Shown in pieces: positions 1 to 55,547 of a stretch of DNA of 55,547 nt. The DNA lies in assembly GCA_017985675.1 (NCBI GenBank), contig JAGNXB010000007.1:1-55547 (forward strand), given 5' to 3'. This DNA comes from Saprospiraceae bacterium. Its GTDB lineage: Bacteria > Bacteroidota > Bacteroidia > Chitinophagales > Saprospiraceae. The notes under the pieces were generated by a model, which was not told the origin of the DNA, made no database searches, and saw only the letters and a program-made list of their open reading frames with translations. Position 1 is the stretch's first letter, and every line of letters starts with the position of its first letter. Position numbers and translations under genes: made by a program.

Positions 1-320
1 TCCCGCGCGAGGCTTACGAAATGCCCCATAGCACATCAACGGAAATAATGGAATCTGAGAATCTGGAAATCTGGAATCGTTGCTAAGGGCGAATGTCCAG
101 TGGACATTCGGTGAGCGAACCGAGCGCTCCCGCGCGAGGCTTACGAAATGCCCCATAGCACATCAACGGAAATAATGGAATCTGAGAATCTGGAAATCTG
201 GAATCGTTGCTAAGGGCGAATGTCCAGTGGACATTCGGTGAGCGAACCGAGCGCCCCCGCGCGAGGCTTACGAAATGCCCTTTAGTATATCAACGGAAAT
301 AATCTGGGAATCTGGAATCG
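1..320. repeat. 127-bp tandem repeat, two full copies and one partial
   Basis: Two consecutive near-identical 127-bp units (1-127 and 128-254) are followed by a partial third from 255. Each unit carries GCGAGGCTTACGAAATGCCC near its start and a near-palindrome (arms CGAATGTCCA and TGGACATTCG) near its end. The same palindrome with its flanking GAGCGAACCGAGCGC segment recurs in opposite orientation at 28.10-28.16 kb and 28.30-28.35 kb, so this is a dispersed repeat that has been locally tandemised. No coding potential is seen. Confidence 0.85.
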
Positions 321-1073
321 CGGGGGGTGGCAGGGTGTTGCGGGGTATCGCAGGGAATTGCGGGGTGTTGATCGGAAATTAAATCAAACAGCGTAGCCCA
401 AACAGCACGGCCCAAACCTTCAAACTGCGTAGCATTGGGCTAAAAGGGTGTAATAAGGGTTTATCACTGTTGTATAACTGTTACATTACTTTATCATAAC
501 TGTATCATAACAGTAATAGCTTTTCAAAAGTCAATTACTCTATGTTTCGGGGATGTTGAGAAAAGAATGAGGAATAATCTGGAATCTGAAAATCAGGAAT
601 CGCGGTTTTTTTTGTATCCCCTCTCCATACTGTAACAACCGCGTACACCACATTCCCCACATTTAACATTCGACGCTTTATTCTGAAGTCCTCGTGCCTT
701 CGTCAAGTAATAACCCAACCAATGGCATACCTATAACAGAGCTATACTTTGGTTTACTTACGTGATAAGCATATGATACCCCCTTCATACCTACATCATC
801 TCCCTGCGAACGCGTCGCAAAAAGCAGATGAAAAACAGGCTCAAATGAATCGTAAATCATTGATATTGTATATATAATGTAACTCAATAATCTCAATAAG
901 AACCCAAAATGATTCAAATACAAAAAGGGAGCTACAATCAACTAAATTTTGAACGGTTTGTCCCTAAATATGGAACACGTTCCGGAGGTTTGCCCTATGG
1001 GTTGCTCACAAAAGTTGTAAGGTCCACCAATTAAAGAAAATGATCAACCAGGTTTGTATTCCAAACTTAGAAT
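321..1073. other. Non-coding, repeat-rich left flank
   Basis: No convincing gene is seen. The stretch begins with G-rich low-complexity sequence (GGGTGTTGCGGGG-like). At 381-440 it holds a copy of a dispersed repeat containing CAAACTGCGTAGCATTGGG; other copies lie at 9553-9602 (inverted) and 18799-18858. From about 480 it becomes A+T-rich. One weak minus-strand reading frame (678-941) is listed separately. Confidence 0.6.
678..941 (-). CDS. Possible small hypothetical protein (weak)
   Basis: An 87-residue minus-strand frame with a hydrophobic N-terminal half (one or two possible membrane segments in residues 1-30) and a polar C-terminal half ending DEGTRTSE. I recognise no family. It lies in a repeat-rich non-coding stretch with no clear promoter box or partner gene, so it may be a chance frame or the remnant of a larger gene. 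Confidence 0.2.
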   Translation of the reverse strand: MIVAPFLYLNHFGFLLRLLSYIIYTISMIYDSFEPVFHLLFATRSQGDDVGMKGVSYAYHVSKPKYSSVIGMPLVGLLLDEGTRTSE

Positions 1074-1220
1074 AGTGTATATTTATCGCCGTGAGGAAAC
1101 ACCCCTATGCAGACAGTAATCCATTCAAAGCCCACTGGACAAGTTGACTCTGGAGGATGAACGGTGGAAAAAACGAATGTTTGATACAGGAATGGTGCTG
1201 ATTTAAGAAAGTTACCTGCA
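1074..1220 (+). repeat. Intergenic module C, copy 1 (decayed coding remnant)
   Basis: This is homologous to segments at 3761-3945 and 6603-6790. All three share TGTATATTTATC near the left end, then ATTCAAAGC-CACTGGA-AAGTTG, then a decayed right part with TTGATACAGG or similar. In one frame this copy reads SIQSPLDKLTLEDERW and stays open through KKRMFDTG to a stop at about 1205. The other copies carry stops or a frameshift there. It lies just upstream of the DUF1801 gene. I infer debris from one ancestral gene, copied together with its upstream region. Confidence 0.7.
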
Positions 1221-1251
1221 AGCTTAACAGACCAATTAAGACATTAAACTT

Positions 1252-1632
1252 ATGACAGAAGTCGAAGATTTTATTTATAATTACGAAGGTTCTCAAAGAG
1301 AGACAATGCTGTATATACATAAATTATTATCAGACGAGTTAACTCTTACTGACAAACTTCGGTTTAAAATACCTTTTTATTATAGAAAAAGTTGGATTTG
1401 CTATTTAAACCCGAGTAAAAATAACAGTATTGAATTTGCTTTTGTAAGAGGTAATGAACTGTCAAATTCACATGGACTTTTAGATAGCAAGGGGCGGAAA
1501 CAAGTATGGAGTATAGAATTGACCAAACCATCTGAAATACCAATAAAGGAATTGACTGAGATTATCCAAGAAGCTATTTTGCTTGATGAAACTGTTTCTT
1601 ACGCATCAAAGAGAAAAAAATCCAAATTTTAA
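1252..1632 (+). CDS. DUF1801 domain-containing protein
   Basis: The 126-residue product matches the DUF1801 family in length and pattern: an N-terminal helix, a central segment (LRFKIPFYYRKSWICYLNP, residues about 37-55) with the family's typical aromatic run, then a conserved basic strand and a Lys-rich tail. The family has a small alpha/beta fold and its biochemical role is unsettled, so no function is assigned. Only 4 bases separate its stop from the next gene, so the two are probably one transcript. The DNA is A+T-rich compared with the core genes after 9.7 kb. Module C lies immediately upstream. Confidence 0.8.
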   Translation: MTEVEDFIYNYEGSQRETMLYIHKLLSDELTLTDKLRFKIPFYYRKSWICYLNPSKNNSIEFAFVRGNELSNSHGLLDSKGRKQVWSIELTKPSEIPIKELTEIIQEAILLDETVSYASKRKKSKF

Positions 1633-1636
1633 CAAT

Positions 1637-2017
1637 ATGAGATTAAATACAGGAATTATAACTGACAAATTAGAAGAAACAAAATCTTTCTATGTGGACA
1701 AATTGGGATTTTCTATTCTATGGGAAGCCGATTGGTTTATTTTGTTGGCGACACCAAACGGAGCAGACACAATTTCCTTTTTAGTACCGAATCATCCAAC
1801 ACAAGAATTATTATATTTTCGTAAACCATTTAACGGAAATGGAATTTACTTTACGATAGAAGTTGAAAATGTTGATATATATTTCGAAGAACTTAAAAAG
1901 ACAGGAATTGACATTGCTCTAAATATAAGAAGTGAAGAATGGGGCGACAGACACTTTGCAGTAATCGACCCAAACAATATTGGAATTGACTTTGTAACTC
2001 ACACTAAAACAGAGTAA
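1637..2017 (+). CDS. VOC/glyoxalase-like domain protein
   Basis: A 126-residue protein of the vicinal-oxygen-chelate superfamily: an N-terminal strand-helix unit (RLNTGIITDKLEETKSFYVDKLGF), a mid strand FTIEVENVDIYFEELKK, and the closing pattern RHFAVIDPNNIGIDFV typical of glyoxalase/bleomycin-resistance/dioxygenase proteins. Substrate and metal ligands cannot be fixed from sequence. I chose the ATG at 1637 because it gives the standard N-terminus of the fold and sits 4 bases after the DUF1801 stop; the frame extends further upstream only through the end of that gene. It is followed at once by structured repeat A. Confidence 0.85.
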   Translation: MRLNTGIITDKLEETKSFYVDKLGFSILWEADWFILLATPNGADTISFLVPNHPTQELLYFRKPFNGNGIYFTIEVENVDIYFEELKKTGIDIALNIRSEEWGDRHFAVIDPNNIGIDFVTHTKTE

Positions 2018-2024
2018 TGATTAT

Positions 2025-2176
2025 AACGCCAGCAGGTAACACGGGTTTGGCAAAAGTGGCGGTTCAGTGCTCCGCAGACACATTTGTGGGTAATCAAACA
2101 TTGGTTCTCCGCATCAATCCCGCAGAATAGCGGGATGGTGAAAATCGCCACCTTCGCCAAGCCAGAAACCGTAAAC
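2025..2176. repeat. Structured intergenic module A, copy 1
   Basis: Shares ordered blocks with 9268-9395: AAAAGTGGCGGTT, CCGCAGACA, TTTGTGG, TAATCAAA, TTCTCCGCATCA and AAAATCGCCACCTTCGC. The outer arms (GGCAAAAGTGGCG against CGCCACCTTCGCC) form a long imperfect stem. This copy has a 20-bp micro-palindrome, ATCCCGCAGAATAGCGGGAT (2117-2136), where copy 2 has about 7-10 unrelated bases. It sits directly after a gene end, as copy 2 does. It resembles an integron attC in size and position, but I do not see the canonical core sites. Confidence 0.75.
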
Positions 2177-2244
2177 TGCAACCATAGAAAACTGCCACCA
2201 ATAATATTCAACAATATACAAATAGAAATATTAAAATCTGAAAA

Positions 2245-3384
2245 ATGAACAACCATTTTCTAAATACAAATCATCTATTACTGTCGTTACTATTTGTTGT
2301 TACATCCTGTAATGGCCAAGTCAAAACAGATCCACCTCAAGACATCATAAATCAACAAACACCAATCGAAGGCGATCACCCAAAAATTGTACGGACACAA
2401 GGTGCTACATCAGGAAATATAACTTGTGAGTTGCAGGATCGAGATGGCAACCTTTGGTTCAGCACAGGCGGAGAAGGTGTTTACCGCTTTGATGGAAAAT
2501 CATTTACAAATTTCACCTCAAAAGATGGACTCTGTCATAATACTACGAGTATCATTATCCAGGATAAATCAGGGAATATCCTGATTGGCACAAATGCAGG
2601 AATATGTAAGTATGATGGAAAGATCTTTAGCGGATACTTCGAAGCGGATACTTTGAATAAATTATTGATTAACAATCTTTTTGAAGACCGAAATGGAAAC
2701 ATTTGGTTTAGCGCGATGAGTAAAGGAATTTATCGGTATGATGGAACTAACCTTTCTAATTTCCTTTACAAATATGAGCACCCATTCTTTGCTGATAAGC
2801 ACGAAAAAATGACCAGTGATATTTTACAAGATAGAAAGGGAAATATCTGGTTCAGCTCATGGAATCGTGGCGGTGTATGGCGATACAACGGAACAACCCT
2901 TACCCACTTTCTTCCATCTGCTGATTATTATTCATTCTTTGAAGATGAAAGAAGTAATGCTTATGATACAACAACTACAAAATATGTCCATTCGCCAGAC
3001 TACATTACAGATGATATGATTTTCTCTATAACAGAAGATCGGGCTGGCGATATTTGGTTCGCGACCAGAAGACACGGAGTTTGCCGATTTGATGGTAAGT
3101 CCTTTACAAGTTTCAAAGAGAATGACAGTTTTATCAGTTATGGAATACATTCAATTCTGGAAGACACAAAAGGAAATATGTGGTTTTCAACTGAAAAGAA
3201 TGGAGTGTACTGTTATGATGGAAAAACATTTAAAAATTTTACAGAAAAAGATGGCCTCGCAAATAATGCAGTTATGAGTATGCTGGAAGACAAAAACGGC
3301 AATTTGTGGTTTGGCACGAAATGGTTTGGTCTAAGTTGTTATGACGGTAAAACTTTTACGACATTTTCTCAATATGACAATTAA
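2245..3384 (+). CDS. Two-component-regulator-type propeller lipoprotein
   Basis: A 379-residue protein. It begins with a lipoprotein signal (hydrophobic LLLSLLFVVTSC, lipid Cys at residue 22) and is otherwise about seven or eight repeats of the reg_prop type: D-x-x-GN-(I/L)-WF-x-(S/T)...G-(V/I)-xx-(Y/F)-DGK-x-F. Such repeats form a seven-bladed beta-propeller and usually make up the periplasmic sensor part of hybrid two-component systems. Here no kinase or membrane region follows, so it is a free lipid-anchored propeller, probably binding a ligand or protein at the cell surface or in the periplasm. It is flanked by module A upstream and module B downstream. Confidence 0.85.
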   Translation: MNNHFLNTNHLLLSLLFVVTSCNGQVKTDPPQDIINQQTPIEGDHPKIVRTQGATSGNITCELQDRDGNLWFSTGGEGVYRFDGKSFTNFTSKDGLCHNTTSIIIQDKSGNILIGTNAGICKYDGKIFSGYFEADTLNKLLINNLFEDRNGNIWFSAMSKGIYRYDGTNLSNFLYKYEHPFFADKHEKMTSDILQDRKGNIWFSSWNRGGVWRYNGTTLTHFLPSADYYSFFEDERSNAYDTTTTKYVHSPDYITDDMIFSITEDRAGDIWFATRRHGVCRFDGKSFTSFKENDSFISYGIHSILEDTKGNMWFSTEKNGVYCYDGKTFKNFTEKDGLANNAVMSMLEDKNGNLWFGTKWFGLSCYDGKTFTTFSQYDN

Positions 3385-3428
3385 ATTCAAAGACCTATGC
3401 GACCAAAGGAAAGATATGGCAGCAGCGA

Positions 3429-3480
3429 ACATATAAGCCTCAAACAAAGCGTAGCGCAGCGGAGGTGCGATTTGGGGCTG
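3429..3480. repeat. Intergenic module B, copy 1
   Basis: About 52 bp, nearly identical to 6294-6344. It begins ACATATAAGCCTCAAAC and ends TTTGGGGCT, with AAGCGTAGC-CAGCGGAGGT between. AGCCTCAAA pairs with TTTGGGGCT through a G-T, giving a hairpin. Both copies sit 14-45 bases after a gene's stop codon. Confidence 0.75.
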
Positions 3481-3760
3481 TGTTGATTGAAGTGTCGAGC
3501 GTGGAGTGTGGACAGTGGCAGATAATTTCGTAATAATCTGGAATCTGGGAATCTGGAATCTGGACGGAGGACGGAAGACCGAAGACGGAAGACGGAAGAC
3601 CGAATATGGAAGACCGAATATGGAGTGGAGCGTCAAGTGTTAATCATGGCTTGATAAGAACAACCCGACACCCACGACAACCCGACAACTATGACATCCA
3701 CGACCTTCGACCTTAGGACTTTCGACCTTAAGACCCTGTCTGACGCCAGGCAGGCTTCGA
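3481..3760. other. Low-complexity spacer between modules B and C
   Basis: No gene. It contains short direct repeats (GGAAGACCGAAGACGG-like; CCGACACCCACGACAACC) in the same order as the matching stretch at 6345-6602. A micro-palindrome with arms CCTGTCTG and CAGGCAGG and a 4-base loop lies at 3735-3754. Confidence 0.6.
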
Positions 3761-3945
3761 CTATAAGAGATCCACAAAATCCTGTATATTTATCCCTGTA
3801 TGGAAACGCCCTCCATTCAGAAACATCTCACGACAAAAACAATGGCATCTATTCAAAGCCCACTGGACAAGTTGGCTTTGAACGATGACCGATGGGAAAA
3901 AGGGAATAGTTGATACTGGCGATTGGAGGATATAATTTAGGTGTA
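3761..3945 (+). repeat. Intergenic module C, copy 2
   Basis: Closely matches 6603-6790 from TATAAGAGATCCACAAAATC through the ATTCAAAGCCCACTGGACAA block, and more loosely 1074-1220. The frame aligned with copy 1 reads SIQSPLDKLALNDDRWEKG and is then broken. It precedes the YHYH gene. Confidence 0.75.
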
Positions 3946-4026
3946 GCCAACTTTAAAAAGAGAAAACTCTCATTAAACCTTTTGGATTAGGGAGTATCTA
4001 AAATGATATGACCAAAACATAAAACC

Positions 4027-4965
4027 ATGATTGACTATAAAAAAGCATTCAAAACAAGCTATGTCTTTCTTTTGATCTCTGTATTTGCAATGTCTGGTTG
4101 CAGTAAAAAGGAAGAAATAAATAATGATAACCCTACGCCAGAAACACCTGACTTAACGCATTTACCCTTTGGGGGTAAAGCTCCCAACAATATTTTGATA
4201 CGGAATCAAGGCGAACCATCGCCCGATTATCTATCTCTTTGGCTATGTGGACTTCCTGCTAATGGTGCGGGTGCAAATAATGCAGCTGACTGGACAAATC
4301 CTGATGGTAGTTGGGATTATACGAGAAAACCACAAGTTGAAGGTAATGTAATATGGGTATCTGAATTTAACATCACGTTAGATGGCAATGGTAATCGTGT
4401 TTTAACTGGTAATGGTTTACCAAATCACCCAACAGGAGTTTTTCCTATACAACCAGGTACAATCCCATGGAATTATGATAAGAATCCAAATATTATATCT
4501 CTTCAGCCTTTAAGTTTTACTATTCCTGCAATTCCTTTAGAAGCTGCAACAAAATCATGTGTTGGATTTGGTCCGGCAGGTTACTCTTTAACGGGTAGTG
4601 CCATTTACCATGGTGCTTCAACACTTGGCACAGATGCAGCTGCACACGAAATGCTAGATAGATTTGGCGGGCACACAGACGGGACAGAAAGATACCACTA
4701 TCATTATCCATCACAAGACTTACAAGACCATATTCACAAACATACTTCGGGACATTCAGCTCTGATGGGTTATATGCTTGATGGTTTTGGCATTTATGGA
4801 CCATATGGGGAAAATGGAGAGTTATTAAAATCAGCAGATCTAGATGAATGCCATGGTCATAAGCATCCTGTAATGTGGGATGGACAAATGGTCAATTTAT
4901 ACCACTATCATTGGACTTATGATTTTCCATATAATATCGGATGTTACAAGGGAACACCCCAATAA
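4027..4965 (+). CDS. YHYH domain lipoprotein
   Basis: A 312-residue protein with a lipoprotein signal (Cys at residue 25 in FAMSGC) and the defining YHYH motif twice: YHYHYPSQD near residue 222 and LYHYHWTYD near residue 295, with DECHGHKHP between. The His- and Asp-rich core suggests metal binding. The family is extracytoplasmic and has no settled activity. The stop is 18 bases before the next start, so the gene is very likely co-transcribed with the sulfatase lipoprotein. Both are A+T-rich and bracketed by module C upstream and module B downstream. Confidence 0.9.
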   Translation: MIDYKKAFKTSYVFLLISVFAMSGCSKKEEINNDNPTPETPDLTHLPFGGKAPNNILIRNQGEPSPDYLSLWLCGLPANGAGANNAADWTNPDGSWDYTRKPQVEGNVIWVSEFNITLDGNGNRVLTGNGLPNHPTGVFPIQPGTIPWNYDKNPNIISLQPLSFTIPAIPLEAATKSCVGFGPAGYSLTGSAIYHGASTLGTDAAAHEMLDRFGGHTDGTERYHYHYPSQDLQDHIHKHTSGHSALMGYMLDGFGIYGPYGENGELLKSADLDECHGHKHPVMWDGQMVNLYHYHWTYDFPYNIGCYKGTPQ

Positions 4966-4983
4966 AATCTTACCTAAAAGCTT

Positions 4984-6279
4984 ATGTCAAATCTAAATTT
5001 TTTACTCGCAGTAATAATTTTTGTCTTCTCCATTACATCTTGTTCTAAAGGTGACAATAATTTAGTTCCAACTACTACAAGCACCCCAAATATTCTCTTG
5101 ATTATAGCCGATGATTTGGGAAAAGATGCCATCAATGGTTATCAGGAAGGTAGTATAAAGCCAAACACGCCAAATATTGATGTTATTAGAAATAATGGAT
5201 TAATGTTTACTAATTTTTGGGTTAATCCTACGTGTACGCCAACCAGATCTTCTATTATTACTGGCAAATATGGCTACCGAACAGGTGTAAAAGGAGTTGG
5301 TGATGTGCTAAATTCATCGGAAACGGTGATTCAAAAATATATAAATGACAACACAAATAATAAATATGCAACCGCAGTAGTTGGTAAATGGCATCTATCT
5401 GGAAATAGTACTGGCTTTAATCCTGAAACGTTTGGTATTGACTATTATGCAGGATTAATTCGCGGAACAGTAGATGACTATTATCAGTGGCAACTCACTG
5501 AAGATGGTGGAACAAGTCAACAAACCACTTATATAACAGAGAAATTGACAGATTTAGCCATCAATTGGGTAAATAACCAAAGCAAACCATGGTTTCTTTG
5601 GTTAGCTTACAATGCTCCCCACACACCATTTCATGTTCCGCCAAGCAATATGCACAGCCAAGGAAACTTGCCTGCATATACTAACGGTATGGATGCAACT
5701 CCCTATTTTATGGCTTCCATAGAAGCGATGGATTATCAAATTGGGCGTTTTTTGGCAAGTATACCCGCAGATGAAAAAGAAAACACTATTATTATTTTTT
5801 TGGGAGATAATGGTACAACAAATTTAGTAGCTCAAAGCCCGTATTCAAATACAAAAGTAAAAAACACGTTATACCAAGGAGGAATAAATACACCTTTGTT
5901 TATTTCTGGAAAAGAAGTTTCCAGAACCGGTTCTGACAATCAATTGTTGGCAGGAACTGACCTATTTGCAACACTTGCCCAAATTGCAGGAATAAATGTA
6001 AATGAGTATCATGACAGTAAAAGTTTTAAAACCCTTTTTTCTCAATCCAGTAGTATTCGGAATTATCAGTATTCGGAATTAAAAGACGGCTCAGCTGAAT
6101 CGTGGACTATAAGCAATGGTAAGCATAAACTTTTAATAAAGAGTACAGGAAATGAAGAAATGTATCATTTGACCAACGATCCTTATGAACAAAATAATTT
6201 ATTGAATGGTGCCTTATCTTCAACAGAACAGAGCGCAAAATTGGAATTAGAAGTAGAGCTGAATAATATAAGACAATAA
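4984..6279 (+). CDS. Formylglycine-type sulfatase lipoprotein (arylsulfatase family)
   Basis: 431 residues with a lipoprotein signal (Cys 20 in FSITSC). Sulfatase hallmarks: metal-binding ADDLGKD (about 42-48); the maturation/active-site motif CTPTR at residues 84-88, which fits C-x-P/A-x-R and so implies conversion of Cys84 to formylglycine; GKWHLSG near 130; and GDNGT in the C-terminal half. The product should hydrolyse a sulfate ester outside the cytoplasm. The substrate is unknown; the YHYH partner gives no carbohydrate clue, and no maturase or glycoside hydrolase is nearby. Length is typical of the shorter Bacteroidota family S1 enzymes. Confidence 0.92.
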   Translation: MSNLNFLLAVIIFVFSITSCSKGDNNLVPTTTSTPNILLIIADDLGKDAINGYQEGSIKPNTPNIDVIRNNGLMFTNFWVNPTCTPTRSSIITGKYGYRTGVKGVGDVLNSSETVIQKYINDNTNNKYATAVVGKWHLSGNSTGFNPETFGIDYYAGLIRGTVDDYYQWQLTEDGGTSQQTTYITEKLTDLAINWVNNQSKPWFLWLAYNAPHTPFHVPPSNMHSQGNLPAYTNGMDATPYFMASIEAMDYQIGRFLASIPADEKENTIIIFLGDNGTTNLVAQSPYSNTKVKNTLYQGGINTPLFISGKEVSRTGSDNQLLAGTDLFATLAQIAGINVNEYHDSKSFKTLFSQSSSIRNYQYSELKDGSAESWTISNGKHKLLIKSTGNEEMYHLTNDPYEQNNLLNGALSSTEQSAKLELEVELNNIRQ

Positions 6280-6293
6280 ATAAACTGGCTACA

Positions 6294-6344
6294 ACATATA
6301 AGCCTCAAACGAAGCGTAGCACAGCGGAGGTTCGACTTGGGGCT
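6294..6344. repeat. Intergenic module B, copy 2
   Basis: Near-identical to 3429-3480 (ACATATAAGCCTCAAAC...AAGCGTAGC...TTGGGGCT), and located 14 bases after the sulfatase stop. Confidence 0.75.
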
Positions 6345-6602
6345 ATCAAGGGGTCAAAGGTAAGGGGTCAGAGGAAGGGGTAAGAGGTAAAGGGTAAGAG
6401 GTAAAGGGTCAGAGGTAAAGGGCCAAAAAAGTGTAGCGTGTCGAGAGTGGAGCATCAAGAGTCGACACCCACGACAACCCGACACAGATGACAACAACGA
6501 TAACCTGACACCCACGACAACCCGACAACTATGACAACCACGACAACTCGACAACAAATACACTGTGACTGTGACTTTGGATATTTGACCTTATGACTTT
6601 TG
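6345..6602. other. Low-complexity spacer between modules B and C
   Basis: No gene. It contains iterated GGTAAGGGGTCAGAGG-like sequence, then CGACACCCACGACAACCCG repeats, then a TTTGACCTTATGACTTTTGAC segment. The order parallels 3481-3760. Confidence 0.6.
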
Positions 6603-6790
6603 ACTATAAGAGATCCACAAAATCCTGTATATTTATCCCTGTATGGAAACACTCCCATTCAGAAACATCTAATGACAAAAACTTTGGAATCCATTCAAAG
6701 CTCACTGGATAAGTTGGTTCTGAACAATGACCGATGGTGAAAATGAATGGTTGATACAGGAATATAGCTAATATAAGAAAGTTGGCAGCA
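6603..6790 (+). repeat. Intergenic module C, copy 3
   Basis: Closely matches 3761-3945. The aligned frame reads ESIQSSLDKLVLNNDRW and then a stop. Downstream bases still align with copy 1 (GATACAGGAAT), but with several stop codons. It precedes the second propeller gene. Confidence 0.75.
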
Positions 6791-6805
6791 ATAATAAAAA
6801 ATAAC

Positions 6806-8251
6806 ATGAAGCGATTAATTTTTATTATAATATTTTTTATTGGGAAAACCTTACAGGCTCAAAATATTTTTCCTGAAAATTTTCAAGATTGCAATACTGA
6901 CCATTTTGCTCTTGAAAGTGACACAACAGTCGCAAAAATATCGGATGAGGATTTTATTAACATTATCATTGGAGGTTTTGGCAAAAAAACAAAACAAAAA
7001 ATAAAGGGAATTTTATCCATGCAAATTATAGTTGACTTGGATGGGAAATCCTGTCTTTTAAGTATAGAGAATAAAACCAATATATCTTCATCAAAATTAA
7101 AGATTAAGAATACGATTGATACTTATTTAATTTGGAACAAGCCAACAAAGAAAGTTGCTGCTATAGTAGTTCTTAATTTTAGTAACAATAAGATTTCCTT
7201 AAAAAGATTTGGATTGAATGGCAATATTGGATGGCATGAAATTACTGATAAACCAAATGAATCCACAAAAGTTCCTATAGAAAATAAAAATCATAATGCC
7301 GAAAACAATCCTACGATATTAAAAGATAAAAAAACAGATTCTGTTTGGAAATTATTCAACACGAGCAATTCAGCAATTCCCTACAATATGTCACGGTCTG
7401 TTGATATTGACAGTAATGGCGTTGTGTGGTATTGTACAGACGAGGGAATTGTCAAAATAGAAAATAATATTTGGACTGTTCTAACAGCTCAAAATTCTCC
7501 ACTTCCGAGCAATAAATATGGTAAAACGATTACAACTGGATTAGCCATTGATAAACAAAATAGGGTTTGGGTTGAGTCATTTGGTAAAGTAATGATGTAT
7601 GACGGAATTAATTGGATAAAATACGATAGTGTAAATTCACCATTAAATTTAGTTCAGGATATTTCAGTTGACAGAAATGGAGTTATTTGGTTTGGCACTT
7701 TTAATGGTTTAGTAAAATTTGACAATGGTGAATGGGTTGAATACAATACTAATAACAGTCAAATTCCTTCAAATAATGTCAGAAAAGTCTTTTTAGATAA
7801 TAACAATATTATATGGGTTGCAACCGAAGGAGGAATTTCAAAATTTGACAACAAAAATTGGATTGTATTTAATACAACCAATTCAGAACTTCCAAGTAAT
7901 AGTGTTGCTTGTGTTACAGGAGACAAATCAGGAAACATTTGGATTGGCACAAACGAAGTCAAAGGAAAAGGCGGCTTAGCAAAAATAGACAATTCTGGAT
8001 TTTGGACCGTTTATACAAAAGAAAATTCAAAATTACCTACCAATACAATTTGGGAAATAGAAGTTGAAAATAATATTATTTGGCTTGGTCATAATAATGG
8101 TGGTCTCGTAAGATTAGATGGTGAGAATTGGGAGATATACAATACTTTAAATTCTATTATCCCTCACGATTATGTATGTTCAATTGCAATAGACAAAAAT
8201 GGAAATAAATGGATAGCAACATTTGGGGGTCTAGTATTTACAACAAGATAA
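6806..8251 (+). CDS. Secreted two-component-regulator-type propeller protein
   Basis: 481 residues from the ATG at 6806, chosen because MKRLIFIIIFFIGKTLQAQ makes a clean signal peptide; a TTG 24 bases upstream would only add AAIIKNN before it. Residues about 20-140 are an N-terminal domain of unknown type. The rest is a run of propeller repeats with D-x-x-G-x-(I/V)-W-(F/I)-G-T and SELPSN/SKLPTN linkers. It has no lipid Cys and no kinase domain. It is the second free propeller in this 6-kb stretch, but its repeat consensus differs from the first (LPSN linkers), so it is not a recent duplicate. Confidence 0.8.
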   Translation: MKRLIFIIIFFIGKTLQAQNIFPENFQDCNTDHFALESDTTVAKISDEDFINIIIGGFGKKTKQKIKGILSMQIIVDLDGKSCLLSIENKTNISSSKLKIKNTIDTYLIWNKPTKKVAAIVVLNFSNNKISLKRFGLNGNIGWHEITDKPNESTKVPIENKNHNAENNPTILKDKKTDSVWKLFNTSNSAIPYNMSRSVDIDSNGVVWYCTDEGIVKIENNIWTVLTAQNSPLPSNKYGKTITTGLAIDKQNRVWVESFGKVMMYDGINWIKYDSVNSPLNLVQDISVDRNGVIWFGTFNGLVKFDNGEWVEYNTNNSQIPSNNVRKVFLDNNNIIWVATEGGISKFDNKNWIVFNTTNSELPSNSVACVTGDKSGNIWIGTNEVKGKGGLAKIDNSGFWTVYTKENSKLPTNTIWEIEVENNIIWLGHNNGGLVRLDGENWEIYNTLNSIIPHDYVCSIAIDKNGNKWIATFGGLVFTTR

Positions 8252-8294
8252 TAATTACTGCTGCCAACAGGCAATATGATAAAAATTCATCCAA

Positions 8295-9254
8295 ATGAAC
8301 AAGCATCTTTTATTTGATAGATTCAGTAAGAATTTAGACCATATAAAAAGATTCTATGGAATAACCTTTCACGAAGAAGATACTTCAGAGTTATATATTT
8401 GTCCCCTTTCATTTAGAGTGCATACCAAAGAAGGGTTGGATGAAAAATTTGAAGATCAACTTACCGCTGAACATGCCCCACCCAAATCACTAAATGGTAA
8501 GGTCGTTGCTTTGACGACAAAAAATTTAAATACTAAATCTGGTCATACTTACGACACTAAGTTAGAGAAATTTATAAACTTAATTGATTTTAAGAACGGT
8601 GTGTCAGATATTGCAACCACATACCGGATTGATAATAGCTTTTCCATTAAAGGAGAAGTTTCCAAGAGAGACCAACTTCAATTTAATTTTCAAACTAAAA
8701 CGTTTCATCAAGGTGCACAAAAATTTCTCAACCTATTGAAAAGTGGTGAACAATTCCGAATAGAATTTTCCTTACCCAATTCTAAAAGACCGGATTTAGC
8801 GTTTCTCAGAATTGCTTACCTTATAGCATTTGGAGAATTGGGCTATAGTGCTTTATTCGGTAGAATCTCTTACATAAATTCCAGTATGGCCATTATAAGG
8901 CAACAATTACTAAATCCTGAAACATCCATAATTTCTAATATCCCAATACTAAAAGACAATTTTCCAGACGAATTTTTAGGAGTTAATATCATATACCATC
9001 CAAAAGAAATAAAAGCACTTTTTGTCGTATTCGATTTAGAAACAGATAATAACAGACACAGGTACGGCGTTTTTTTACCTGGTCCTGATTCATTTGGTTT
9101 TAAGTTTCAAGAGTATTTAACGAAAGCCAAAAGTATAGATAATGAAATTAAATTTGAAGCTTATACTTTCCCCCAGAAATTAGACTTGACTAAATTTGAA
9201 GATAGCATACACTATTATGAAGCTTGGGAAAAGTTGAATGGTTGGGAAAAATGA
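8295..9254 (+). CDS. HNH-nuclease-like protein with lost zinc cysteines
   Basis: A 319-residue cytoplasmic protein. Residues 55-93 (LTAEHAPPKSLNGK, then LTTKNLNTKSGHTYD) have the layout of HNH endonucleases of the EHVPPKSLGGK...LTCxxCNNxxG type: Glu59, His60 and the Asn-Ser-Gly-His segment remain, but the usual CxxC zinc knuckle is replaced by Thr/Leu; Cys36 may be a lone survivor. The remaining 220 residues match nothing I know. It could be a divergent nuclease or a decayed one used for DNA binding. It follows the propeller gene by 43 bases on the same strand and is followed by module A. Assignment is by motif only. Confidence 0.5.
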   Translation: MNKHLLFDRFSKNLDHIKRFYGITFHEEDTSELYICPLSFRVHTKEGLDEKFEDQLTAEHAPPKSLNGKVVALTTKNLNTKSGHTYDTKLEKFINLIDFKNGVSDIATTYRIDNSFSIKGEVSKRDQLQFNFQTKTFHQGAQKFLNLLKSGEQFRIEFSLPNSKRPDLAFLRIAYLIAFGELGYSALFGRISYINSSMAIIRQQLLNPETSIISNIPILKDNFPDEFLGVNIIYHPKEIKALFVVFDLETDNNRHRYGVFLPGPDSFGFKFQEYLTKAKSIDNEIKFEAYTFPQKLDLTKFEDSIHYYEAWEKLNGWEK

Positions 9255-9267
9255 AGAAGTACTACTA

Positions 9268-9395
9268 TTAACAGCACCTACCCAAAAGTGGCGGTTTAGT
9301 GCGCCGCAGACATATTTGTGGTTAATCAAAGTTTTGTTCTCCGCATCAGCATTTGTAGTAAAAATCGCCACCTTCGCAACCCCAAAAACGTTAGA
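9268..9395. repeat. Structured intergenic module A, copy 2
   Basis: Shares the ordered blocks listed for 2025-2176 but lacks the 20-bp micro-palindrome. It lies 14 bases after the HNH-like gene and marks the right edge of the A+T-rich cassette-like region. Confidence 0.75.
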
Positions 9396-9712
9396 AATAA
9401 GTGTATCAGACAACCCGATCAACATAGTCAACCAATCCTAAAATCACCATATCACCCCCCTATATTCCAACATCCGGGCTCGCAGCCGGACTAATCTGTC
9501 TCAACAACCTGCCTCATCAGCAGCCAGACCCATCACCCCCCTCTACTTAATTACTACGCAGTTTGAAAGTTTGGGCCGCGCTGTTTGGGCTACGCTGTTT
9601 GACCTCCCTGCAACACCCCGCCATACCCCGCGACACTCTGCAACACCCTGCCCAACAACCTGCCTCATCGGCAGGCAGGCCCAATAACTCAACAACCCAA
9701 TAACCCCCTCCC
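9396..9712. repeat. Non-coding stretch with dispersed repeats
   Basis: No gene. It contains an inverted copy of the CAAACTGCGTAGCA repeat at 9553-9602 (other copies at 381-440 and 18799-18858), C-rich low-complexity sequence, and a micro-palindrome at 9659-9679 (arms CCTGCCT and AGGCAGG). This is the transition from the A+T-rich block to the more G+C-rich core. Confidence 0.6.
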
Positions 9713-10141
9713 CTATCGGTTTTCCTTCCATACGTCGCTGCCATCCTCGAGTACTTCCCGGCCCCAAATGGGAACTTCCGCTTTGATGCGGTCTACGATA
9801 TGTCGGAGCGCTTCGAATGCCGCATCGCGATGTGGCGAAGAGACAAAAACAAAAAAACTGATTTCGCCGGCTTTGACCGCACCCAGGCTATGGTAAATAT
9901 GCATGCAGGTCAATGGCCAGGTATCAAATGCCGCCTCCCGTATTTCATGTACCTTTTTTTCGGCCATCTCTTCATACGCGGTATAATCGATCCAGGCCAC
10001 CCGTCCGCCATCTTTTTCATCCGATCGCACCTGACCTAAAAATAGCGCGTGCGCACCAATATCCGTTTTGCTTTGATGCTTCGATAAGCTCTCGCCTACA
10101 AAAAGCGGATCAATCGGACCTTGTTTGAATATTTTTTTCAT
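9713..10141 (-). CDS. moaE: Molybdopterin synthase large subunit MoaE
   Basis: A 142-residue catalytic subunit of molybdopterin synthase, which with MoaD-thiocarboxylate converts cyclic pyranopterin monophosphate to molybdopterin. Visible family features: GAHALFLGQVRSDE (about 30-43), the YTAYEEMAEKK segment, IYHSLGAVKAGE, and the C-terminal HRDAAFEALRHIVDRIKAEVPIWGRE with the conserved KAEVPIW(K/G)-x-E block. I chose the ATG at 10141; a GTG 21 bases upstream would add PIEKKS, but the A-rich run before the ATG fits Shine-Dalgarno-free initiation. It is the last gene of the moeA-TSUP-moaD-moaE operon, 26 bases after moaD. Confidence 0.95.
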   Translation of the reverse strand: MKKIFKQGPIDPLFVGESLSKHQSKTDIGAHALFLGQVRSDEKDGGRVAWIDYTAYEEMAEKKVHEIREAAFDTWPLTCMHIYHSLGAVKAGEISFFVFVSSPHRDAAFEALRHIVDRIKAEVPIWGREVLEDGSDVWKENR

Positions 10142-10167
10142 ACTTTTTTTTTCTATGGGCACCTCTA

Positions 10168-10410
10168 TTAACCGCCCGAATAAGGCGGCATGATAGCTAT
10201 TTCTGCTCCCGGAGGAATCAATTGATTTCCGGAAATAATTTCCTGATTTACAGCCAGAATATAGGGCACCTCCGCTAACGCAGGAAACTGCTCCAAAAGC
10301 ACTTTCCGCAAGGTATCCGTATCACCCACATGTGGAAGGGACAGATGTCCATTTCCCAGGATGCGGGATGCCATTCCAAAGGCTATAATATCAATAGTTG
10401 TTTTTTCCAT
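10168..10410 (-). CDS. moaD: Molybdopterin synthase sulfur carrier subunit MoaD
   Basis: An 80-residue ubiquitin-like protein ending in the required Gly-Gly (PPYSGG), which is adenylated and thiocarboxylated to donate sulfur in molybdopterin synthesis. The length, the AVNQEIISGNQLIPPGAEIAIMPP segment and the position next to moaE are all typical. The start is 3 bases from the end of the permease gene, so translation is probably coupled. Confidence 0.95.
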   Translation of the reverse strand: MEKTTIDIIAFGMASRILGNGHLSLPHVGDTDTLRKVLLEQFPALAEVPYILAVNQEIISGNQLIPPGAEIAIMPPYSGG

Positions 10411-10413
10411 TGG

Positions 10414-11145
10414 TCAGGTTAGAAATAATTTAATCGAGGCAATGATAAGGACCAACGCTAAAATATAACGAAGGCCCAACAAATGCAATTTGGCTGCACC
10501 ATAATAACTCCCGGCCAAACCGCCTATAAAAGCAAAACCAATCATCCATGGCATTCGTTCATCCCAGACCAATCCGCCCGTGAGCAAGCCGGCCAGTCCC
10601 GCTATCGAATTGACTAAAATAAACAACGCCGAAACCGCCGCCGTCTGTTTCATATTCGCCCAATGTAACAATAAAATAACCGGACTAAGAATAATGCCGC
10701 CACCAATACCCAGCAGCCCCGAAAAAAAACCGATCAGACTGCCTATCAGCAAGGCACTTGCAAGGGGTACACCGACAAAATGGGCTTCCCCCTTTTTTTG
10801 TTGCCACAACATCCGGGCCACGGCAAGGAGCAAAAATAGTCCCAATATTTTTTTATACACATAGGGATCGATCTCCATCATTCCGCCTAAAAATGAAGCC
10901 GGAATAGATGCCGCAGCAAATGGCCAGAATAAGTGCCAGTTAAAATGATTTTTTCGATAATAATGATAAAACGATAAACCGGCTACCAATATATTTAACA
11001 AAAGCGCCGTGGGCCGCATCACCTCCGGTAAAAATCCGAATAATGCCATCAACGCCAGATAGCCACTCGCACCACCATGCCCGACACTGGCATATAAAAA
11101 GGCCACGATGACCATTAATGCGTACAACAGGAAAATGGGTTCCAT
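10414..11145 (-). CDS. TSUP family (TauE/SafE-like) membrane permease
   Basis: 243 residues with about seven or eight hydrophobic segments and the TSUP signature VGHGGASGYLALMALFG near the N-terminus (residues 20-36), plus the second-half repeat GFFSGLLGIGGGIILSP. TSUP proteins move sulfite, sulfonates or other sulfur anions across the inner membrane. The ATG at 11145 begins the first membrane segment; an upstream extension would be unrelated sequence overlapping moeA. Wedged between moeA and moaD with gaps of 11 and 3 bases, it is plausibly tied to molybdoenzyme or cofactor sulfur metabolism, for example a sulfite-linked enzyme. That link is inference from the operon. Confidence 0.88.
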   Translation of the reverse strand: MEPIFLLYALMVIVAFLYASVGHGGASGYLALMALFGFLPEVMRPTALLLNILVAGLSFYHYYRKNHFNWHLFWPFAAASIPASFLGGMMEIDPYVYKKILGLFLLLAVARMLWQQKKGEAHFVGVPLASALLIGSLIGFFSGLLGIGGGIILSPVILLLHWANMKQTAAVSALFILVNSIAGLAGLLTGGLVWDERMPWMIGFAFIGGLAGSYYGAAKLHLLGLRYILALVLIIASIKLFLT

Positions 11146-11156
11146 CAATGCTGCAC

Positions 11157-12365
11157 TTATGTTCTGTCGTGAGGTAACAATTGCACATCGACCATCGTCC
11201 CAGCTTCCACTATTTCGATTTCCTGATCCAGGATGATGATACAATCTGCCTCGGCAAACGACCGCATGATATAAGACAGTTGGCCCTCCAGCGGCAGCAC
11301 TTCATCGCCCTGCAATTTGGCTTTTAGAAAAAAAGTGAGTCCCTTCTTTTTGGTAAACGTTTTGGCTATCGGCATCCGGCGTCTTTCCAAAACCAGGGTT
11401 TCATGGCCGCTCATTTTTCGGATACACGGCCGCACATACTGATAAAAACAACTCATCACCGAAGCCGGATTGCCGGGCAATGCAAAAACAAGCGCGCTGT
11501 CCTGGCGACCAAAATAAAGTGGATTTCCGGGGCGCTGTTTTACCTTGTAAAAATACGTTTCGATTGTCCCTTTTTCAAAAGTGGACCGCACGATATCGTG
11601 ATCCCCTACCGAAATACCACCCGTAATCAGTACGATATCTGACTGGGCAACCGCCGACGCATAAACCTTCCCAAACGCTACTTCATCATCTGCCACACGA
11701 ACGACTTCGGCCACATGAATGCCTGTCTCTGCCAGGCCCGCTTGCAGGGTATGTGAATTGGATTCATAAATCTGCGCTCCCTGGATGGGTTGTCCGGGCG
11801 GGATCAATTCCGAACCCGTGACCAATATGGACACCCGCGGCTTGCGATAAACAGGGACCGTCGCTATACCCATGCTGGCCAAAAATCCCACGGCACCCGG
11901 GGAGAGAAAATATCCCTCCGCCATAGCTAATTCACCATGCCCGATGTGGGTCCCTTTACGTCGGATATGGGCACCCAGCACGACCTGACCCGACCGGATG
12001 ATCATCCGTCCATCCTGCTCCTCCGTCCATTCCTGCTGCACCACCGTATCGGCACCATCCGGCATAGGCGCACCCGTAAAAATACGCTGACACTCGCCCT
12101 GGTGGACCGGCTGGGTGGGCATCGTGCCTGCCGGTATCTCACCCGTAATGGTATAAGCGGTATCTCCACCTTCTATCCACTTCAGCGCATAACCATCCAT
12201 CGCCGAATTGTCAAAAGGCGGCATATCGGCCGGAGCGTAGATGGCCTCTGCGAGGATTCTGCCCCCCGCCTGTGCGACGGGGATACGCTCTATGCCCAAC
12301 CGGGGCGATTGCTCAATAACAATTGAAAGTGCCTCCTCAAAGGCAATCAGATAAGGTCCTTTCAT
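11157..12365 (-). CDS. moeA: Molybdopterin molybdenumtransferase MoeA
   Basis: A 402-residue enzyme that inserts molybdate into adenylylated molybdopterin. Features: N-terminal SPRLGIERIPVAQAGGRILAEAIYAPADMPPFDNSAMDGYA-type region with the conserved PPFDNSAMDGYA motif; the IFTGAPMPDGADTVVQQE segment; the MPT-binding-fold motif ITGGISVGDHD; LPGNPASVM near residue 305; and a C-terminal beta domain. The length is normal. It is the first gene of the minus-strand operon that continues through the TSUP permease, moaD and moaE. Confidence 0.96.
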   Translation of the reverse strand: MKGPYLIAFEEALSIVIEQSPRLGIERIPVAQAGGRILAEAIYAPADMPPFDNSAMDGYALKWIEGGDTAYTITGEIPAGTMPTQPVHQGECQRIFTGAPMPDGADTVVQQEWTEEQDGRMIIRSGQVVLGAHIRRKGTHIGHGELAMAEGYFLSPGAVGFLASMGIATVPVYRKPRVSILVTGSELIPPGQPIQGAQIYESNSHTLQAGLAETGIHVAEVVRVADDEVAFGKVYASAVAQSDIVLITGGISVGDHDIVRSTFEKGTIETYFYKVKQRPGNPLYFGRQDSALVFALPGNPASVMSCFYQYVRPCIRKMSGHETLVLERRRMPIAKTFTKKKGLTFFLKAKLQGDEVLPLEGQLSYIMRSFAEADCIIILDQEIEIVEAGTMVDVQLLPHDRT

Positions 12366-12464
12366 GGGACGAAGATCACAATTATTTTATGATCTCCTCC
12401 CCAATTCACGGGCAATAAACCCCATCCCCGGAAGACGGGTTACGGTGCACTCAACCTGGCGACT

Positions 12465-12472
12465 TACCTTTG
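12465..12472 (+). promoter_or_regulatory. Bacteroidota -7 box (TACCTTTG) for the ABC-F gene
   Basis: TACCTTTG fits the Bacteroidota sigma-A -7 consensus TAnnTTTG. It ends only 7 bases before the ATG at 12480, so the transcript should be leaderless or nearly so. No clear -33 box is seen. Confidence 0.6.
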
Positions 12473-12479
12473 CGCCGCG

Positions 12480-14333
12480 ATGACATATCTTGAATTAGAA
12501 AAGGTGACCAAAACCTATGGCGAAAAGGTGCTTTTCGACCAGGTGGACCTAAAAATCAACAAGGGGCAGAAAGTGGGCCTGGTGGCCCGAAACGGATCAG
12601 GCAAAAGTACCCTGCTCCGGGTCGCTGCCGGGGTAGACCTTCCCGAAGGCGTCCATGCCAAAGTGCAGCGCCACCCGGATGTACGCATGGGTTACCTGGA
12701 CCAGGACACCCCTTTTGCCGAACACCTCCGGGTCATCGATGTGATCCTGGATGCCAAGGATCCCGTGCTGGCGATCGTGCGAAAATATCAGGAAATGATT
12801 GCCCGCGATCCCGAAAATCCGACCTTGCAGGATCTTGTACATGCCATGGATGAAAATGGCGGCTGGACGCGCGAAGCGCGTATCCGGGAGGTACTGGGCA
12901 AACTGAATCTCCATGATCTGGAGCGCAGTGTGAGCAACTTGTCGGGTGGGGAGCGCAAGCGTATTTCGCTGGCCCGAGTCATATTGGAGGAGCCCGATTT
13001 TCTCATCCTCGACGAACCGACCAACCACCTGGACGTCGACATGATTGAATGGCTTGAACAATACCTCAGCCAACAAAATCTCACCCTCTTTATCGTCACC
13101 CACGACCGGTATTTTCTCGAAAATGTCTGCGACACCATTATCGAATTGGAACGCGGCAAATTGTATAAATACAAAGGCAACTACGCCGACTATCTGGAAA
13201 AAAAGACCACCCGCGAGGAGACCAACGAAGCCGAAACAGGAAAACTAAAAAGGCTTTATTTAAAGGAACTCGACTGGGTACGGCGCTCGCCATCTGCCCG
13301 GGGCACAAAAGCCAAATCCAGGGTGGATAAATTTTATGAAATTAAAGATCAGGCCACCCAAAAAGGGCCCGATAAAGATCTGCAGATTGATCTTAAAGGC
13401 AGTCGCCTTGGAAGCAAAATTCTGGAGGTGCATTACCTCACCAAAAAATTTGGCGACAGGGTACTGATCGATCATTTTAATTATACTTTTCGAAAAGGCG
13501 AACGCGTCGGTATCGTCGGACCCAACGGCGCCGGCAAAACGACGTTGCTTCAATTATTAACCGGTCAGATGCGCCCCGACGGCGGCAAAGTAGTTACGGG
13601 TGGTACCGTCGTTTTTGGATATTATACGCAGTCAGGACTGGACCTCTCGGATGACAAACGGGTGATTGACGTGATCCAGGATATCGCCGAATTTGTGCCC
13701 CTGGATAATGGCCAAAAATTAACGGCACCGCAACTGCTGGAGCGTTTTATGTTTCCGCGACCGCAGCAACAAGTATATGTGTCGCAACTGTCCGGTGGCG
13801 AAAAACGCCGTCTGCATTTGCTAACCGTACTCATGCGCAATCCAAATGTGCTGATCCTCGATGAGCCGACCAACGATCTGGATATCCTCACACTGAATGT
13901 GCTGGAAGAATACCTGATGGAATTTCCGGGTGTTATTCTCATCGTGACACATGACCGGTATTTTATGGATAAAATCGTGGAGCATTTATTTATTTTTGAA
14001 GGGGAAGGAAAAATCCGGGATTATAATGGATCCTATACCGAATATCGGAGTTGGTTAAAGGAAAAACAAAAAACCGATAAACAACAGGATACGACCGTTA
14101 AGGCAACAGTTGCACCCCGTAAAAATGCCCATCAGCACCCCAACCAAAAAGTGCTGAATAAATTGGAAAAAGAAATCGCCAATAAAGAATCGCGACGCAA
14201 AGAAATACACGATCTTTTTTCCGAAAATACCCTTGACCCCGCCGGCATCAGCAAGTTGAGCATGGAACTGGACACCCTCAATAAATCCATCGAAGATCTG
14301 GAAATGCAGTGGATGGAAATGGCGGAGGAATAG
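12480..14333 (+). CDS. uup: ABC-F family ATPase, Uup type
   Basis: 617 residues with two ABC cassettes and no membrane segments. Cassette 1: Walker A ARNGSGKST (36-44), signature NLSGGERKR (153-161), Walker B LILDEPTNHLD. Cassette 2: Walker A GPNGAGKTT near 345, signature QLSGGEKRR, Walker B LILDEPTNDLD. A charged C-terminal coiled coil (about 545-617) is the mark of Uup rather than EttA. ABC-F proteins act on ribosomes; Uup is also linked to stalled replication and to transposon precise excision. It stands alone, with its promoter box directly before the ATG. Confidence 0.9.
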   Translation: MTYLELEKVTKTYGEKVLFDQVDLKINKGQKVGLVARNGSGKSTLLRVAAGVDLPEGVHAKVQRHPDVRMGYLDQDTPFAEHLRVIDVILDAKDPVLAIVRKYQEMIARDPENPTLQDLVHAMDENGGWTREARIREVLGKLNLHDLERSVSNLSGGERKRISLARVILEEPDFLILDEPTNHLDVDMIEWLEQYLSQQNLTLFIVTHDRYFLENVCDTIIELERGKLYKYKGNYADYLEKKTTREETNEAETGKLKRLYLKELDWVRRSPSARGTKAKSRVDKFYEIKDQATQKGPDKDLQIDLKGSRLGSKILEVHYLTKKFGDRVLIDHFNYTFRKGERVGIVGPNGAGKTTLLQLLTGQMRPDGGKVVTGGTVVFGYYTQSGLDLSDDKRVIDVIQDIAEFVPLDNGQKLTAPQLLERFMFPRPQQQVYVSQLSGGEKRRLHLLTVLMRNPNVLILDEPTNDLDILTLNVLEEYLMEFPGVILIVTHDRYFMDKIVEHLFIFEGEGKIRDYNGSYTEYRSWLKEKQKTDKQQDTTVKATVAPRKNAHQHPNQKVLNKLEKEIANKESRRKEIHDLFSENTLDPAGISKLSMELDTLNKSIEDLEMQWMEMAEE

Positions 14334-14786
14334 GGAGGGAGGTTTTGAGGTTTTGAGGGTTTGGGGGTTTGAGGAGATGGGAGTTCTTTGTTCTTTGTTC
14401 TAAGTTCTTTGTTCCAGGTTTTAAGTTTTACAGTTCATAGTTTTACAGTTCTACATTTGGAAAGTAGGAATTTCGACACCCATTAATATCTAATACATCA
14501 TACATTTTACATCCTTCTACCTTCTACTTTCTACTTTCTACAAAATGCGGAGGACGGATGACCGAAGACCGATGACGGAAGACCGAAGACGGATGACCGA
14601 GGTTTGTGGCTCAAAGACAGATGACCGAGAACCGAACCCTGCGACACCCCGCAACCCGCAACTACGCAACCCGCATCCCCTCTCCGAATAAACGAATACA
14701 CGAATAACCGAATAACCCCTTCAACAATCTCCAAATCCACCAAGCCGAAATCAGATAAAACTGTACTTTTGCCGTTCGCACTACTT
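14334..14786. other. Low-complexity intergenic spacer before dnaX
   Basis: No gene. It holds T/G-rich iterations (GGTTTTGAGG; AAGTTCTTTGTTC), TTCTACTTTCTAC repeats near 14520-14540 and GACGGATGACCGAAGACC-type iterations at 14545-14620. The same short words recur in other spacers of this window (18.9, 28.6, 34.0 and 55.5 kb). Confidence 0.7.
14764..14771 (+). promoter_or_regulatory. -7 box (TACTTTTG) for dnaX
   Basis: Matches TAnnTTTG exactly. It ends 15 bases before the dnaX ATG at 14787, giving a very short leader and confirming that start over the in-frame ATG at 14769 inside and just after the box. Confidence 0.65.
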
Positions 14787-16583
14787 ATGAGCCAATACCT
14801 CGTCTCCGCCCGAAAATATCGCCCCGTCCGCTTCGATGAAGTTGTCGGTCAGGGTCATGTCACCAACACCCTGAAAAGTGCCATCCGTCAGGAAAAACTG
14901 GCTCATGCCTTCCTGTTTTGTGGCCCAAGGGGTGTCGGCAAAACAACCTGTGCGCGGATTCTCGCCAAGGTCATCAACTGCGAACATGTCGGGGAAGACC
15001 TGGAGCCTTGCAACACGTGTAGCTCCTGTGTTTCCTTTAATAACAACGCCTCCTTCAATATCCTCGAGCTGGATGCCGCAAGCAATAACTCCGTGGATCA
15101 CATCCGGGCCCTGGTCGAGCAAGTGCGCTTCCAGCCCCAGCAGGGCCGCTATAAGATCTATATCGTGGATGAGGTGCACATGCTCTCTCCGGCTGCCTTC
15201 AATGCCTTTTTGAAGACGCTTGAAGAACCGCCACCCTACGCCATTTTTATCCTGGCTACGACGGAGAAACACAAAATCATCCCTACCATTCTCTCCCGTT
15301 GTCAGATCTATGATTTCCGCCGGATCTCAACTGCCGACACGGTAGAGCACCTGCAGGATATTTGCAAGCAGGAAGGACTCACGGCCGATGACGAAGCCCT
15401 GCATATCATCGCCGAAAAAGCCGATGGCGCCCTGCGTGATGCCCTCTCCATTTTTGACCGGATGGCCAGTTCGGGAGAAGGGAAGGTCACCTATGACGGC
15501 GTGATCCGCAACCTGAACGTATTGGATTACCAGTACTATTTCCGGATTACGGACGCCCTGCTGAGCAGCGACCATGCCGGTGCACAACTCATCCTGGCAG
15601 ATATTTTCCAAAACGGCTTTGAAGGCGATACCTTTATTAACGGTCTTGCCGAACATATGCGCAACCTCCTCGTGGTGCAGGATACACGCACCACGGCCTT
15701 GCTGGAGACCAGTCCGGCCTGGCAGCAGCGGTATCACGAACAGGCCCTGCTGGCAAGCACAGGATTTTTGCTCACTTCGCTACATATAGCCAATCAGGCC
15801 GACATCCATTTCCCCATGGCCCGCAACAAGCGATTGCATGTCGAAATGGCCCTGTTAAAAATGGCCCATATCCAGGATGTCCTGGACAAGGCGGCCATGT
15901 CGCCTTCTGAAAAAAAAAACACCAGTCCTGACCTAAGTGATTCGCCCCCCGGCAAACCCGTTTCCGATGCGCCCCCACCTGTAGATCCTGTCGTCATCAC
16001 CCCCGTGTTGGCGGATAGCCTGGTAACGGATCAGGTGGACGAGGCTCCTGCGGAGATGGAGGAAACCATGCCTTCAGGTGAAGAAGCACCTTCAACAGGA
16101 GCCGACAAAACGGTGCCTGTGCCCCATGCCAAAATATCGCCACTTGCCGGATCGCCCCTCTCCCTGAAAAAACTGGAAAAGGATTTTTTGCAACGGCAGC
16201 AGGAAAAAGAAGAAACCCATATTACCCTGGAGCAGGTGCTGGCAGCCTGGGAAGCATATGCACTCCAGGTGGAATCCCCATCGCTGCGGCAGTTTTTACA
16301 ATCGGCAGAGGTACAATTAAATGGCGACCGGCTCCTGGTCATCGTCGGCACGCAGATGGCCCGCGGCATGATCCAGCAGGACACCGCCTTGATGAGCAAT
16401 CTACGGGAGACCCTCAGCCATCCGCATCTGGGTATGTTTTTGGAAATTGATAGCAGTCGCGCTCCGGTCAGAGAAGATGAGGATAACGGCCCCACCACTC
16501 CAAGAGAAATATACGAACACATGGCCGCCAAAAACCCCCTGCTCAATGAACTGCGGAAGCGATTTGATCTGAGTGTAGATTGA
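14787..16583 (+). CDS. dnaX: DNA polymerase III subunits gamma/tau
   Basis: A 598-residue clamp-loader ATPase of the replisome. N-terminus SARKYRPVRFDEVVGQ; Walker A GPRGVGKTT (47-55); zinc module Cys65, Cys75, Cys78, Cys81; Walker B/DEVH box IYIVDEVHML; sensor 1 LATTEKHKIIPTILSRCQ. Domain III ends near residue 365; an acidic/Pro-rich linker (370-450) and a tau-type C-terminal domain follow. Inside the linker, codons 375-378 contain a run of 10 A (listed separately) where either slipped reading frame ends within a few codons. The chosen ATG follows a promoter box by 15 bases. Confidence 0.96.
   Translation: MSQYLVSARKYRPVRFDEVVGQGHVTNTLKSAIRQEKLAHAFLFCGPRGVGKTTCARILAKVINCEHVGEDLEPCNTCSSCVSFNNNASFNILELDAASNNSVDHIRALVEQVRFQPQQGRYKIYIVDEVHMLSPAAFNAFLKTLEEPPPYAIFILATTEKHKIIPTILSRCQIYDFRRISTADTVEHLQDICKQEGLTADDEALHIIAEKADGALRDALSIFDRMASSGEGKVTYDGVIRNLNVLDYQYYFRITDALLSSDHAGAQLILADIFQNGFEGDTFINGLAEHMRNLLVVQDTRTTALLETSPAWQQRYHEQALLASTGFLLTSLHIANQADIHFPMARNKRLHVEMALLKMAHIQDVLDKAAMSPSEKKNTSPDLSDSPPGKPVSDAPPPVDPVVITPVLADSLVTDQVDEAPAEMEETMPSGEEAPSTGADKTVPVPHAKISPLAGSPLSLKKLEKDFLQRQQEKEETHITLEQVLAAWEAYALQVESPSLRQFLQSAEVQLNGDRLLVIVGTQMARGMIQQDTALMSNLRETLSHPHLGMFLEIDSSRAPVREDEDNGPTTPREIYEHMAAKNPLLNELRKRFDLSVD
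15910..15919 (+). promoter_or_regulatory. Candidate programmed slippage site (A10) in dnaX
   Basis: Ten consecutive A (G-A10-C) span codons for Glu-Lys-Lys-Asn 375-378, at the junction between the ATPase core and the tau linker. The zero frame continues to the 598-residue product. Adding one A gives EKKK-HQS-stop; removing one A gives EKK-TPVLT-stop. Both produce a protein of about 380 residues. In E. coli and Thermus, dnaX makes the short gamma form by ribosomal frameshifting and/or transcriptional slippage on an A run. Function here is inferred from run length, position and nearby stops. Confidence 0.55.
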
Positions 16584-16710
16584 CTTGTTCGAAGTTGACT
16601 CTACTGCATTACCGATGGCGGAAGAGATATAGGAAGTGCCGTCTTAAGCACCCCTAAATAGGGTTGCGCCAATGCAATTACCTTACAACAAGACCTGTAC
16701 TAACGAAGGT

Positions 16711-18381
16711 TTACTGCTTAATAAATGGCAGGACATGGCTCCCCTTTTCAAATTGTAATTGTAAATAATAGGTCCCGGAAGGGATTCCTTCCAGATATAT
16801 TATTTCAGTATTTGATTTAGTACTATTTCCAAGGGGTCTGCCCATTCCATCCAAAATAGTATATCCTGTCATCGTTTCTCCGATGTCATTCAATCCGTTT
16901 ATGGTGAGCATATCAACTGCCGGATTTGGAGAGATAGTTAGCTTTTTATATGGACTCAAGGAGATGACGGAAACAGATTTTCCGTCAAAGACAAATAATT
17001 CATCTGCTTGTGCGGCTGTAAATCCCACAAAGGCAATTTTATCTTTGCCAATCTTTAGATGATACACCGGATTAGACCCTTGTTTGCCCGGATTCAAATT
17101 TGCAATCAACTCCCAAGTATTAGTTGCCGGATCATAGAGATACGGCTCAAACCCTGTATCACCGCCTATTGGGTTAATATGTCCTGGCAGGAATAATTTG
17201 CCATTTATAGGGGTAATTTGATAGCCGGGGATGGGGAATTGCTTATTAAAAAATCGAATAAGGACACCATCACTAATAGGATTGTATCTATACAAATGAT
17301 AATCTGACCAAAATAACACGTCGTTATTAAAATCTACAAATGCTTTTGGCTTTGATAGTAAATCACCTCCATATCCTGACCCATTAGATTCTTCACATAT
17401 GACTGTACCACTTAATGTTCCATCGGATCGGTAAATAATACTTTGTGATCCGAATTTTTCCACTACAAAAATAGTCCCATATTGTGTATCATAAAACTCT
17501 CGACGTGGCTGTAAATGTTCATTTGTCGTCCAATATTCCTGCGTCGAATTGATATCAAATTGATCCAATGAATTAGTAGAAAAATCATAAAACCAAAACC
17601 GATTATAAAACAAAAACCCATTACATAACATCATCAGCTTGCCATCCTCAAACCAATAATCCATAAAATTCTGATATTCGGGCACTTTAAAAACAGTATC
17701 CACCTGATTAATGGTAGGGTGAAGGCGAAGCAATACTGTCTCAGTTGGTCGAATAATAAAAGAATAAAGTGTATCCATATACATAAATACCGGTTTCGGA
17801 TCGTGCTTCCCATAGAGAACATCAGGGATCGACATCACAATCGAAGTATTGGCCGCATCACCTTGCGTAGATATAATTAATTGATCTCGGCTATCGGTTG
17901 CTACATTGAAAATCTGCCCACTGAAGTATAGGGTGTTACCTTCTACCCAGCCCCGACATTTTTCCATTTGATACCCTTGTGGTGTTATTCCCTCCGGACC
18001 AGGTATCAAATCCACCACCAGATCACAGGTTTCACCAAGAGGATCTACAGCCCATAGTTCATTGCCATATTCCACAGTATACACTACAAATAGTGCTTTG
18101 CCATTGACTATACCAAGTGGAACGATATCCTGCATCTTGGGATTAAAAACCCAGGGTGCAAATTCCTTTATTAGGAATGTGCCATCCTTTGTGCCATCTG
18201 TACGCCAAATGGCCCGGGGATTGAAGGTACAGATCAGAGAGACAGAATCATTTAATTGGTCAGCCCACCGGAAATTGAGAATAGTATCTGATGTACCAAA
18301 ATTAGTGAGCGATTCCACCTGGGCTCTTAGGACAAATGGAGATACAAATAAGACAAGTAAAGAAAGTAAAATATAACGCAT
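16711..18381 (-). CDS. Secreted protein with T9SS type A sorting domain
   Basis: 556 residues: signal peptide (MRYILLSLLVLFVSPFVLRAQ), then a long beta-rich body with ELWxTDGT-like motifs (WRTDGTKDGTFLIKEF, ELWAVDPLGE, IIYRSDGTLSGTVI, ADELFVFDG), and a C-terminal T9SS domain from about residue 480 (LTISPNPAVDMLTING ... GIPSGTYYLQLQFEKG). The sorting domain should direct export through the type IX system and anchoring or release at the surface. The body probably forms a propeller; its function is unknown. An excellent -7 box lies 44 bases upstream. It stands alone. Confidence 0.88.
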   Translation of the reverse strand: MRYILLSLLVLFVSPFVLRAQVESLTNFGTSDTILNFRWADQLNDSVSLICTFNPRAIWRTDGTKDGTFLIKEFAPWVFNPKMQDIVPLGIVNGKALFVVYTVEYGNELWAVDPLGETCDLVVDLIPGPEGITPQGYQMEKCRGWVEGNTLYFSGQIFNVATDSRDQLIISTQGDAANTSIVMSIPDVLYGKHDPKPVFMYMDTLYSFIIRPTETVLLRLHPTINQVDTVFKVPEYQNFMDYWFEDGKLMMLCNGFLFYNRFWFYDFSTNSLDQFDINSTQEYWTTNEHLQPRREFYDTQYGTIFVVEKFGSQSIIYRSDGTLSGTVICEESNGSGYGGDLLSKPKAFVDFNNDVLFWSDYHLYRYNPISDGVLIRFFNKQFPIPGYQITPINGKLFLPGHINPIGGDTGFEPYLYDPATNTWELIANLNPGKQGSNPVYHLKIGKDKIAFVGFTAAQADELFVFDGKSVSVISLSPYKKLTISPNPAVDMLTINGLNDIGETMTGYTILDGMGRPLGNSTKSNTEIIYLEGIPSGTYYLQLQFEKGSHVLPFIKQ

Positions 18382-19256
18382 ATCTCAGGGGTTGACTTAG
18401 TTATAACATGGTCGTTTTAAAGATACAAAAGTAAATCAAGGCAAAGGTTTAAAAATCAGTCTTTATGCAACTAATCTAACATCAAACAAATACCTGTAAC
18501 ATTACTCCAAGCTAAGTTACCACATTTTTCAAAACCTGGTCACAGATGTGCCGACATTTTTTTTGGCCCCTTACCATCTGCGGGTTGCGGGGTTGCGGGT
18601 TGCGATGTTTCGGGTTGCGATGTTTCGGGATGCGGGTTACGAAGTTGCGGGTTGCGAAATGCGTGATGAGACATTTTTTGGCCCCTTACCTCTAACCCAT
18701 TACCCCTTACCATTTGCGAGATGCGGATTGCGAAGTTGCGGGATGCGGGGAATGGCAGGGAATTGCGGGGTGTCGCAGGGTAATTGCAGGGAAATATGAT
18801 CAAACGGCGCAGCCATCAAACCGCGCAGCCCAAACGTTCAAACTGCGTAGCATTTGGGTTAATTGCGACACTGACACAAACTCCGACTCAGACACAATGG
18901 ACGTTCAAAACTTAAATACGGGCTGTAATCCTCGTCCTTCGGTCCTCCGTCATCTGTCCTCCGTCTTCGGTCTTCCGTCTTCGGTCTTCCGTCCAACATT
19001 TTGTAAAAAGTAGAAGGTAGAATGTAGAAGGAGGTTGGAATGTAGAATTGTAAAACTGTAGAACTTAAAACCTGGAAACAAAGAATAGAACAAAGAACCT
19101 AGAACTTAAAACAAAGAATCCCTCACCTTTAGCGCCTTTTGCGCCTTTGCGGTTATCTTCTTTTGTAGAAGGTAGAAGGGTGAAGGTAGAAGGACGTAGA
19201 AAGTTGAACTGTAGGAAGCCATGCTGTACCATGCCTTACCTCTTACCCTTCACCTC
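18382..19256. repeat. Repeat-rich intergenic region
   Basis: No convincing gene. The sequence at 18426-18433 (CAAAAGTA on this strand, TACTTTTG on the minus strand) is the promoter box of the upstream minus-strand gene. The rest is G-rich iterations (GCGGGTTGCGATGTTTCGGG), a copy of the CAAACTGCGTAGCA dispersed repeat at 18799-18858, GTCTTCGGTCTTCCGTC iterations, and a CGCCTTTGCGGTTATCTTC plus TTTTGTAGAAGGTAGAAG segment that recurs at 20.73, 27.61 and 27.81 kb. Confidence 0.65.
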
Positions 19257-20570
19257 TTACCATTTGTGAGATGTAGGACAATCTAAACCAATTGGAAATA
19301 CATACAGTGGAATATTGGTCATCCAGTCCTGAGTTTTAAAATCTGATAAGGACGTTCGAACAACGCGGGATGGATTAAATGTGTCATAAAACACTCTGAG
19401 ACTTTTTGATCTCAGGTTTTCAGCGGCTTTTACTTCTACTGGAATGACTGCATTTTTAAGTTGGATAACAAAATCAACTTCAGCCTTTGATTTTTCGACT
19501 GTCCAGTAATGCGGGGTAATATGATTAGCAACGATTTGCTGCAGTACATACTGCTCCGAAAGCGTGCCTTTAAATTCAATAAAAAGGTCATTTTCTTTCA
19601 GAATAACGGATGGATCGAGTTTGCCCATAGCTGCTAAGAGGCCTACATCAAATAAATAGATTTTAAAGTCATTTATATCTTCGTAGGCAGCAAGCGGAAG
19701 AGATGGTTTGGAAATCCGTGTTACTTTATGTATCAAGCCGGCATCAGCGAGCCAGGCCAGTGCAAGTTCAAAATCCTTTGCTCTGGCACCCTGGCGCAAA
19801 GCACTATAAATAAATTTTGAGTTTTCTTTAGCCAATTGGCTAATGATGGATTGCCATACCATACGTATACGCGGCAATTGATCGTAAGGAGCATGTTTGG
19901 AAAAATCCTGTTCATAAGCATCCAATAATCGTTGCTGAATTACCCGCACTCCATGATAATCGTTCGTTTGAATAAAATGATTCACCGCCTCCGGCATCCC
20001 TCCTATAAAATAATATTGACGCAATAATTCAATAAGTTTTTGTTTAAACGCAGTTACCATTTCCCAGTCAGAATCCTTCATCATCTGCAATAGCGGCTCA
20101 TTGGCACTAGCAACCAAATATTCATGAAACGTCAACGGATAGAGATCCAGGAATTCCACCTTACCTACCGGAAAAGAAACCACCTGATGCATAGCTACTC
20201 CGAGTAATGAGCCCGCAGCAATAATATCGAATGAAGGAGCATTTTCCTGGAAATATTTTAAAGCCGTCAGTGCAGCCGGACACTCCTGGATTTCATCCAG
20301 CACGATCAGGGTGGTATCGGGCTGAATTAAGACGCCTGTTTCAATTTGCAAACCTCGGATCAAACGATGGAGGTCAAAATCTAGTTCGAACAATGCGTGC
20401 ATCGTTTTTGAACTTTCCAGATTAATATAGGCGATTTGTTCGTATTCCCGGGACCCAAATGCCTTCATGAGCCACGTTTTTCCAACCTGCCGGGCTCCCC
20501 GAATAATCAACGGCTTGTGATTGGGCCGACGCTTCCAATCTACCAGTTCTTTGTAGGCTAATCGCTGCAT
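19257..20570 (-). CDS. AAA ATPase with DUF4143 C-terminal domain
   Basis: 437 residues of the common AAA_14/DUF4143 family. N-terminal P-loop RGARQVGKTWLMKAF (20-34); Walker B TLIVLDEIQECP near 88; arginine-rich helical middle; C-terminal DUF4143 domain with a PD-(D/E)XK-like core (KAEVDFVIQLKNAVIPVEVKAAENLRSK split as AEVDFV...PVEVK). The cellular role is poorly known; members are often variable, horizontally moving genes. A TAAATTTG box (20588-20595 on the minus strand) ends 17 bases upstream. The gene is monocistronic and surrounded by repeats. Confidence 0.9.
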   Translation of the reverse strand: MQRLAYKELVDWKRRPNHKPLIIRGARQVGKTWLMKAFGSREYEQIAYINLESSKTMHALFELDFDLHRLIRGLQIETGVLIQPDTTLIVLDEIQECPAALTALKYFQENAPSFDIIAAGSLLGVAMHQVVSFPVGKVEFLDLYPLTFHEYLVASANEPLLQMMKDSDWEMVTAFKQKLIELLRQYYFIGGMPEAVNHFIQTNDYHGVRVIQQRLLDAYEQDFSKHAPYDQLPRIRMVWQSIISQLAKENSKFIYSALRQGARAKDFELALAWLADAGLIHKVTRISKPSLPLAAYEDINDFKIYLFDVGLLAAMGKLDPSVILKENDLFIEFKGTLSEQYVLQQIVANHITPHYWTVEKSKAEVDFVIQLKNAVIPVEVKAAENLRSKSLRVFYDTFNPSRVVRTSLSDFKTQDWMTNIPLYVFPIGLDCPTSHKW

Positions 20571-21025
20571 TCGTCATCATTTATGTGCAAATTTACACTT
20601 ATTCGTACGAAAAAGTGTGGTCAACATACGCAATAGTGGACGAAATGGTGAAGAGTCGTCATTAGATTCACCATGTCCCGGTTTTTTTCGCAATAACGCC
20701 ATAACCCAATAACCCCATCTCCATATGCGCCTTTGCGGCTATCTCCTTTTGTAGAAGGTAGAAAGTTGAAAGTAGAAGGACGTAGAAAGTTGAACTGTAG
20801 GAAGCAATGCTGTACCAACGCTTACCTCTAACCCTTCACTCCTTACCATTTGCGGGTTGCGAAGTTGCGGGTTGCGGGGTTGCGGAGTTACGCTCGCTGC
20901 GCGAAACACACGAGATTTTAGTTCCCGCGCAGCTTATTCCAGATTCCAGATTCCCGGATTCCAGATTATTACCTTCCAGATTCCAGATTCCAGATTCTCA
21001 GATTATTCCGAAATTTACACCATCA
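20571..21025. other. Intergenic repeats before the MoxR gene
   Basis: No gene. It contains a minus-strand promoter box at 20588-20595, a CGCCTTTGCGGCTATCTCC + TTTTGTAGAAGGTAGAAAG repeat copy at 20727-20770, G-rich iterations, and GATTCCAGATTCC iterations at 20935-21005. An open frame continues upstream of the MoxR start through these iterations but has no coding character. Confidence 0.65.
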
Positions 21026-22168
21026 ATGGCAAAACAAAAACCAGATCCCATCCCCAAAGCGGATGACCACGTACTCCGGCCACCGGCAGAATCAGCCTTT
21101 GCGCACGAACTGGCCGCTTTGGAGCAGGAAGACAAAGCGTTCCGGCCCACCAACTGGCGGCTGTCGCCCATGGCGGTCCGCACATATATCATGGGAGGCA
21201 AATTGGCCAGCGGCACCCTGATTTCCGCTAAATATATCGGCCATCCCCGCATCATCGAAGCCGCTATCGCCACCTTGCTGACCGACCGGGCTCTCCTGCT
21301 CGTCGGCGTGCCCGGTACGGCTAAAACCTGGGTTTCCGAACATCTGGCTGCCGCTATCTCCGGTACCTCCTCCCGACTGATCCAAGGCACCGCCGGTTTG
21401 TCGGAAGATGCCTTGCGCTATTCGTGGAACTATGCCCGCCTGCTCAAAGATGGACCCATCTGGGAGGCCCTGGTGCCCAGTCCTGTATTCCAGGCGATGG
21501 AAGACGGGGCGATCGTCCGCGTAGAAGAGCTCACCCGTATTCCTTCCGATGTACAAGATAGTCTGATCACCGTATTGTCCGAAAAAATCCTGCCTGTCCC
21601 TGAGCTCCGGATGCAGGTCTCTGCCCGGCCGGGATTCAATCTCATCGCCACCGCCAATGACCGGGACCGAGGGATCAATGAGCTTTCATCTGCCTTGCGC
21701 CGCCGGTTCAACACCGTCGTCATGCCCCTGCCAGCAACCTTGCAGGAAGAGGTACGCATCGTGGAAGACCGGGTTCGAAGCGGTTTTCTGGCGCAGATGC
21801 AATCGGAGATTCCTCTACCCCAACGAGAGATCGTGCGACTGGTAACGATCTTTCGGGAATTGCGCGGCGGCCGTACGGAAGACACCAAAGAAAAACTCAA
21901 ATCACCTAGCGCTACCCTGAGTACCGCCGAGGCGATATCTACCATCAACCAGGGACTGGCACTGGCCCTTCATTTCGGATCCGGCGTGCTTTCAGCCAAA
22001 GAACTGGCCTATGGCCTGGAAACAGCAGTAGTCAAAGACCCTGGCCTGGATAGTGAAATATGGCGGGAATACCGGGAGACGATCATCAAAAACCGGCCGG
22101 ATTGGAAGGATCTGTACGAAGCATCTATCAGTATCAGTCCGGCCAAAAGCCGGGCTAAAGGACGATAA
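21026..22168 (+). CDS. MoxR-family AAA+ ATPase
   Basis: 380 residues. Walker A GVPGTAKT (94-101), followed by SEHLAAAISG; Walker B/acidic segment with VRVEELTRIPSDVQDSLITVLSEK; sensor region IATANDRDRGINELSSALRRRFN, with the DRGINELSxALxRRFN motif typical of MoxR. MoxR ATPases act as chaperones that insert metal cofactors or remodel partner proteins, usually with a VWA-domain protein. None is adjacent here, so this is an orphan member. Start ATG 21026 chosen because upstream sequence is repeat DNA and MAKQKPDPIPK is a sensible N-terminus. Topoisomerase gene follows on the same strand after 119 bases with its own promoter box. Confidence 0.88.
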   Translation: MAKQKPDPIPKADDHVLRPPAESAFAHELAALEQEDKAFRPTNWRLSPMAVRTYIMGGKLASGTLISAKYIGHPRIIEAAIATLLTDRALLLVGVPGTAKTWVSEHLAAAISGTSSRLIQGTAGLSEDALRYSWNYARLLKDGPIWEALVPSPVFQAMEDGAIVRVEELTRIPSDVQDSLITVLSEKILPVPELRMQVSARPGFNLIATANDRDRGINELSSALRRRFNTVVMPLPATLQEEVRIVEDRVRSGFLAQMQSEIPLPQREIVRLVTIFRELRGGRTEDTKEKLKSPSATLSTAEAISTINQGLALALHFGSGVLSAKELAYGLETAVVKDPGLDSEIWREYRETIIKNRPDWKDLYEASISISPAKSRAKGR

Positions 22169-22258
22169 GTAAAGGGCGGGTAAAACATCTAAGCGTTAGC
22201 CGGGCTGTTAATCCTTAGCGAAAGTCACATTCACACCTCCCGCTCGATTCGTATTTCC

Positions 22259-22266
22259 TATTTTTG
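22259..22266 (+). promoter_or_regulatory. -7 box (TATTTTTG) for topoisomerase subunit A
   Basis: Matches TAnnTTTG and ends 21 bases before the ATG at 22288. It overlaps the TTG that would begin the longer frame, which argues against that alternative start. Confidence 0.6.
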
Positions 22267-22287
22267 CCGTTTAAACAAGATTATCCC

Positions 22288-24900
22288 ATGGCCCATGTAA
22301 AAGGAGACGAGTTAGTCTCACTGCCCGCTATGTACGAGGAATATTTCCTCGACTATGCCTCCTACGTTATCCTGGAGCGGGCCGTTCCTGCCATTGAAGA
22401 CGGCATGAAGCCCGTGCAGCGGCGCATCCTGCATGCCATGAAGGAGATGGATGATGGCCGATTTAATAAAGTCGCGAATATTATTGGCCAAACCATGCAA
22501 TACCATCCGCATGGCGATGCAGCTATTGGCGATGCCCTTGTCAATCTGGGACAAAAGGACCTGCTGATTGAAACCCAGGGCAACTGGGGTGATGTGCGCA
22601 CCGGTGATGGCGCTGCGGCCTCCAGGTATATCGAGGCGCGCCTCTCCAAATTTGCGCTCGAAGTCATGTTTAATCCGCAGACGACGGATTGGCAGCTATC
22701 GTATGACGGCCGGAAACGGGAACCTATCGCCCTGCCGTCCAAATTTCCTATCCTGCTGGCACAAGGCGTGGAAGGAATTGCGGTGGGATTGTCCACCCGT
22801 ATTTTACCGCATAATTTCCTGGAGCTCATCGATGCGTCGATTGATTTATTGCGCAATAAAACGGTACAACTTTTTCCCGATTTTGACACCGGTGGTTTTG
22901 TCGATGTAGCCGAGTACAACCAGGGGATGCGGGGCGGTCGGGTCAAGGTGCGCGCCCTGATCGAAGTCGTCGATAAAAAATCACTCGTTATTCGGGAACT
23001 GCCCTTTGGTGTCACGACCGGATCGCTGATTGACTCGGTCGTAAAAGCCAATGATAAAGGCAAAATAAAGGTCAAACGCATTATCGATAATACGGCAGAA
23101 AAAGTCGAAATACAAATCGAATTATTGCCCGGTATTTCGCCCGAGGTCACGATGGATGCCCTGTATGCATTTACCAATTGCGAGGTATCCATTTCGCCCA
23201 ATGCCTGTGTCATTGTAGAGGACAAACCCATCTTTATGGATGTCCTGGATATATTGCGATATAATACCAAACAGACGCGAATATTATTAGGGCGCGAACT
23301 GGATATTAAAAAAGGTGAACTCGAAGAAAAATGGCATTTTTCCAGCCTCGAAAAAATATTTATCGAGGAGCGTATTTACCACGATATTGAAGAATGCGAA
23401 ACCTGGGAAGCCGTGTTGGAAGCGATTGATTCCGGCCTCCGAAAATATATCCGCACACCCGAAATGAAGGCCAAGGCTAGTGATAATCGGGTCGCCCTCA
23501 TGCGCGAAATAACCCAGGAGGATCTGCTACGGCTGACTGAAATAAAAATCAAGCGGATCAGTAAATTCAACAGCTTTAAAGCCGATGAATTGATCGCGCA
23601 AATTGAAGCGGAACTGAAGGAAGTACAGCACCACTTGGAGCATCTCACGGATTATACGATCAAGTGGTATAAAGACCTCCGGACAAAATATGGCAAGGGC
23701 AAAGAACGCCGCACCCGCATCACCTCTTTTGAAGCCATCGAAGCCCGTGAAGTGGTCGCCAATAATGCCAAACTTTATGTCAACATGAAGGATGGTTTTT
23801 TTGGCACCGGCTTAAAAAAAGACGAATTTGTATGTGATTGTTCGGATATCGATGATATTATCACGATCCGAAAAAATGGTAAATTTTCGGTGAATCGCAT
23901 CGATGAAAAAGTGTTTGTTGGCAAGGACATTATTCACATCGGTGTCTGGAATAAAAAGGACGAGCGCACCATTTACCACATGGCATATTGGGATGGCAAA
24001 ACCGGCATTTGTTATGCCAAACGATTTAATGTCACGGCGATCACGCGAGACAAAGAATACGACCTGACCAAGGGCAGCCCCAATAGTCGCTGCCTGTATT
24101 TATCAACCCACCCGAATGGTGAATCAGAGGTGATAAATGTTATCCTTTCACCCAATAGCAGGGCTCGAATCAAGGAGTTTGATTTTGATTTTGGCGAAAT
24201 GGCGATTAAGGGCAGAAGTTCACAGGGGAATATCCTGACCAAATATCCGGTCAAAAAAATTGTCCAGCGCGGCCTGGGCAAATCCACACTGGGCGCCAAA
24301 CAGGCCTGGATAGACCAGGCTTCAGGTCGACTGAATGCCGATGAACGCGGCTTGTATCTGGGTGCGTTTGACACCGGCGACCAGATCCTGGCGCTGTATA
24401 AAGATGGCAGTTATGAGTTGACCGACTTTGACCTCAATAACCGGTACGACACGCCCAATCTGATTGAAATCCGGAAGTATGACCCCACGCTGATCCTCTC
24501 GGCGGTGTATTATGACGGATATAAGGAATGGACGGTGACCAAGCGCTTTGTGATAGAAACGACGACAACAGGTCAGCGTTTTTCCTTTATTACCGATCAC
24601 AAACAATCCAAACTGTATCTGGTCAGCACCCATCCGGATCCGGAAATTGAATACAAATACAAGGACCACAAAAAGGTATTGCAACACGAAGTAGCCCTTG
24701 TCAGTGATATTGTGGATATCAAAGGATGGAAGGCGCTCGGTAACCTCCTGGTGAAGTTCCCGCTGGATGAAATCACCTTCTCGGAAGACACCCGCCAGAG
24801 CCAGGAAAAATATCATCCGGGCGATACGGTTGAATTTGATGTGGACCCTGTGCAAGGCGATCTTTTTGGCGAACCCGAAGACGATGCACCTGTGGCATAA
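22288..24900 (+). CDS. parC: DNA topoisomerase IV subunit A (ParC/GyrA family)
   Basis: 870 residues. N-terminal breakage-reunion domain begins LPAMYEEYFLDYASYVILERAVP; the catalytic Tyr is Y114 in ASRYIEARLSKFA; the quinolone-determining segment reads HPHGDAAIGD (73-82), with Ala at both positions after Asp77 where GyrA has Ser. A long coiled coil (about 440-480) and a C-terminal beta-pinwheel follow. The gyrase-specific QRRGGKG box is absent (VQRGLGKSTLGA instead), so I favour the ParC type. It cuts and passes DNA to decatenate chromosomes. The ParE partner is not in the window. A lipoprotein gene follows by 27 bases. Confidence 0.9.
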   Translation: MAHVKGDELVSLPAMYEEYFLDYASYVILERAVPAIEDGMKPVQRRILHAMKEMDDGRFNKVANIIGQTMQYHPHGDAAIGDALVNLGQKDLLIETQGNWGDVRTGDGAAASRYIEARLSKFALEVMFNPQTTDWQLSYDGRKREPIALPSKFPILLAQGVEGIAVGLSTRILPHNFLELIDASIDLLRNKTVQLFPDFDTGGFVDVAEYNQGMRGGRVKVRALIEVVDKKSLVIRELPFGVTTGSLIDSVVKANDKGKIKVKRIIDNTAEKVEIQIELLPGISPEVTMDALYAFTNCEVSISPNACVIVEDKPIFMDVLDILRYNTKQTRILLGRELDIKKGELEEKWHFSSLEKIFIEERIYHDIEECETWEAVLEAIDSGLRKYIRTPEMKAKASDNRVALMREITQEDLLRLTEIKIKRISKFNSFKADELIAQIEAELKEVQHHLEHLTDYTIKWYKDLRTKYGKGKERRTRITSFEAIEAREVVANNAKLYVNMKDGFFGTGLKKDEFVCDCSDIDDIITIRKNGKFSVNRIDEKVFVGKDIIHIGVWNKKDERTIYHMAYWDGKTGICYAKRFNVTAITRDKEYDLTKGSPNSRCLYLSTHPNGESEVINVILSPNSRARIKEFDFDFGEMAIKGRSSQGNILTKYPVKKIVQRGLGKSTLGAKQAWIDQASGRLNADERGLYLGAFDTGDQILALYKDGSYELTDFDLNNRYDTPNLIEIRKYDPTLILSAVYYDGYKEWTVTKRFVIETTTTGQRFSFITDHKQSKLYLVSTHPDPEIEYKYKDHKKVLQHEVALVSDIVDIKGWKALGNLLVKFPLDEITFSEDTRQSQEKYHPGDTVEFDVDPVQGDLFGEPEDDAPVA

Positions 24901-24927
24901 AGATTGTGTTCTAATGGTACGAAACTA

Positions 24928-25566
24928 ATGAAAATGATGATCCGCATTCCGATGTTGTTACTTTCCGGCTTATTATTCGGTTTGATGGCTTGTGGCCAGG
25001 AAAAACCGGCCCCACAACCCGAGGTAGAGGTAACACTACCCGCCAAGGAAATACCCTTCCCGCCTGCGGTAAGTGATAATGTAGATCGGTCTGGTTACAA
25101 GGTGCGATCCTATGGCAAACACCCGATCCAGTTGGCGACGGATGTAAAGCTGATCGGCACCGGCGACCGGGTACCCGAAAACGCCCGTTCGTATATCGTC
25201 CTCAATGAAACGTGGTCCGGCAAGTCTGATGCAGACCTGCAACTTATTGTCAACATGGTTGAATACCAGCCTTCGGTAAAAGTGGATGTGCAGGCCATCT
25301 CCGATTTTGCGGTAGAGCAACTAAAGGCAGATGTGGCCGTGGCAGACTTAAAGTCCCGGAATACAACCCTTTCTATCCCCGGTGCGGCAACGGTCATTCG
25401 TGTTGATGGCACTTTATTCCGGGATGGGTTGATTCACTATTGGTTTTTGGTGACGGTCGGTGAGGGCCAGCACATGTGGCAAATAACCGGGATTTACCCG
25501 GAGACCAATAAGGTTGGTCCCGGTGATGCGGAGGCTATCATTCAATCGATCAAGGTATTGCCTTAG
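24928..25566 (+). CDS. Hypothetical lipoprotein
   Basis: 212 residues with a lipoprotein signal (hydrophobic LLLSGLLFGLMAC, then GQEKPAPQPE). The soluble part alternates short strands and one helix (SDFAVEQLKADVAVADL) and ends VGPGDAEAIIQSIKVLP. This resembles small Bacteroidota lipoproteins of the PsbP/DUF1795-like fold, but I cannot name a family. Start chosen at the ATG giving the signal peptide. It follows the topoisomerase gene by 27 bases and may be read from the same transcript. Confidence 0.7.
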   Translation: MKMMIRIPMLLLSGLLFGLMACGQEKPAPQPEVEVTLPAKEIPFPPAVSDNVDRSGYKVRSYGKHPIQLATDVKLIGTGDRVPENARSYIVLNETWSGKSDADLQLIVNMVEYQPSVKVDVQAISDFAVEQLKADVAVADLKSRNTTLSIPGAATVIRVDGTLFRDGLIHYWFLVTVGEGQHMWQITGIYPETNKVGPGDAEAIIQSIKVLP

Positions 25567-25660
25567 ACCGGTAAAACGTCCTTTCGAATTACTTCACCAT
25601 TATCTAAATATTAGTTAATTGTGGAATGGAATGTTCAGAATTTTTCCAATACCTATTTGA

Positions 25661-25960
25661 ATCAAATCGCTTACATCACAGATAGAAAAAGCGACTAAAT
25701 TTTCACGTAACTGAAGCCTGAAGGGCTTCAATATGAATAGCCCCGGCTGCAACCCAGGGGATGAAAAAAACAAAAAATCAGCAACCCTGAGGAGTTGGAT
25801 AGACCTCCTTCTTTTAATTGGATCCAATCACTTACATCACAGATAGATATTGGGCTAAAAATTTCCGAAACTGAAGCCTGAAGGGCTTCAATTTTAGTAG
25901 CCCCGGGTGCAACCCGGGAGATGAAAAAAACAAAAAATCAGCAACCCTGAAGGGGTTGAA
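25661..25960. repeat. Direct duplicate of a ~138-bp hairpin repeat
   Basis: Copies at 25661-25798 and 25822-25960 share CTTACATCACAGATAGA, CTGAAGCCTGAAGGGCTTCA, a palindrome around AGCCCCGG-GCAACCC, and AAAAATCAGCAACCCTGA. CTGAAGCC-TGAA-GGGCTTCA and CCCGGGTGCAACCCGGG are hairpins. The remainder of 25567-26047 has no gene; GGCGAGCTGTTCGAGGAC at 25980-25997 recurs at 28401-28418. Confidence 0.75.
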
Positions 25961-26047
25961 CTATTAGCTTCATACTGAGGGCGAGCTGTTCGAGGACATT
26001 TTCCGCATAAACGAATAACCGAATACACGAATAAACCCAATAACCCC

Positions 26048-26980
26048 TTATTCGTCGACATGCACCAGGTGTCGAAACTGGGCTATCCGTTTGAGGATTT
26101 GCTCGGTATCCAGCTCGAGCAGTCGCTCGATGCTGAATTTTTCCACACAGAAGGAGGCCATGGCTGAGCCGTAGATGAGGGCACGTTTGAGATTTTCAAA
26201 ACTGTGGTCTTTAGTCTGGGCGATATAACCCAGCATCCCGCCAGCAAAGGTATCTCCGGCGCCGGTAGGATCAAACACATCCATCAGGGGCATAGCGGGG
26301 GCATAAAAGATATGCAGCTCATCGTCGTCTTTGTCTTTGGTAAAGAGGAGCGCGCCGTGTTCACCTTTTTTGATGACCAGGATATGGGGTCCCATGGTGA
26401 GGATGCGGGTAGCGGCTCGGACGAGGCTGTATTCTCCTGTCAATTGGCGGGCTTCTTCATCATTGATGGTCAGGAGATCCACGCGGGCGATGACGTCGAG
26501 GAGTTCTCCGAGGGCGCTATCCATCCAATAGTTCATCGTGTCCATGGCGATGAGTTTAGGCCTGGTCTTCATCTGGTCGAGGACGCGGGCCTGGACGGCG
26601 GGCGTCAGGTTGCCGAGCATCAGGTATTCGGCGGTGGTATAGTCTTCGGGGAGGACGGGATCGAAGGTAGCAAGGACATTGAGGTCGGTGACGAGGGTAT
26701 CACGTGTATTTAGATCGGCATGATAGCGACCGGCCCAATAGAAGGACTGTTCGCCTTTCCGGATTTGCAGGCCACTGAGGTCCACGCCCCTTCTGGTTAG
26801 TTCGTCGAGGGTTTCCTGGGGGAAGTCGTCGCCGATGACGGAAACGAGTCCGATGGGGCTGGTGAAGTAGGAGGCGGAAAGGCTGATATAGGTTGCTGCG
26901 CCGCCGACAACTTTCTCCACTTTGCCGTATGGCGTCTCAATAGAATCAAAGGCTACGGTGCCTACGAGCACTAGGGACAT
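26048..26980 (-). CDS. PfkB-family carbohydrate/nucleoside kinase
   Basis: 310 residues of the ribokinase-like fold: N-terminal LVLVGTVAFDSIETPYG, the GGAATYISLSASYF substrate segment (26-39), and the C-terminal anion-hole motif DPTGAGDTFAGG (237-248) with catalytic Asp243. It transfers ATP phosphate to a sugar or nucleoside; the substrate is not clear. The gene is monocistronic, divergent from tRNA-Asn. The intergenic run TTTTTACTTTTTTTTC upstream on the plus strand carries only a near-match promoter (AATCTTTG on the minus strand). Confidence 0.92.
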   Translation of the reverse strand: MSLVLVGTVAFDSIETPYGKVEKVVGGAATYISLSASYFTSPIGLVSVIGDDFPQETLDELTRRGVDLSGLQIRKGEQSFYWAGRYHADLNTRDTLVTDLNVLATFDPVLPEDYTTAEYLMLGNLTPAVQARVLDQMKTRPKLIAMDTMNYWMDSALGELLDVIARVDLLTINDEEARQLTGEYSLVRAATRILTMGPHILVIKKGEHGALLFTKDKDDDELHIFYAPAMPLMDVFDPTGAGDTFAGGMLGYIAQTKDHSFENLKRALIYGSAMASFCVEKFSIERLLELDTEQILKRIAQFRHLVHVDE

Positions 26981-27032
26981 ATGTTTTTACTTTTTTTTCA
27001 GGTCAAAGATTGCACTTTTTGAGTGAATAGTA

Positions 27033-27040
27033 TACCTTTG
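27033..27040 (+). promoter_or_regulatory. -7 box (TACCTTTG) for tRNA-Asn
   Basis: TATACCTTTG precedes the tRNA 5' end by 19 bases. Altered copies of the same box precede both tRNA-derived repeats: TATACCCTTTG at 27170-27180 (one C added) and TACCTTTT at 27324-27331. Confidence 0.6.
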
Positions 27041-27059
27041 CCACGCTTTAACGCCAACT

Positions 27060-27133
27060 GCCTTAGTAGCTCAGCCGGTTAGAGCGGCGGACTGTTAATC
27101 CGTAGGTCGTAGGTTCGAGTCCTACCTGAGGCG
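27060..27133 (+). tRNA. tRNA-Asn (GTT)
   Basis: A full cloverleaf is visible: acceptor GCCTTAG pairs with CTGAGGC (one G-T), D arm GCTC/GAGC, anticodon stem GCGGA/TCCGT with loop CTGTTAA (anticodon GTT), variable AGGTC, T arm GTAGG-TTCGAGT-CCTAC, discriminator G. CCA is not encoded. A terminator follows within 4 bases. Confidence 0.95.
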
Positions 27134-27136
27134 CAA

Positions 27137-27169
27137 AGGGTCCTGAATGAACGTTCAGGGCCCTTTTTG
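27137..27169 (+). terminator. Intrinsic terminator of tRNA-Asn
   Basis: The 11-bp stem AGGGTCCTGAA/TTCAGGGCCCT (one G-T) with a 6-base loop is followed by TTTTG. The identical hairpin is repeated at 27289-27320 and 27443-27475 after the two tRNA-derived repeats. Confidence 0.85.
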
Positions 27170-27321
27170 TATACCCTTTGCATCTCTCAAGAGACAAAGC
27201 TCAACCGGTTAGAGCGGTCCCGCACGCGTGCGGGATTAATCCGTAGGTCGTGGTTCTTCCGCTGACTAGCGGAATACCTCAGGCGCAAAGGGTCCTGAAT
27301 GAACGTTCAGGGCCCTTTTTG
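27170..27321 (+). pseudogene. tRNA-Asn-derived repeat unit 1 with two inserted hairpins
   Basis: A duplicate of the whole tRNA-Asn transcription unit: promoter-like TATACCCTTTG, D-arm sequence GCTCAACCGGTTAGAGCGG from 27199, TTAATCCGTAGGTCGT, GAGGCGC-like end, and the terminator hairpin. The 5' acceptor is lost. The left half of the anticodon arm is replaced by the perfect palindrome CCCGCACGCGTGCGGG (27219-27234) and the T loop by TTCCGCTGACTAGCGGAA (27257-27274), so it cannot be a working tRNA. Confidence 0.85.
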
Positions 27322-27475
27322 TTTACCTTTTCATCACTCTACTACATACAGGGCTCAACCGGTTAGAGCGGTCCCGCACGCGTGCGGGATTAATCCGTAG
27401 GTCGTGGTTCTTCCGCTGACTAGCGGAATGCCTGAGGCGCAAAGGGTCCTGAATGAACGTTCAGGGCCCTTTTTG
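27322..27475 (+). pseudogene. tRNA-Asn-derived repeat unit 2 with the same hairpins
   Basis: A second degenerate copy, nearly identical to unit 1: D-arm from 27353, palindrome CCCGCACGCGTGCGGG at 27373-27388, TTCCGCTGACTAGCGGAA at 27411-27428, then GCCTGAGGCGC and the terminator. The acceptor 3' strand matches the true tRNA better here (CTGAGGC) than in unit 1 (CTCAGGC), but no pairing 5' strand exists. Confidence 0.85.
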
Positions 27476-28823
27476 TTTGACAACTGGTAAGGGGTAAGGG
27501 GTGATGGGTAAGGGGCCAAAAAAAATGGTGAGCGGTGATGGGTAGGAGGTAAGGGGCCATTTAAATTACTTCAAAACATCCCCAACTCAAACCCTCCTTA
27601 CTCCATATGCGCCTTTGCGGTTATATTCTTTTGTAGAAGGTAGAAAGGTGAAAGTAGAAGGACTGATTGTAGAACTGTAGACCTTAACAGCTAGAACAAA
27701 GAACTTAGAACTCAGAATTCAGAATTTTAAACTTCGCGTCTTTGCGCCTTTGCGGTGACCTACCTCTTATTTTTTTCGAAATAACGCCTTAACCCAATAA
27801 CTCCCAACCACTTAGCGCCTTTGCGGTTATCTTCTTTTGTAGAAGGTAGTAACCATCCACAACATGTTGTTGAATTTGGAATAGCTAACTTGGAAATGGT
27901 GATTTTGTATTTGAAAATACGCTCTCACGTGGGGATTAGGCCTTGTGTCTGGCGGGTCGTCGGAAAAAGGTTATCGCCTTTGCCTGGCATCGCCTCATTC
28001 GCCGGCTGGGCTCGTTACTTTTTGTCTTGGCAAAAAGTAACCAAAAACCGCTGTCCTCGAAAGGCTCGCTGTTCTTTGAATAGAGGTTGGTATTTCATAT
28101 GCCTCGCGCAGGGGCGCTCGGTTCGCTCACCGAATGTCCACTGGACATTCGCCCTGCGGGTACGTGAGCTCATGCCGACCTGAGCTTCTTTTAGGCGGGT
28201 GGTCGTGGATAAGATTTAAGGTTATCGCAACCATTTGGAGAAGGTGGAATCGGTGGATCTTTTGCTATTTCTTGTAGATATTCCACAGAGCTTCACGTAA
28301 GCCTCGCGCGGAGCGCTCGGTTCGCTCATCGAATGTCCACTGGACATTCGTCCCCCTCGGGGCACATGAGCTCACCCGTACGGGTCGGTACGTACTGGGG
28401 GCGAGCTGTTCGAGGACGGTTTTCAAATACCAACTTAAACGAAAGATTGCCGGAAATACAACCTTAAATTGATGAAGGTTTTGGAAAACGCATCAAAATG
28501 AAATCTCACAAACAGTTGATAATCAATGTTCAAAAAAGTAGTTAGATAGGAGAAAGGTGAAAGTAGAAGGATGTAGAAAGTTGGTCTATAGACCTTAGCA
28601 GCTAGAACAAAGAACTTACTTATTGTCCTTTAGTATATCAACAGAAATTGTGGTCCTCGGTCCTCCGTCTTCGGTCATCCGTCCTCGGCCCTCGGTCCTC
28701 GGTCCGAAAACAAAGAACTTAGAACAAAGAACTTAGAACAAAGAACTCCTTCACCCTCGCCTCCTCAACTCCTCGACTCCTCCCCTCCTCGACGCCTCAA
28801 CTCCTCCATTCCCCCTTTATGTA
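27476..28823. repeat. 1.3-kb non-coding repeat region
   Basis: No convincing gene; the one longer frame (27821-28183) runs through repeats. Contents: TTTGCGCCTTTGCGGT and TTTTGTAGAAGGTAGAA copies (27610-27660, 27740-27850); a perfect 11-bp hairpin GTTACTTTTTG/CAAAAAGTAAC at 28014-28041; two copies (28101-28154 and 28295-28352) of the CGAATGTCCA/TGGACATTCG palindrome repeat found in tandem at 1-320, here inverted; GGCGAGCTGTTCGAGGAC at 28401; and AGAACTTAGAACAAAGAAC plus CTCGGTCCTCGGTC iterations up to the next gene. Confidence 0.75.
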
Positions 28824-28831
28824 TATATTTG
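28824..28831 (+). promoter_or_regulatory. -7 box (TATATTTG) for the dehydrogenase
   Basis: Exact TAnnTTTG. It ends 4 bases before the ATG at 28836, so the mRNA should be leaderless. Confidence 0.6.
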
Positions 28832-28835
28832 TTTC

Positions 28836-29816
28836 ATGACAACTATGATCGCATCCATCTACGAAAACTACGGCTCTCAGGAAGTACTGCAGGTAAAAAA
28901 AGCGCCAATGCCTGTTCCAAAAGATAACGAGCTGCTGATCCGTGTCCGGGCGACAACGGTGAACCGGACGGATTGTGCAATGCTTCGGGCCAAGCCTTTC
29001 ATCATGCGTTTTTTTACGGGTCTCTTCAAACCCAAAAAACCGACCCTGGGAACGGACTTTGCCGGAGAGATAGAGGCTGTGGGCAAAGACGTAAAAACAT
29101 TCAAAGTGGGCGATAGGGTATTTGGATTGGATGACAATGGGCTGCAGTCGCAAGCTCAGTATATGACCATAGCCGAAGACAAGGCTATAACCCTCATGCC
29201 TGCCAACCTGACATTTGCCAAGGCCGCGGCAAGTATGGAAGGCGCCCATTATGCGTACAATTTTTTAAATAAACTTTCACTCGCACCCGGGCAGAAGGTA
29301 CTTGTAAATGGCGCAACCGGTGCTATAGGCTCAGCAGCCGTCCAATTTTTAGTCTATCAGGGAATCGACGTAACCGCAGTGTGCAACACGGAGAATCTGG
29401 ATCTGGTAAAAAAACTTGGCGCCAGCAAGGTCATTGATTATAATCGCGTCGATTTTACATTGATGGGGGGAGAATACGACGCCATTTTTGATGCCGTGGG
29501 CAAAAGTTCGTTTGGCAAATGCAAACCACTATTGCAACCGGGAGGCATATACGTTTCGTCTGAATTGGGCGAAATGATACAGAATCCACTCCTGGCATTA
29601 ACTACCCCTTTGACTGGCGGGAAAAAAGTCATTTTTCCAATACCGTATGATTGCAAAAGGAGCCTACTTTTTATCAAAGACCGCCTGGAAGATAACACAT
29701 TTAATCCTGTAATTGACAGGTCTTATAAATTGGATCACATTGCGGAAGCGTATAAATATGTGCTTCGCGGTGAAAAAATTGGAAATGTGGTTATTGATTA
29801 TGATTTGGAGAAATAA
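28836..29816 (+). CDS. Medium-chain NAD(P)-dependent dehydrogenase / quinone reductase
   Basis: 326 residues of the medium-chain dehydrogenase/reductase superfamily: GroES-like N-terminal half with RVRATTVNRTDCAMLRAKPF and GTDFAGEIEAVGKDVKTFKVGDRVFG, then a Rossmann half with the nucleotide-binding VNGATGAIGSAAVQFLV and the GGIYVSS segment. The zinc-ligand pattern of classical alcohol dehydrogenases is absent, so it fits the zinc-free quinone oxidoreductase/enoyl reductase branch. Substrate unknown. It is monocistronic, with its promoter box directly at the ATG. Confidence 0.9.
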   Translation: MTTMIASIYENYGSQEVLQVKKAPMPVPKDNELLIRVRATTVNRTDCAMLRAKPFIMRFFTGLFKPKKPTLGTDFAGEIEAVGKDVKTFKVGDRVFGLDDNGLQSQAQYMTIAEDKAITLMPANLTFAKAAASMEGAHYAYNFLNKLSLAPGQKVLVNGATGAIGSAAVQFLVYQGIDVTAVCNTENLDLVKKLGASKVIDYNRVDFTLMGGEYDAIFDAVGKSSFGKCKPLLQPGGIYVSSELGEMIQNPLLALTTPLTGGKKVIFPIPYDCKRSLLFIKDRLEDNTFNPVIDRSYKLDHIAEAYKYVLRGEKIGNVVIDYDLEK

Positions 29817-29882
29817 ACCTTCAATAAATATTTTTAAATAAATAGTGATTGCGTCTAAAACTTTTTAAATAAAATTAGTTCA

Positions 29883-30365
29883 TTGGAAAAAACACACCAC
29901 TATAAGACAACAATACTCTGGACGGGCAACACAGGATCCGGAACCAAAACCTACACCTCCTACAATAGGAACCATACCGTCGCTATTAATAACAAAGAGC
30001 CTATTTTATGTTCATCAGACCCCTCATTTAGGGGAGACATAACAAGGCATAATCCGGAAGAGTTATTCCTTGCTTCATTATCATCCTGCCATATGTTATG
30101 GTATTTACACCTTTGCGCAGATAACCATATTATTGTATTAGATTACAGAGACAATGCGATTGGCACTATGATTGAATCAGCAGTGGGTGGGCATTTTACA
30201 GAGGTTGTATTAAATCCAATTGTAACCATAGCAGATGGAAACCAACAATCATTGGCTAATGAACTACACAAGAAAGCGAATCAGTTTTGCTTCATTGCCA
30301 ACTCATGCAATTTTCCGGTTCATCATAATCCAACAATCCTGGTATCACCATCCATTGCTGATTAG
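29883..30365 (+). CDS. OsmC/Ohr-family peroxide-reducing protein
   Basis: 160 residues matching the OsmC fold: SSDPSFRGDITRHNPEELFLASLSSCHMLWYLHLCAD (split over residues 40-80) carries the first catalytic Cys in the LASLSSCH motif, and the C-terminal AN(S)CNFPV segment near 142 carries the second. The pair reduces organic hydroperoxides with thiol turnover. The start is a TTG: the next Met (MLWYLH) would remove the first catalytic Cys, so the TTG frame is required. The gene lies 66 bases after the dehydrogenase in an A+T-rich gap. Confidence 0.85.
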   Translation: MEKTHHYKTTILWTGNTGSGTKTYTSYNRNHTVAINNKEPILCSSDPSFRGDITRHNPEELFLASLSSCHMLWYLHLCADNHIIVLDYRDNAIGTMIESAVGGHFTEVVLNPIVTIADGNQQSLANELHKKANQFCFIANSCNFPVHHNPTILVSPSIAD

Positions 30366-31100
30366 GAATATAAAAATCCGTTTTAATAACAGCACAAATT
30401 ATACGTGCATTCCGATAATGAAGCTAGTCGCTAAATAAAAAGCGGTATCACATGTTACATAAAGATGCCGCTCCACATTTTTAAATCCAAAAAATTGGTA
30501 AACAATAGTTAAGAAATAAATTAAACTGGACTTAACCAGGGATTTTTACCAGATCTATTTGACAAGAAACAAAATATGATTTGAATATTTATTCAATGAA
30601 CAAGTAGCTGAAATTTCCCAGCCCCCGTAAAGAAAAAACGTCTTTGTCATTAGGAGAATTGGTCTGGAAACTATCCTAAAAAAATGATTAATCTTTATTG
30701 ACTAGTATCCACAACTAGGTAAACTCCTCCATGGAGACACACTCAACATCTCTAATCACTCAAAAACCTAACACACAAAAACAATAAATCCCTCCCGATT
30801 AGCATTTCCACATTATAGGCATTTCGAATGCCTGAAAATGGTCCCTCGCACTTTTGGACTTCCCCCACAGACATAATAAGGATTGTCCTGCATCCTTAAA
30901 AATATTTACACTCAGGCAGCGTTGAGGATGCACAACATCTCTTTTGGGTACGAATATTTACTGCCTTCATTACACTATTGCATTGTTTACAATATTGAAC
31001 CTTCCCCGGAAAGATCGATCCGAAAGACGATTGCAATATCTTCTGTGACAGTTTTAGATTTTGTTGCAATACCCATTTAGTCATCCGTAATTTGCCTATT
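30366..31100. other. A+T-rich intergenic stretch without a gene
   Basis: No supported gene on either strand. One short perfect hairpin, AGGCATT-TCG-AATGCCT, lies at 30817-30833 without a T run. GTAATTTG at 31087-31094 is a near-match to the -7 consensus (one base short), placed 6 bases before the ATG of the next gene. Confidence 0.6.
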
Positions 31101-33161
31101 ATGTATTATTATGCTTTTTTTTGCCTTTGGCTAAGTACAACACTCCCCGTTTTCCTGTATGCACAGCATTCGCCCACTGATGTGGCTGTAGAAGGTGGGG
31201 TTTATGGGGACACGCATTCTTTGGAATCTCACCCCTGTATTACGGATGCCGAATATCAACTTCTCGAGCAACGATGCAAGTGGAATAACAACTTAATTGG
31301 GCTTCCTGACAGACTTGAAGATGGTCAGGTCATTACGTCCCTATTGTGGCCGGTAAAAGCAGCCAATGGACTGACCGATTGTTCCTTTTTCCATATTAGT
31401 GCATTTGTCGATCAGGATAAAGCTACCGGAATGATTAAGGACTACAATTGTGGCACCAAGACCTATGATGGTCATCGTGGAACGGATATAGCTTTATTTC
31501 CTTTTCGGTTTATAAAAATGAACAATGATCAGGTCCAGGTTGTAGCTGCTGCAGGCGGTACTATTTTAGACAAGGTGGATGGCAATTTTGATAAAAATTG
31601 TGGCGTCAATGCGCTACAGGCAAACTACATTGTAATCGGACATGTGGATGGCTCAAGAGCACTCTATTTTCACATGAAAAAAAACTCTATCACACCTAAG
31701 GCAGTCGGCGAGATGGTTTTAGCAGGCGAGTATTTAGGTGTGGTTGGCAGTTCGGGTAATTCCTCTGGCCCACATCTCCATTTCGAAGTGTGGAGCGGTA
31801 GTACAGTAGAGACCCGAATTGATCCTTTTTCAGGGGGATGTAACACTTTAAATACTAATTCCTGGTGGATCTCTCAGCTGCCATACCTCGAGCCCGAGAT
31901 TGCAAAAGCATCGGTGCATACCGGGGATATATTGGTCCCTCCTTGTCCAGAGACGGAGACTTCAAACCTACGGTCATGTTTTGTCATGCCATTCCAGGCT
32001 GTTGGATTACCAGCCGGAAACGCGAAATTTTATATGTTTTTAAAAAATGAAACCGCCGGCCTTCAGGCCACTTTACGCATCCTTAAACCGGATGGTTCCG
32101 TTTTCTCAAGTTGGTCTCACACCAGTTCGAATAATTATGGAACCAGTTATTGGGCCTGGACAAAACTATTGCCCACAACACCAGGCACCTACACCTTTGA
32201 AATCCAATATAATGGTAAAACCTGTTCCACTTCATTTGACATGCTGGACGCAGCTATTACTGTACCTGGACCAACAGTTATATGCGAAGGTGATTCGCTT
32301 TTATTGAAAGCAAGTACTGCCCATGGATATAAATGGAGTTCAGGAGACACAACCCAAAGTATTTATGCGAAGCTACCCGGCGTTTATAATGTCACTATAT
32401 CCAGCTCGCACGGATGCACCGAAGCAGCGATTCCGGTCATGGTCTCGAGTTTGCCTTTACCTGATGCGGAAATTACGATTAATGGGTCAACAGCGATATG
32501 CCCGGAGGATAGCGTACAGCTTATAGCAAATCCTGCAAGCACCTACCTGTGGAATACAGGTGCTACCACGCAAGGTATAACTATTCATTTACCTGGAAAT
32601 TATACGGTGACAGTGACAGGACAGAATGGCTGCAAAGCAGTTTCTGACAAGATTGTCATTCAGCAATTGGTGCCAATTCATGGTCTTCATATCGTATTGC
32701 TGGGGGATAGTTTAAGATCCCCTTATGATGATCCCAATTATTGGTATCTGGCTGGTAATTTTAATTCGGTTGACACTGGCAAGGTAGTGTCCTGCGATCA
32801 GGATGGTGGATATATTGTTTCAGGTATTGATATGCAGGGATGTCGGGCATATAGTGATACATTATTCCAGAATTGTGTCATGTCGGCCACGGATAATGAT
32901 GTAACAATGGGAATAATTCAAGTATTTCCCAACCCAACCTATGACGTCATTTATTTGCAAGGATCTAATTTGCCGAATGGGAATTATCACTATTCATTAA
33001 ATAACGCTTTGGGCCAAATCTGTCTTTCAGGTAGGCATTCGGTTGTTGAAAATCAATTGGGCATAAGTTTAAGATTGACTTCGCTTTCACAAGGTATGTA
33101 TATCCTAAAAGTGGAATCAACAGGAATGATTTACACTATCCCGATATCTAAAATAGACTAA
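31101..33161 (+). CDS. Secreted M23 metallopeptidase with T9SS sorting domain
   Basis: 686 residues from the ATG at 31101, which begins the signal peptide (MYYYAFFCLWLSTTLPVFLYAQ). The LytM/M23 domain (about 85-235) has the zinc motif GHRGTD (HxxxD) and the catalytic HLHFEVW after SSGNSSGP; such enzymes cut peptide cross-links of peptidoglycan or other glycyl peptides. Two Ig-like PKD-style repeats follow (VICEGDSLLLKAS...YKWSSGDTTQS and AICPEDSVQLIAN...YLWNTGATTQG), then a T9SS type A tail (IQVFPNPTYDVIYLQG ... LSQGMYILKVES). It is a surface or secreted hydrolase exported by the type IX system. Confidence 0.93.
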   Translation: MYYYAFFCLWLSTTLPVFLYAQHSPTDVAVEGGVYGDTHSLESHPCITDAEYQLLEQRCKWNNNLIGLPDRLEDGQVITSLLWPVKAANGLTDCSFFHISAFVDQDKATGMIKDYNCGTKTYDGHRGTDIALFPFRFIKMNNDQVQVVAAAGGTILDKVDGNFDKNCGVNALQANYIVIGHVDGSRALYFHMKKNSITPKAVGEMVLAGEYLGVVGSSGNSSGPHLHFEVWSGSTVETRIDPFSGGCNTLNTNSWWISQLPYLEPEIAKASVHTGDILVPPCPETETSNLRSCFVMPFQAVGLPAGNAKFYMFLKNETAGLQATLRILKPDGSVFSSWSHTSSNNYGTSYWAWTKLLPTTPGTYTFEIQYNGKTCSTSFDMLDAAITVPGPTVICEGDSLLLKASTAHGYKWSSGDTTQSIYAKLPGVYNVTISSSHGCTEAAIPVMVSSLPLPDAEITINGSTAICPEDSVQLIANPASTYLWNTGATTQGITIHLPGNYTVTVTGQNGCKAVSDKIVIQQLVPIHGLHIVLLGDSLRSPYDDPNYWYLAGNFNSVDTGKVVSCDQDGGYIVSGIDMQGCRAYSDTLFQNCVMSATDNDVTMGIIQVFPNPTYDVIYLQGSNLPNGNYHYSLNNALGQICLSGRHSVVENQLGISLRLTSLSQGMYILKVESTGMIYTIPISKID

Positions 33162-33267
33162 TACATCAATCTTGTGCTACACAAATAAGACAGGTAAAGG
33201 TCATTGCATTAATTCTATCTTGTGCCTGATTCGTTTTAATACTTCTATTCGTTCTACTATTCTTCAA

Positions 33268-33954
33268 ATGAAGTGTAAAATCATATTGGTACTAAGCCTC
33301 ATTTTTTATCTGGGAATAAGCTTGTCTGCTCAGGATTCAAAAACGGGCAATTGGTTTGTTTATTTTGGCAATCAGGCCATCAACCCCAAGTGGAACTGGT
33401 GGAATGAGGTGCAGTATCGCAATTATAATTTTGTAGGAGATCTCCAGCAACTTTTACTTCGCACTGGTTTAGGAATCAATTTGTCGCCCAACAACAATAA
33501 CCTATTATTAGGATATGGTTATATCCATTCAGAAAGATACGGTTCAACATCAATGGATAAAATAAGTTCTGCCGAACACCGCCTTTATCAACAATTCACC
33601 ACCCGGCAATCTTTTAATCGTATATATATTCAACACCGTTATCGCATAGAGGAGCGTTTTTTGACGGATGATTTCCAAATGCGATTCCGGTATTTTTTAG
33701 CATTAAATATACCCTTGACCAGCAAAACCATGTCTCCACAAACGTTTTATTTGTCCGTTTATAATGAATCGTTTATCAATGGCCAAAAACCTTTATTTGA
33801 TCGCAACCGGCTCTACGGCGCACTTGGATATGTAATCAATAATGACCTGAAACTTGAAGCAGGCTTTATGGCTCAAACATTGGAAACCAGCAATCGCAAT
33901 CAGTTTCAGCTGGTTCTTTTTAATAATATACCGCTATTTTATGGCAAGGGGTAA
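33268..33954 (+). CDS. DUF2490 outer-membrane beta-barrel protein
   Basis: 228 residues with signal peptide MKCKIILVLSLIFYLGISLSAQ, then a barrel of amphipathic strands with W- and Y-rich turns (TGNWFVYFGNQ, KWNWWNEVQYRNY, YIQHRYRIEERFL, DRNRLYGALGYVIN), typical of DUF2490, and a terminal aromatic strand. Function unknown. I chose the ATG at 33268 because it begins the signal peptide; a TTG 96 bases upstream adds only non-signal residues. It lies 106 bases after the peptidase, possibly in the same transcript. Confidence 0.85.
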   Translation: MKCKIILVLSLIFYLGISLSAQDSKTGNWFVYFGNQAINPKWNWWNEVQYRNYNFVGDLQQLLLRTGLGINLSPNNNNLLLGYGYIHSERYGSTSMDKISSAEHRLYQQFTTRQSFNRIYIQHRYRIEERFLTDDFQMRFRYFLALNIPLTSKTMSPQTFYLSVYNESFINGQKPLFDRNRLYGALGYVINNDLKLEAGFMAQTLETSNRNQFQLVLFNNIPLFYGKG

Positions 33955-34267
33955 GCGAATGGGCAATGGGTAAAGGGGTGAATGGTAAGGGGTGAAGGGT
34001 AAGCGGTAACGGGGTATATGGTCATCTGTCCACCGTCTTATTCCACGTCACGGCTTCGGTCATCCGTCCTCGGTCATCCGTCTTATTCCACATCCCGGCT
34101 TCCGCCATTCGTCCTCGGTCATTCATCCAGATTCCAGATTTCCAGATTTCCAGATTCCAGATTCACGTATCCCGCAACTTCGCAACCCGAATAAACGCCC
34201 GCCGCCGCCAAGGCTTTGTCGGCTAAAAATAAACACATTACCGAATAACTTACAACTTTACCTAAAT
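33955..34267. other. Low-complexity spacer
   Basis: No gene. It consists of GGTAAGGGGTGAAGGG and CGTCCTCGGTCATCCGTC iterations and GATTTCCAGATTTCC repeats, as in other spacers of the window. Confidence 0.65.
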
Positions 34268-34316
34268 AAAAAAGAGCCTTTCCATTAAAGGAAAAGCTCT
34301 TTTTCATTAAGGCATA
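34268..34316 (-). terminator. Intrinsic terminator after the pyrophosphatase gene
   Basis: A-rich/T-rich hairpin AAAAGAGC-CTTTCC-ATTA-AGGAAA-GCTCTTTT with T runs on both strands. It lies 13 bases past the end of the minus-strand gene and could act in both directions. Confidence 0.75.
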
Positions 34317-34328
34317 TTTCGCATCAAA

Positions 34329-36578
34329 TCACATTACAAAAACATCTTCGTTTTGAGCAGGCGTGGTTTCCTTTTCCATACCCAGATCTTCGATTTCCTG
34401 AGGCACTACAGGTTTGTTGCTGTGTACACCTGCGCCATAGATTTCGCCGAGAATAGGCGCGATGGTCAGACCGACCAAACAGGTCAGTTTGATCAGGATA
34501 TTCATCGATGGACCGGACGTATCCTTGAATGGATCACCTACTGTATCACCGGTAACAGCCGCCTTATGTGCGTCAGATCCTTTGAAGTAAGTTTGACCTT
34601 CGATCGTAACGCCACCCTCGAATGATTTTTTAGCGTTGTCCCATGCTCCGCCGGCATTGTTCTGGAATATAGCCCATAGCACACCAGAAACCGTCACACC
34701 AGCCATATACGCACCCAATGCTTCCGGACCCATTATAAATCCGACAAGAATTGGTGTAATAATCGTAATTAACCCGGGAAGCATCATTTCACGCAATGCT
34801 GCCTTGGTGGATATTTCTACACAACGACCATATTCAGGCTGCCCGGTACCTTCCATGATACCTGGTATTTCGCGAAACTGACGACGTACTTCCTTAACCA
34901 TATCCATGGCCGCCTTACCCACCGAATTCATAGCAAGGGCACTGAACACCACCGGTATCATACCACCGACAAAAAGTGCCGCCAGCACGTTTGCCTTGAA
35001 AATATTAATGCCGTCAATCCCGGTGAAAGTCACATAGGCTGCAAAGAGGCCCAGGGCTGTCAATGCTGCAGAAGCAATGGCAAAACCTTTCCCCATTGCC
35101 GCAGTAGTATTGCCCACTGAATCAAGGATATCGGTACGAGTTCTTACTTCTTTTGGCAACTCACTCATCTCTGCAATACCTCCTGCATTGTCAGCAATCG
35201 GGCCAAAAGCGTCAATTGCAAGCTGCATTGCCGTCGTAGCCATCATCGCTGAGGCGGCAATGGCCACACCATAAAATCCGGCAAAGGAATAAGCACCCCA
35301 GATGGCACCTGCAAACAACAGGATGGGGCCCGCAGTGGAAATCATTCCCACACCCAGACCACCAATGATATTGGTTGCTGCACCAGTTACTGATTTGGCG
35401 ACGATATCCATCACTGGCTTTTTGCCCAGTGCAGTGTAATATTCCGTCATATAAGCGATAGCACCACCTACAAAAAGTCCGATCAATACCGCATAAAATA
35501 CATCATTGGGCGAGACAGCTATCAGGCCCTGGCCGAAAAAATTCATGCTCATGGAAGCAGGCAATAACCAATGAATGGCAAACCATGCAGCGATACCTGT
35601 AAGGATAAGGGCAGTCCAGTTGCCCATATTTAAGGCGCGATAAACAGATTTTTCATTGGCATTATTCTCGCCTACTTTCACCAGCCAACTGCCAATGATC
35701 GAAAAGAGAATGCCAATACCTGCCAGAAATACCGGTAGGAGAATAGGTCCCAATCCACCAAACGCATCGCCTGTAGATCCACCCATATCCCGGATGACGT
35801 AGTTGCCCAGTACCATAGCAGCCAACACGGTAGCTACATAAGATCCAAAAAGGTCGGCGCCCATACCAGCTACATCACCGACATTATCACCCACATTATC
35901 TGCAATCGTTGCAGGGTTGCGGGGATCATCTTCAGGTATACCTGCTTCAACTTTGCCAACAAGGTCAGCGCCTACATCTGCCGCTTTGGTATAAATACCG
36001 CCTCCGACACGTGCAAATAGCGCAATGGATTCAGCTCCCAATGAAAAGCCGGCCAACGCTTCAAGGACGATCGTCATGTCGTGGACACTAGTCCAAACAC
36101 CACCCATCAACCAGTAAAAAAGAAAAGCGAATAGCGCAGAGAGACCAAAAACAGCCAGACCGGCTACACCGAGGCCCATCACAGTGCCTCCTCTGAAGGA
36201 CACCAGTAATGCCTGAGCAAGGCTGGTGCGCGCTGCATGTGTTGTGCGCACATTCGCCTTGGTGGCAATTCGCATACCGATATAACCTGCGGTGACGCTG
36301 AATATGGCTCCAATCACAAAGGCGATCACGATAAACCAATGCGTACTTTCAACCCGTGTAGATAAAAAGGCTAACAAGGCACCTGCGATGATGACAAAAA
36401 CGGAAAGAACCCGATATTCTGCCTTCAGAAATGCCATGGCACCGTCGGCGATATACCCTGCAATTTTGCGCATGAGATCATCTCCGTCCGGTTGTTTGCC
36501 AACCCAGTTGTAAAGGAAGGCCATGTAAATAAGCCCAACAACAGCGAATAAGGGCAAAAAGTAAATAAGGTTTTCCAT
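34329..36578 (-). CDS. hppA: Membrane-bound (K+-dependent) ion-pumping pyrophosphatase
   Basis: 749 residues with about 16 membrane segments. The pyrophosphate-binding hallmark [11 protein letters not shown] lies at 201-211, followed by [15 protein letters not shown] with Asp ligands for Mg-PPi. [10 protein letters not shown] at 489-498 has Ala at the position where K+-independent enzymes have Lys, so this is the K+-dependent type. It hydrolyses PPi and pumps H+ or Na+ out of the cytoplasm; I did not settle the ion. The start follows from the standard N-terminus [25 protein letters not shown] box with a GTTGGC -33 element lies upstream. Confidence 0.95.
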
Positions 36579-36622
36579 GTTTTGTATTATTAATTGCTTA
36601 GAAGCGCTTTCATAAAGCGGGG

Positions 36623-36654
36623 CAAATGTAAGGAAATTGGGCATACCAGCCAAC
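36623..36654 (-). promoter_or_regulatory. Promoter of hppA (-33 GTTG, -7 TACATTTG)
   Basis: On the minus strand, CGTTGGCTGG is followed after about 20 bases by TACATTTG, ending 44 bases before the ATG. The same 10-base CGTTGGCTGG sits at the -33 position of the yceI gene at 40.7 kb. Confidence 0.6.
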
Positions 36655-36689
36655 GCCATGCCGTATTTTCAGTGAAAAGCCGCTTGGGG

Positions 36690-37265
36690 CTAATCTAAAT
36701 GCCATACTGTTTTGTCCGCAACAGGGCCCCGGATTCCAGGTTGGGGAGCTGCATCATAGTGGCCAAGGTAAAAGAGTCCCATGCAGCGCTGGCCATCCGG
36801 GAGGTTTAGACGGGTTGTCAATGCACTAAGGGTGCCAGGTGTGCTCCAATAACCTCCGATGCCAAAAGCCGTAGCCGAAAGCCAGAGATTCTGGACCGCT
36901 GCGCCTAATGCCGCTATCTCCTCCCACTCAGGGACACGCTCCTGCAAATCACGCTGTAGGATGAGGACAATTACTGTATCTGCACGCAGGATATTGTTGC
37001 GGGTTTTTTCCCGAATGGCATCAGAGTATCGGTCTGCCGGCGTAATTGTTGTGTAGGCTTCGGCCAGGTAATCCGCAAGCCGGCTTAATGCCGCCTCACG
37101 AAAAACCTGGAAGCGCCAGGGTTCAGTGCGCTTGTGGGTTGGCGCCCAGTTGGCATTCTCCAGCAATTGCAGGATAATTGAGGCTGTGATGGGGGTATCT
37201 GTATAAACCGGAGGGTAAATAGCCCTTCTTTGGGCGATAAGTTCATTGAGTGTGTTAGGATCCAT
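36690..37265 (-). CDS. Nitroreductase family protein (FMN)
   Basis: 191 residues of the YdjA-like nitroreductase branch: N-terminal ELIAQRRAIYP (Arg-Arg FMN phosphate contact), NANWAPTHKRTEPWRFQVF, a central AALGAAVQNLWLSATAFGIGGYWSTPG helix, and the tail GLFYLGHYDAAPQ. It uses FMN and NAD(P)H to reduce nitro compounds, quinones or similar. Complete length. Its stop lies 111 bases before the pyrophosphatase start on the same strand; that gene has its own promoter. Confidence 0.9.
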   Translation of the reverse strand: MDPNTLNELIAQRRAIYPPVYTDTPITASIILQLLENANWAPTHKRTEPWRFQVFREAALSRLADYLAEAYTTITPADRYSDAIREKTRNNILRADTVIVLILQRDLQERVPEWEEIAALGAAVQNLWLSATAFGIGGYWSTPGTLSALTTRLNLPDGQRCMGLFYLGHYDAAPQPGIRGPVADKTVWHLD

Positions 37266-37345
37266 GGGGGCGAAGGTCGATAAAAAGTCTACTCTTTATC
37301 CGCTTTCCAAAACCCTTTGCTGTTTGAATTGTTTTTAACTTCACA

Positions 37346-37990
37346 TTGGAACCTACGACCAACTCTACTCCTACAACCTTGTTTCGCCTATTCAATTTAT
37401 GCCCTGTGACCTGGCAAAAGTTCATACATGATTTGTTTTCTCAAAAAGTAAAGTCCGCGGCTCATCCTGGCGGTGAGTTGCACGAACTGATCGTCCGTAA
37501 TACTCAATACACAGCGGCTTATAAAACGTGGCTATCAGGTGAAGATCGCCAGGAATGGAACGATAGGCTCCGCTGTGCTTTTAATATGCACCGAGCCAGC
37601 GTAGATTCACAAGATGATTGTATAGATTTTTTGGAATTTCGCGCCACCAGCGGATTTGTAATGCATTTACAAAACGAGGAGATTCCTGCTCTTGAGGCCT
37701 CATTTATCATGGATCATCTCCGCGATCTGACACTCAAAAGCGGCTATCGAATGTCTGTTTCTGATCGCCGCACCAAAGGAAGTCTAGTGATAGAAAAGCA
37801 CTATCTCAAACCACCTATTCATAGGGGTGGATGTCAACCGATCAATCAATTGTATGGAAACATCACCATTGAACTGACCATAAAGCAAGGTAATCCTTGC
37901 AGCCTGAAATTTATTGCGACGCATTACCAGGACAGAAGTTATCTCCCTCCGCTGGATATTTCGGAATTATTGGAAGCAATTATTCGGTAG
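37346..37990 (+). CDS. Hypothetical protein
   Basis: 214 residues, cytoplasmic, no signal or membrane segment, no family recognised. It reads as two halves: an alpha-rich N-terminal part (LFRLFNLCPVTWQKFIHDLF ... YKTWLSGEDRQEWNDRL) and a beta-rich C-terminal part (SLVIEKHYLKPPIH, NITIELTIKQGNPCSLKFIATHYQDRSYLPPL) ending in a helix. The start is a TTG; no ATG occurs before residue about 75, so the true start is uncertain. It converges on the minus-strand YceI gene with 2 bases between stops. Codon use looks like its neighbours, so I think it is real. Confidence 0.6.
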   Translation: MEPTTNSTPTTLFRLFNLCPVTWQKFIHDLFSQKVKSAAHPGGELHELIVRNTQYTAAYKTWLSGEDRQEWNDRLRCAFNMHRASVDSQDDCIDFLEFRATSGFVMHLQNEEIPALEASFIMDHLRDLTLKSGYRMSVSDRRTKGSLVIEKHYLKPPIHRGGCQPINQLYGNITIELTIKQGNPCSLKFIATHYQDRSYLPPLDISELLEAIIR

Positions 37991-37992
37991 GA

Positions 37993-38613
37993 TCAGGGCA
38001 ACCAATGGATCAGCAGGTCTAGTTCGATCGTAATCTCATCGTCGGTTTTTATCATGCCCATCAAAGCAGTTGGCGGGGTCACCTTAAAATCGGTCATTCG
38101 AAGGGTCTTTTTCGTGCGTATATGCCAACGACCGGGACCAGGCTGACGCACTTTGGCAGGGAGCCAGACACTGCGCGATTCTCCGGCCAGGGTGATTTTT
38201 GTCCATACTTTAATATCTACCCACGCCAGGCCCAGATTTGTTATCCGTTCCACCGCATCGAGTTCAATGGCCATCTGCGGAAATTTTTTGCTTTTTAGTG
38301 CATGGTACATATCCTCATTCATCACCTTATTTCCACAGTCAAAAAGCCGGGTTTGGACGTTGAGCACGGTATGTCGGAAACCTAGTTTTGTCGCATCCTG
38401 TTGGGCTGACAAATGAAAAGGTAACTCCAAAAACGTTTGACGGCAGGTGCAGGTAAAGGTGTTGACATTAGACTTACCATGGATATGGAGCCGACTGACC
38501 GGATCAACAAGGAAACGTGAAGGCGCCGATGTTTGTGCTATCAGGTTGCCCGCACTGCATCCTAAAAGGACTGTAGCCAGTAAAAATTGGAACATAAATG
38601 TATAACGACACAT
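37993..38613 (-). CDS. YceI-family periplasmic protein (possible lipoprotein)
   Basis: 206 residues: an N-terminal signal (MFQFLLATVLLGCSAG, possible lipid Cys, or cleavage after LIAQ), then a YceI lipocalin-like barrel with the typical opening DPVSRLHIHGKSNVNTFTC and the closing LRMTDFKVTPPTALMGMIKTDDEITIELDL. YceI proteins bind long isoprenoid or amide lipids. It has four Cys in FTCTCRQ/NKVMN-type loops not seen in the second YceI of this cluster. A terminator hairpin separates it from the upstream porin gene. Confidence 0.88.
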   Translation of the reverse strand: MCRYTFMFQFLLATVLLGCSAGNLIAQTSAPSRFLVDPVSRLHIHGKSNVNTFTCTCRQTFLELPFHLSAQQDATKLGFRHTVLNVQTRLFDCGNKVMNEDMYHALKSKKFPQMAIELDAVERITNLGLAWVDIKVWTKITLAGESRSVWLPAKVRQPGPGRWHIRTKKTLRMTDFKVTPPTALMGMIKTDDEITIELDLLIHWLP

Positions 38614-38626
38614 GGCTTGTGCTTAA

Positions 38627-38668
38627 TATAAAAGGGCTGCCCAAACATACGTCCGGACAGCCCTGATC
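38627..38668 (-). terminator. Terminator between porin and YceI genes
   Basis: On the minus strand AGGGCTG...CAGCCCT with a GGAC/GTCC-containing loop is followed by TTTTAT. It lies just after the porin stop and before the YceI lipoprotein gene, which therefore probably has its own promoter or is read at lower level. Confidence 0.7.
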
Positions 38669-38681
38669 AAACCTATGACAT

Positions 38682-40115
38682 TTAGAATCCTATTACAGCC
38701 TGAACCATGAAGCCATTGAATTTGCCTTCATGACGATAGTCCGTCGTAGGGAAATCTACATATTCCTGATTCACATATTCTGCTTTCAGAAGGAGATTTT
38801 TAGTTGGGAACCAGCCTGCAGCAACTGCAAGGCGAGTAATGCCAACTTCAATGTAGTCACCATTGGCATCCTTTAAACGTGACTCAACCGTTGCACCGGT
38901 ATAACGAGCACCTACAAACAGTTGCTCATTAGCCAGGAAGCGATATACTGCTTCTCCACTGAATTGGCTAGCGGAACGTTTATCCCATGTTTTAGTACCA
39001 TCAGATGCTGTAGTTACATCAGCGTAGTTACTACCGGAAAGGATTTCATATGATCCGAAAATTTCCAAACCTTTAAATTTTAAGAATGGATTGATCATAA
39101 TCGTTGTGATCCGGTTAGCCATTTCCGGGTTGAAACGGCCGGAGGTGAACTGTGAACCCTGGGCAGTAGCTGTTCCATTTGCCTGGAACTGAGGTTCCAT
39201 TACAAGGAAGTAATGTGAACCTGTACGGTCACCGGCATACATCGTATTCCGCTGGATGTTGGAGTTCGTGTAAATCGAACCGGACAAGCGGAAGCGCAAA
39301 TCATCGCTGAATGCTTTATCATAAGCTACTTTGGCAAAAATAGATGGCGTCTTTTTTGTAGGAACGACACCTGAGCTGTTATTTCCGTCTGCATAGTTTT
39401 CAACGTTGCCGTTGATGAAACCTGAAGTTAATCCCACCATTGCCATGATACCATCAACTGGGAAAATATATACTTCACCACCGATCTCGGTGCCAAAAGC
39501 ATCCATGATATAGTTTTCAACAAAAGGGTTGAACATGGCATTACCACCATCCGTACGGCGGAACTGCATATCACCAAAGTTGGGCTGGAAGTGACCGATT
39601 TTCACACGGACATAATCAGAGAACCAAGCCGGATTGTTAAACATAGCCAGTTTGTCGATCTGGATGTAACCACCTTTTACCCAAAACTCGGAGTGGTGAC
39701 GGGATGACATGTAGTTTTCCAGGCAAACGCGGATACCATCAGCAATCTGGAAGTCAAGGTTCAAGTTGGCCATGGCCAGATTGAATCCCTGCAGTTTAGC
39801 AGAAGTTGTATCAAATTTTGCATCTGCAGGGTTAGTTACTACACCGTAAAGTAAACGGCTGTTACCAGTTACACCTGTTGGATTATTTTCGTGCGTCAGT
39901 GATTGAAAATCCTGAGTGAATGAACCGCCAATGCGAATTTTAAAACCGGTATATTCGGGCTGCTCTGCTTTTTTTGAAGGTTCAAATACATTGATACCGT
40001 CTTTGTCCCATTTGCGGAAATATTGTAATTCCGGCTGCTGAGCGGATAACTGGCTGCTTACTGCCATGAAGCAGAAAAGCAGAAGGATCGTAGTTAAGTT
40101 AGCTAAGGTCTTCAT
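38682..40115 (-). CDS. Outer-membrane porin-like beta-barrel protein
   Basis: 477 residues with signal peptide (MKTLANLTTILLLFCFMAVSSQLSAQ) and a barrel of alternating strands ending in an aromatic strand (FMVQAVIGF). Motifs such as IRIGGSFTQDFQSL, VRVKIGHFQPNFGDMQFRRT and LKFKGLEIFGSYEIL resemble OprP/OprO-like and other Bacteroidota porins. The substrate is unknown. It follows a yceI gene by 43 bases with no promoter box of its own, so the two form an operon ending at the terminator at 38.63-38.67 kb. Confidence 0.82.
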   Translation of the reverse strand: MKTLANLTTILLLFCFMAVSSQLSAQQPELQYFRKWDKDGINVFEPSKKAEQPEYTGFKIRIGGSFTQDFQSLTHENNPTGVTGNSRLLYGVVTNPADAKFDTTSAKLQGFNLAMANLNLDFQIADGIRVCLENYMSSRHHSEFWVKGGYIQIDKLAMFNNPAWFSDYVRVKIGHFQPNFGDMQFRRTDGGNAMFNPFVENYIMDAFGTEIGGEVYIFPVDGIMAMVGLTSGFINGNVENYADGNNSSGVVPTKKTPSIFAKVAYDKAFSDDLRFRLSGSIYTNSNIQRNTMYAGDRTGSHYFLVMEPQFQANGTATAQGSQFTSGRFNPEMANRITTIMINPFLKFKGLEIFGSYEILSGSNYADVTTASDGTKTWDKRSASQFSGEAVYRFLANEQLFVGARYTGATVESRLKDANGDYIEVGITRLAVAAGWFPTKNLLLKAEYVNQEYVDFPTTDYRHEGKFNGFMVQAVIGF

Positions 40116-40158
40116 TTGTTTAAGATTAAAATTGGTAAGAAATTAGATTAAGAGGGTT

Positions 40159-40701
40159 TTATGCTTTTGTTTTGACAGTGAATTTCACTGTAATGCCATC
40201 ACCTGTTTTCATTGTGCCCAAGAGAGCTGTAGGTGGTGAGATACCAAAATCAGTCATTTTGAGCGCGTACGAACCAGTGATTTCCACTTCACTACCAGGA
40301 AGTTGTCTCCATTTTGCTTTCAGTATAGCAGGTTTGCTTTTGCCAGCAACATTCATTGTACCGGTAGCTGTAATATCCGCTCCAGTGATTTGGACCTTGG
40401 TCGCTACGAAGGTAATGTTGGGGTTTTTGTCCGCAAGCAAAGCGTCGTAGGTCTTATTGTCCATCGTTTTGCCCTTTTCACTTTTGATTTTTTTGACAGG
40501 GATACGAACATTCAACTTGTCGATGGATTTCAGGATGCCGGACTCAATAGAGAAACTACCCTGGACAGCAACTTCCGTTGCTACCGTTTCCCAATCATGC
40601 AGATTGGATGTTCCATGGATAGTCAATTTACCTGTTGTCGCTCCTTGTCCGTAGATCAGGGTGGCGGTGAACAGTGCTGCGATTATAAGTATTGTTTTCA
40701 T
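40159..40701 (-). CDS. YceI-family secreted protein
   Basis: 180 residues: signal peptide MKTILIIAALFTATLIYGQ, then a complete YceI domain (TTGKLTIHGTSNLHDWETVATEVAVQ ... ALKMTDFGISPPTALLGTMKTGDGITVKFTVKTKA, described in parts). The HGTSNLHDW opening and KMTDFGIxPPTALLG closing are strongly conserved. It probably carries a hydrophobic ligand in the periplasm. First gene of the yceI-porin operon with its own promoter; about 40% similar by eye to the YceI at 37.99 kb, so the two are old paralogues. Confidence 0.92.
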   Translation of the reverse strand: MKTILIIAALFTATLIYGQGATTGKLTIHGTSNLHDWETVATEVAVQGSFSIESGILKSIDKLNVRIPVKKIKSEKGKTMDNKTYDALLADKNPNITFVATKVQITGADITATGTMNVAGKSKPAILKAKWRQLPGSEVEITGSYALKMTDFGISPPTALLGTMKTGDGITVKFTVKTKA

Positions 40702-40716
40702 CTTTTAAAGTTTATG

Positions 40717-40749
40717 CAAAGCTACCTCAGGGGGCTCCCGCCAGCCAAC
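40717..40749 (-). promoter_or_regulatory. Promoter of yceI-porin operon (-33 GTTGG, -7 TAGCTTTG)
   Basis: On the minus strand CGTTGGCTGG, about 21 bases, then TAGCTTTG, ending 15 bases before the ATG at 40701. Spacing and both boxes fit the Bacteroidota pattern. Confidence 0.65.
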
Positions 40750-40849
40750 GGTTTGAATCATATGGAGCTGTGATCTTCATCACATGAAATTTTTAACATA
40801 AATGGCTATAAATCATGCGATTAAAAAATTGAGGTGATCCAGGTCATAT

Positions 40850-43519
40850 CTACTTGAGCTGAAGGACCGCTGAATTGGTTTGTGCGTCATCAGTTGAAAT
40901 CGTAAATCCTTTCTTTCGGAAGAGTTTATCCATGGCTGAATTGGCTCTGAGGAAGGAGGCGTATAGCTTTTTGAAGCCGCGGTCTTTGGCTATGGCGACG
41001 ATGAAGTCCGTCATTTCACTGCCCAAACCCTGCCGTTGCCATTGGTCTGCCACGACGATAGCATATTCCGCATCGCCATTCCAATTGTCACCAACAATCC
41101 GCACTACAGCAATGATGGCCCGCTGACCCTCAAGCATGATCTCCGCCACAATGGCCATCTCGCGATCATAATCAATATGTGTAAATCGGGTCAGAAACTC
41201 GTGGTCAACCTGGGGCACATAGCCGAAAAAACGGAAATAGATACTTTCCTTGGAAAGTCGGTGAAACAAGCTGTTTTCCATAGGCTCATCCTCCGGACGT
41301 ATAGCGCGAAGCAAAACTTCGGTACCATCCTTCAGGGTAAAATGCCTGACGTACTGGGAGGGATAAGGAGAAATGACCAAATGGTCATAAGGGCGTCTCC
41401 AGCGTATGTTAGGCTTTTCAATCGCCATACGCGCATCGAGTACAATACCTCCTTTTTCGTCCACACTGTATGGATTCAAGTCAACTTCTGTGATTTCCGG
41501 AAAATCCATGACCAGATATCCAAAACGAATCAATAAAAAATAGATCGCTTGCAAGTCCACAGCTGGTATTTTGCGGTATCCCTCCAGCAGGGTGTGGATC
41601 TTTGTCCCTTGCACCAAATGCCGGGCAAGTGCCATATTTAATGGTGGGAGCGCCATTTGAAGATCCTTGAACACCTCAACAGCCACACCGCCCATTCCAA
41701 AGACGATCACCGGACCAAAAACCGGGTCATGTTTGGCACCGATCAGCAATTCGTGCCGCTTGTTGACCATGGCTTCAATGGTGACACCCGAAAGGACAGC
41801 TTCTGGTTTGGCTGTAGCAGCCCGCTGCATAATTTCTGTAAATGCGGCAGCAACCTCCTGGACATTACGAATATCGAGCATTACTCCACCCACATCCGAC
41901 TTATGCGAGATATCGGGGGAGCATATTTTCACAGCTACCGGAAAACCTACGTTGGAGGCCATAGTCACCGCTTCTTCCGCTGTTGTCGCCAGAAAAACAT
42001 CTGTAACAGGAATGTCATAGGCCTTCAATATTTCTACAATAGTGGTTCTATCCAATTGATTTTGACCGCTATCCAGTGCTTTTTGGATGAGTTTGCGAAC
42101 GATGGTTTTATTCGGTTTAAAATGCTCCGGGGTAACTTCCGGTGTTTCGTACAGTAGCTGTAAATTCTCCCGGTATTGATTCATCAGGAGGAAAACATCA
42201 ACAGCGCTTTCCGGATACCGGTAGTTGGGCACCTGCCCAACTTCAAGGATGTCGCGGGCTTTTCCCACTTCCTTTTCCCCCATGAAACAGGCAAAAACCG
42301 GTTTATTGAGGCGTTTTTGCTCTTCAACAAGTACCCGAGCCACATCATTTGCAGGTGTGATGGCCTGGGGGACATAAATAACCAGGAGGGCATCCACTTC
42401 CGGATCTTCGGCACAGGCTCGAATGGCCAGGCGGTATTGTTCTGCGTTGCCGTCACCGAGTATGTCGACCGGGTTATTATTGCTCCAATACCTGTTGAGC
42501 ACGGCATTCAGCCGGTCCAGGGTATCCGTAGATAATTTTGAAAGATGTCCGCCATGGTCGGATAGTCGGTCAGTTGCCAATACGCCGGGACCACCCGCAT
42601 TCGTAATGATAGCCAGCCGATTTCCTGCAGGACGGGGCTGCATGGCCAGTGCCTGTGCGCAATTGAACAACTCAGAGATGCGTTGAACACGCAGGATGCC
42701 TGCCCTGTGAAAAGCGGCATCAAAGACCAGATCATTGCCTGCCAGCGAACCCGTATGGGATAAAGCGGCCTGGGCCCCATCTTCGCTGGCACCGGACTTG
42801 AGGATGATAATGGGTTTACTGCGGGAATAGGCCCTGGCCGCACTCATAAATTTGCGGGCTTCGGACATGCTCTCCATATATATAATGATACTGGAAGTAT
42901 GCGAATCCGTACTAAGGTATTCAATCAGGTCATGGAATCCTACATCAACCATTGAACCAATCGATATAAAATAGGAAAAGCCGACATTTTGATCCGCCGC
43001 CCAATCCAGGATGCTTGCGCCCATGGCACCACTTTGGGAAATGAACGCAACACGTCCCGCTTTAGCATTGCCTAAAGAGAATGTCGCATTCATGCCAATG
43101 TTCGGGTTCATAATGCCAAAACAGTTGGGGCCCATAATGCGCATCTTGTACTTGGCCGCATGAGCAAGGATCAGATCAAGCAACGCCTGGCCGGAGGGAC
43201 CAGCTTCCTTAAAACCAGCGGAAAGAATCAGCAGGGAAATGATGCCTTGTTTGCCACATTCCTCCACCACCTCCGGTACGACTTTGGCCGGAATGAAAAT
43301 AACGGCCAGATCGACCGCCTTGGGTATATCGCTTATAGATCTGTAACAGGTGATGCCCTGTACCTCTCGGTATTTTGGATTGACGGGGTAAAGCTCGCCC
43401 TGGAATCCGGCTTCGAGCATATTGTGCAGAACAGCATAGCCGAGGCTACCTTCTTTATCGGAAGCACCGACGAGCGCAATGGATGTCGGTTTGAAAAATT
43501 TATCCAATTGGATATGCAT
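40850..43519 (-). CDS. ADP-forming acyl-CoA synthetase fused to GNAT acetyltransferase
   Basis: 889 residues. CoA-binding domain at the start (FFKPTSIALVGASDKEGSLG), succinyl-CoA-ligase-like domains with GPNCFGIMNP and the segment QAALSHTGSLAGND, an ATP-grasp domain (about 480-700), and a C-terminal GNAT domain with the acetyl-CoA loop QRQGLGS. This is the architecture of PatZ/Pat protein-lysine acetyltransferases. His255 in SHTGS matches the phosphohistidine of active ADP-forming synthetases, so both activities may survive. The ATG at 43519 starts the canonical domain; the next gene upstream ends 5 bases earlier and encodes a deacetylase, giving a writer-eraser pair. Confidence 0.9.
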   Translation of the reverse strand: MHIQLDKFFKPTSIALVGASDKEGSLGYAVLHNMLEAGFQGELYPVNPKYREVQGITCYRSISDIPKAVDLAVIFIPAKVVPEVVEECGKQGIISLLILSAGFKEAGPSGQALLDLILAHAAKYKMRIMGPNCFGIMNPNIGMNATFSLGNAKAGRVAFISQSGAMGASILDWAADQNVGFSYFISIGSMVDVGFHDLIEYLSTDSHTSSIIIYMESMSEARKFMSAARAYSRSKPIIILKSGASEDGAQAALSHTGSLAGNDLVFDAAFHRAGILRVQRISELFNCAQALAMQPRPAGNRLAIITNAGGPGVLATDRLSDHGGHLSKLSTDTLDRLNAVLNRYWSNNNPVDILGDGNAEQYRLAIRACAEDPEVDALLVIYVPQAITPANDVARVLVEEQKRLNKPVFACFMGEKEVGKARDILEVGQVPNYRYPESAVDVFLLMNQYRENLQLLYETPEVTPEHFKPNKTIVRKLIQKALDSGQNQLDRTTIVEILKAYDIPVTDVFLATTAEEAVTMASNVGFPVAVKICSPDISHKSDVGGVMLDIRNVQEVAAAFTEIMQRAATAKPEAVLSGVTIEAMVNKRHELLIGAKHDPVFGPVIVFGMGGVAVEVFKDLQMALPPLNMALARHLVQGTKIHTLLEGYRKIPAVDLQAIYFLLIRFGYLVMDFPEITEVDLNPYSVDEKGGIVLDARMAIEKPNIRWRRPYDHLVISPYPSQYVRHFTLKDGTEVLLRAIRPEDEPMENSLFHRLSKESIYFRFFGYVPQVDHEFLTRFTHIDYDREMAIVAEIMLEGQRAIIAVVRIVGDNWNGDAEYAIVVADQWQRQGLGSEMTDFIVAIAKDRGFKKLYASFLRANSAMDKLFRKKGFTISTDDAQTNSAVLQLK

Positions 43520-43524
43520 GGTTT

Positions 43525-44484
43525 TCAGTTTATGGTCCAATATGGTTTAAGGTGGTGAAGGCCTGCATAGAGACGAGCCTCATGTTCCTCCCAGATACGG
43601 AGTCCTGTTTGTGTTGGTGCTTCAACATATGGGCAGTCCATTCGGTTGCTGCCTGCTAAAAAGTTATAGATGCATTTGGGCAGAGCCTGCAGGTTATATC
43701 CCCCTTCCAGGGTGGCAAACCGGTTAGGAAAAATGTCGGCCAAGCGAAGGCCCAACTTGTAAAAGAGATCCAGGCTGTAGCGCAGGTCCAGCAATGGGTC
43801 ATGCTGGTAGCCATCAAAACCGGCAGAAATCGCAAGTACATCCGGCATGAATTGTAAGGCAATGGGCAAATAACTTTCAAAAGCCTGCCAAAAGATGTCA
43901 TCGCCGCTACCCGGAGGGAGGGGTGTATTGATTGTGTAGCCCATTCCCGCTCCTACCCCGATTTCATCGACAAAGCCATGCCCTGGGAACGCAGGATACT
44001 GGTGCATGGACCAGTACATCACCTGATTTGATCCGTCAAATATCCGGGATGTACCATCACCTAAATGACCATCAAAATCAAAGATTAATACCCGCTTGCC
44101 CTCTGAAGCCAGATAACTGGCGGCTACAGCCACATTATTAAAAATACAAAAACCGCTGGAATGATTTGGGTAGGCATGGTGCCCCGGGGGTCTAACCAGG
44201 GCGAAACCACCTGTTTGGGCGGCAAGCATGGTAGCTCCTACTGCCTTGACCGCAGCGGTATAAGTACCAGCTGAAACTGGCGTTTCGGCATCCATCCATT
44301 CACCAGATGCAACCGATTGGCGGACACGTTCGATATATGCTTCGCCATGGGCATATGCCAGAAAGGGCTGACCGTCAGGCAATGGAGCATCCGGCAAATC
44401 GCGAAATGGGAAAAGCCTTTCCTTACATTCCGGATGTCGGCCCGTTTCGTGACCCAGGAAGTCCTGGTGAAAAATCAATTGCAT
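43525..44484 (-). CDS. Histone deacetylase family (AcuC-like) amidohydrolase
   Basis: 319 residues of the arginase/deacetylase fold. RPPGHHAYPNHSSGFCIFNN carries the charge-relay His pair (HH 102-103); IFDFDGHLGDGT supplies zinc ligands Asp and His (about 138 and 140); SAGFDGYQHDPL gives the third zinc Asp; GGYNLQALP is the Tyr-containing late motif. It should remove acetyl or other acyl groups from lysine or polyamines. ATG codons at 44487 and 44484 are tandem; either works. A TATCTTTG box (44516-44523, minus strand) lies upstream. It is the first gene of a two-gene operon with the synthetase/GNAT protein. Confidence 0.93.
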   Translation of the reverse strand: MQLIFHQDFLGHETGRHPECKERLFPFRDLPDAPLPDGQPFLAYAHGEAYIERVRQSVASGEWMDAETPVSAGTYTAAVKAVGATMLAAQTGGFALVRPPGHHAYPNHSSGFCIFNNVAVAASYLASEGKRVLIFDFDGHLGDGTSRIFDGSNQVMYWSMHQYPAFPGHGFVDEIGVGAGMGYTINTPLPPGSGDDIFWQAFESYLPIALQFMPDVLAISAGFDGYQHDPLLDLRYSLDLFYKLGLRLADIFPNRFATLEGGYNLQALPKCIYNFLAGSNRMDCPYVEAPTQTGLRIWEEHEARLYAGLHHLKPYWTIN

Positions 44485-44515
44485 CATGCCTTACCGGATT
44501 GATCGGTACACGGAG

Positions 44516-44523
44516 CAAAGATA
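44516..44523 (-). promoter_or_regulatory. -7 box (TATCTTTG) for the deacetylase operon
   Basis: Exact TAnnTTTG on the minus strand, ending 28 bases before the start codon. Confidence 0.6.
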
Positions 44524-44680
44524 GCTCAGGGACAAAGGTACCAAGATGATATGCCTCATCGTCGAACAGATTTAACATCATGGTCATGCTGGTTTCTTAA
44601 GATGAACCAGTCCCGAAAAAAACAATTCGCATACCCGTTTTTAGGGAGGGGAAAGCGGAACAAAGTAAAAGGACAATAAC

Positions 44681-45307
44681 CTATTTTTTGCCAAAAAGCT
44701 TCCCGAGGAAACTTCCACCCATGCGCATGAGATCATCTGAAATATTACCATCCTTGTTTTTATCCAGGAACGCATTGATGATCGCCATTTTGGGGTCCAC
44801 TTGTTTTTGCTGGCCAGAAATGCCACCAAGTACACCAGATAACATGCCCGCCAAGCCACCTTCATCCAGGTTGTCCTCGCGTTTTGCTTTTCCTAGTGCA
44901 CCCATGATCATTGGTGCTAGAGATATCATTAACGAACCGATCTGGTTGCTATCCAATCCGGATACTTTAGAAACCGTTTCAATGGCTCCTTCCTTGCGAT
45001 TACCCAGGATGTGACCGAGAATTCCTTCGCCATCAGCAGCTTTTGGATTGGCTGGTTGGGCCTGGCCCGTAAACATGTCCATTATATTATCCAACATAGA
45101 TCCATCATGGTCGCGGTCCAATGCATTGGCCAGCGAACTTGCACCACCGGGCTTGGCTGCATTTTGCGCAAGTGCTCCAAGCAACACATTCATGATGCCG
45201 TTCGCTGCAGTAGAGGTCTTTTGGGTATCGGAAATACCTGCCTTTTGGGACAATTGCTCCAGTAGGTTGCCGGTAAGCTGGCTTTGTAGAAGATCCGTGA
45301 TATTCAT
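44681..45307 (-). CDS. DUF937-like protein with two Ca-binding-type loops
   Basis: 208 residues, no signal peptide. Gly/Ala/Leu-rich helical body as in DUF937 (NITDLLQSQLTGNLLEQLSQKAG, GSLMISLAPMIMGALGK, GGLAGMLSGVLGG). Two EF-hand-type loops interrupt it: DRDHDGSMLDNI (64-75) and DKNKDGNISDDL (182-193), each with the D-x-(D/N)-x-D-G pattern. Function unknown. The ATG at 45307 is chosen because the upstream in-frame ATG at 45325 lies inside a TATCTTTG promoter box (45323-45330, minus strand). Divergent from the Pycsar-effector-like gene. Confidence 0.8.
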   Translation of the reverse strand: MNITDLLQSQLTGNLLEQLSQKAGISDTQKTSTAANGIMNVLLGALAQNAAKPGGASSLANALDRDHDGSMLDNIMDMFTGQAQPANPKAADGEGILGHILGNRKEGAIETVSKVSGLDSNQIGSLMISLAPMIMGALGKAKREDNLDEGGLAGMLSGVLGGISGQQKQVDPKMAIINAFLDKNKDGNISDDLMRMGGSFLGKLFGKK

Positions 45308-45322
45308 TGGTTCTATTTTGGA

Positions 45323-45330
45323 CAAAGATA
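45323..45330 (-). promoter_or_regulatory. -7 box (TATCTTTG) for the DUF937 gene
   Basis: Exact consensus on the minus strand, ending 15 bases before the ATG at 45307 and overlapping the alternative ATG at 45325, which decides the start. Confidence 0.65.
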
Positions 45331-45467
45331 TTAAAAATTAAATGACCCAATTTTAACATGCAACTCACTATACGCTTGATTTATATCTTTTTTCATATGT
45401 AGCAATTGAGGCATGCAAACTACAGGTTGATCCAGGATTCAGAAACAGTTGATAGCAATCCTTTATA

Positions 45468-45475
45468 TATCTTTG
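45468..45475 (+). promoter_or_regulatory. -7 box (TATCTTTG) for the Pycsar-effector-like gene
   Basis: Exact TAnnTTTG with a TTG 16 bases upstream (45449-45451). It lies inside the longest open frame (from TTG 45406), favouring a start downstream of 45480. Confidence 0.5.
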
Positions 45476-45567
45476 ACCCGGTAAACTACTCCCCTTACGT
45501 GAAATTAGTCCATACATCCGGGGCCAAAACCCGGGATGGTAAAAGCATTTCAGATCATCCCGCAGCA

Positions 45568-46719
45568 ATGCTGGAACGCGCCCGTCGATGGGTGCTTGAT
45601 CTGTTTAATGACCATGGCGATACCCGCCTGGTGTGGCATAACTTTGCACGTACCAACCAATTGGTGACGCTGAGTGCCCGATTGGCCACTGATGACAAAT
45701 TGGATGAAGTAGACCTGCTGGCACTCTATACCGCAGCATGGTTTAGCTACACTGGATGGTTGTTTGATCCCTCCGATCCGTTGACCGCTTCCCGCCAGTT
45801 GGCCAGACAATTTTTACATGCCGAACATCAACCAGACGCGCTACAAGACAATGTACACGAGGTTCTTGGAGCTGTCAATATGACCGAACCACCGATTAGC
45901 CCCGTTGGCCGAATCCTTTGGGATGCTGTATTGGCGCTGCATGTTGGCCCGGATTACAGCGAAACCCAAAAACTGCGAAAAAAGGAACAGGAAAATATAC
46001 TCCGCACGGCAATTTCCAACGAACAATGGCGCCAGGAAGAGGTCTTGTTGCTGCGCACGTTATCCTTTTTCACTGCTGAGGGGAAGGCCACGTTTGAGCC
46101 AGAGCTGGCCCGGCACCTCCAGTCTCTGGAACGTCGTCAGGAAAAAGCGGAAAAACCCGTAGTGGAGACGGTGCCCGCCAAATCAAATGGCAATAGCACG
46201 ATCCAGACCTATTTCAAAACATCTTATCATACCCATATACATCTCAGTGGGATTGCGGACCGAAAAGCCCAGATGCTGATCAGTGTGAATGCCATTCTGA
46301 TTTCTGTCTTAATTACAGTGTTGAGCTATAGCAACATTGCAGAAACACGGCCCCCACTCCTGATACCGGTCACCTTGTTTATGGTATTTGGACTGAGTGC
46401 GCTGGTGTTTGCCGTTTTGAGTGCCCGACCCAAAGTCACCAGACAGCCGATCGCCCACCTCCTGCCAGAAGAACGCCGCTCCAATCTGTTGTTTTTTGGA
46501 CATTTTACACAGTTGGATCCAGACGATTATATCCGGGAAATGAATGACTTGTTTGAAGATCCCAATGAATTGCAAAGTGCTATGCATAGGGATATGTACT
46601 TTTTGGGTAAAGTCATGGATCGAAAATACCGACTGGTCAGTATGGCCTATACGCTATTTTTAATTGGATTTATTGGAGCCGTTTGCAGCTTTTTGATTGT
46701 GCAGTTTGTGTTTTTGTGA
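45568..46719 (+). CDS. Pycsar-effector-like membrane protein with degenerate HD domain
   Basis: 383 residues from the ATG at 45568; GTG 45499 and TTG 45406 are in-frame alternatives, but the latter precedes a promoter box. N-terminal half: HD-phosphohydrolase-like helices (LVWHNFARTNQLV ... LLALYTAAWFSYTGW), where the usual second His and the His-Asp pair are replaced by Arg28, Ser60 and Tyr61. C-terminal half: PycTM/DUF5706-type module, HIHLSGIADRKAQML then NAILISVLITVLSY, with three hydrophobic helices (about 240-262, 272-295 and 355-380). Relatives are pore-forming effectors of pyrimidine-cyclase antiphage systems. No cyclase gene is adjacent. Confidence 0.78.
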   Translation: MLERARRWVLDLFNDHGDTRLVWHNFARTNQLVTLSARLATDDKLDEVDLLALYTAAWFSYTGWLFDPSDPLTASRQLARQFLHAEHQPDALQDNVHEVLGAVNMTEPPISPVGRILWDAVLALHVGPDYSETQKLRKKEQENILRTAISNEQWRQEEVLLLRTLSFFTAEGKATFEPELARHLQSLERRQEKAEKPVVETVPAKSNGNSTIQTYFKTSYHTHIHLSGIADRKAQMLISVNAILISVLITVLSYSNIAETRPPLLIPVTLFMVFGLSALVFAVLSARPKVTRQPIAHLLPEERRSNLLFFGHFTQLDPDDYIREMNDLFEDPNELQSAMHRDMYFLGKVMDRKYRLVSMAYTLFLIGFIGAVCSFLIVQFVFL

Positions 46720-46854
46720 GTGGAGGAGTAGAGGAGTAGAGGAGTAGAGGAGGTTGAAGGCGTGGAGAGTAGAGTGCTCAAACTTGTCCTTGCCCATTAC
46801 CCATTATCATTTACCCCTTACCGTTTACCTTCTACCACTCTCGATCATCCATCT

Positions 46855-47760
46855 TTAAAATGACATCCGGTATTCCAATCCGGCGACAAGCGCACGGGTG
46901 AGACCGTCTGGTCTGACTTCGCGGACAACAAAGGGGCTGCCTAGACTTAATTGGAGACCTTGTTTTTCGGTGATTTTATAGTCAATGTATACATTACCAT
47001 TAAGGGTTAATCCTTCCGAACCTTCAATTTCTTGTTGCACACCCTGAGCATCGGTGTATTTGTCGTTGCCCAGGTGGTAAATGGGGAGTAGGCTTGGTGT
47101 TAATTTAAATCTGGCGCCTAAATTGATGGGGTAAGAGACGCGCAAGAGGACATCCGGACTCCGGACAAATTTGTTGGTTGTTTGAAAATCCAGGAGCTTT
47201 GAGTCTTCGGGATAATCAGCTGCCACAAATCCATTTTCATTTTGGGTCAATGGGATCTGCGCTGCTGCAACGATATGAAAATTAGCGATAGCATAACCCA
47301 ATCCTCCTATCAGGTCCAGCGTACCCAGACTGGATTGGTAATCCATAGGCAGGGGAAGTCCATCATCTTCCATGGTATTGCCATTGGTTTGGGGCACTTT
47401 TACTCCCAGTGTTAATCGAAAGGACTCAGTGAAATTATAATTGACATTCACATACAAATCAGCGATGTCAAAAACAGCGACATCATTACCGGATTGGGAA
47501 AGTGTTGTGATTTTAGCATCCAGACCAATAGCTTTCGTGATTTGCCGACTGTATTCAAGATAAAATCCCGCTACCGCAATATCATAGTCTGCCAGGCCAT
47601 AACTGCCCCCTATTTTTAACTGATTATTGTATTCTTCCGGTCCATCTGAGCCGGCAGGCTGAAAGCTATTGACCGTGCAAAAACCAGCGTCACTGCAGCC
47701 CTGACTATACAGGAATAAGGAAAAAGGCAACAGCATCAAGGTAATTAGATATTTAGTCAT
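46855..47760 (-). CDS. Outer-membrane beta-barrel protein
   Basis: 301 residues with signal peptide MTKYLITLMLLPFSLFLYSQ and a predicted barrel (alternating strands such as NNQLKIGGSYGLADYDIAVAGFYLEYSRQ, YVNVNYNFTESFRLTLGVKVP, VYIDYKITEKQGLQLSLG) ending in LEYRMSF, a terminal aromatic strand. No specific family recognised; a transporter or a meta-pathway phenol-degradation-like barrel are possible. The region directly upstream of its start is a 7-bp microsatellite (see 47795-47888). Confidence 0.78.
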   Translation of the reverse strand: MTKYLITLMLLPFSLFLYSQGCSDAGFCTVNSFQPAGSDGPEEYNNQLKIGGSYGLADYDIAVAGFYLEYSRQITKAIGLDAKITTLSQSGNDVAVFDIADLYVNVNYNFTESFRLTLGVKVPQTNGNTMEDDGLPLPMDYQSSLGTLDLIGGLGYAIANFHIVAAAQIPLTQNENGFVAADYPEDSKLLDFQTTNKFVRSPDVLLRVSYPINLGARFKLTPSLLPIYHLGNDKYTDAQGVQQEIEGSEGLTLNGNVYIDYKITEKQGLQLSLGSPFVVREVRPDGLTRALVAGLEYRMSF

Positions 47761-47794
47761 AATTGGAGGAGTGAGGGGTTATTATGTTGTTGGG

Positions 47795-47888
47795 TTCTTT
47801 GTTCTTTGTTCTTTGTTCTTTGTTCTTTGTTCTTTGTTCTTTGTTCTTTGTTCTTTGTTCTTTGTTCTTTGTTCTTTGTTCTTTGTTC
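47795..47888. repeat. Heptanucleotide microsatellite (TTCTTTG, about 13 copies)
   Basis: Uninterrupted TTCTTTG units begin 35 bases upstream of the start codon of the outer-membrane protein gene read leftward. The same word occurs singly or doubled in other spacers; only here is it long and uninterrupted. Any plus-strand frame through it (FVLCSLF repeats) is an artefact. Confidence 0.9.
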
Positions 47889-48319
47889 TAGGGTTCTGGA
47901 TTCTGGGATTGGCTTTAGATAAGTGCTCTAAACTAAGAGGTGGTTTTATGCTAGAACAAGGCGAAGGTACGGTATTGAATGTATATCTATTTTTGGATCA
48001 AGGGTCGAAGTGTATGGAGGGGATAGTCAAAGATCTGGCGGTTGAAAGTCTGCCTGGCGACAGACAGTGTCCCGGGGCATCGTTGTCAGGGTGTCATCGT
48101 TGTCGTGGGTGTCTAACCGGATCTGGCTCTTTTGAAGAAGGTAGAACCTGCCTGACATCACCTTGTGTGGAAGCAGTAGAATTGTAGAACCTGTCTGCCG
48201 CCAGGCAGGTTGGAAAACTTAGAACACAGCACTTAGAATTAAGAACTTCCTCCTCCTTTGCGTCTTAGCGCCTTTGCGGTTAACTCCAGATTCCAGATTC
48301 TTCCGTAATTCCCCTTACC
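47889..48319. other. Intergenic spacer with micro-palindromes
   Basis: No gene. It contains an imperfect CTGCCTG-GCGA-CAGACAG hairpin at 48050-48067, a strong AACCTGTCTG/CAGGCAGGTT hairpin at 48188-48211, and a GCGCCTTTGCGGTTAACTCC fragment near 48268 of the dispersed family seen at 19.14, 20.73 and 27.6-27.8 kb. Confidence 0.6.
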
Positions 48320-49453
48320 TCAGGTAGACGACATGTTCTCTTTTTGTGATAACCAATTTGTGTTTTTTTCGACCCATTTTCGAACGGGTTTATTGCGGAT
48401 ATCGTCATCATCATTGGACTGGCTTCCAATTAATAGGGCGACTGGTCGCAAGACTTCAAATTCTTCACATACCACCTTTAACATGGCCGTAAAAGGCAAA
48501 AACAAAATCATACCCGCTATGCCCCAAACAGAGGCGCCTATGATCAAACTTAAAATCGCCGCCAGGGCATTAACACTTAAAATACTTCCAATGACCTTAG
48601 GACCTAAAAAATTACTTTCAATTAATTGAATACTCCAAAACATCCCAGTAATAATCAATGGTATCCAGAGGGAATCATTCGTCATGAAAGCATACAATAC
48701 CGGGATGCTCGCTCCCAAAGTGGTACCTACATAGGGAATGATAGACATAGCCGCCGCTAAAAAGCCAAATAAAAATGGGCTGTCAATGCCAATGATCCAC
48801 AATCCAATGCTATTGGCAAATCCCAAAATCAGGATTAACGTAACCACACCAGTCAGATACTTTTGACCTACTTTTTGCACATTTTTCAGCATATTCAATA
48901 CACGGTCCCTGTTTGCTTCAGGTGCAAATTGAACAAAAGCCTGCGTGAGTCCTTTGCGGTAAATCAATAGTAAAAAGGTATAAATAACTGTCGCAAGCAA
49001 TCCTGCCAAAAAACGCGTGGTGCTGTAAAAAGTATCTTCGGCAACGGGGAAAGCCACGCTTTGTACCCAGGTCCTTATTTGTTCAAGCAATTCAGCACTC
49101 TTTAAATCCTTTTCTAAATTAATATTGGCATTTATGTAAACAATCAAATCAGTAAATAAAACCATTAGCTTATCCTGAAAATTACTTAGATCATTAGGAA
49201 GCTGACTTATTTGTGTAGAAAAAAACAAAACAACTCCTCCGAATAAGATAAATAATACCAGTATGGATAAAAAAGCTGCTATAATATAATTTAATCGCCA
49301 GGATTCAAAACGCTTGGTCAAAGGATACAGGATGAACGACAACAACAAGGCGAAACCTAATGAAATGAGAATCGGTTTGCCGATAACCATTATCGCCAAC
49401 AACGAAAAAATTGTAGCAATGGCATAAAAAAGTTTTTGAAAGGAGAAGTTCAT
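48320..49453 (-). CDS. AI-2E family transporter
   Basis: 377 residues with the AI-2E/UPF0118 pattern: paired N-terminal helices (LFYAIATIFSLLAIMVIGKPILISLGFALLLSFILYPL), a periplasmic helical stretch, central FARFLAGLLATVIYTFLLLIYRKG-like helices, and the C-terminal pairs IPYVGTTLGASIPVLYAF and ILSLIIGASVWGIAGMILFLPFTAMLKVV. Members are Na+/H+ antiporters or small-molecule exporters; the original autoinducer-2 role applies to only some. Start ATG 49453 fits the family N-terminus. Monocistronic. Confidence 0.9.
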   Translation of the reverse strand: MNFSFQKLFYAIATIFSLLAIMVIGKPILISLGFALLLSFILYPLTKRFESWRLNYIIAAFLSILVLFILFGGVVLFFSTQISQLPNDLSNFQDKLMVLFTDLIVYINANINLEKDLKSAELLEQIRTWVQSVAFPVAEDTFYSTTRFLAGLLATVIYTFLLLIYRKGLTQAFVQFAPEANRDRVLNMLKNVQKVGQKYLTGVVTLILILGFANSIGLWIIGIDSPFLFGFLAAAMSIIPYVGTTLGASIPVLYAFMTNDSLWIPLIITGMFWSIQLIESNFLGPKVIGSILSVNALAAILSLIIGASVWGIAGMILFLPFTAMLKVVCEEFEVLRPVALLIGSQSNDDDDIRNKPVRKWVEKNTNWLSQKENMSST

Positions 49454-49691
49454 TGGATAAGGTTTTTGAATGTGGCTACACAAACATCGTCAATTTTAGA
49501 CACCTGTAGTTAATATTCGGTGCGAGCGTAACTTTTCTCTTAAGAATCTCATTTTACCACCCCAAAGGGAGCTGTCTTCATGTTCGATATTCACTTACCT
49601 TTACCCCATAAAATGATCCCCATTTTTCAAAAAATGATTCTTCCCATTTCAGTGACCCTGCATCAGTGCACGTGGCTTCCAATTCCCTCCT

Positions 49692-50606
49692 ATGAATGAT
49701 ATAACCCATAAGATATTTACCCGGCGTAAAGCCACCGCACAAGCTACACTTACGGTAAGCCGACCGGAGACCATAACTGCTATTGAAGACAGGCAAGTAC
49801 CGAAAGGCGATATCTTTGAGATGAGTCGGGCTGCAGGGTTGCTGGCTATAAAAAAAACATCCGATGTGATCCCCGATTGCCACCCATTGCCCATTGAATA
49901 TGCTGCTATTCGCAGTAGCATTCAAGGAATGGAAATTCATATCGAGGTGGAAGTCCATGCCATTTATCGCACAGGTGTCGAAGTGGAGGCGATGCATGGT
50001 GCAGCTATCACAGCGCTGACTATGTATGATATGCTCAAACCCATCGATAAAGGTGTTGAAATTGGCACTATCCGGCTTTCCGACAAAAAAGGCGGTAAAT
50101 CCCAGTTTAAGGATCATATTGGCCTGGGTTTAAAAGCTGCCGTTGTGGTCTGCTCCGATAGCATCACCGCGGGTAGCAAATCCGATAAGGCTGGCCTCGC
50201 CATTCGGGACCATCTTGCTCAATGGGAGGTGGATGTAAACCATTACAGTATTATCCCCGACGAACCGGATGCTATCCGGCAGACGGTAGGACAAATGACA
50301 GGCGAAACCGATATCGATCTGCTAATCTTCACAGGTGGTACCGGACTCTCACCTCGCGATAACACACCCGAAACCATCAGACCACTACTCGATCGGGAAA
50401 TACCCGGTATCATGGAGGCCGCACGTGCTTATGGCCAGGATCGCACACCATACGCTATGCTCAGCCGGGGCATTGCGGGCATGAAAGGCAAGACTTTGAT
50501 CCTCACGCTTCCCGGATCGACAAATGGGGCACTGGAAACAATGGACGCGCTCTTTCCCTATGTGCTCCATATCTTCAAAGTCGCCCAAGGCATGCGTCAT
50601 GATTAA
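49692..50606 (+). CDS. moaCB: Bifunctional MoaC/MogA (MoaB) molybdenum cofactor protein
   Basis: 304 residues, a natural fusion. Residues 1-145: MoaC, cyclic pyranopterin monophosphate synthase, with IKKTSDVIPDCHPLPIEY and TGVEVEAMHGAAITALTMYDMLKPIDKG carrying the catalytic Lys residues. Residues 150-304: MogA/MoaB molybdopterin adenylyltransferase with VVVCSDSITAG, LIFTGGTGLSPRDNTPE and LPGSTNGA. It bridges the first and last-but-one steps of cofactor synthesis. The other genes of the pathway in this window (moeA, moaD, moaE) lie 37 kb away on the other strand. The fused form is known in Bacteroidota. Confidence 0.95.
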   Translation: MNDITHKIFTRRKATAQATLTVSRPETITAIEDRQVPKGDIFEMSRAAGLLAIKKTSDVIPDCHPLPIEYAAIRSSIQGMEIHIEVEVHAIYRTGVEVEAMHGAAITALTMYDMLKPIDKGVEIGTIRLSDKKGGKSQFKDHIGLGLKAAVVVCSDSITAGSKSDKAGLAIRDHLAQWEVDVNHYSIIPDEPDAIRQTVGQMTGETDIDLLIFTGGTGLSPRDNTPETIRPLLDREIPGIMEAARAYGQDRTPYAMLSRGIAGMKGKTLILTLPGSTNGALETMDALFPYVLHIFKVAQGMRHD

Positions 50607-50646
50607 CCGCGTTGTTTGACTTTAGCTTCATTAACCTTACTCCTAC

Positions 50647-52224
50647 ATGAAAGACATCACCATACCCGGTGGCAAACGTTTTGCAGATGCCCAAAAAATG
50701 ATTGAGATTTTTGGGCTGCCGGATGCCATTGCGATAGGCGGGCAGGTTCCTGTAGCCGGACCCGGAGATGTTGACAGTGCTGTTCAGTCTGCTATCCAGG
50801 CTTTTGAGGACTATTGCAGCACTTCCGCTGGTGCACGTGCAGCGTTTTTGGAGGCCATTTCCGCTGAGATACTATCCTTAGGTGACCTGCTGATCCAGCG
50901 GGCTCATGCAGAAACATCGCTACCTATAGCTCGCCTGATCGCCGAACGAGGTCGCACCATCGCCCAACTCCGCATGTTTGCCCAGCTCCTGCGTGAAGGC
51001 TCATGGGTAGAGGCCATCATTGACCCTGCTGATCCATCCAGGCAACCGACGCCAAAACCGGAGCTCAGAAGGATGTGCTTACCGTTAGGTCCGGTTGCCG
51101 TATTTGGCGCTGGCAACTTCCCGCTGGCTTATTCCACGGCTGGTGGTGACACCGCATCAGCGCTGGCTGCTGGATGTCCCGTCATAATAAAGGCTCATGA
51201 AAACCATCTCGGCACCCATATGATGGTGGCTGATGCTATTCTTCGGGCTGCAGCACACTCCGGTATGCCGCAAGGCGTTTTCCAAAGCCTTATCGGTGAT
51301 GGTTATGCTACCGGCCAGGAACTTGTTCGCCATCCGGGCATCAAGGCTGCTGGGTTTACAGGATCACAGGGAGGTGGCCGGGCATTATATGATATTGCAT
51401 GCCAACGGCCGGAACCTATCCCATTTTTTGCGGAAATGGGCAGCGTCAATCCAGTTTTTATTTTACCCGGCGCCTTATCCGAAAGAGCGGAGACCATCGC
51501 CCGACAACTTGTGATGTCCTTTACCCTTCATGCCGGCCAATATTGCACGAATCCCGGTCTGGTTATCGTACAGGAAGGCGCGGGCCTTTCCATCCTGATC
51601 GAATCCATGCGCGCAGGCGTGCAGGCGAAACAAGCGGAATCAATGTACGCCAATAGGGTTTTTGATGCCTATCAATTGCAGTCGAATACCGCCATCCATC
51701 ATAAGGAAGTAGAAATACTGGCCAATGGCCTGGAAGGGGATGGATTAGCAGCCAGACCTTTATTAGCGCAAGTAGCGGCAAAGGATTTTCTGGCTCAGCC
51801 CACCTTGCACGAAGAAATATTTGGTCCCTTTAGTCTGATCGTTCGGTGTGCTCATACAGATGAAATGGAACGTGTATCGGCGGAACTTCCTGGTCAATTA
51901 ACCACTTCCATCTGGGCAAATGATGGAGAAGGCACAACACATGAACCGCTGATTAAAACCCTTCAGGGAAAAGCTGGCCGGCTGATCTGGAATGGGATAC
52001 CCACCGGCGTGGAGGTCAGTCCGGCTATGGTGCATGGTGGCCCCTATCCTGCTACGACCGACAGCCGGTTTACTTCTGTAGGGGCAAATGCTATCCGCAG
52101 ATGGGTCAGGCCGATTTGTTACCAAAACCTGCCGGACCATTTGCTCCCACCAGAGCTCCAACGGGCCAATCCGATGCAGATTTGGCGACAAGTAGGCTAT
52201 CACTGGACTAAGGATCCAATTTAA
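50647..52224 (+). CDS. Aldehyde dehydrogenase (ketoglutarate-semialdehyde type)
   Basis: 525 residues of the ALDH superfamily. NAD(P)-binding segment GPVAVFGAGNFPLAYSTAGGDTASALAAGCPVIIKAHENH, general base Glu263 in FFAEMGSVNPVF, and nucleophile Cys300 in HAGQYCTNPGL. The FAEMGSxNPxF and GQYCTxPG patterns mark the alpha-ketoglutaric-semialdehyde dehydrogenase branch (sugar-acid degradation), which is NADP-preferring. It follows the moaCB gene by 40 bases on the same strand, but there is no obvious functional link. Confidence 0.9.
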   Translation: MKDITIPGGKRFADAQKMIEIFGLPDAIAIGGQVPVAGPGDVDSAVQSAIQAFEDYCSTSAGARAAFLEAISAEILSLGDLLIQRAHAETSLPIARLIAERGRTIAQLRMFAQLLREGSWVEAIIDPADPSRQPTPKPELRRMCLPLGPVAVFGAGNFPLAYSTAGGDTASALAAGCPVIIKAHENHLGTHMMVADAILRAAAHSGMPQGVFQSLIGDGYATGQELVRHPGIKAAGFTGSQGGGRALYDIACQRPEPIPFFAEMGSVNPVFILPGALSERAETIARQLVMSFTLHAGQYCTNPGLVIVQEGAGLSILIESMRAGVQAKQAESMYANRVFDAYQLQSNTAIHHKEVEILANGLEGDGLAARPLLAQVAAKDFLAQPTLHEEIFGPFSLIVRCAHTDEMERVSAELPGQLTTSIWANDGEGTTHEPLIKTLQGKAGRLIWNGIPTGVEVSPAMVHGGPYPATTDSRFTSVGANAIRRWVRPICYQNLPDHLLPPELQRANPMQIWRQVGYHWTKDPI

Positions 52225-52305
52225 CTTTTGGGCTGAAAGGATATAAATAAATGGTAAATTGCTGCCGGCACAAGCACCCCGCCCTTTTTCCAAAATAATC
52301 CGTCC

Positions 52306-52313
52306 TATTTTTG
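52306..52313 (+). promoter_or_regulatory. -7 box (TATTTTTG) for the UDP-sugar dehydrogenase
   Basis: Matches TAnnTTTG and ends 23 bases before the ATG at 52337. Confidence 0.6.
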
Positions 52314-52336
52314 CGGCTTAATCATACTTTGTCATC

Positions 52337-53674
52337 ATGCATATAGCTGTAGTTGGAACAGGATACGTGGGTTTGGTAACAGGAACCTGTTTTGCGGAAA
52401 CAGGCAATCAGGTCACTTGTGTAGATATCGATGCCAATAAAATAACGCGATTGAAATCGGGTAAGATCCCCATTTTCGAGCCCGGTCTGGATATGATTTT
52501 TGAGCGCAATACAGCTCAGGGTCGATTGCATTTTACCACAGATCTTGCTTCAGCCATCGAAAAGGCCGAAATCATTTTCCTGGCTCTCCCTACCCCGCCT
52601 GGCGAGGACGGATCAGCAGACCTGCGATATATCCTTGGCGTTGCTGCCGACTTATCGAAGCTCATCACGCGTTATACGGTGATTGTCGATAAAAGCACCG
52701 TACCTGTAGGCACATCCGAACGCGTCCATGCAGTATTGGCAGAACACCTTTCTGCAGAGCTGTTTGATGTGGTATCCAATCCGGAGTTTTTGCGTGAAGG
52801 CCTGGCAGTGGATGACTTTATGAAACCGGATCGTGTGGTAATAGGGACGAGTTCGGAGCGGGCAAAAAAGGCCATGCAACATCTCTATCTGCCCTTTGTG
52901 CGTCAGGGGAACCCGATAATATTTATGGACGAACGGTCTGCAGAAATGACGAAGTATGCGGCCAATGCCTACCTCGCGGCACGGATTACGTTTATGAATG
53001 AAATTGCCAATTTATGCGAGCGTGTTGGCGCCAACGTGGATATGGTCCGCATTGGTATAGGCACAGATACCCGCATCGGCAAACGCTTTTTATTTCCAGG
53101 CGTAGGTTATGGGGGATCTTGTTTTCCAAAAGATGTGCAGGCACTCGCTATGACTGCGGATCAATTTGACTATGACTTCCAGATTTTAAAAACAGTAATG
53201 GGTGTAAACGAACGCCAGAAGGCTGTACTAGCATCAAAAATTGAATCCTATTTTAAGGGCGATCTGCAAGGTAAAACAATTGCAATCTGGGGATTGGCGT
53301 TCAAGCCAAATACAGATGATATCCGCGAAGCGCCGGCATTATATATCATCGATCAACTGCTCGAAAAAGGTGCTTCTATTCGCGCTTATGATCCGGAGGC
53401 GATGGATCATATCCGCAAGATTTATGGCGATCGCATTACACTTTGCGATAATGCTTATGATGTATTAGACGGCGCGGACGCTCTGGCTATTATTACGGAG
53501 TGGAGCCTGTTTAGGTCGCCTGATTTTGATGAGATGCGGCGTCGACTAAAAGCTATGGTCATCTTTGATGGTCGAAATGTGTTTGACCTGGAAGACATCC
53601 GGCAGGAAGTACAATATTATGAGAGCATTGGACGTCATGTTATTCAAAACCAGGTTGGGCGGACCTCATTTTGA
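52337..53674 (+). CDS. ugd: UDP-glucose/GDP-mannose 6-dehydrogenase
   Basis: 445 residues. N-terminal Rossmann motif VVGTGYVGLVTGTCFAETG, middle-domain Lys206 in EMTKYAANAYLA, nucleophile Cys262 in GVGYGGSCFPKD, and C-terminal UDP-binding domain with WGLAFKPNTDDIREAPA. It oxidises UDP-glucose (or a related sugar nucleotide) to the uronate for surface polysaccharide. The family (UDP-glucose versus GDP-mannose) is by overall resemblance; UDP-glucose is more likely. First gene of an apparent operon with the MORN lipoprotein and porQ: the next reading frame overlaps its stop. Confidence 0.95.
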   Translation: MHIAVVGTGYVGLVTGTCFAETGNQVTCVDIDANKITRLKSGKIPIFEPGLDMIFERNTAQGRLHFTTDLASAIEKAEIIFLALPTPPGEDGSADLRYILGVAADLSKLITRYTVIVDKSTVPVGTSERVHAVLAEHLSAELFDVVSNPEFLREGLAVDDFMKPDRVVIGTSSERAKKAMQHLYLPFVRQGNPIIFMDERSAEMTKYAANAYLAARITFMNEIANLCERVGANVDMVRIGIGTDTRIGKRFLFPGVGYGGSCFPKDVQALAMTADQFDYDFQILKTVMGVNERQKAVLASKIESYFKGDLQGKTIAIWGLAFKPNTDDIREAPALYIIDQLLEKGASIRAYDPEAMDHIRKIYGDRITLCDNAYDVLDGADALAIITEWSLFRSPDFDEMRRRLKAMVIFDGRNVFDLEDIRQEVQYYESIGRHVIQNQVGRTSF

Positions 53675-53715
53675 CCTATAATAACAAACCTTCATTTCCT
53701 TTTTCCCTGTTCAAT

Positions 53716-54324
53716 ATGAAAAATATCCTTCTTCTCCTCCTGGTCCTTTTTATCGCTTCCTGCCAATCTGATATTGAAATTGTCGAAAGCATGGATAGTG
53801 AAACCGGTATAAAGGAAATATTTGAACGCTCCCGCAAATCCAACAAAAAAGAAGGGTACTATCGTAAAATTGACAGTACAGGTGTCATGCTCGAAGATGC
53901 ACAATATCGGGAGGACCAACTAAACGGCACACGCAAATTATACAGTGCAGAAGGGAAATTAATCATAGAAGAAACACACAAAAATGGTGTTTTTGATGGT
54001 CCCTATCGCACCTACCATCCTGATGGCACGCTGGAATTAGATGGATTGTATGCAAACAATGAAACCACGGGCACCTGGAGGCGATATTATCCCAATGGCC
54101 AAATCCTCGAAGAAGTTGCTTTTTCAGGCAATATGGAAAACGGTCCATTTAAGGAATGGTATGACAATGGATCACTCAAAGCAGAGGGCACCTACCTTGA
54201 AGGCGACAATGAACATGGTGAGTTGATGGAGTATGACACCACCGGTACGCTGATCACAAAAAAAATGTGCGAACGCGGGATATGCAAAACAATTTGGACC
54301 AAGGAATCCGGTGACATTAATTAA
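53716..54324 (+). CDS. MORN-repeat (YwqK-like) lipoprotein
   Basis: 202 residues: lipoprotein signal (MKNILLLLLVLFIASC, Cys16), then five or six MORN-type repeats, for example GTRKLYSAEGKLIIEETHKNGVFDG, PYRTYHPDGTLELDG, GTWRRYYPNGQILEEVAF and FKEWYDNGSLKAEG. Such repeats form a beta sheet ladder; the family label 'YwqK antitoxin' is by homology and no toxin is near. ATG 53716 chosen because it starts the signal peptide. It is 41 bases after ugd and 6 bases before porQ. Confidence 0.88.
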   Translation: MKNILLLLLVLFIASCQSDIEIVESMDSETGIKEIFERSRKSNKKEGYYRKIDSTGVMLEDAQYREDQLNGTRKLYSAEGKLIIEETHKNGVFDGPYRTYHPDGTLELDGLYANNETTGTWRRYYPNGQILEEVAFSGNMENGPFKEWYDNGSLKAEGTYLEGDNEHGELMEYDTTGTLITKKMCERGICKTIWTKESGDIN

Positions 54325-54330
54325 TACCAG

Positions 54331-55395
54331 ATGATGCGTTTTTTTCTACCACTACTTTTTATTCAAATCTTTTCGGTATCCCTTTGGTCGCAGGTTTCAG
54401 GCGGAAGGCAGGCATATGTTTTTCTCGAAATGCCGGCTAGTGCCAGGTTGACCGCCTTAGGGGGCTATTTGGTGAGTGTTCGGGATGATGATGTTGCATT
54501 GGCTACGATGAATCCCGCCCAACTCAATGCAAAAGCACATCAGCAATTATCATTTAATCATAATTTCCATTTTGCCGGAACAGGAACCGGTTATTTTGGC
54601 TACAGTTACCACGCAAATAAATGGAAAACAAGCCTTCATGGTGGTGTACAGTATATGCGTTACGGGGATATTCCCTGGACAGACGAATTTAATCAACAAC
54701 TGGGTACATTTAGTCCTGCGGAAATAGCTGTGACGGTCGGTGCGGCACGACAATGGAAGGAGCGTCTGAGTTATGGGATAAATTTGAAATATATCCAGTC
54801 GGTGCTGGAGGCATACAAATCAACAGCACTGGCAGCAGATGCCGGCGTGTATTATGAAAACCCGGAAAGCCGATTAGGCGTGGGATTGGTGCTTCAAAAT
54901 ATGGGCGCTCCAATGACCACATATTACAAAGGTTCCGAACGTGAAAACGTACCTTTCAATGCATTACTCGGTGTGAGCAAACGTTTAAAATATTTACCGT
55001 TCCGATTTACTGTAACAGCGCACTCGTTACATAGGTGGAACGTGCGGTATGACGATCCCACATTACAATCAAACACCCCCTTCCCTGGTCAGGAACCAGA
55101 AAAAGAAAACACCTTTGCACAAGGGGTAGATAATATTTTTAGGCATCTTACATTTAGCGGTGAATTTTTGTTAGGCAAGACGGAATCTTTCCGCATCAGA
55201 TTGGGATATGATCATCGTTTGCGCAGGGAATTATTGGTGCCTGGAAACGGCGGCTTGTCGGGTTTCAGCGGCGGCCTGGGGATGCGTATTTATCGGTTCC
55301 GACTGGATTATGGCTTTGGAATATATCATTTGGCCGGAGCCACCCATCACCTTTCTATCAGCACCAATCTGAAAAGCTTCTTTCCTGGGATATAA
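54331..55395 (+). CDS. porQ: Type IX secretion system protein PorQ
   Basis: 354 residues with signal peptide MMRFFLPLLFIQIFSVSLWSQ and the PorQ/PorV-like opening GGRQAYVFLEMPASARLTALGGYLVSVRDDDVALATMNPAQL, then a beta-barrel with a closing strand LSISTNLKSFFPG. In Porphyromonas gingivalis PorQ works with PorU, PorV and PorZ at the outer membrane to process and attach cargo carrying C-terminal T9SS domains; two such cargoes are encoded at 16.7 and 31.1 kb. Last gene of the ugd-MORN-porQ cluster. Confidence 0.9.
   Translation: MMRFFLPLLFIQIFSVSLWSQVSGGRQAYVFLEMPASARLTALGGYLVSVRDDDVALATMNPAQLNAKAHQQLSFNHNFHFAGTGTGYFGYSYHANKWKTSLHGGVQYMRYGDIPWTDEFNQQLGTFSPAEIAVTVGAARQWKERLSYGINLKYIQSVLEAYKSTALAADAGVYYENPESRLGVGLVLQNMGAPMTTYYKGSERENVPFNALLGVSKRLKYLPFRFTVTAHSLHRWNVRYDDPTLQSNTPFPGQEPEKENTFAQGVDNIFRHLTFSGEFLLGKTESFRIRLGYDHRLRRELLVPGNGGLSGFSGGLGMRIYRFRLDYGFGIYHLAGATHHLSISTNLKSFFPGI

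Positions 55396-55547
<152 letters not shown>

Follow-up and report, generated by a model that had tools for sequence, protein, structure and literature searches.

Behind a tRNA-Asn gene in the window (the whole stretch of 55,547 nucleotides of Saprospiraceae DNA analysed here) lie two further copies of the same gene, each broken by two palindromes, and the question is what such copies are and how a tRNA gene comes to be followed by them. In view of what lies at related loci, units 2 and 3 are probably leftovers, without the open reading frame (ORF), of a GIY-YIG element that is spread throughout Bacteroidota, is predicted to home into tRNA genes, and would work like the phage endonuclease SegB. 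The initial annotation of the locus had suggested relics of repeated integration or replication slippage, or a small structured RNA derived from a tRNA gene.

The tRNA-Asn Locus

The features of the locus are the following.

26048-26980, reverse strand: PfkB-family kinase gene, the conserved left neighbour, anchored at the same place in four congeners
27010-27040, forward strand: resident tRNA promoter TTG-N20-TACCTTTG; pattern found once, similar in congeners
27060-27134, forward strand: unit 1, intact tRNA-Asn(GUU) (ARAGORN, Rfam)
27135-27166, forward strand: unit 1 terminator stem-loop, identical in units 2 and 3 (part of a 42-base block)
27194-27324, forward strand: unit 2, broken tRNA-Asn copy plus terminator, no 5' acceptor strand
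27218-27235, forward strand: unit 2 anticodon-arm palindrome TCCCGCACGCGTGCGGGA
27257-27274, forward strand: unit 2 T-loop palindrome TTCCGCTGACTAGCGGAA
27287-27318, forward strand: unit 2 terminator stem-loop
27348-27478, forward strand: unit 3, second broken copy, 4 differences from unit 2 in 131 nt
27372-27389, forward strand: unit 3 anticodon-arm palindrome
27411-27428, forward strand: unit 3 T-loop palindrome
27441-27472, forward strand: unit 3 terminator stem-loop

The tRNA body and terminator are present three times, as the initial annotation had it, once in the intact unit 1 and then in the two broken units. Unit 1 is indeed a complete tRNA-Asn by both ARAGORN and Rfam (tRNA, 73.7 bits). 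Units 2 and 3 are 97% identical to each other and both lack the 5' acceptor strand, which had also been described correctly. The exact retention ascribed to them holds for TTAATCCGTAGGTCGT, unchanged in all three units, and for the terminator, which belongs to a 42-base block of tRNA 3' end and terminator (AGGCGCAAAGGG...TTTTTGT) found exactly three times, once per unit; it does not hold for the D arm, where one base differs from unit 1 (GCTCAGCC to GCTCAACC). Likewise, both the anticodon and the T arm are hit by inserts in both units, but these are 18 nt each and replace unequal stretches: the 7 bases CGGACTG, which form the 5' half of the anticodon arm, give way to TCCCGCACGCGTGCGGGA, and about 6 bases in the T loop, GAGTCC, to TTCCGCTGACTAGCGGAA. 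Judged by their sequence, the palindrome-broken units are copies of the resident tRNA-Asn gene with its terminator. A chance origin of the palindromes was rejected, since only 0.00 and 0.03 sites of TCCCGCACGCGTGCGGGA and TTCCGCTGACTAGCGGAA are expected in the window; a scan of the window allowing up to 3 mismatches found no further site of either outside units 2 and 3.

A promoter-like box had been reported three times, but the full pattern TTG-N20-TACCTTTG, which we take from its general consensus to be a Bacteroidetes-type promoter, precedes unit 1 only (one find in 26981-27360); unit 2 is preceded by TACCCTTTG without a partner box, and neither box was found upstream of unit 3. Promoter-like sequence also precedes the tRNA gene of the congeners. 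ARAGORN called only 27060-27134 and gave no tRNA call for units 2 and 3, which also have no match to RF00005. At the Rfam 15 gathering score, the intact tRNA is the single match in the window, and the units were rejected as a known Rfam RNA on this result. In the 3.65-Mb draft genome from which the window comes, unit 2 DNA has three matches, all at this locus, one of them the tRNA gene itself. The resident gene is the only tRNA-Asn among the 33 tRNA genes found in the draft and is therefore presumably essential, the draft being 94% complete with some expected tRNAs missing, so that a second tRNA-Asn copy is possible. No GIY-YIG ORF was found within 26980-28800 of the window.

Other repeats are present nearby. 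Directly behind unit 3 (27480-27760) are degenerate GGTAAGGGG-type repeats, with two 37-nt copies, and TGCGCCTTTGCGGT occurs there twice. A dispersed repeat, GGCAAAAAGTAACC..CCGCTGTCCTCGAAAGG, lies at 28016-28070 of the window and again at L163 (G000:C99:1800-4200); the C99 copies have an extra TCCCGCAGAATTTGCGGGA palindrome that is absent from the window copy.

The Same Site in Congeners and the Spread of Units

The PfkB kinase gene was found in all four congeners and marks the same place in each. G185 has only the tRNA gene and terminator beside it, an empty site. G237 has two palindrome-bearing units, a decayed third, and no GIY-YIG gene; G105 has six units plus a GIY-YIG gene; and in G272 the tRNA gene runs into a GIY-YIG gene at a contig end, with the gene and two units on another contig. 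The five congeners, window included, therefore comprise one empty site, two sites with gene and units, and two with units only. Presence and absence at one place in close relatives, as looked for in homing endonucleases, is found here between different species rather than strains, with one genome compared per species. The gene behind the array in G105 and the gene behind the tRNA in G185 share 62% identity (133 aa, E 1e-49). G237 also has a related GIY-YIG gene behind a tRNA-Asp, with palindromes in the displaced copy (L153 / L169, G237:C113).

The initial annotation had called for a search of related genomes, and unit 2 DNA matched in 22 of 298 family genomes at E 1e-3 (own included), at least four of which (L021-L024) overlap just an intact tRNA-Asn; the idea that the array is unique to its source genome was rejected accordingly. 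The exact anticodon-site palindrome pattern occurs phylum-wide at 12 sites in 7 of 395 genomes (own included), a count that is too low since exact flanks are required, with 0 in the reversed control among the rows listed. Relatives were checked for mere random decay, and the hairpins are conserved in them. The units without a gene in Phaeodactylibacter luteus (L026) retain the first codons of the GIY-YIG gene, which shows one route to gene-less units. In L031 (G294, about 1075-1400, reverse strand), units lie upstream of a tRNA-Asn and have palindromes in the D loop and anticodon arm.

The GIY-YIG Protein

The layout in relatives is an intact tRNA gene, its terminator, a GIY-YIG gene, and a partial copy of the same tRNA, often with the same terminator. 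The partial copy usually has a palindrome in place of an arm, and the blocks occur in tandem, with or without the gene. The ORF encodes about 95 aa and, in these Bacteroidota, lies directly behind the intact tRNA gene and before the palindrome-broken copies. PF01541 matches all six proteins of a first alignment (A1; best E 3.8e-17), that is, the GIY-YIG catalytic domain is present. An AF2 model (pLDDT 90.8) resembles GIY-YIG proteins; no structure matched in the fold search at E 1e-3 or better, the nearest being Slx1 (6seh_C, E 2.1e-3, probability 1.00), with I-TevI further down. Comparing the sequence profile with structures gave UPF0213 (1zg2, E 7.4e-9) and Slx1 (4xlg, E 1.3e-4). The NCBIfam group I intron endonuclease family TIGR01453 matches four of the six A1 members at E 1e-3, with member 1 at 25.3 bits against a curated cut-off of 56.05, and four PHROGs families are each matched by just one of the six.

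The proteins look to be under purifying selection, with a median dN/dS of 0.18 and 65 of 66 pairs below 0.5, the pairs being non-independent and limited to 55-99.5% identity and dS 0.05-1.8. The end of the protein is bound up with the tRNA copy. Among the best 79 of 312 loci, 36 ORFs end in the type LVRVPxxRD, read from the tRNA D arm and the palindrome, and 35 end inside the palindrome with the TAA of the following TTAA as stop; the variable C-terminal codons still conform to the palindrome. A search of the window's own genome with PF01541 gave only frames of 612 and 486 aa above the Pfam cut-off and no stand-alone gene, and the profile of A1 gave one weak match (E 2e-4), that of a second alignment (A2) none. 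This absence of a stand-alone gene counts against reading the units as parts of an element.

A viral cargo was rejected, with 0 matches to one pattern and no more than 49% identity to any of 41 viral GIY-YIG loci. In the tree, the Bacteroidota proteins enclose the GIY-YIG protein of L047, a contig that bears the name of a Thioalkalivibrio MAG and may be misbinned.

Linkage to tRNA Genes

Named genomes were scanned with the A1 proteins, no criterion other than the protein being applied, and the best 79 of 312 loci were examined. An intact tRNA-Asn lies on the same strand within 1 kb upstream in 59 of these 79, a Thr or Val tRNA in 2, and none in 18, of which 11 have fewer than 300 bases of upstream sequence. 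Where the full 1 kb is available (65 of the best 79 of 312), the corresponding counts are 56, 2 and 7; the seven loci without a tRNA count against an element. Of 41 viral GIY-YIG controls found with the same query, a single one has a tRNA on its strand in the upstream 1 kb (for L172, fewer than 100 bases of upstream sequence are available), and a single one has a TCCCG-type palindrome behind the ORF. For 57 of the 59 tRNA-Asn loci, the sequence behind the ORF was compared with the resident tRNA: the tRNA 3' end is copied in 37, the D arm in 36 and the terminator in 30, so that in many loci the gene is flanked by direct repeats. At a control position 900 bases further on, the 3' end was matched in 1 of 49 and the terminator in 0 of 49, and the terminators of other loci matched 0.65 of the 57 on average.

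The association is not confined to tRNA-Asn. A family-level profile search matched 177 of 296 genomes, and of the 30 loci listed, the first six of which are the genomes behind A1, a standard tRNA precedes the gene in 19 (Asn 14, Met 3, Asp 1, Ala 1). With A2, matches were obtained in 204 of 295 genomes of the class, and contexts were read for the 30 best loci among the matches listed: 26 have a tRNA on the same strand no more than 1.2 kb upstream, nine kinds being represented (Asn 8, Met 8, Ala 4, and one each of Thr, His, Asp, Leu, Ser and Arg). One further locus lies behind a tRNA-Pro. Some loci are regular arrays of the gene. Behind a tRNA-Met (L242, G779:C9:905300-911400), at least 10 near-identical copies recur at 454-457 bp, every one with the tRNA 3' part and terminator; other arrays have four gene copies each at 379 bp (tRNA-Asn), 322 bp (tRNA-Pro) and 404 bp (tRNA-Asp). 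The lineage of the GIY-YIG protein follows the kind of tRNA and not the host, in a tree that is weakly resolved (96 columns; 41 of 94 inner branches unresolved). The tree holds 102 of 139 loci, those in which a labelled tRNA lies no more than 1 kb upstream (97 distinct rows, some contigs having been entered twice), and the tRNA label requires 13 changes on it against a mean of 24.4 when shuffled, with 0 of 200 shuffles as low. A single branch (support 99) holds seven tRNA-Met proteins, whose hosts belong to five family codes, and a pair of tRNA-Asp proteins spans two host family codes (support 96).

Two other arrangements were seen. In Labilibaculum and its kin (L061, L079, L092), three or four intact tRNA-Asn genes stand in tandem upstream of the gene. 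A contig named as a Parcubacteria MAG (L086, about 2940-3310), from another phylum, has a related GIY-YIG gene in reversed order: a tRNA-Met 5' part with a palindrome precedes the gene, and a tRNA-Met overlaps the gene end.

Such a gene could be kept by the host as a device for tRNA dose or defence, multiplying tRNA genes when a tRNA-cutting defence or toxin strikes. SegB of phage T6 offers a precedent (PMC13096335), and Labilibaculum (L061) has several intact tRNA-Asn genes upstream of the gene, Prolixibacter (L043) two. In the arrays read, however, it is mostly the broken copies that are multiplied, one tRNA staying intact, and presence varies within a genus, so that we regard a host device as very unlikely.

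The Palindromes

In 58 of the best 79 of 312 loci, the ORF match is followed within 160 nt by a TCCCG-type palindrome, and in 58 of the 79, from many genera, a palindrome lies immediately before TTAATC or TTCATC. Anticodon-site inserts were collected by their ends (T[TC]CC..GG[GA]A), after TAGAG and before TT[AC]ATC, giving 64 distinct sequences; 40 of 16 nt and 15 of 18 nt were tabulated, and 9 of other lengths were left out. The outer TCCCG..CGGGA of the 16-nt inserts is nearly fixed. Further in, Watson-Crick pairs are present at 6-11 in 38 of 40 and at 7-10 in 36 of 40 (expected 13.0 and 17.1), while the central pair is random (11 of 40, expected 10.2). In the 18-nt inserts, pairs 6 and 7 are formed in 14 and 13 of 15 and the inner two are near expectation. 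The covariation score of the 40 inserts, with kinship ignored, is 0.340 against 0.066 in shuffles, a value that none of the 500 shuffles reached; of five measures of covariation, two are less striking, pairs changed on both sides (15 of 500 as high) and further pair types (141 of 500). With arms of 7 bp and only 2 nt between them, the inserts would be better suited to act as DNA, in a palindrome or foldback, than as RNA, since an RNA hairpin needs a loop larger than 2 nt.

This bears on the suggestion of a small structured RNA, which would have the units transcribed as tRNA-like molecules whose hairpins block charging and decoding, and which bind a tRNA enzyme or, like an RNA antitoxin, the GIY-YIG protein. 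Pairing in the palindromes is kept through changes on both sides, and tandem terminator-bearing repeats beside a nuclease gene resemble type III toxin-antitoxin loci, in which RNA repeats bind and neutralise the adjacent endoribonuclease toxin. The units also fold better than shuffled sequences (z -2.2 and -1.9 when the terminator is left off, -5.0 and -4.5 when it is included). An RNA loop would not, however, require covariation down to a 2-nt spacer or fixed outer bases, units 2 and 3 are without a full promoter, the number and state of units vary within the genus with none in one species, and in the window there is no nuclease gene to silence. The suggestion is not borne out by these results, and a functional RNA or decoy appears unlikely.

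The palindrome is also less constant than the link to tRNA: when perfect 7-bp arms are demanded, a strict criterion, no palindrome is seen in 14 of the 30 best class-level loci, and in at least 3 more there is only a terminator-like one. Displaced copies read behind Met, Asp, Ala and Pro tRNAs have palindromes in the anticodon or T arm, some of other sequence (CCCCG..CGGGG, GGCGC..GGCGCC), and the site varies by lineage among the anticodon, T, D and variable arms. In L061, the palindrome is in the variable loop rather than the anticodon arm.

Finally, 10 of the 11 genomes tested show a genome-wide enrichment of TCCCG-type palindromes (own genome 24, against 10 in the reversed control; G098 shows the opposite, 104 against 148), and one lies within a non-tRNA repeat of the own genome. 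The palindromes may therefore have an existence of their own and settle in tRNA copies that are already dead. The same two observations favour passive duplication and decay, in which slippage copied the unit and a REP-like palindrome of genome-wide occurrence landed in the dead copies by chance. Against this stand the position before TTAATC or TTCATC in 58 of the best 79 of 312 loci, the fixed outer sequence with covarying inner pairs, and a nuclease gene that is tied to tRNA genes and apparently under purifying selection; passive decay is quite unlikely on this evidence. Plain replication slippage, one of the two origins first suggested, does not account for palindromes that recur at the same tRNA positions across many genera, or for similar ones beside other tRNAs. 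The other, repeated integration, comes close, given relatives whose units go with a GIY-YIG gene, the empty congener site, and the variable copy number. Other palindromes of the own genome did not lead to further units, the stretches read lying at no tRNA copy; one such stretch ends 11 nt before an intact tRNA-Ser (L167).

Proposed Explanation

If the units are leftovers of a homing element, the predicted GIY-YIG nuclease would cut tRNA genes of one kind, and the block would be copied in when homologous recombination repairs the break. A working tRNA gene would be rebuilt on the left by the tRNA 3' part and terminator that arrive with the block, so that the presumably essential tRNA of the host survives. 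The displaced tRNA part, with palindromes in place of its arms, would remain behind the nuclease gene. Recombination between the tRNA-terminator repeats could then expand or shrink the array and drop the gene, leaving units like those of the window. The palindromes may protect displaced copies from cutting, stop them from functioning as tRNA, or form the right end of the element. Homing predicts an altered target, and it is the displaced copy that is altered in 58 of the best 79 of 312 loci, with the resident tRNA intact; an intact resident tRNA would remain a target, which counts against the proposal.

A more specific version is tentative, though a real possibility. These could be minimal mobile elements inside tRNA genes across the phylum, with one lineage of GIY-YIG proteins of about 95 aa for each kind of tRNA, an intact tRNA restored at the left, and a displaced copy at the right whose covarying palindromes are the element's own DNA end; gene-less units would then be non-autonomous.

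In searches of the open-licence literature, no description of these tRNA-linked GIY-YIG elements came up. If the proposal is correct, much of Bacteroidota has a common and apparently unnamed class of elements behind its tRNA genes. Such elements would serve as a minimal system for the homing of a nuclease into an essential RNA gene without killing the host, and as a model for the onset of tandem amplification on a bacterial chromosome. They would also account for the odd C-termini of annotated GIY-YIG proteins, for contigs that end at tRNA genes, and for hairpin-bearing pseudo-tRNAs that can be mistaken for small RNAs.

Comparison with Known Systems

The closest counterpart is SegB. It is a free-standing GIY-YIG homing endonuclease of T-even phages that lies beside tRNA genes and is reported to cut within them; tandem amplification of tRNA and segB in phage T6 reportedly needs SegB, and phage homologues are often within 1 kb of tRNAs (PMC13096335). 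The likeness is thus a GIY-YIG protein next to tRNA genes and tandem amplification of the tRNA region. SegB is phage-borne, however, and is not known to prefer one isotype, and palindromes, palindrome-broken tRNA copies and hairpins go unmentioned in its description (PMC13096335), whereas the Bacteroidota genes are chromosomal, with lineages tied to one kind of tRNA, an intact tRNA on the left, a palindrome in the displaced copy, and gene-less units. The SegB motif is given as RAWTSGAAC (PMC13096335). On our own reading, its opposite strand, GTTCSAWTY, would correspond to the tRNA T arm. The resident tRNA-Asn agrees with GTTCSAWTY in 8 of 9 positions; in units 2 and 3, the T-loop palindrome starts right after GTTC, inside this stretch.

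Mobile ORFs of fungal mitochondria bring a replacement 3' end for the host gene. They likewise combine an endonuclease gene with a copy of the 3' end, and the displaced end is left behind the gene, but their targets are protein genes in organelles, and the displaced end is not known to have a palindrome. The nearest proteins of known structure, by fold and by sequence, are Slx1 and UPF0213. Slx1 acts with Slx4 on branched DNA in eukaryotes, while the activity of the Bacteroidota proteins is predicted; to our knowledge, neither Slx1 nor UPF0213 has a link to tRNA. REP sequences go with RAYT proteins, which are Y1 transposases. They are short recurring palindromes of partly fixed sequence, as are those described here, but the Bacteroidota palindromes have a GIY-YIG gene as their neighbour and sit in a copy of a tRNA gene.
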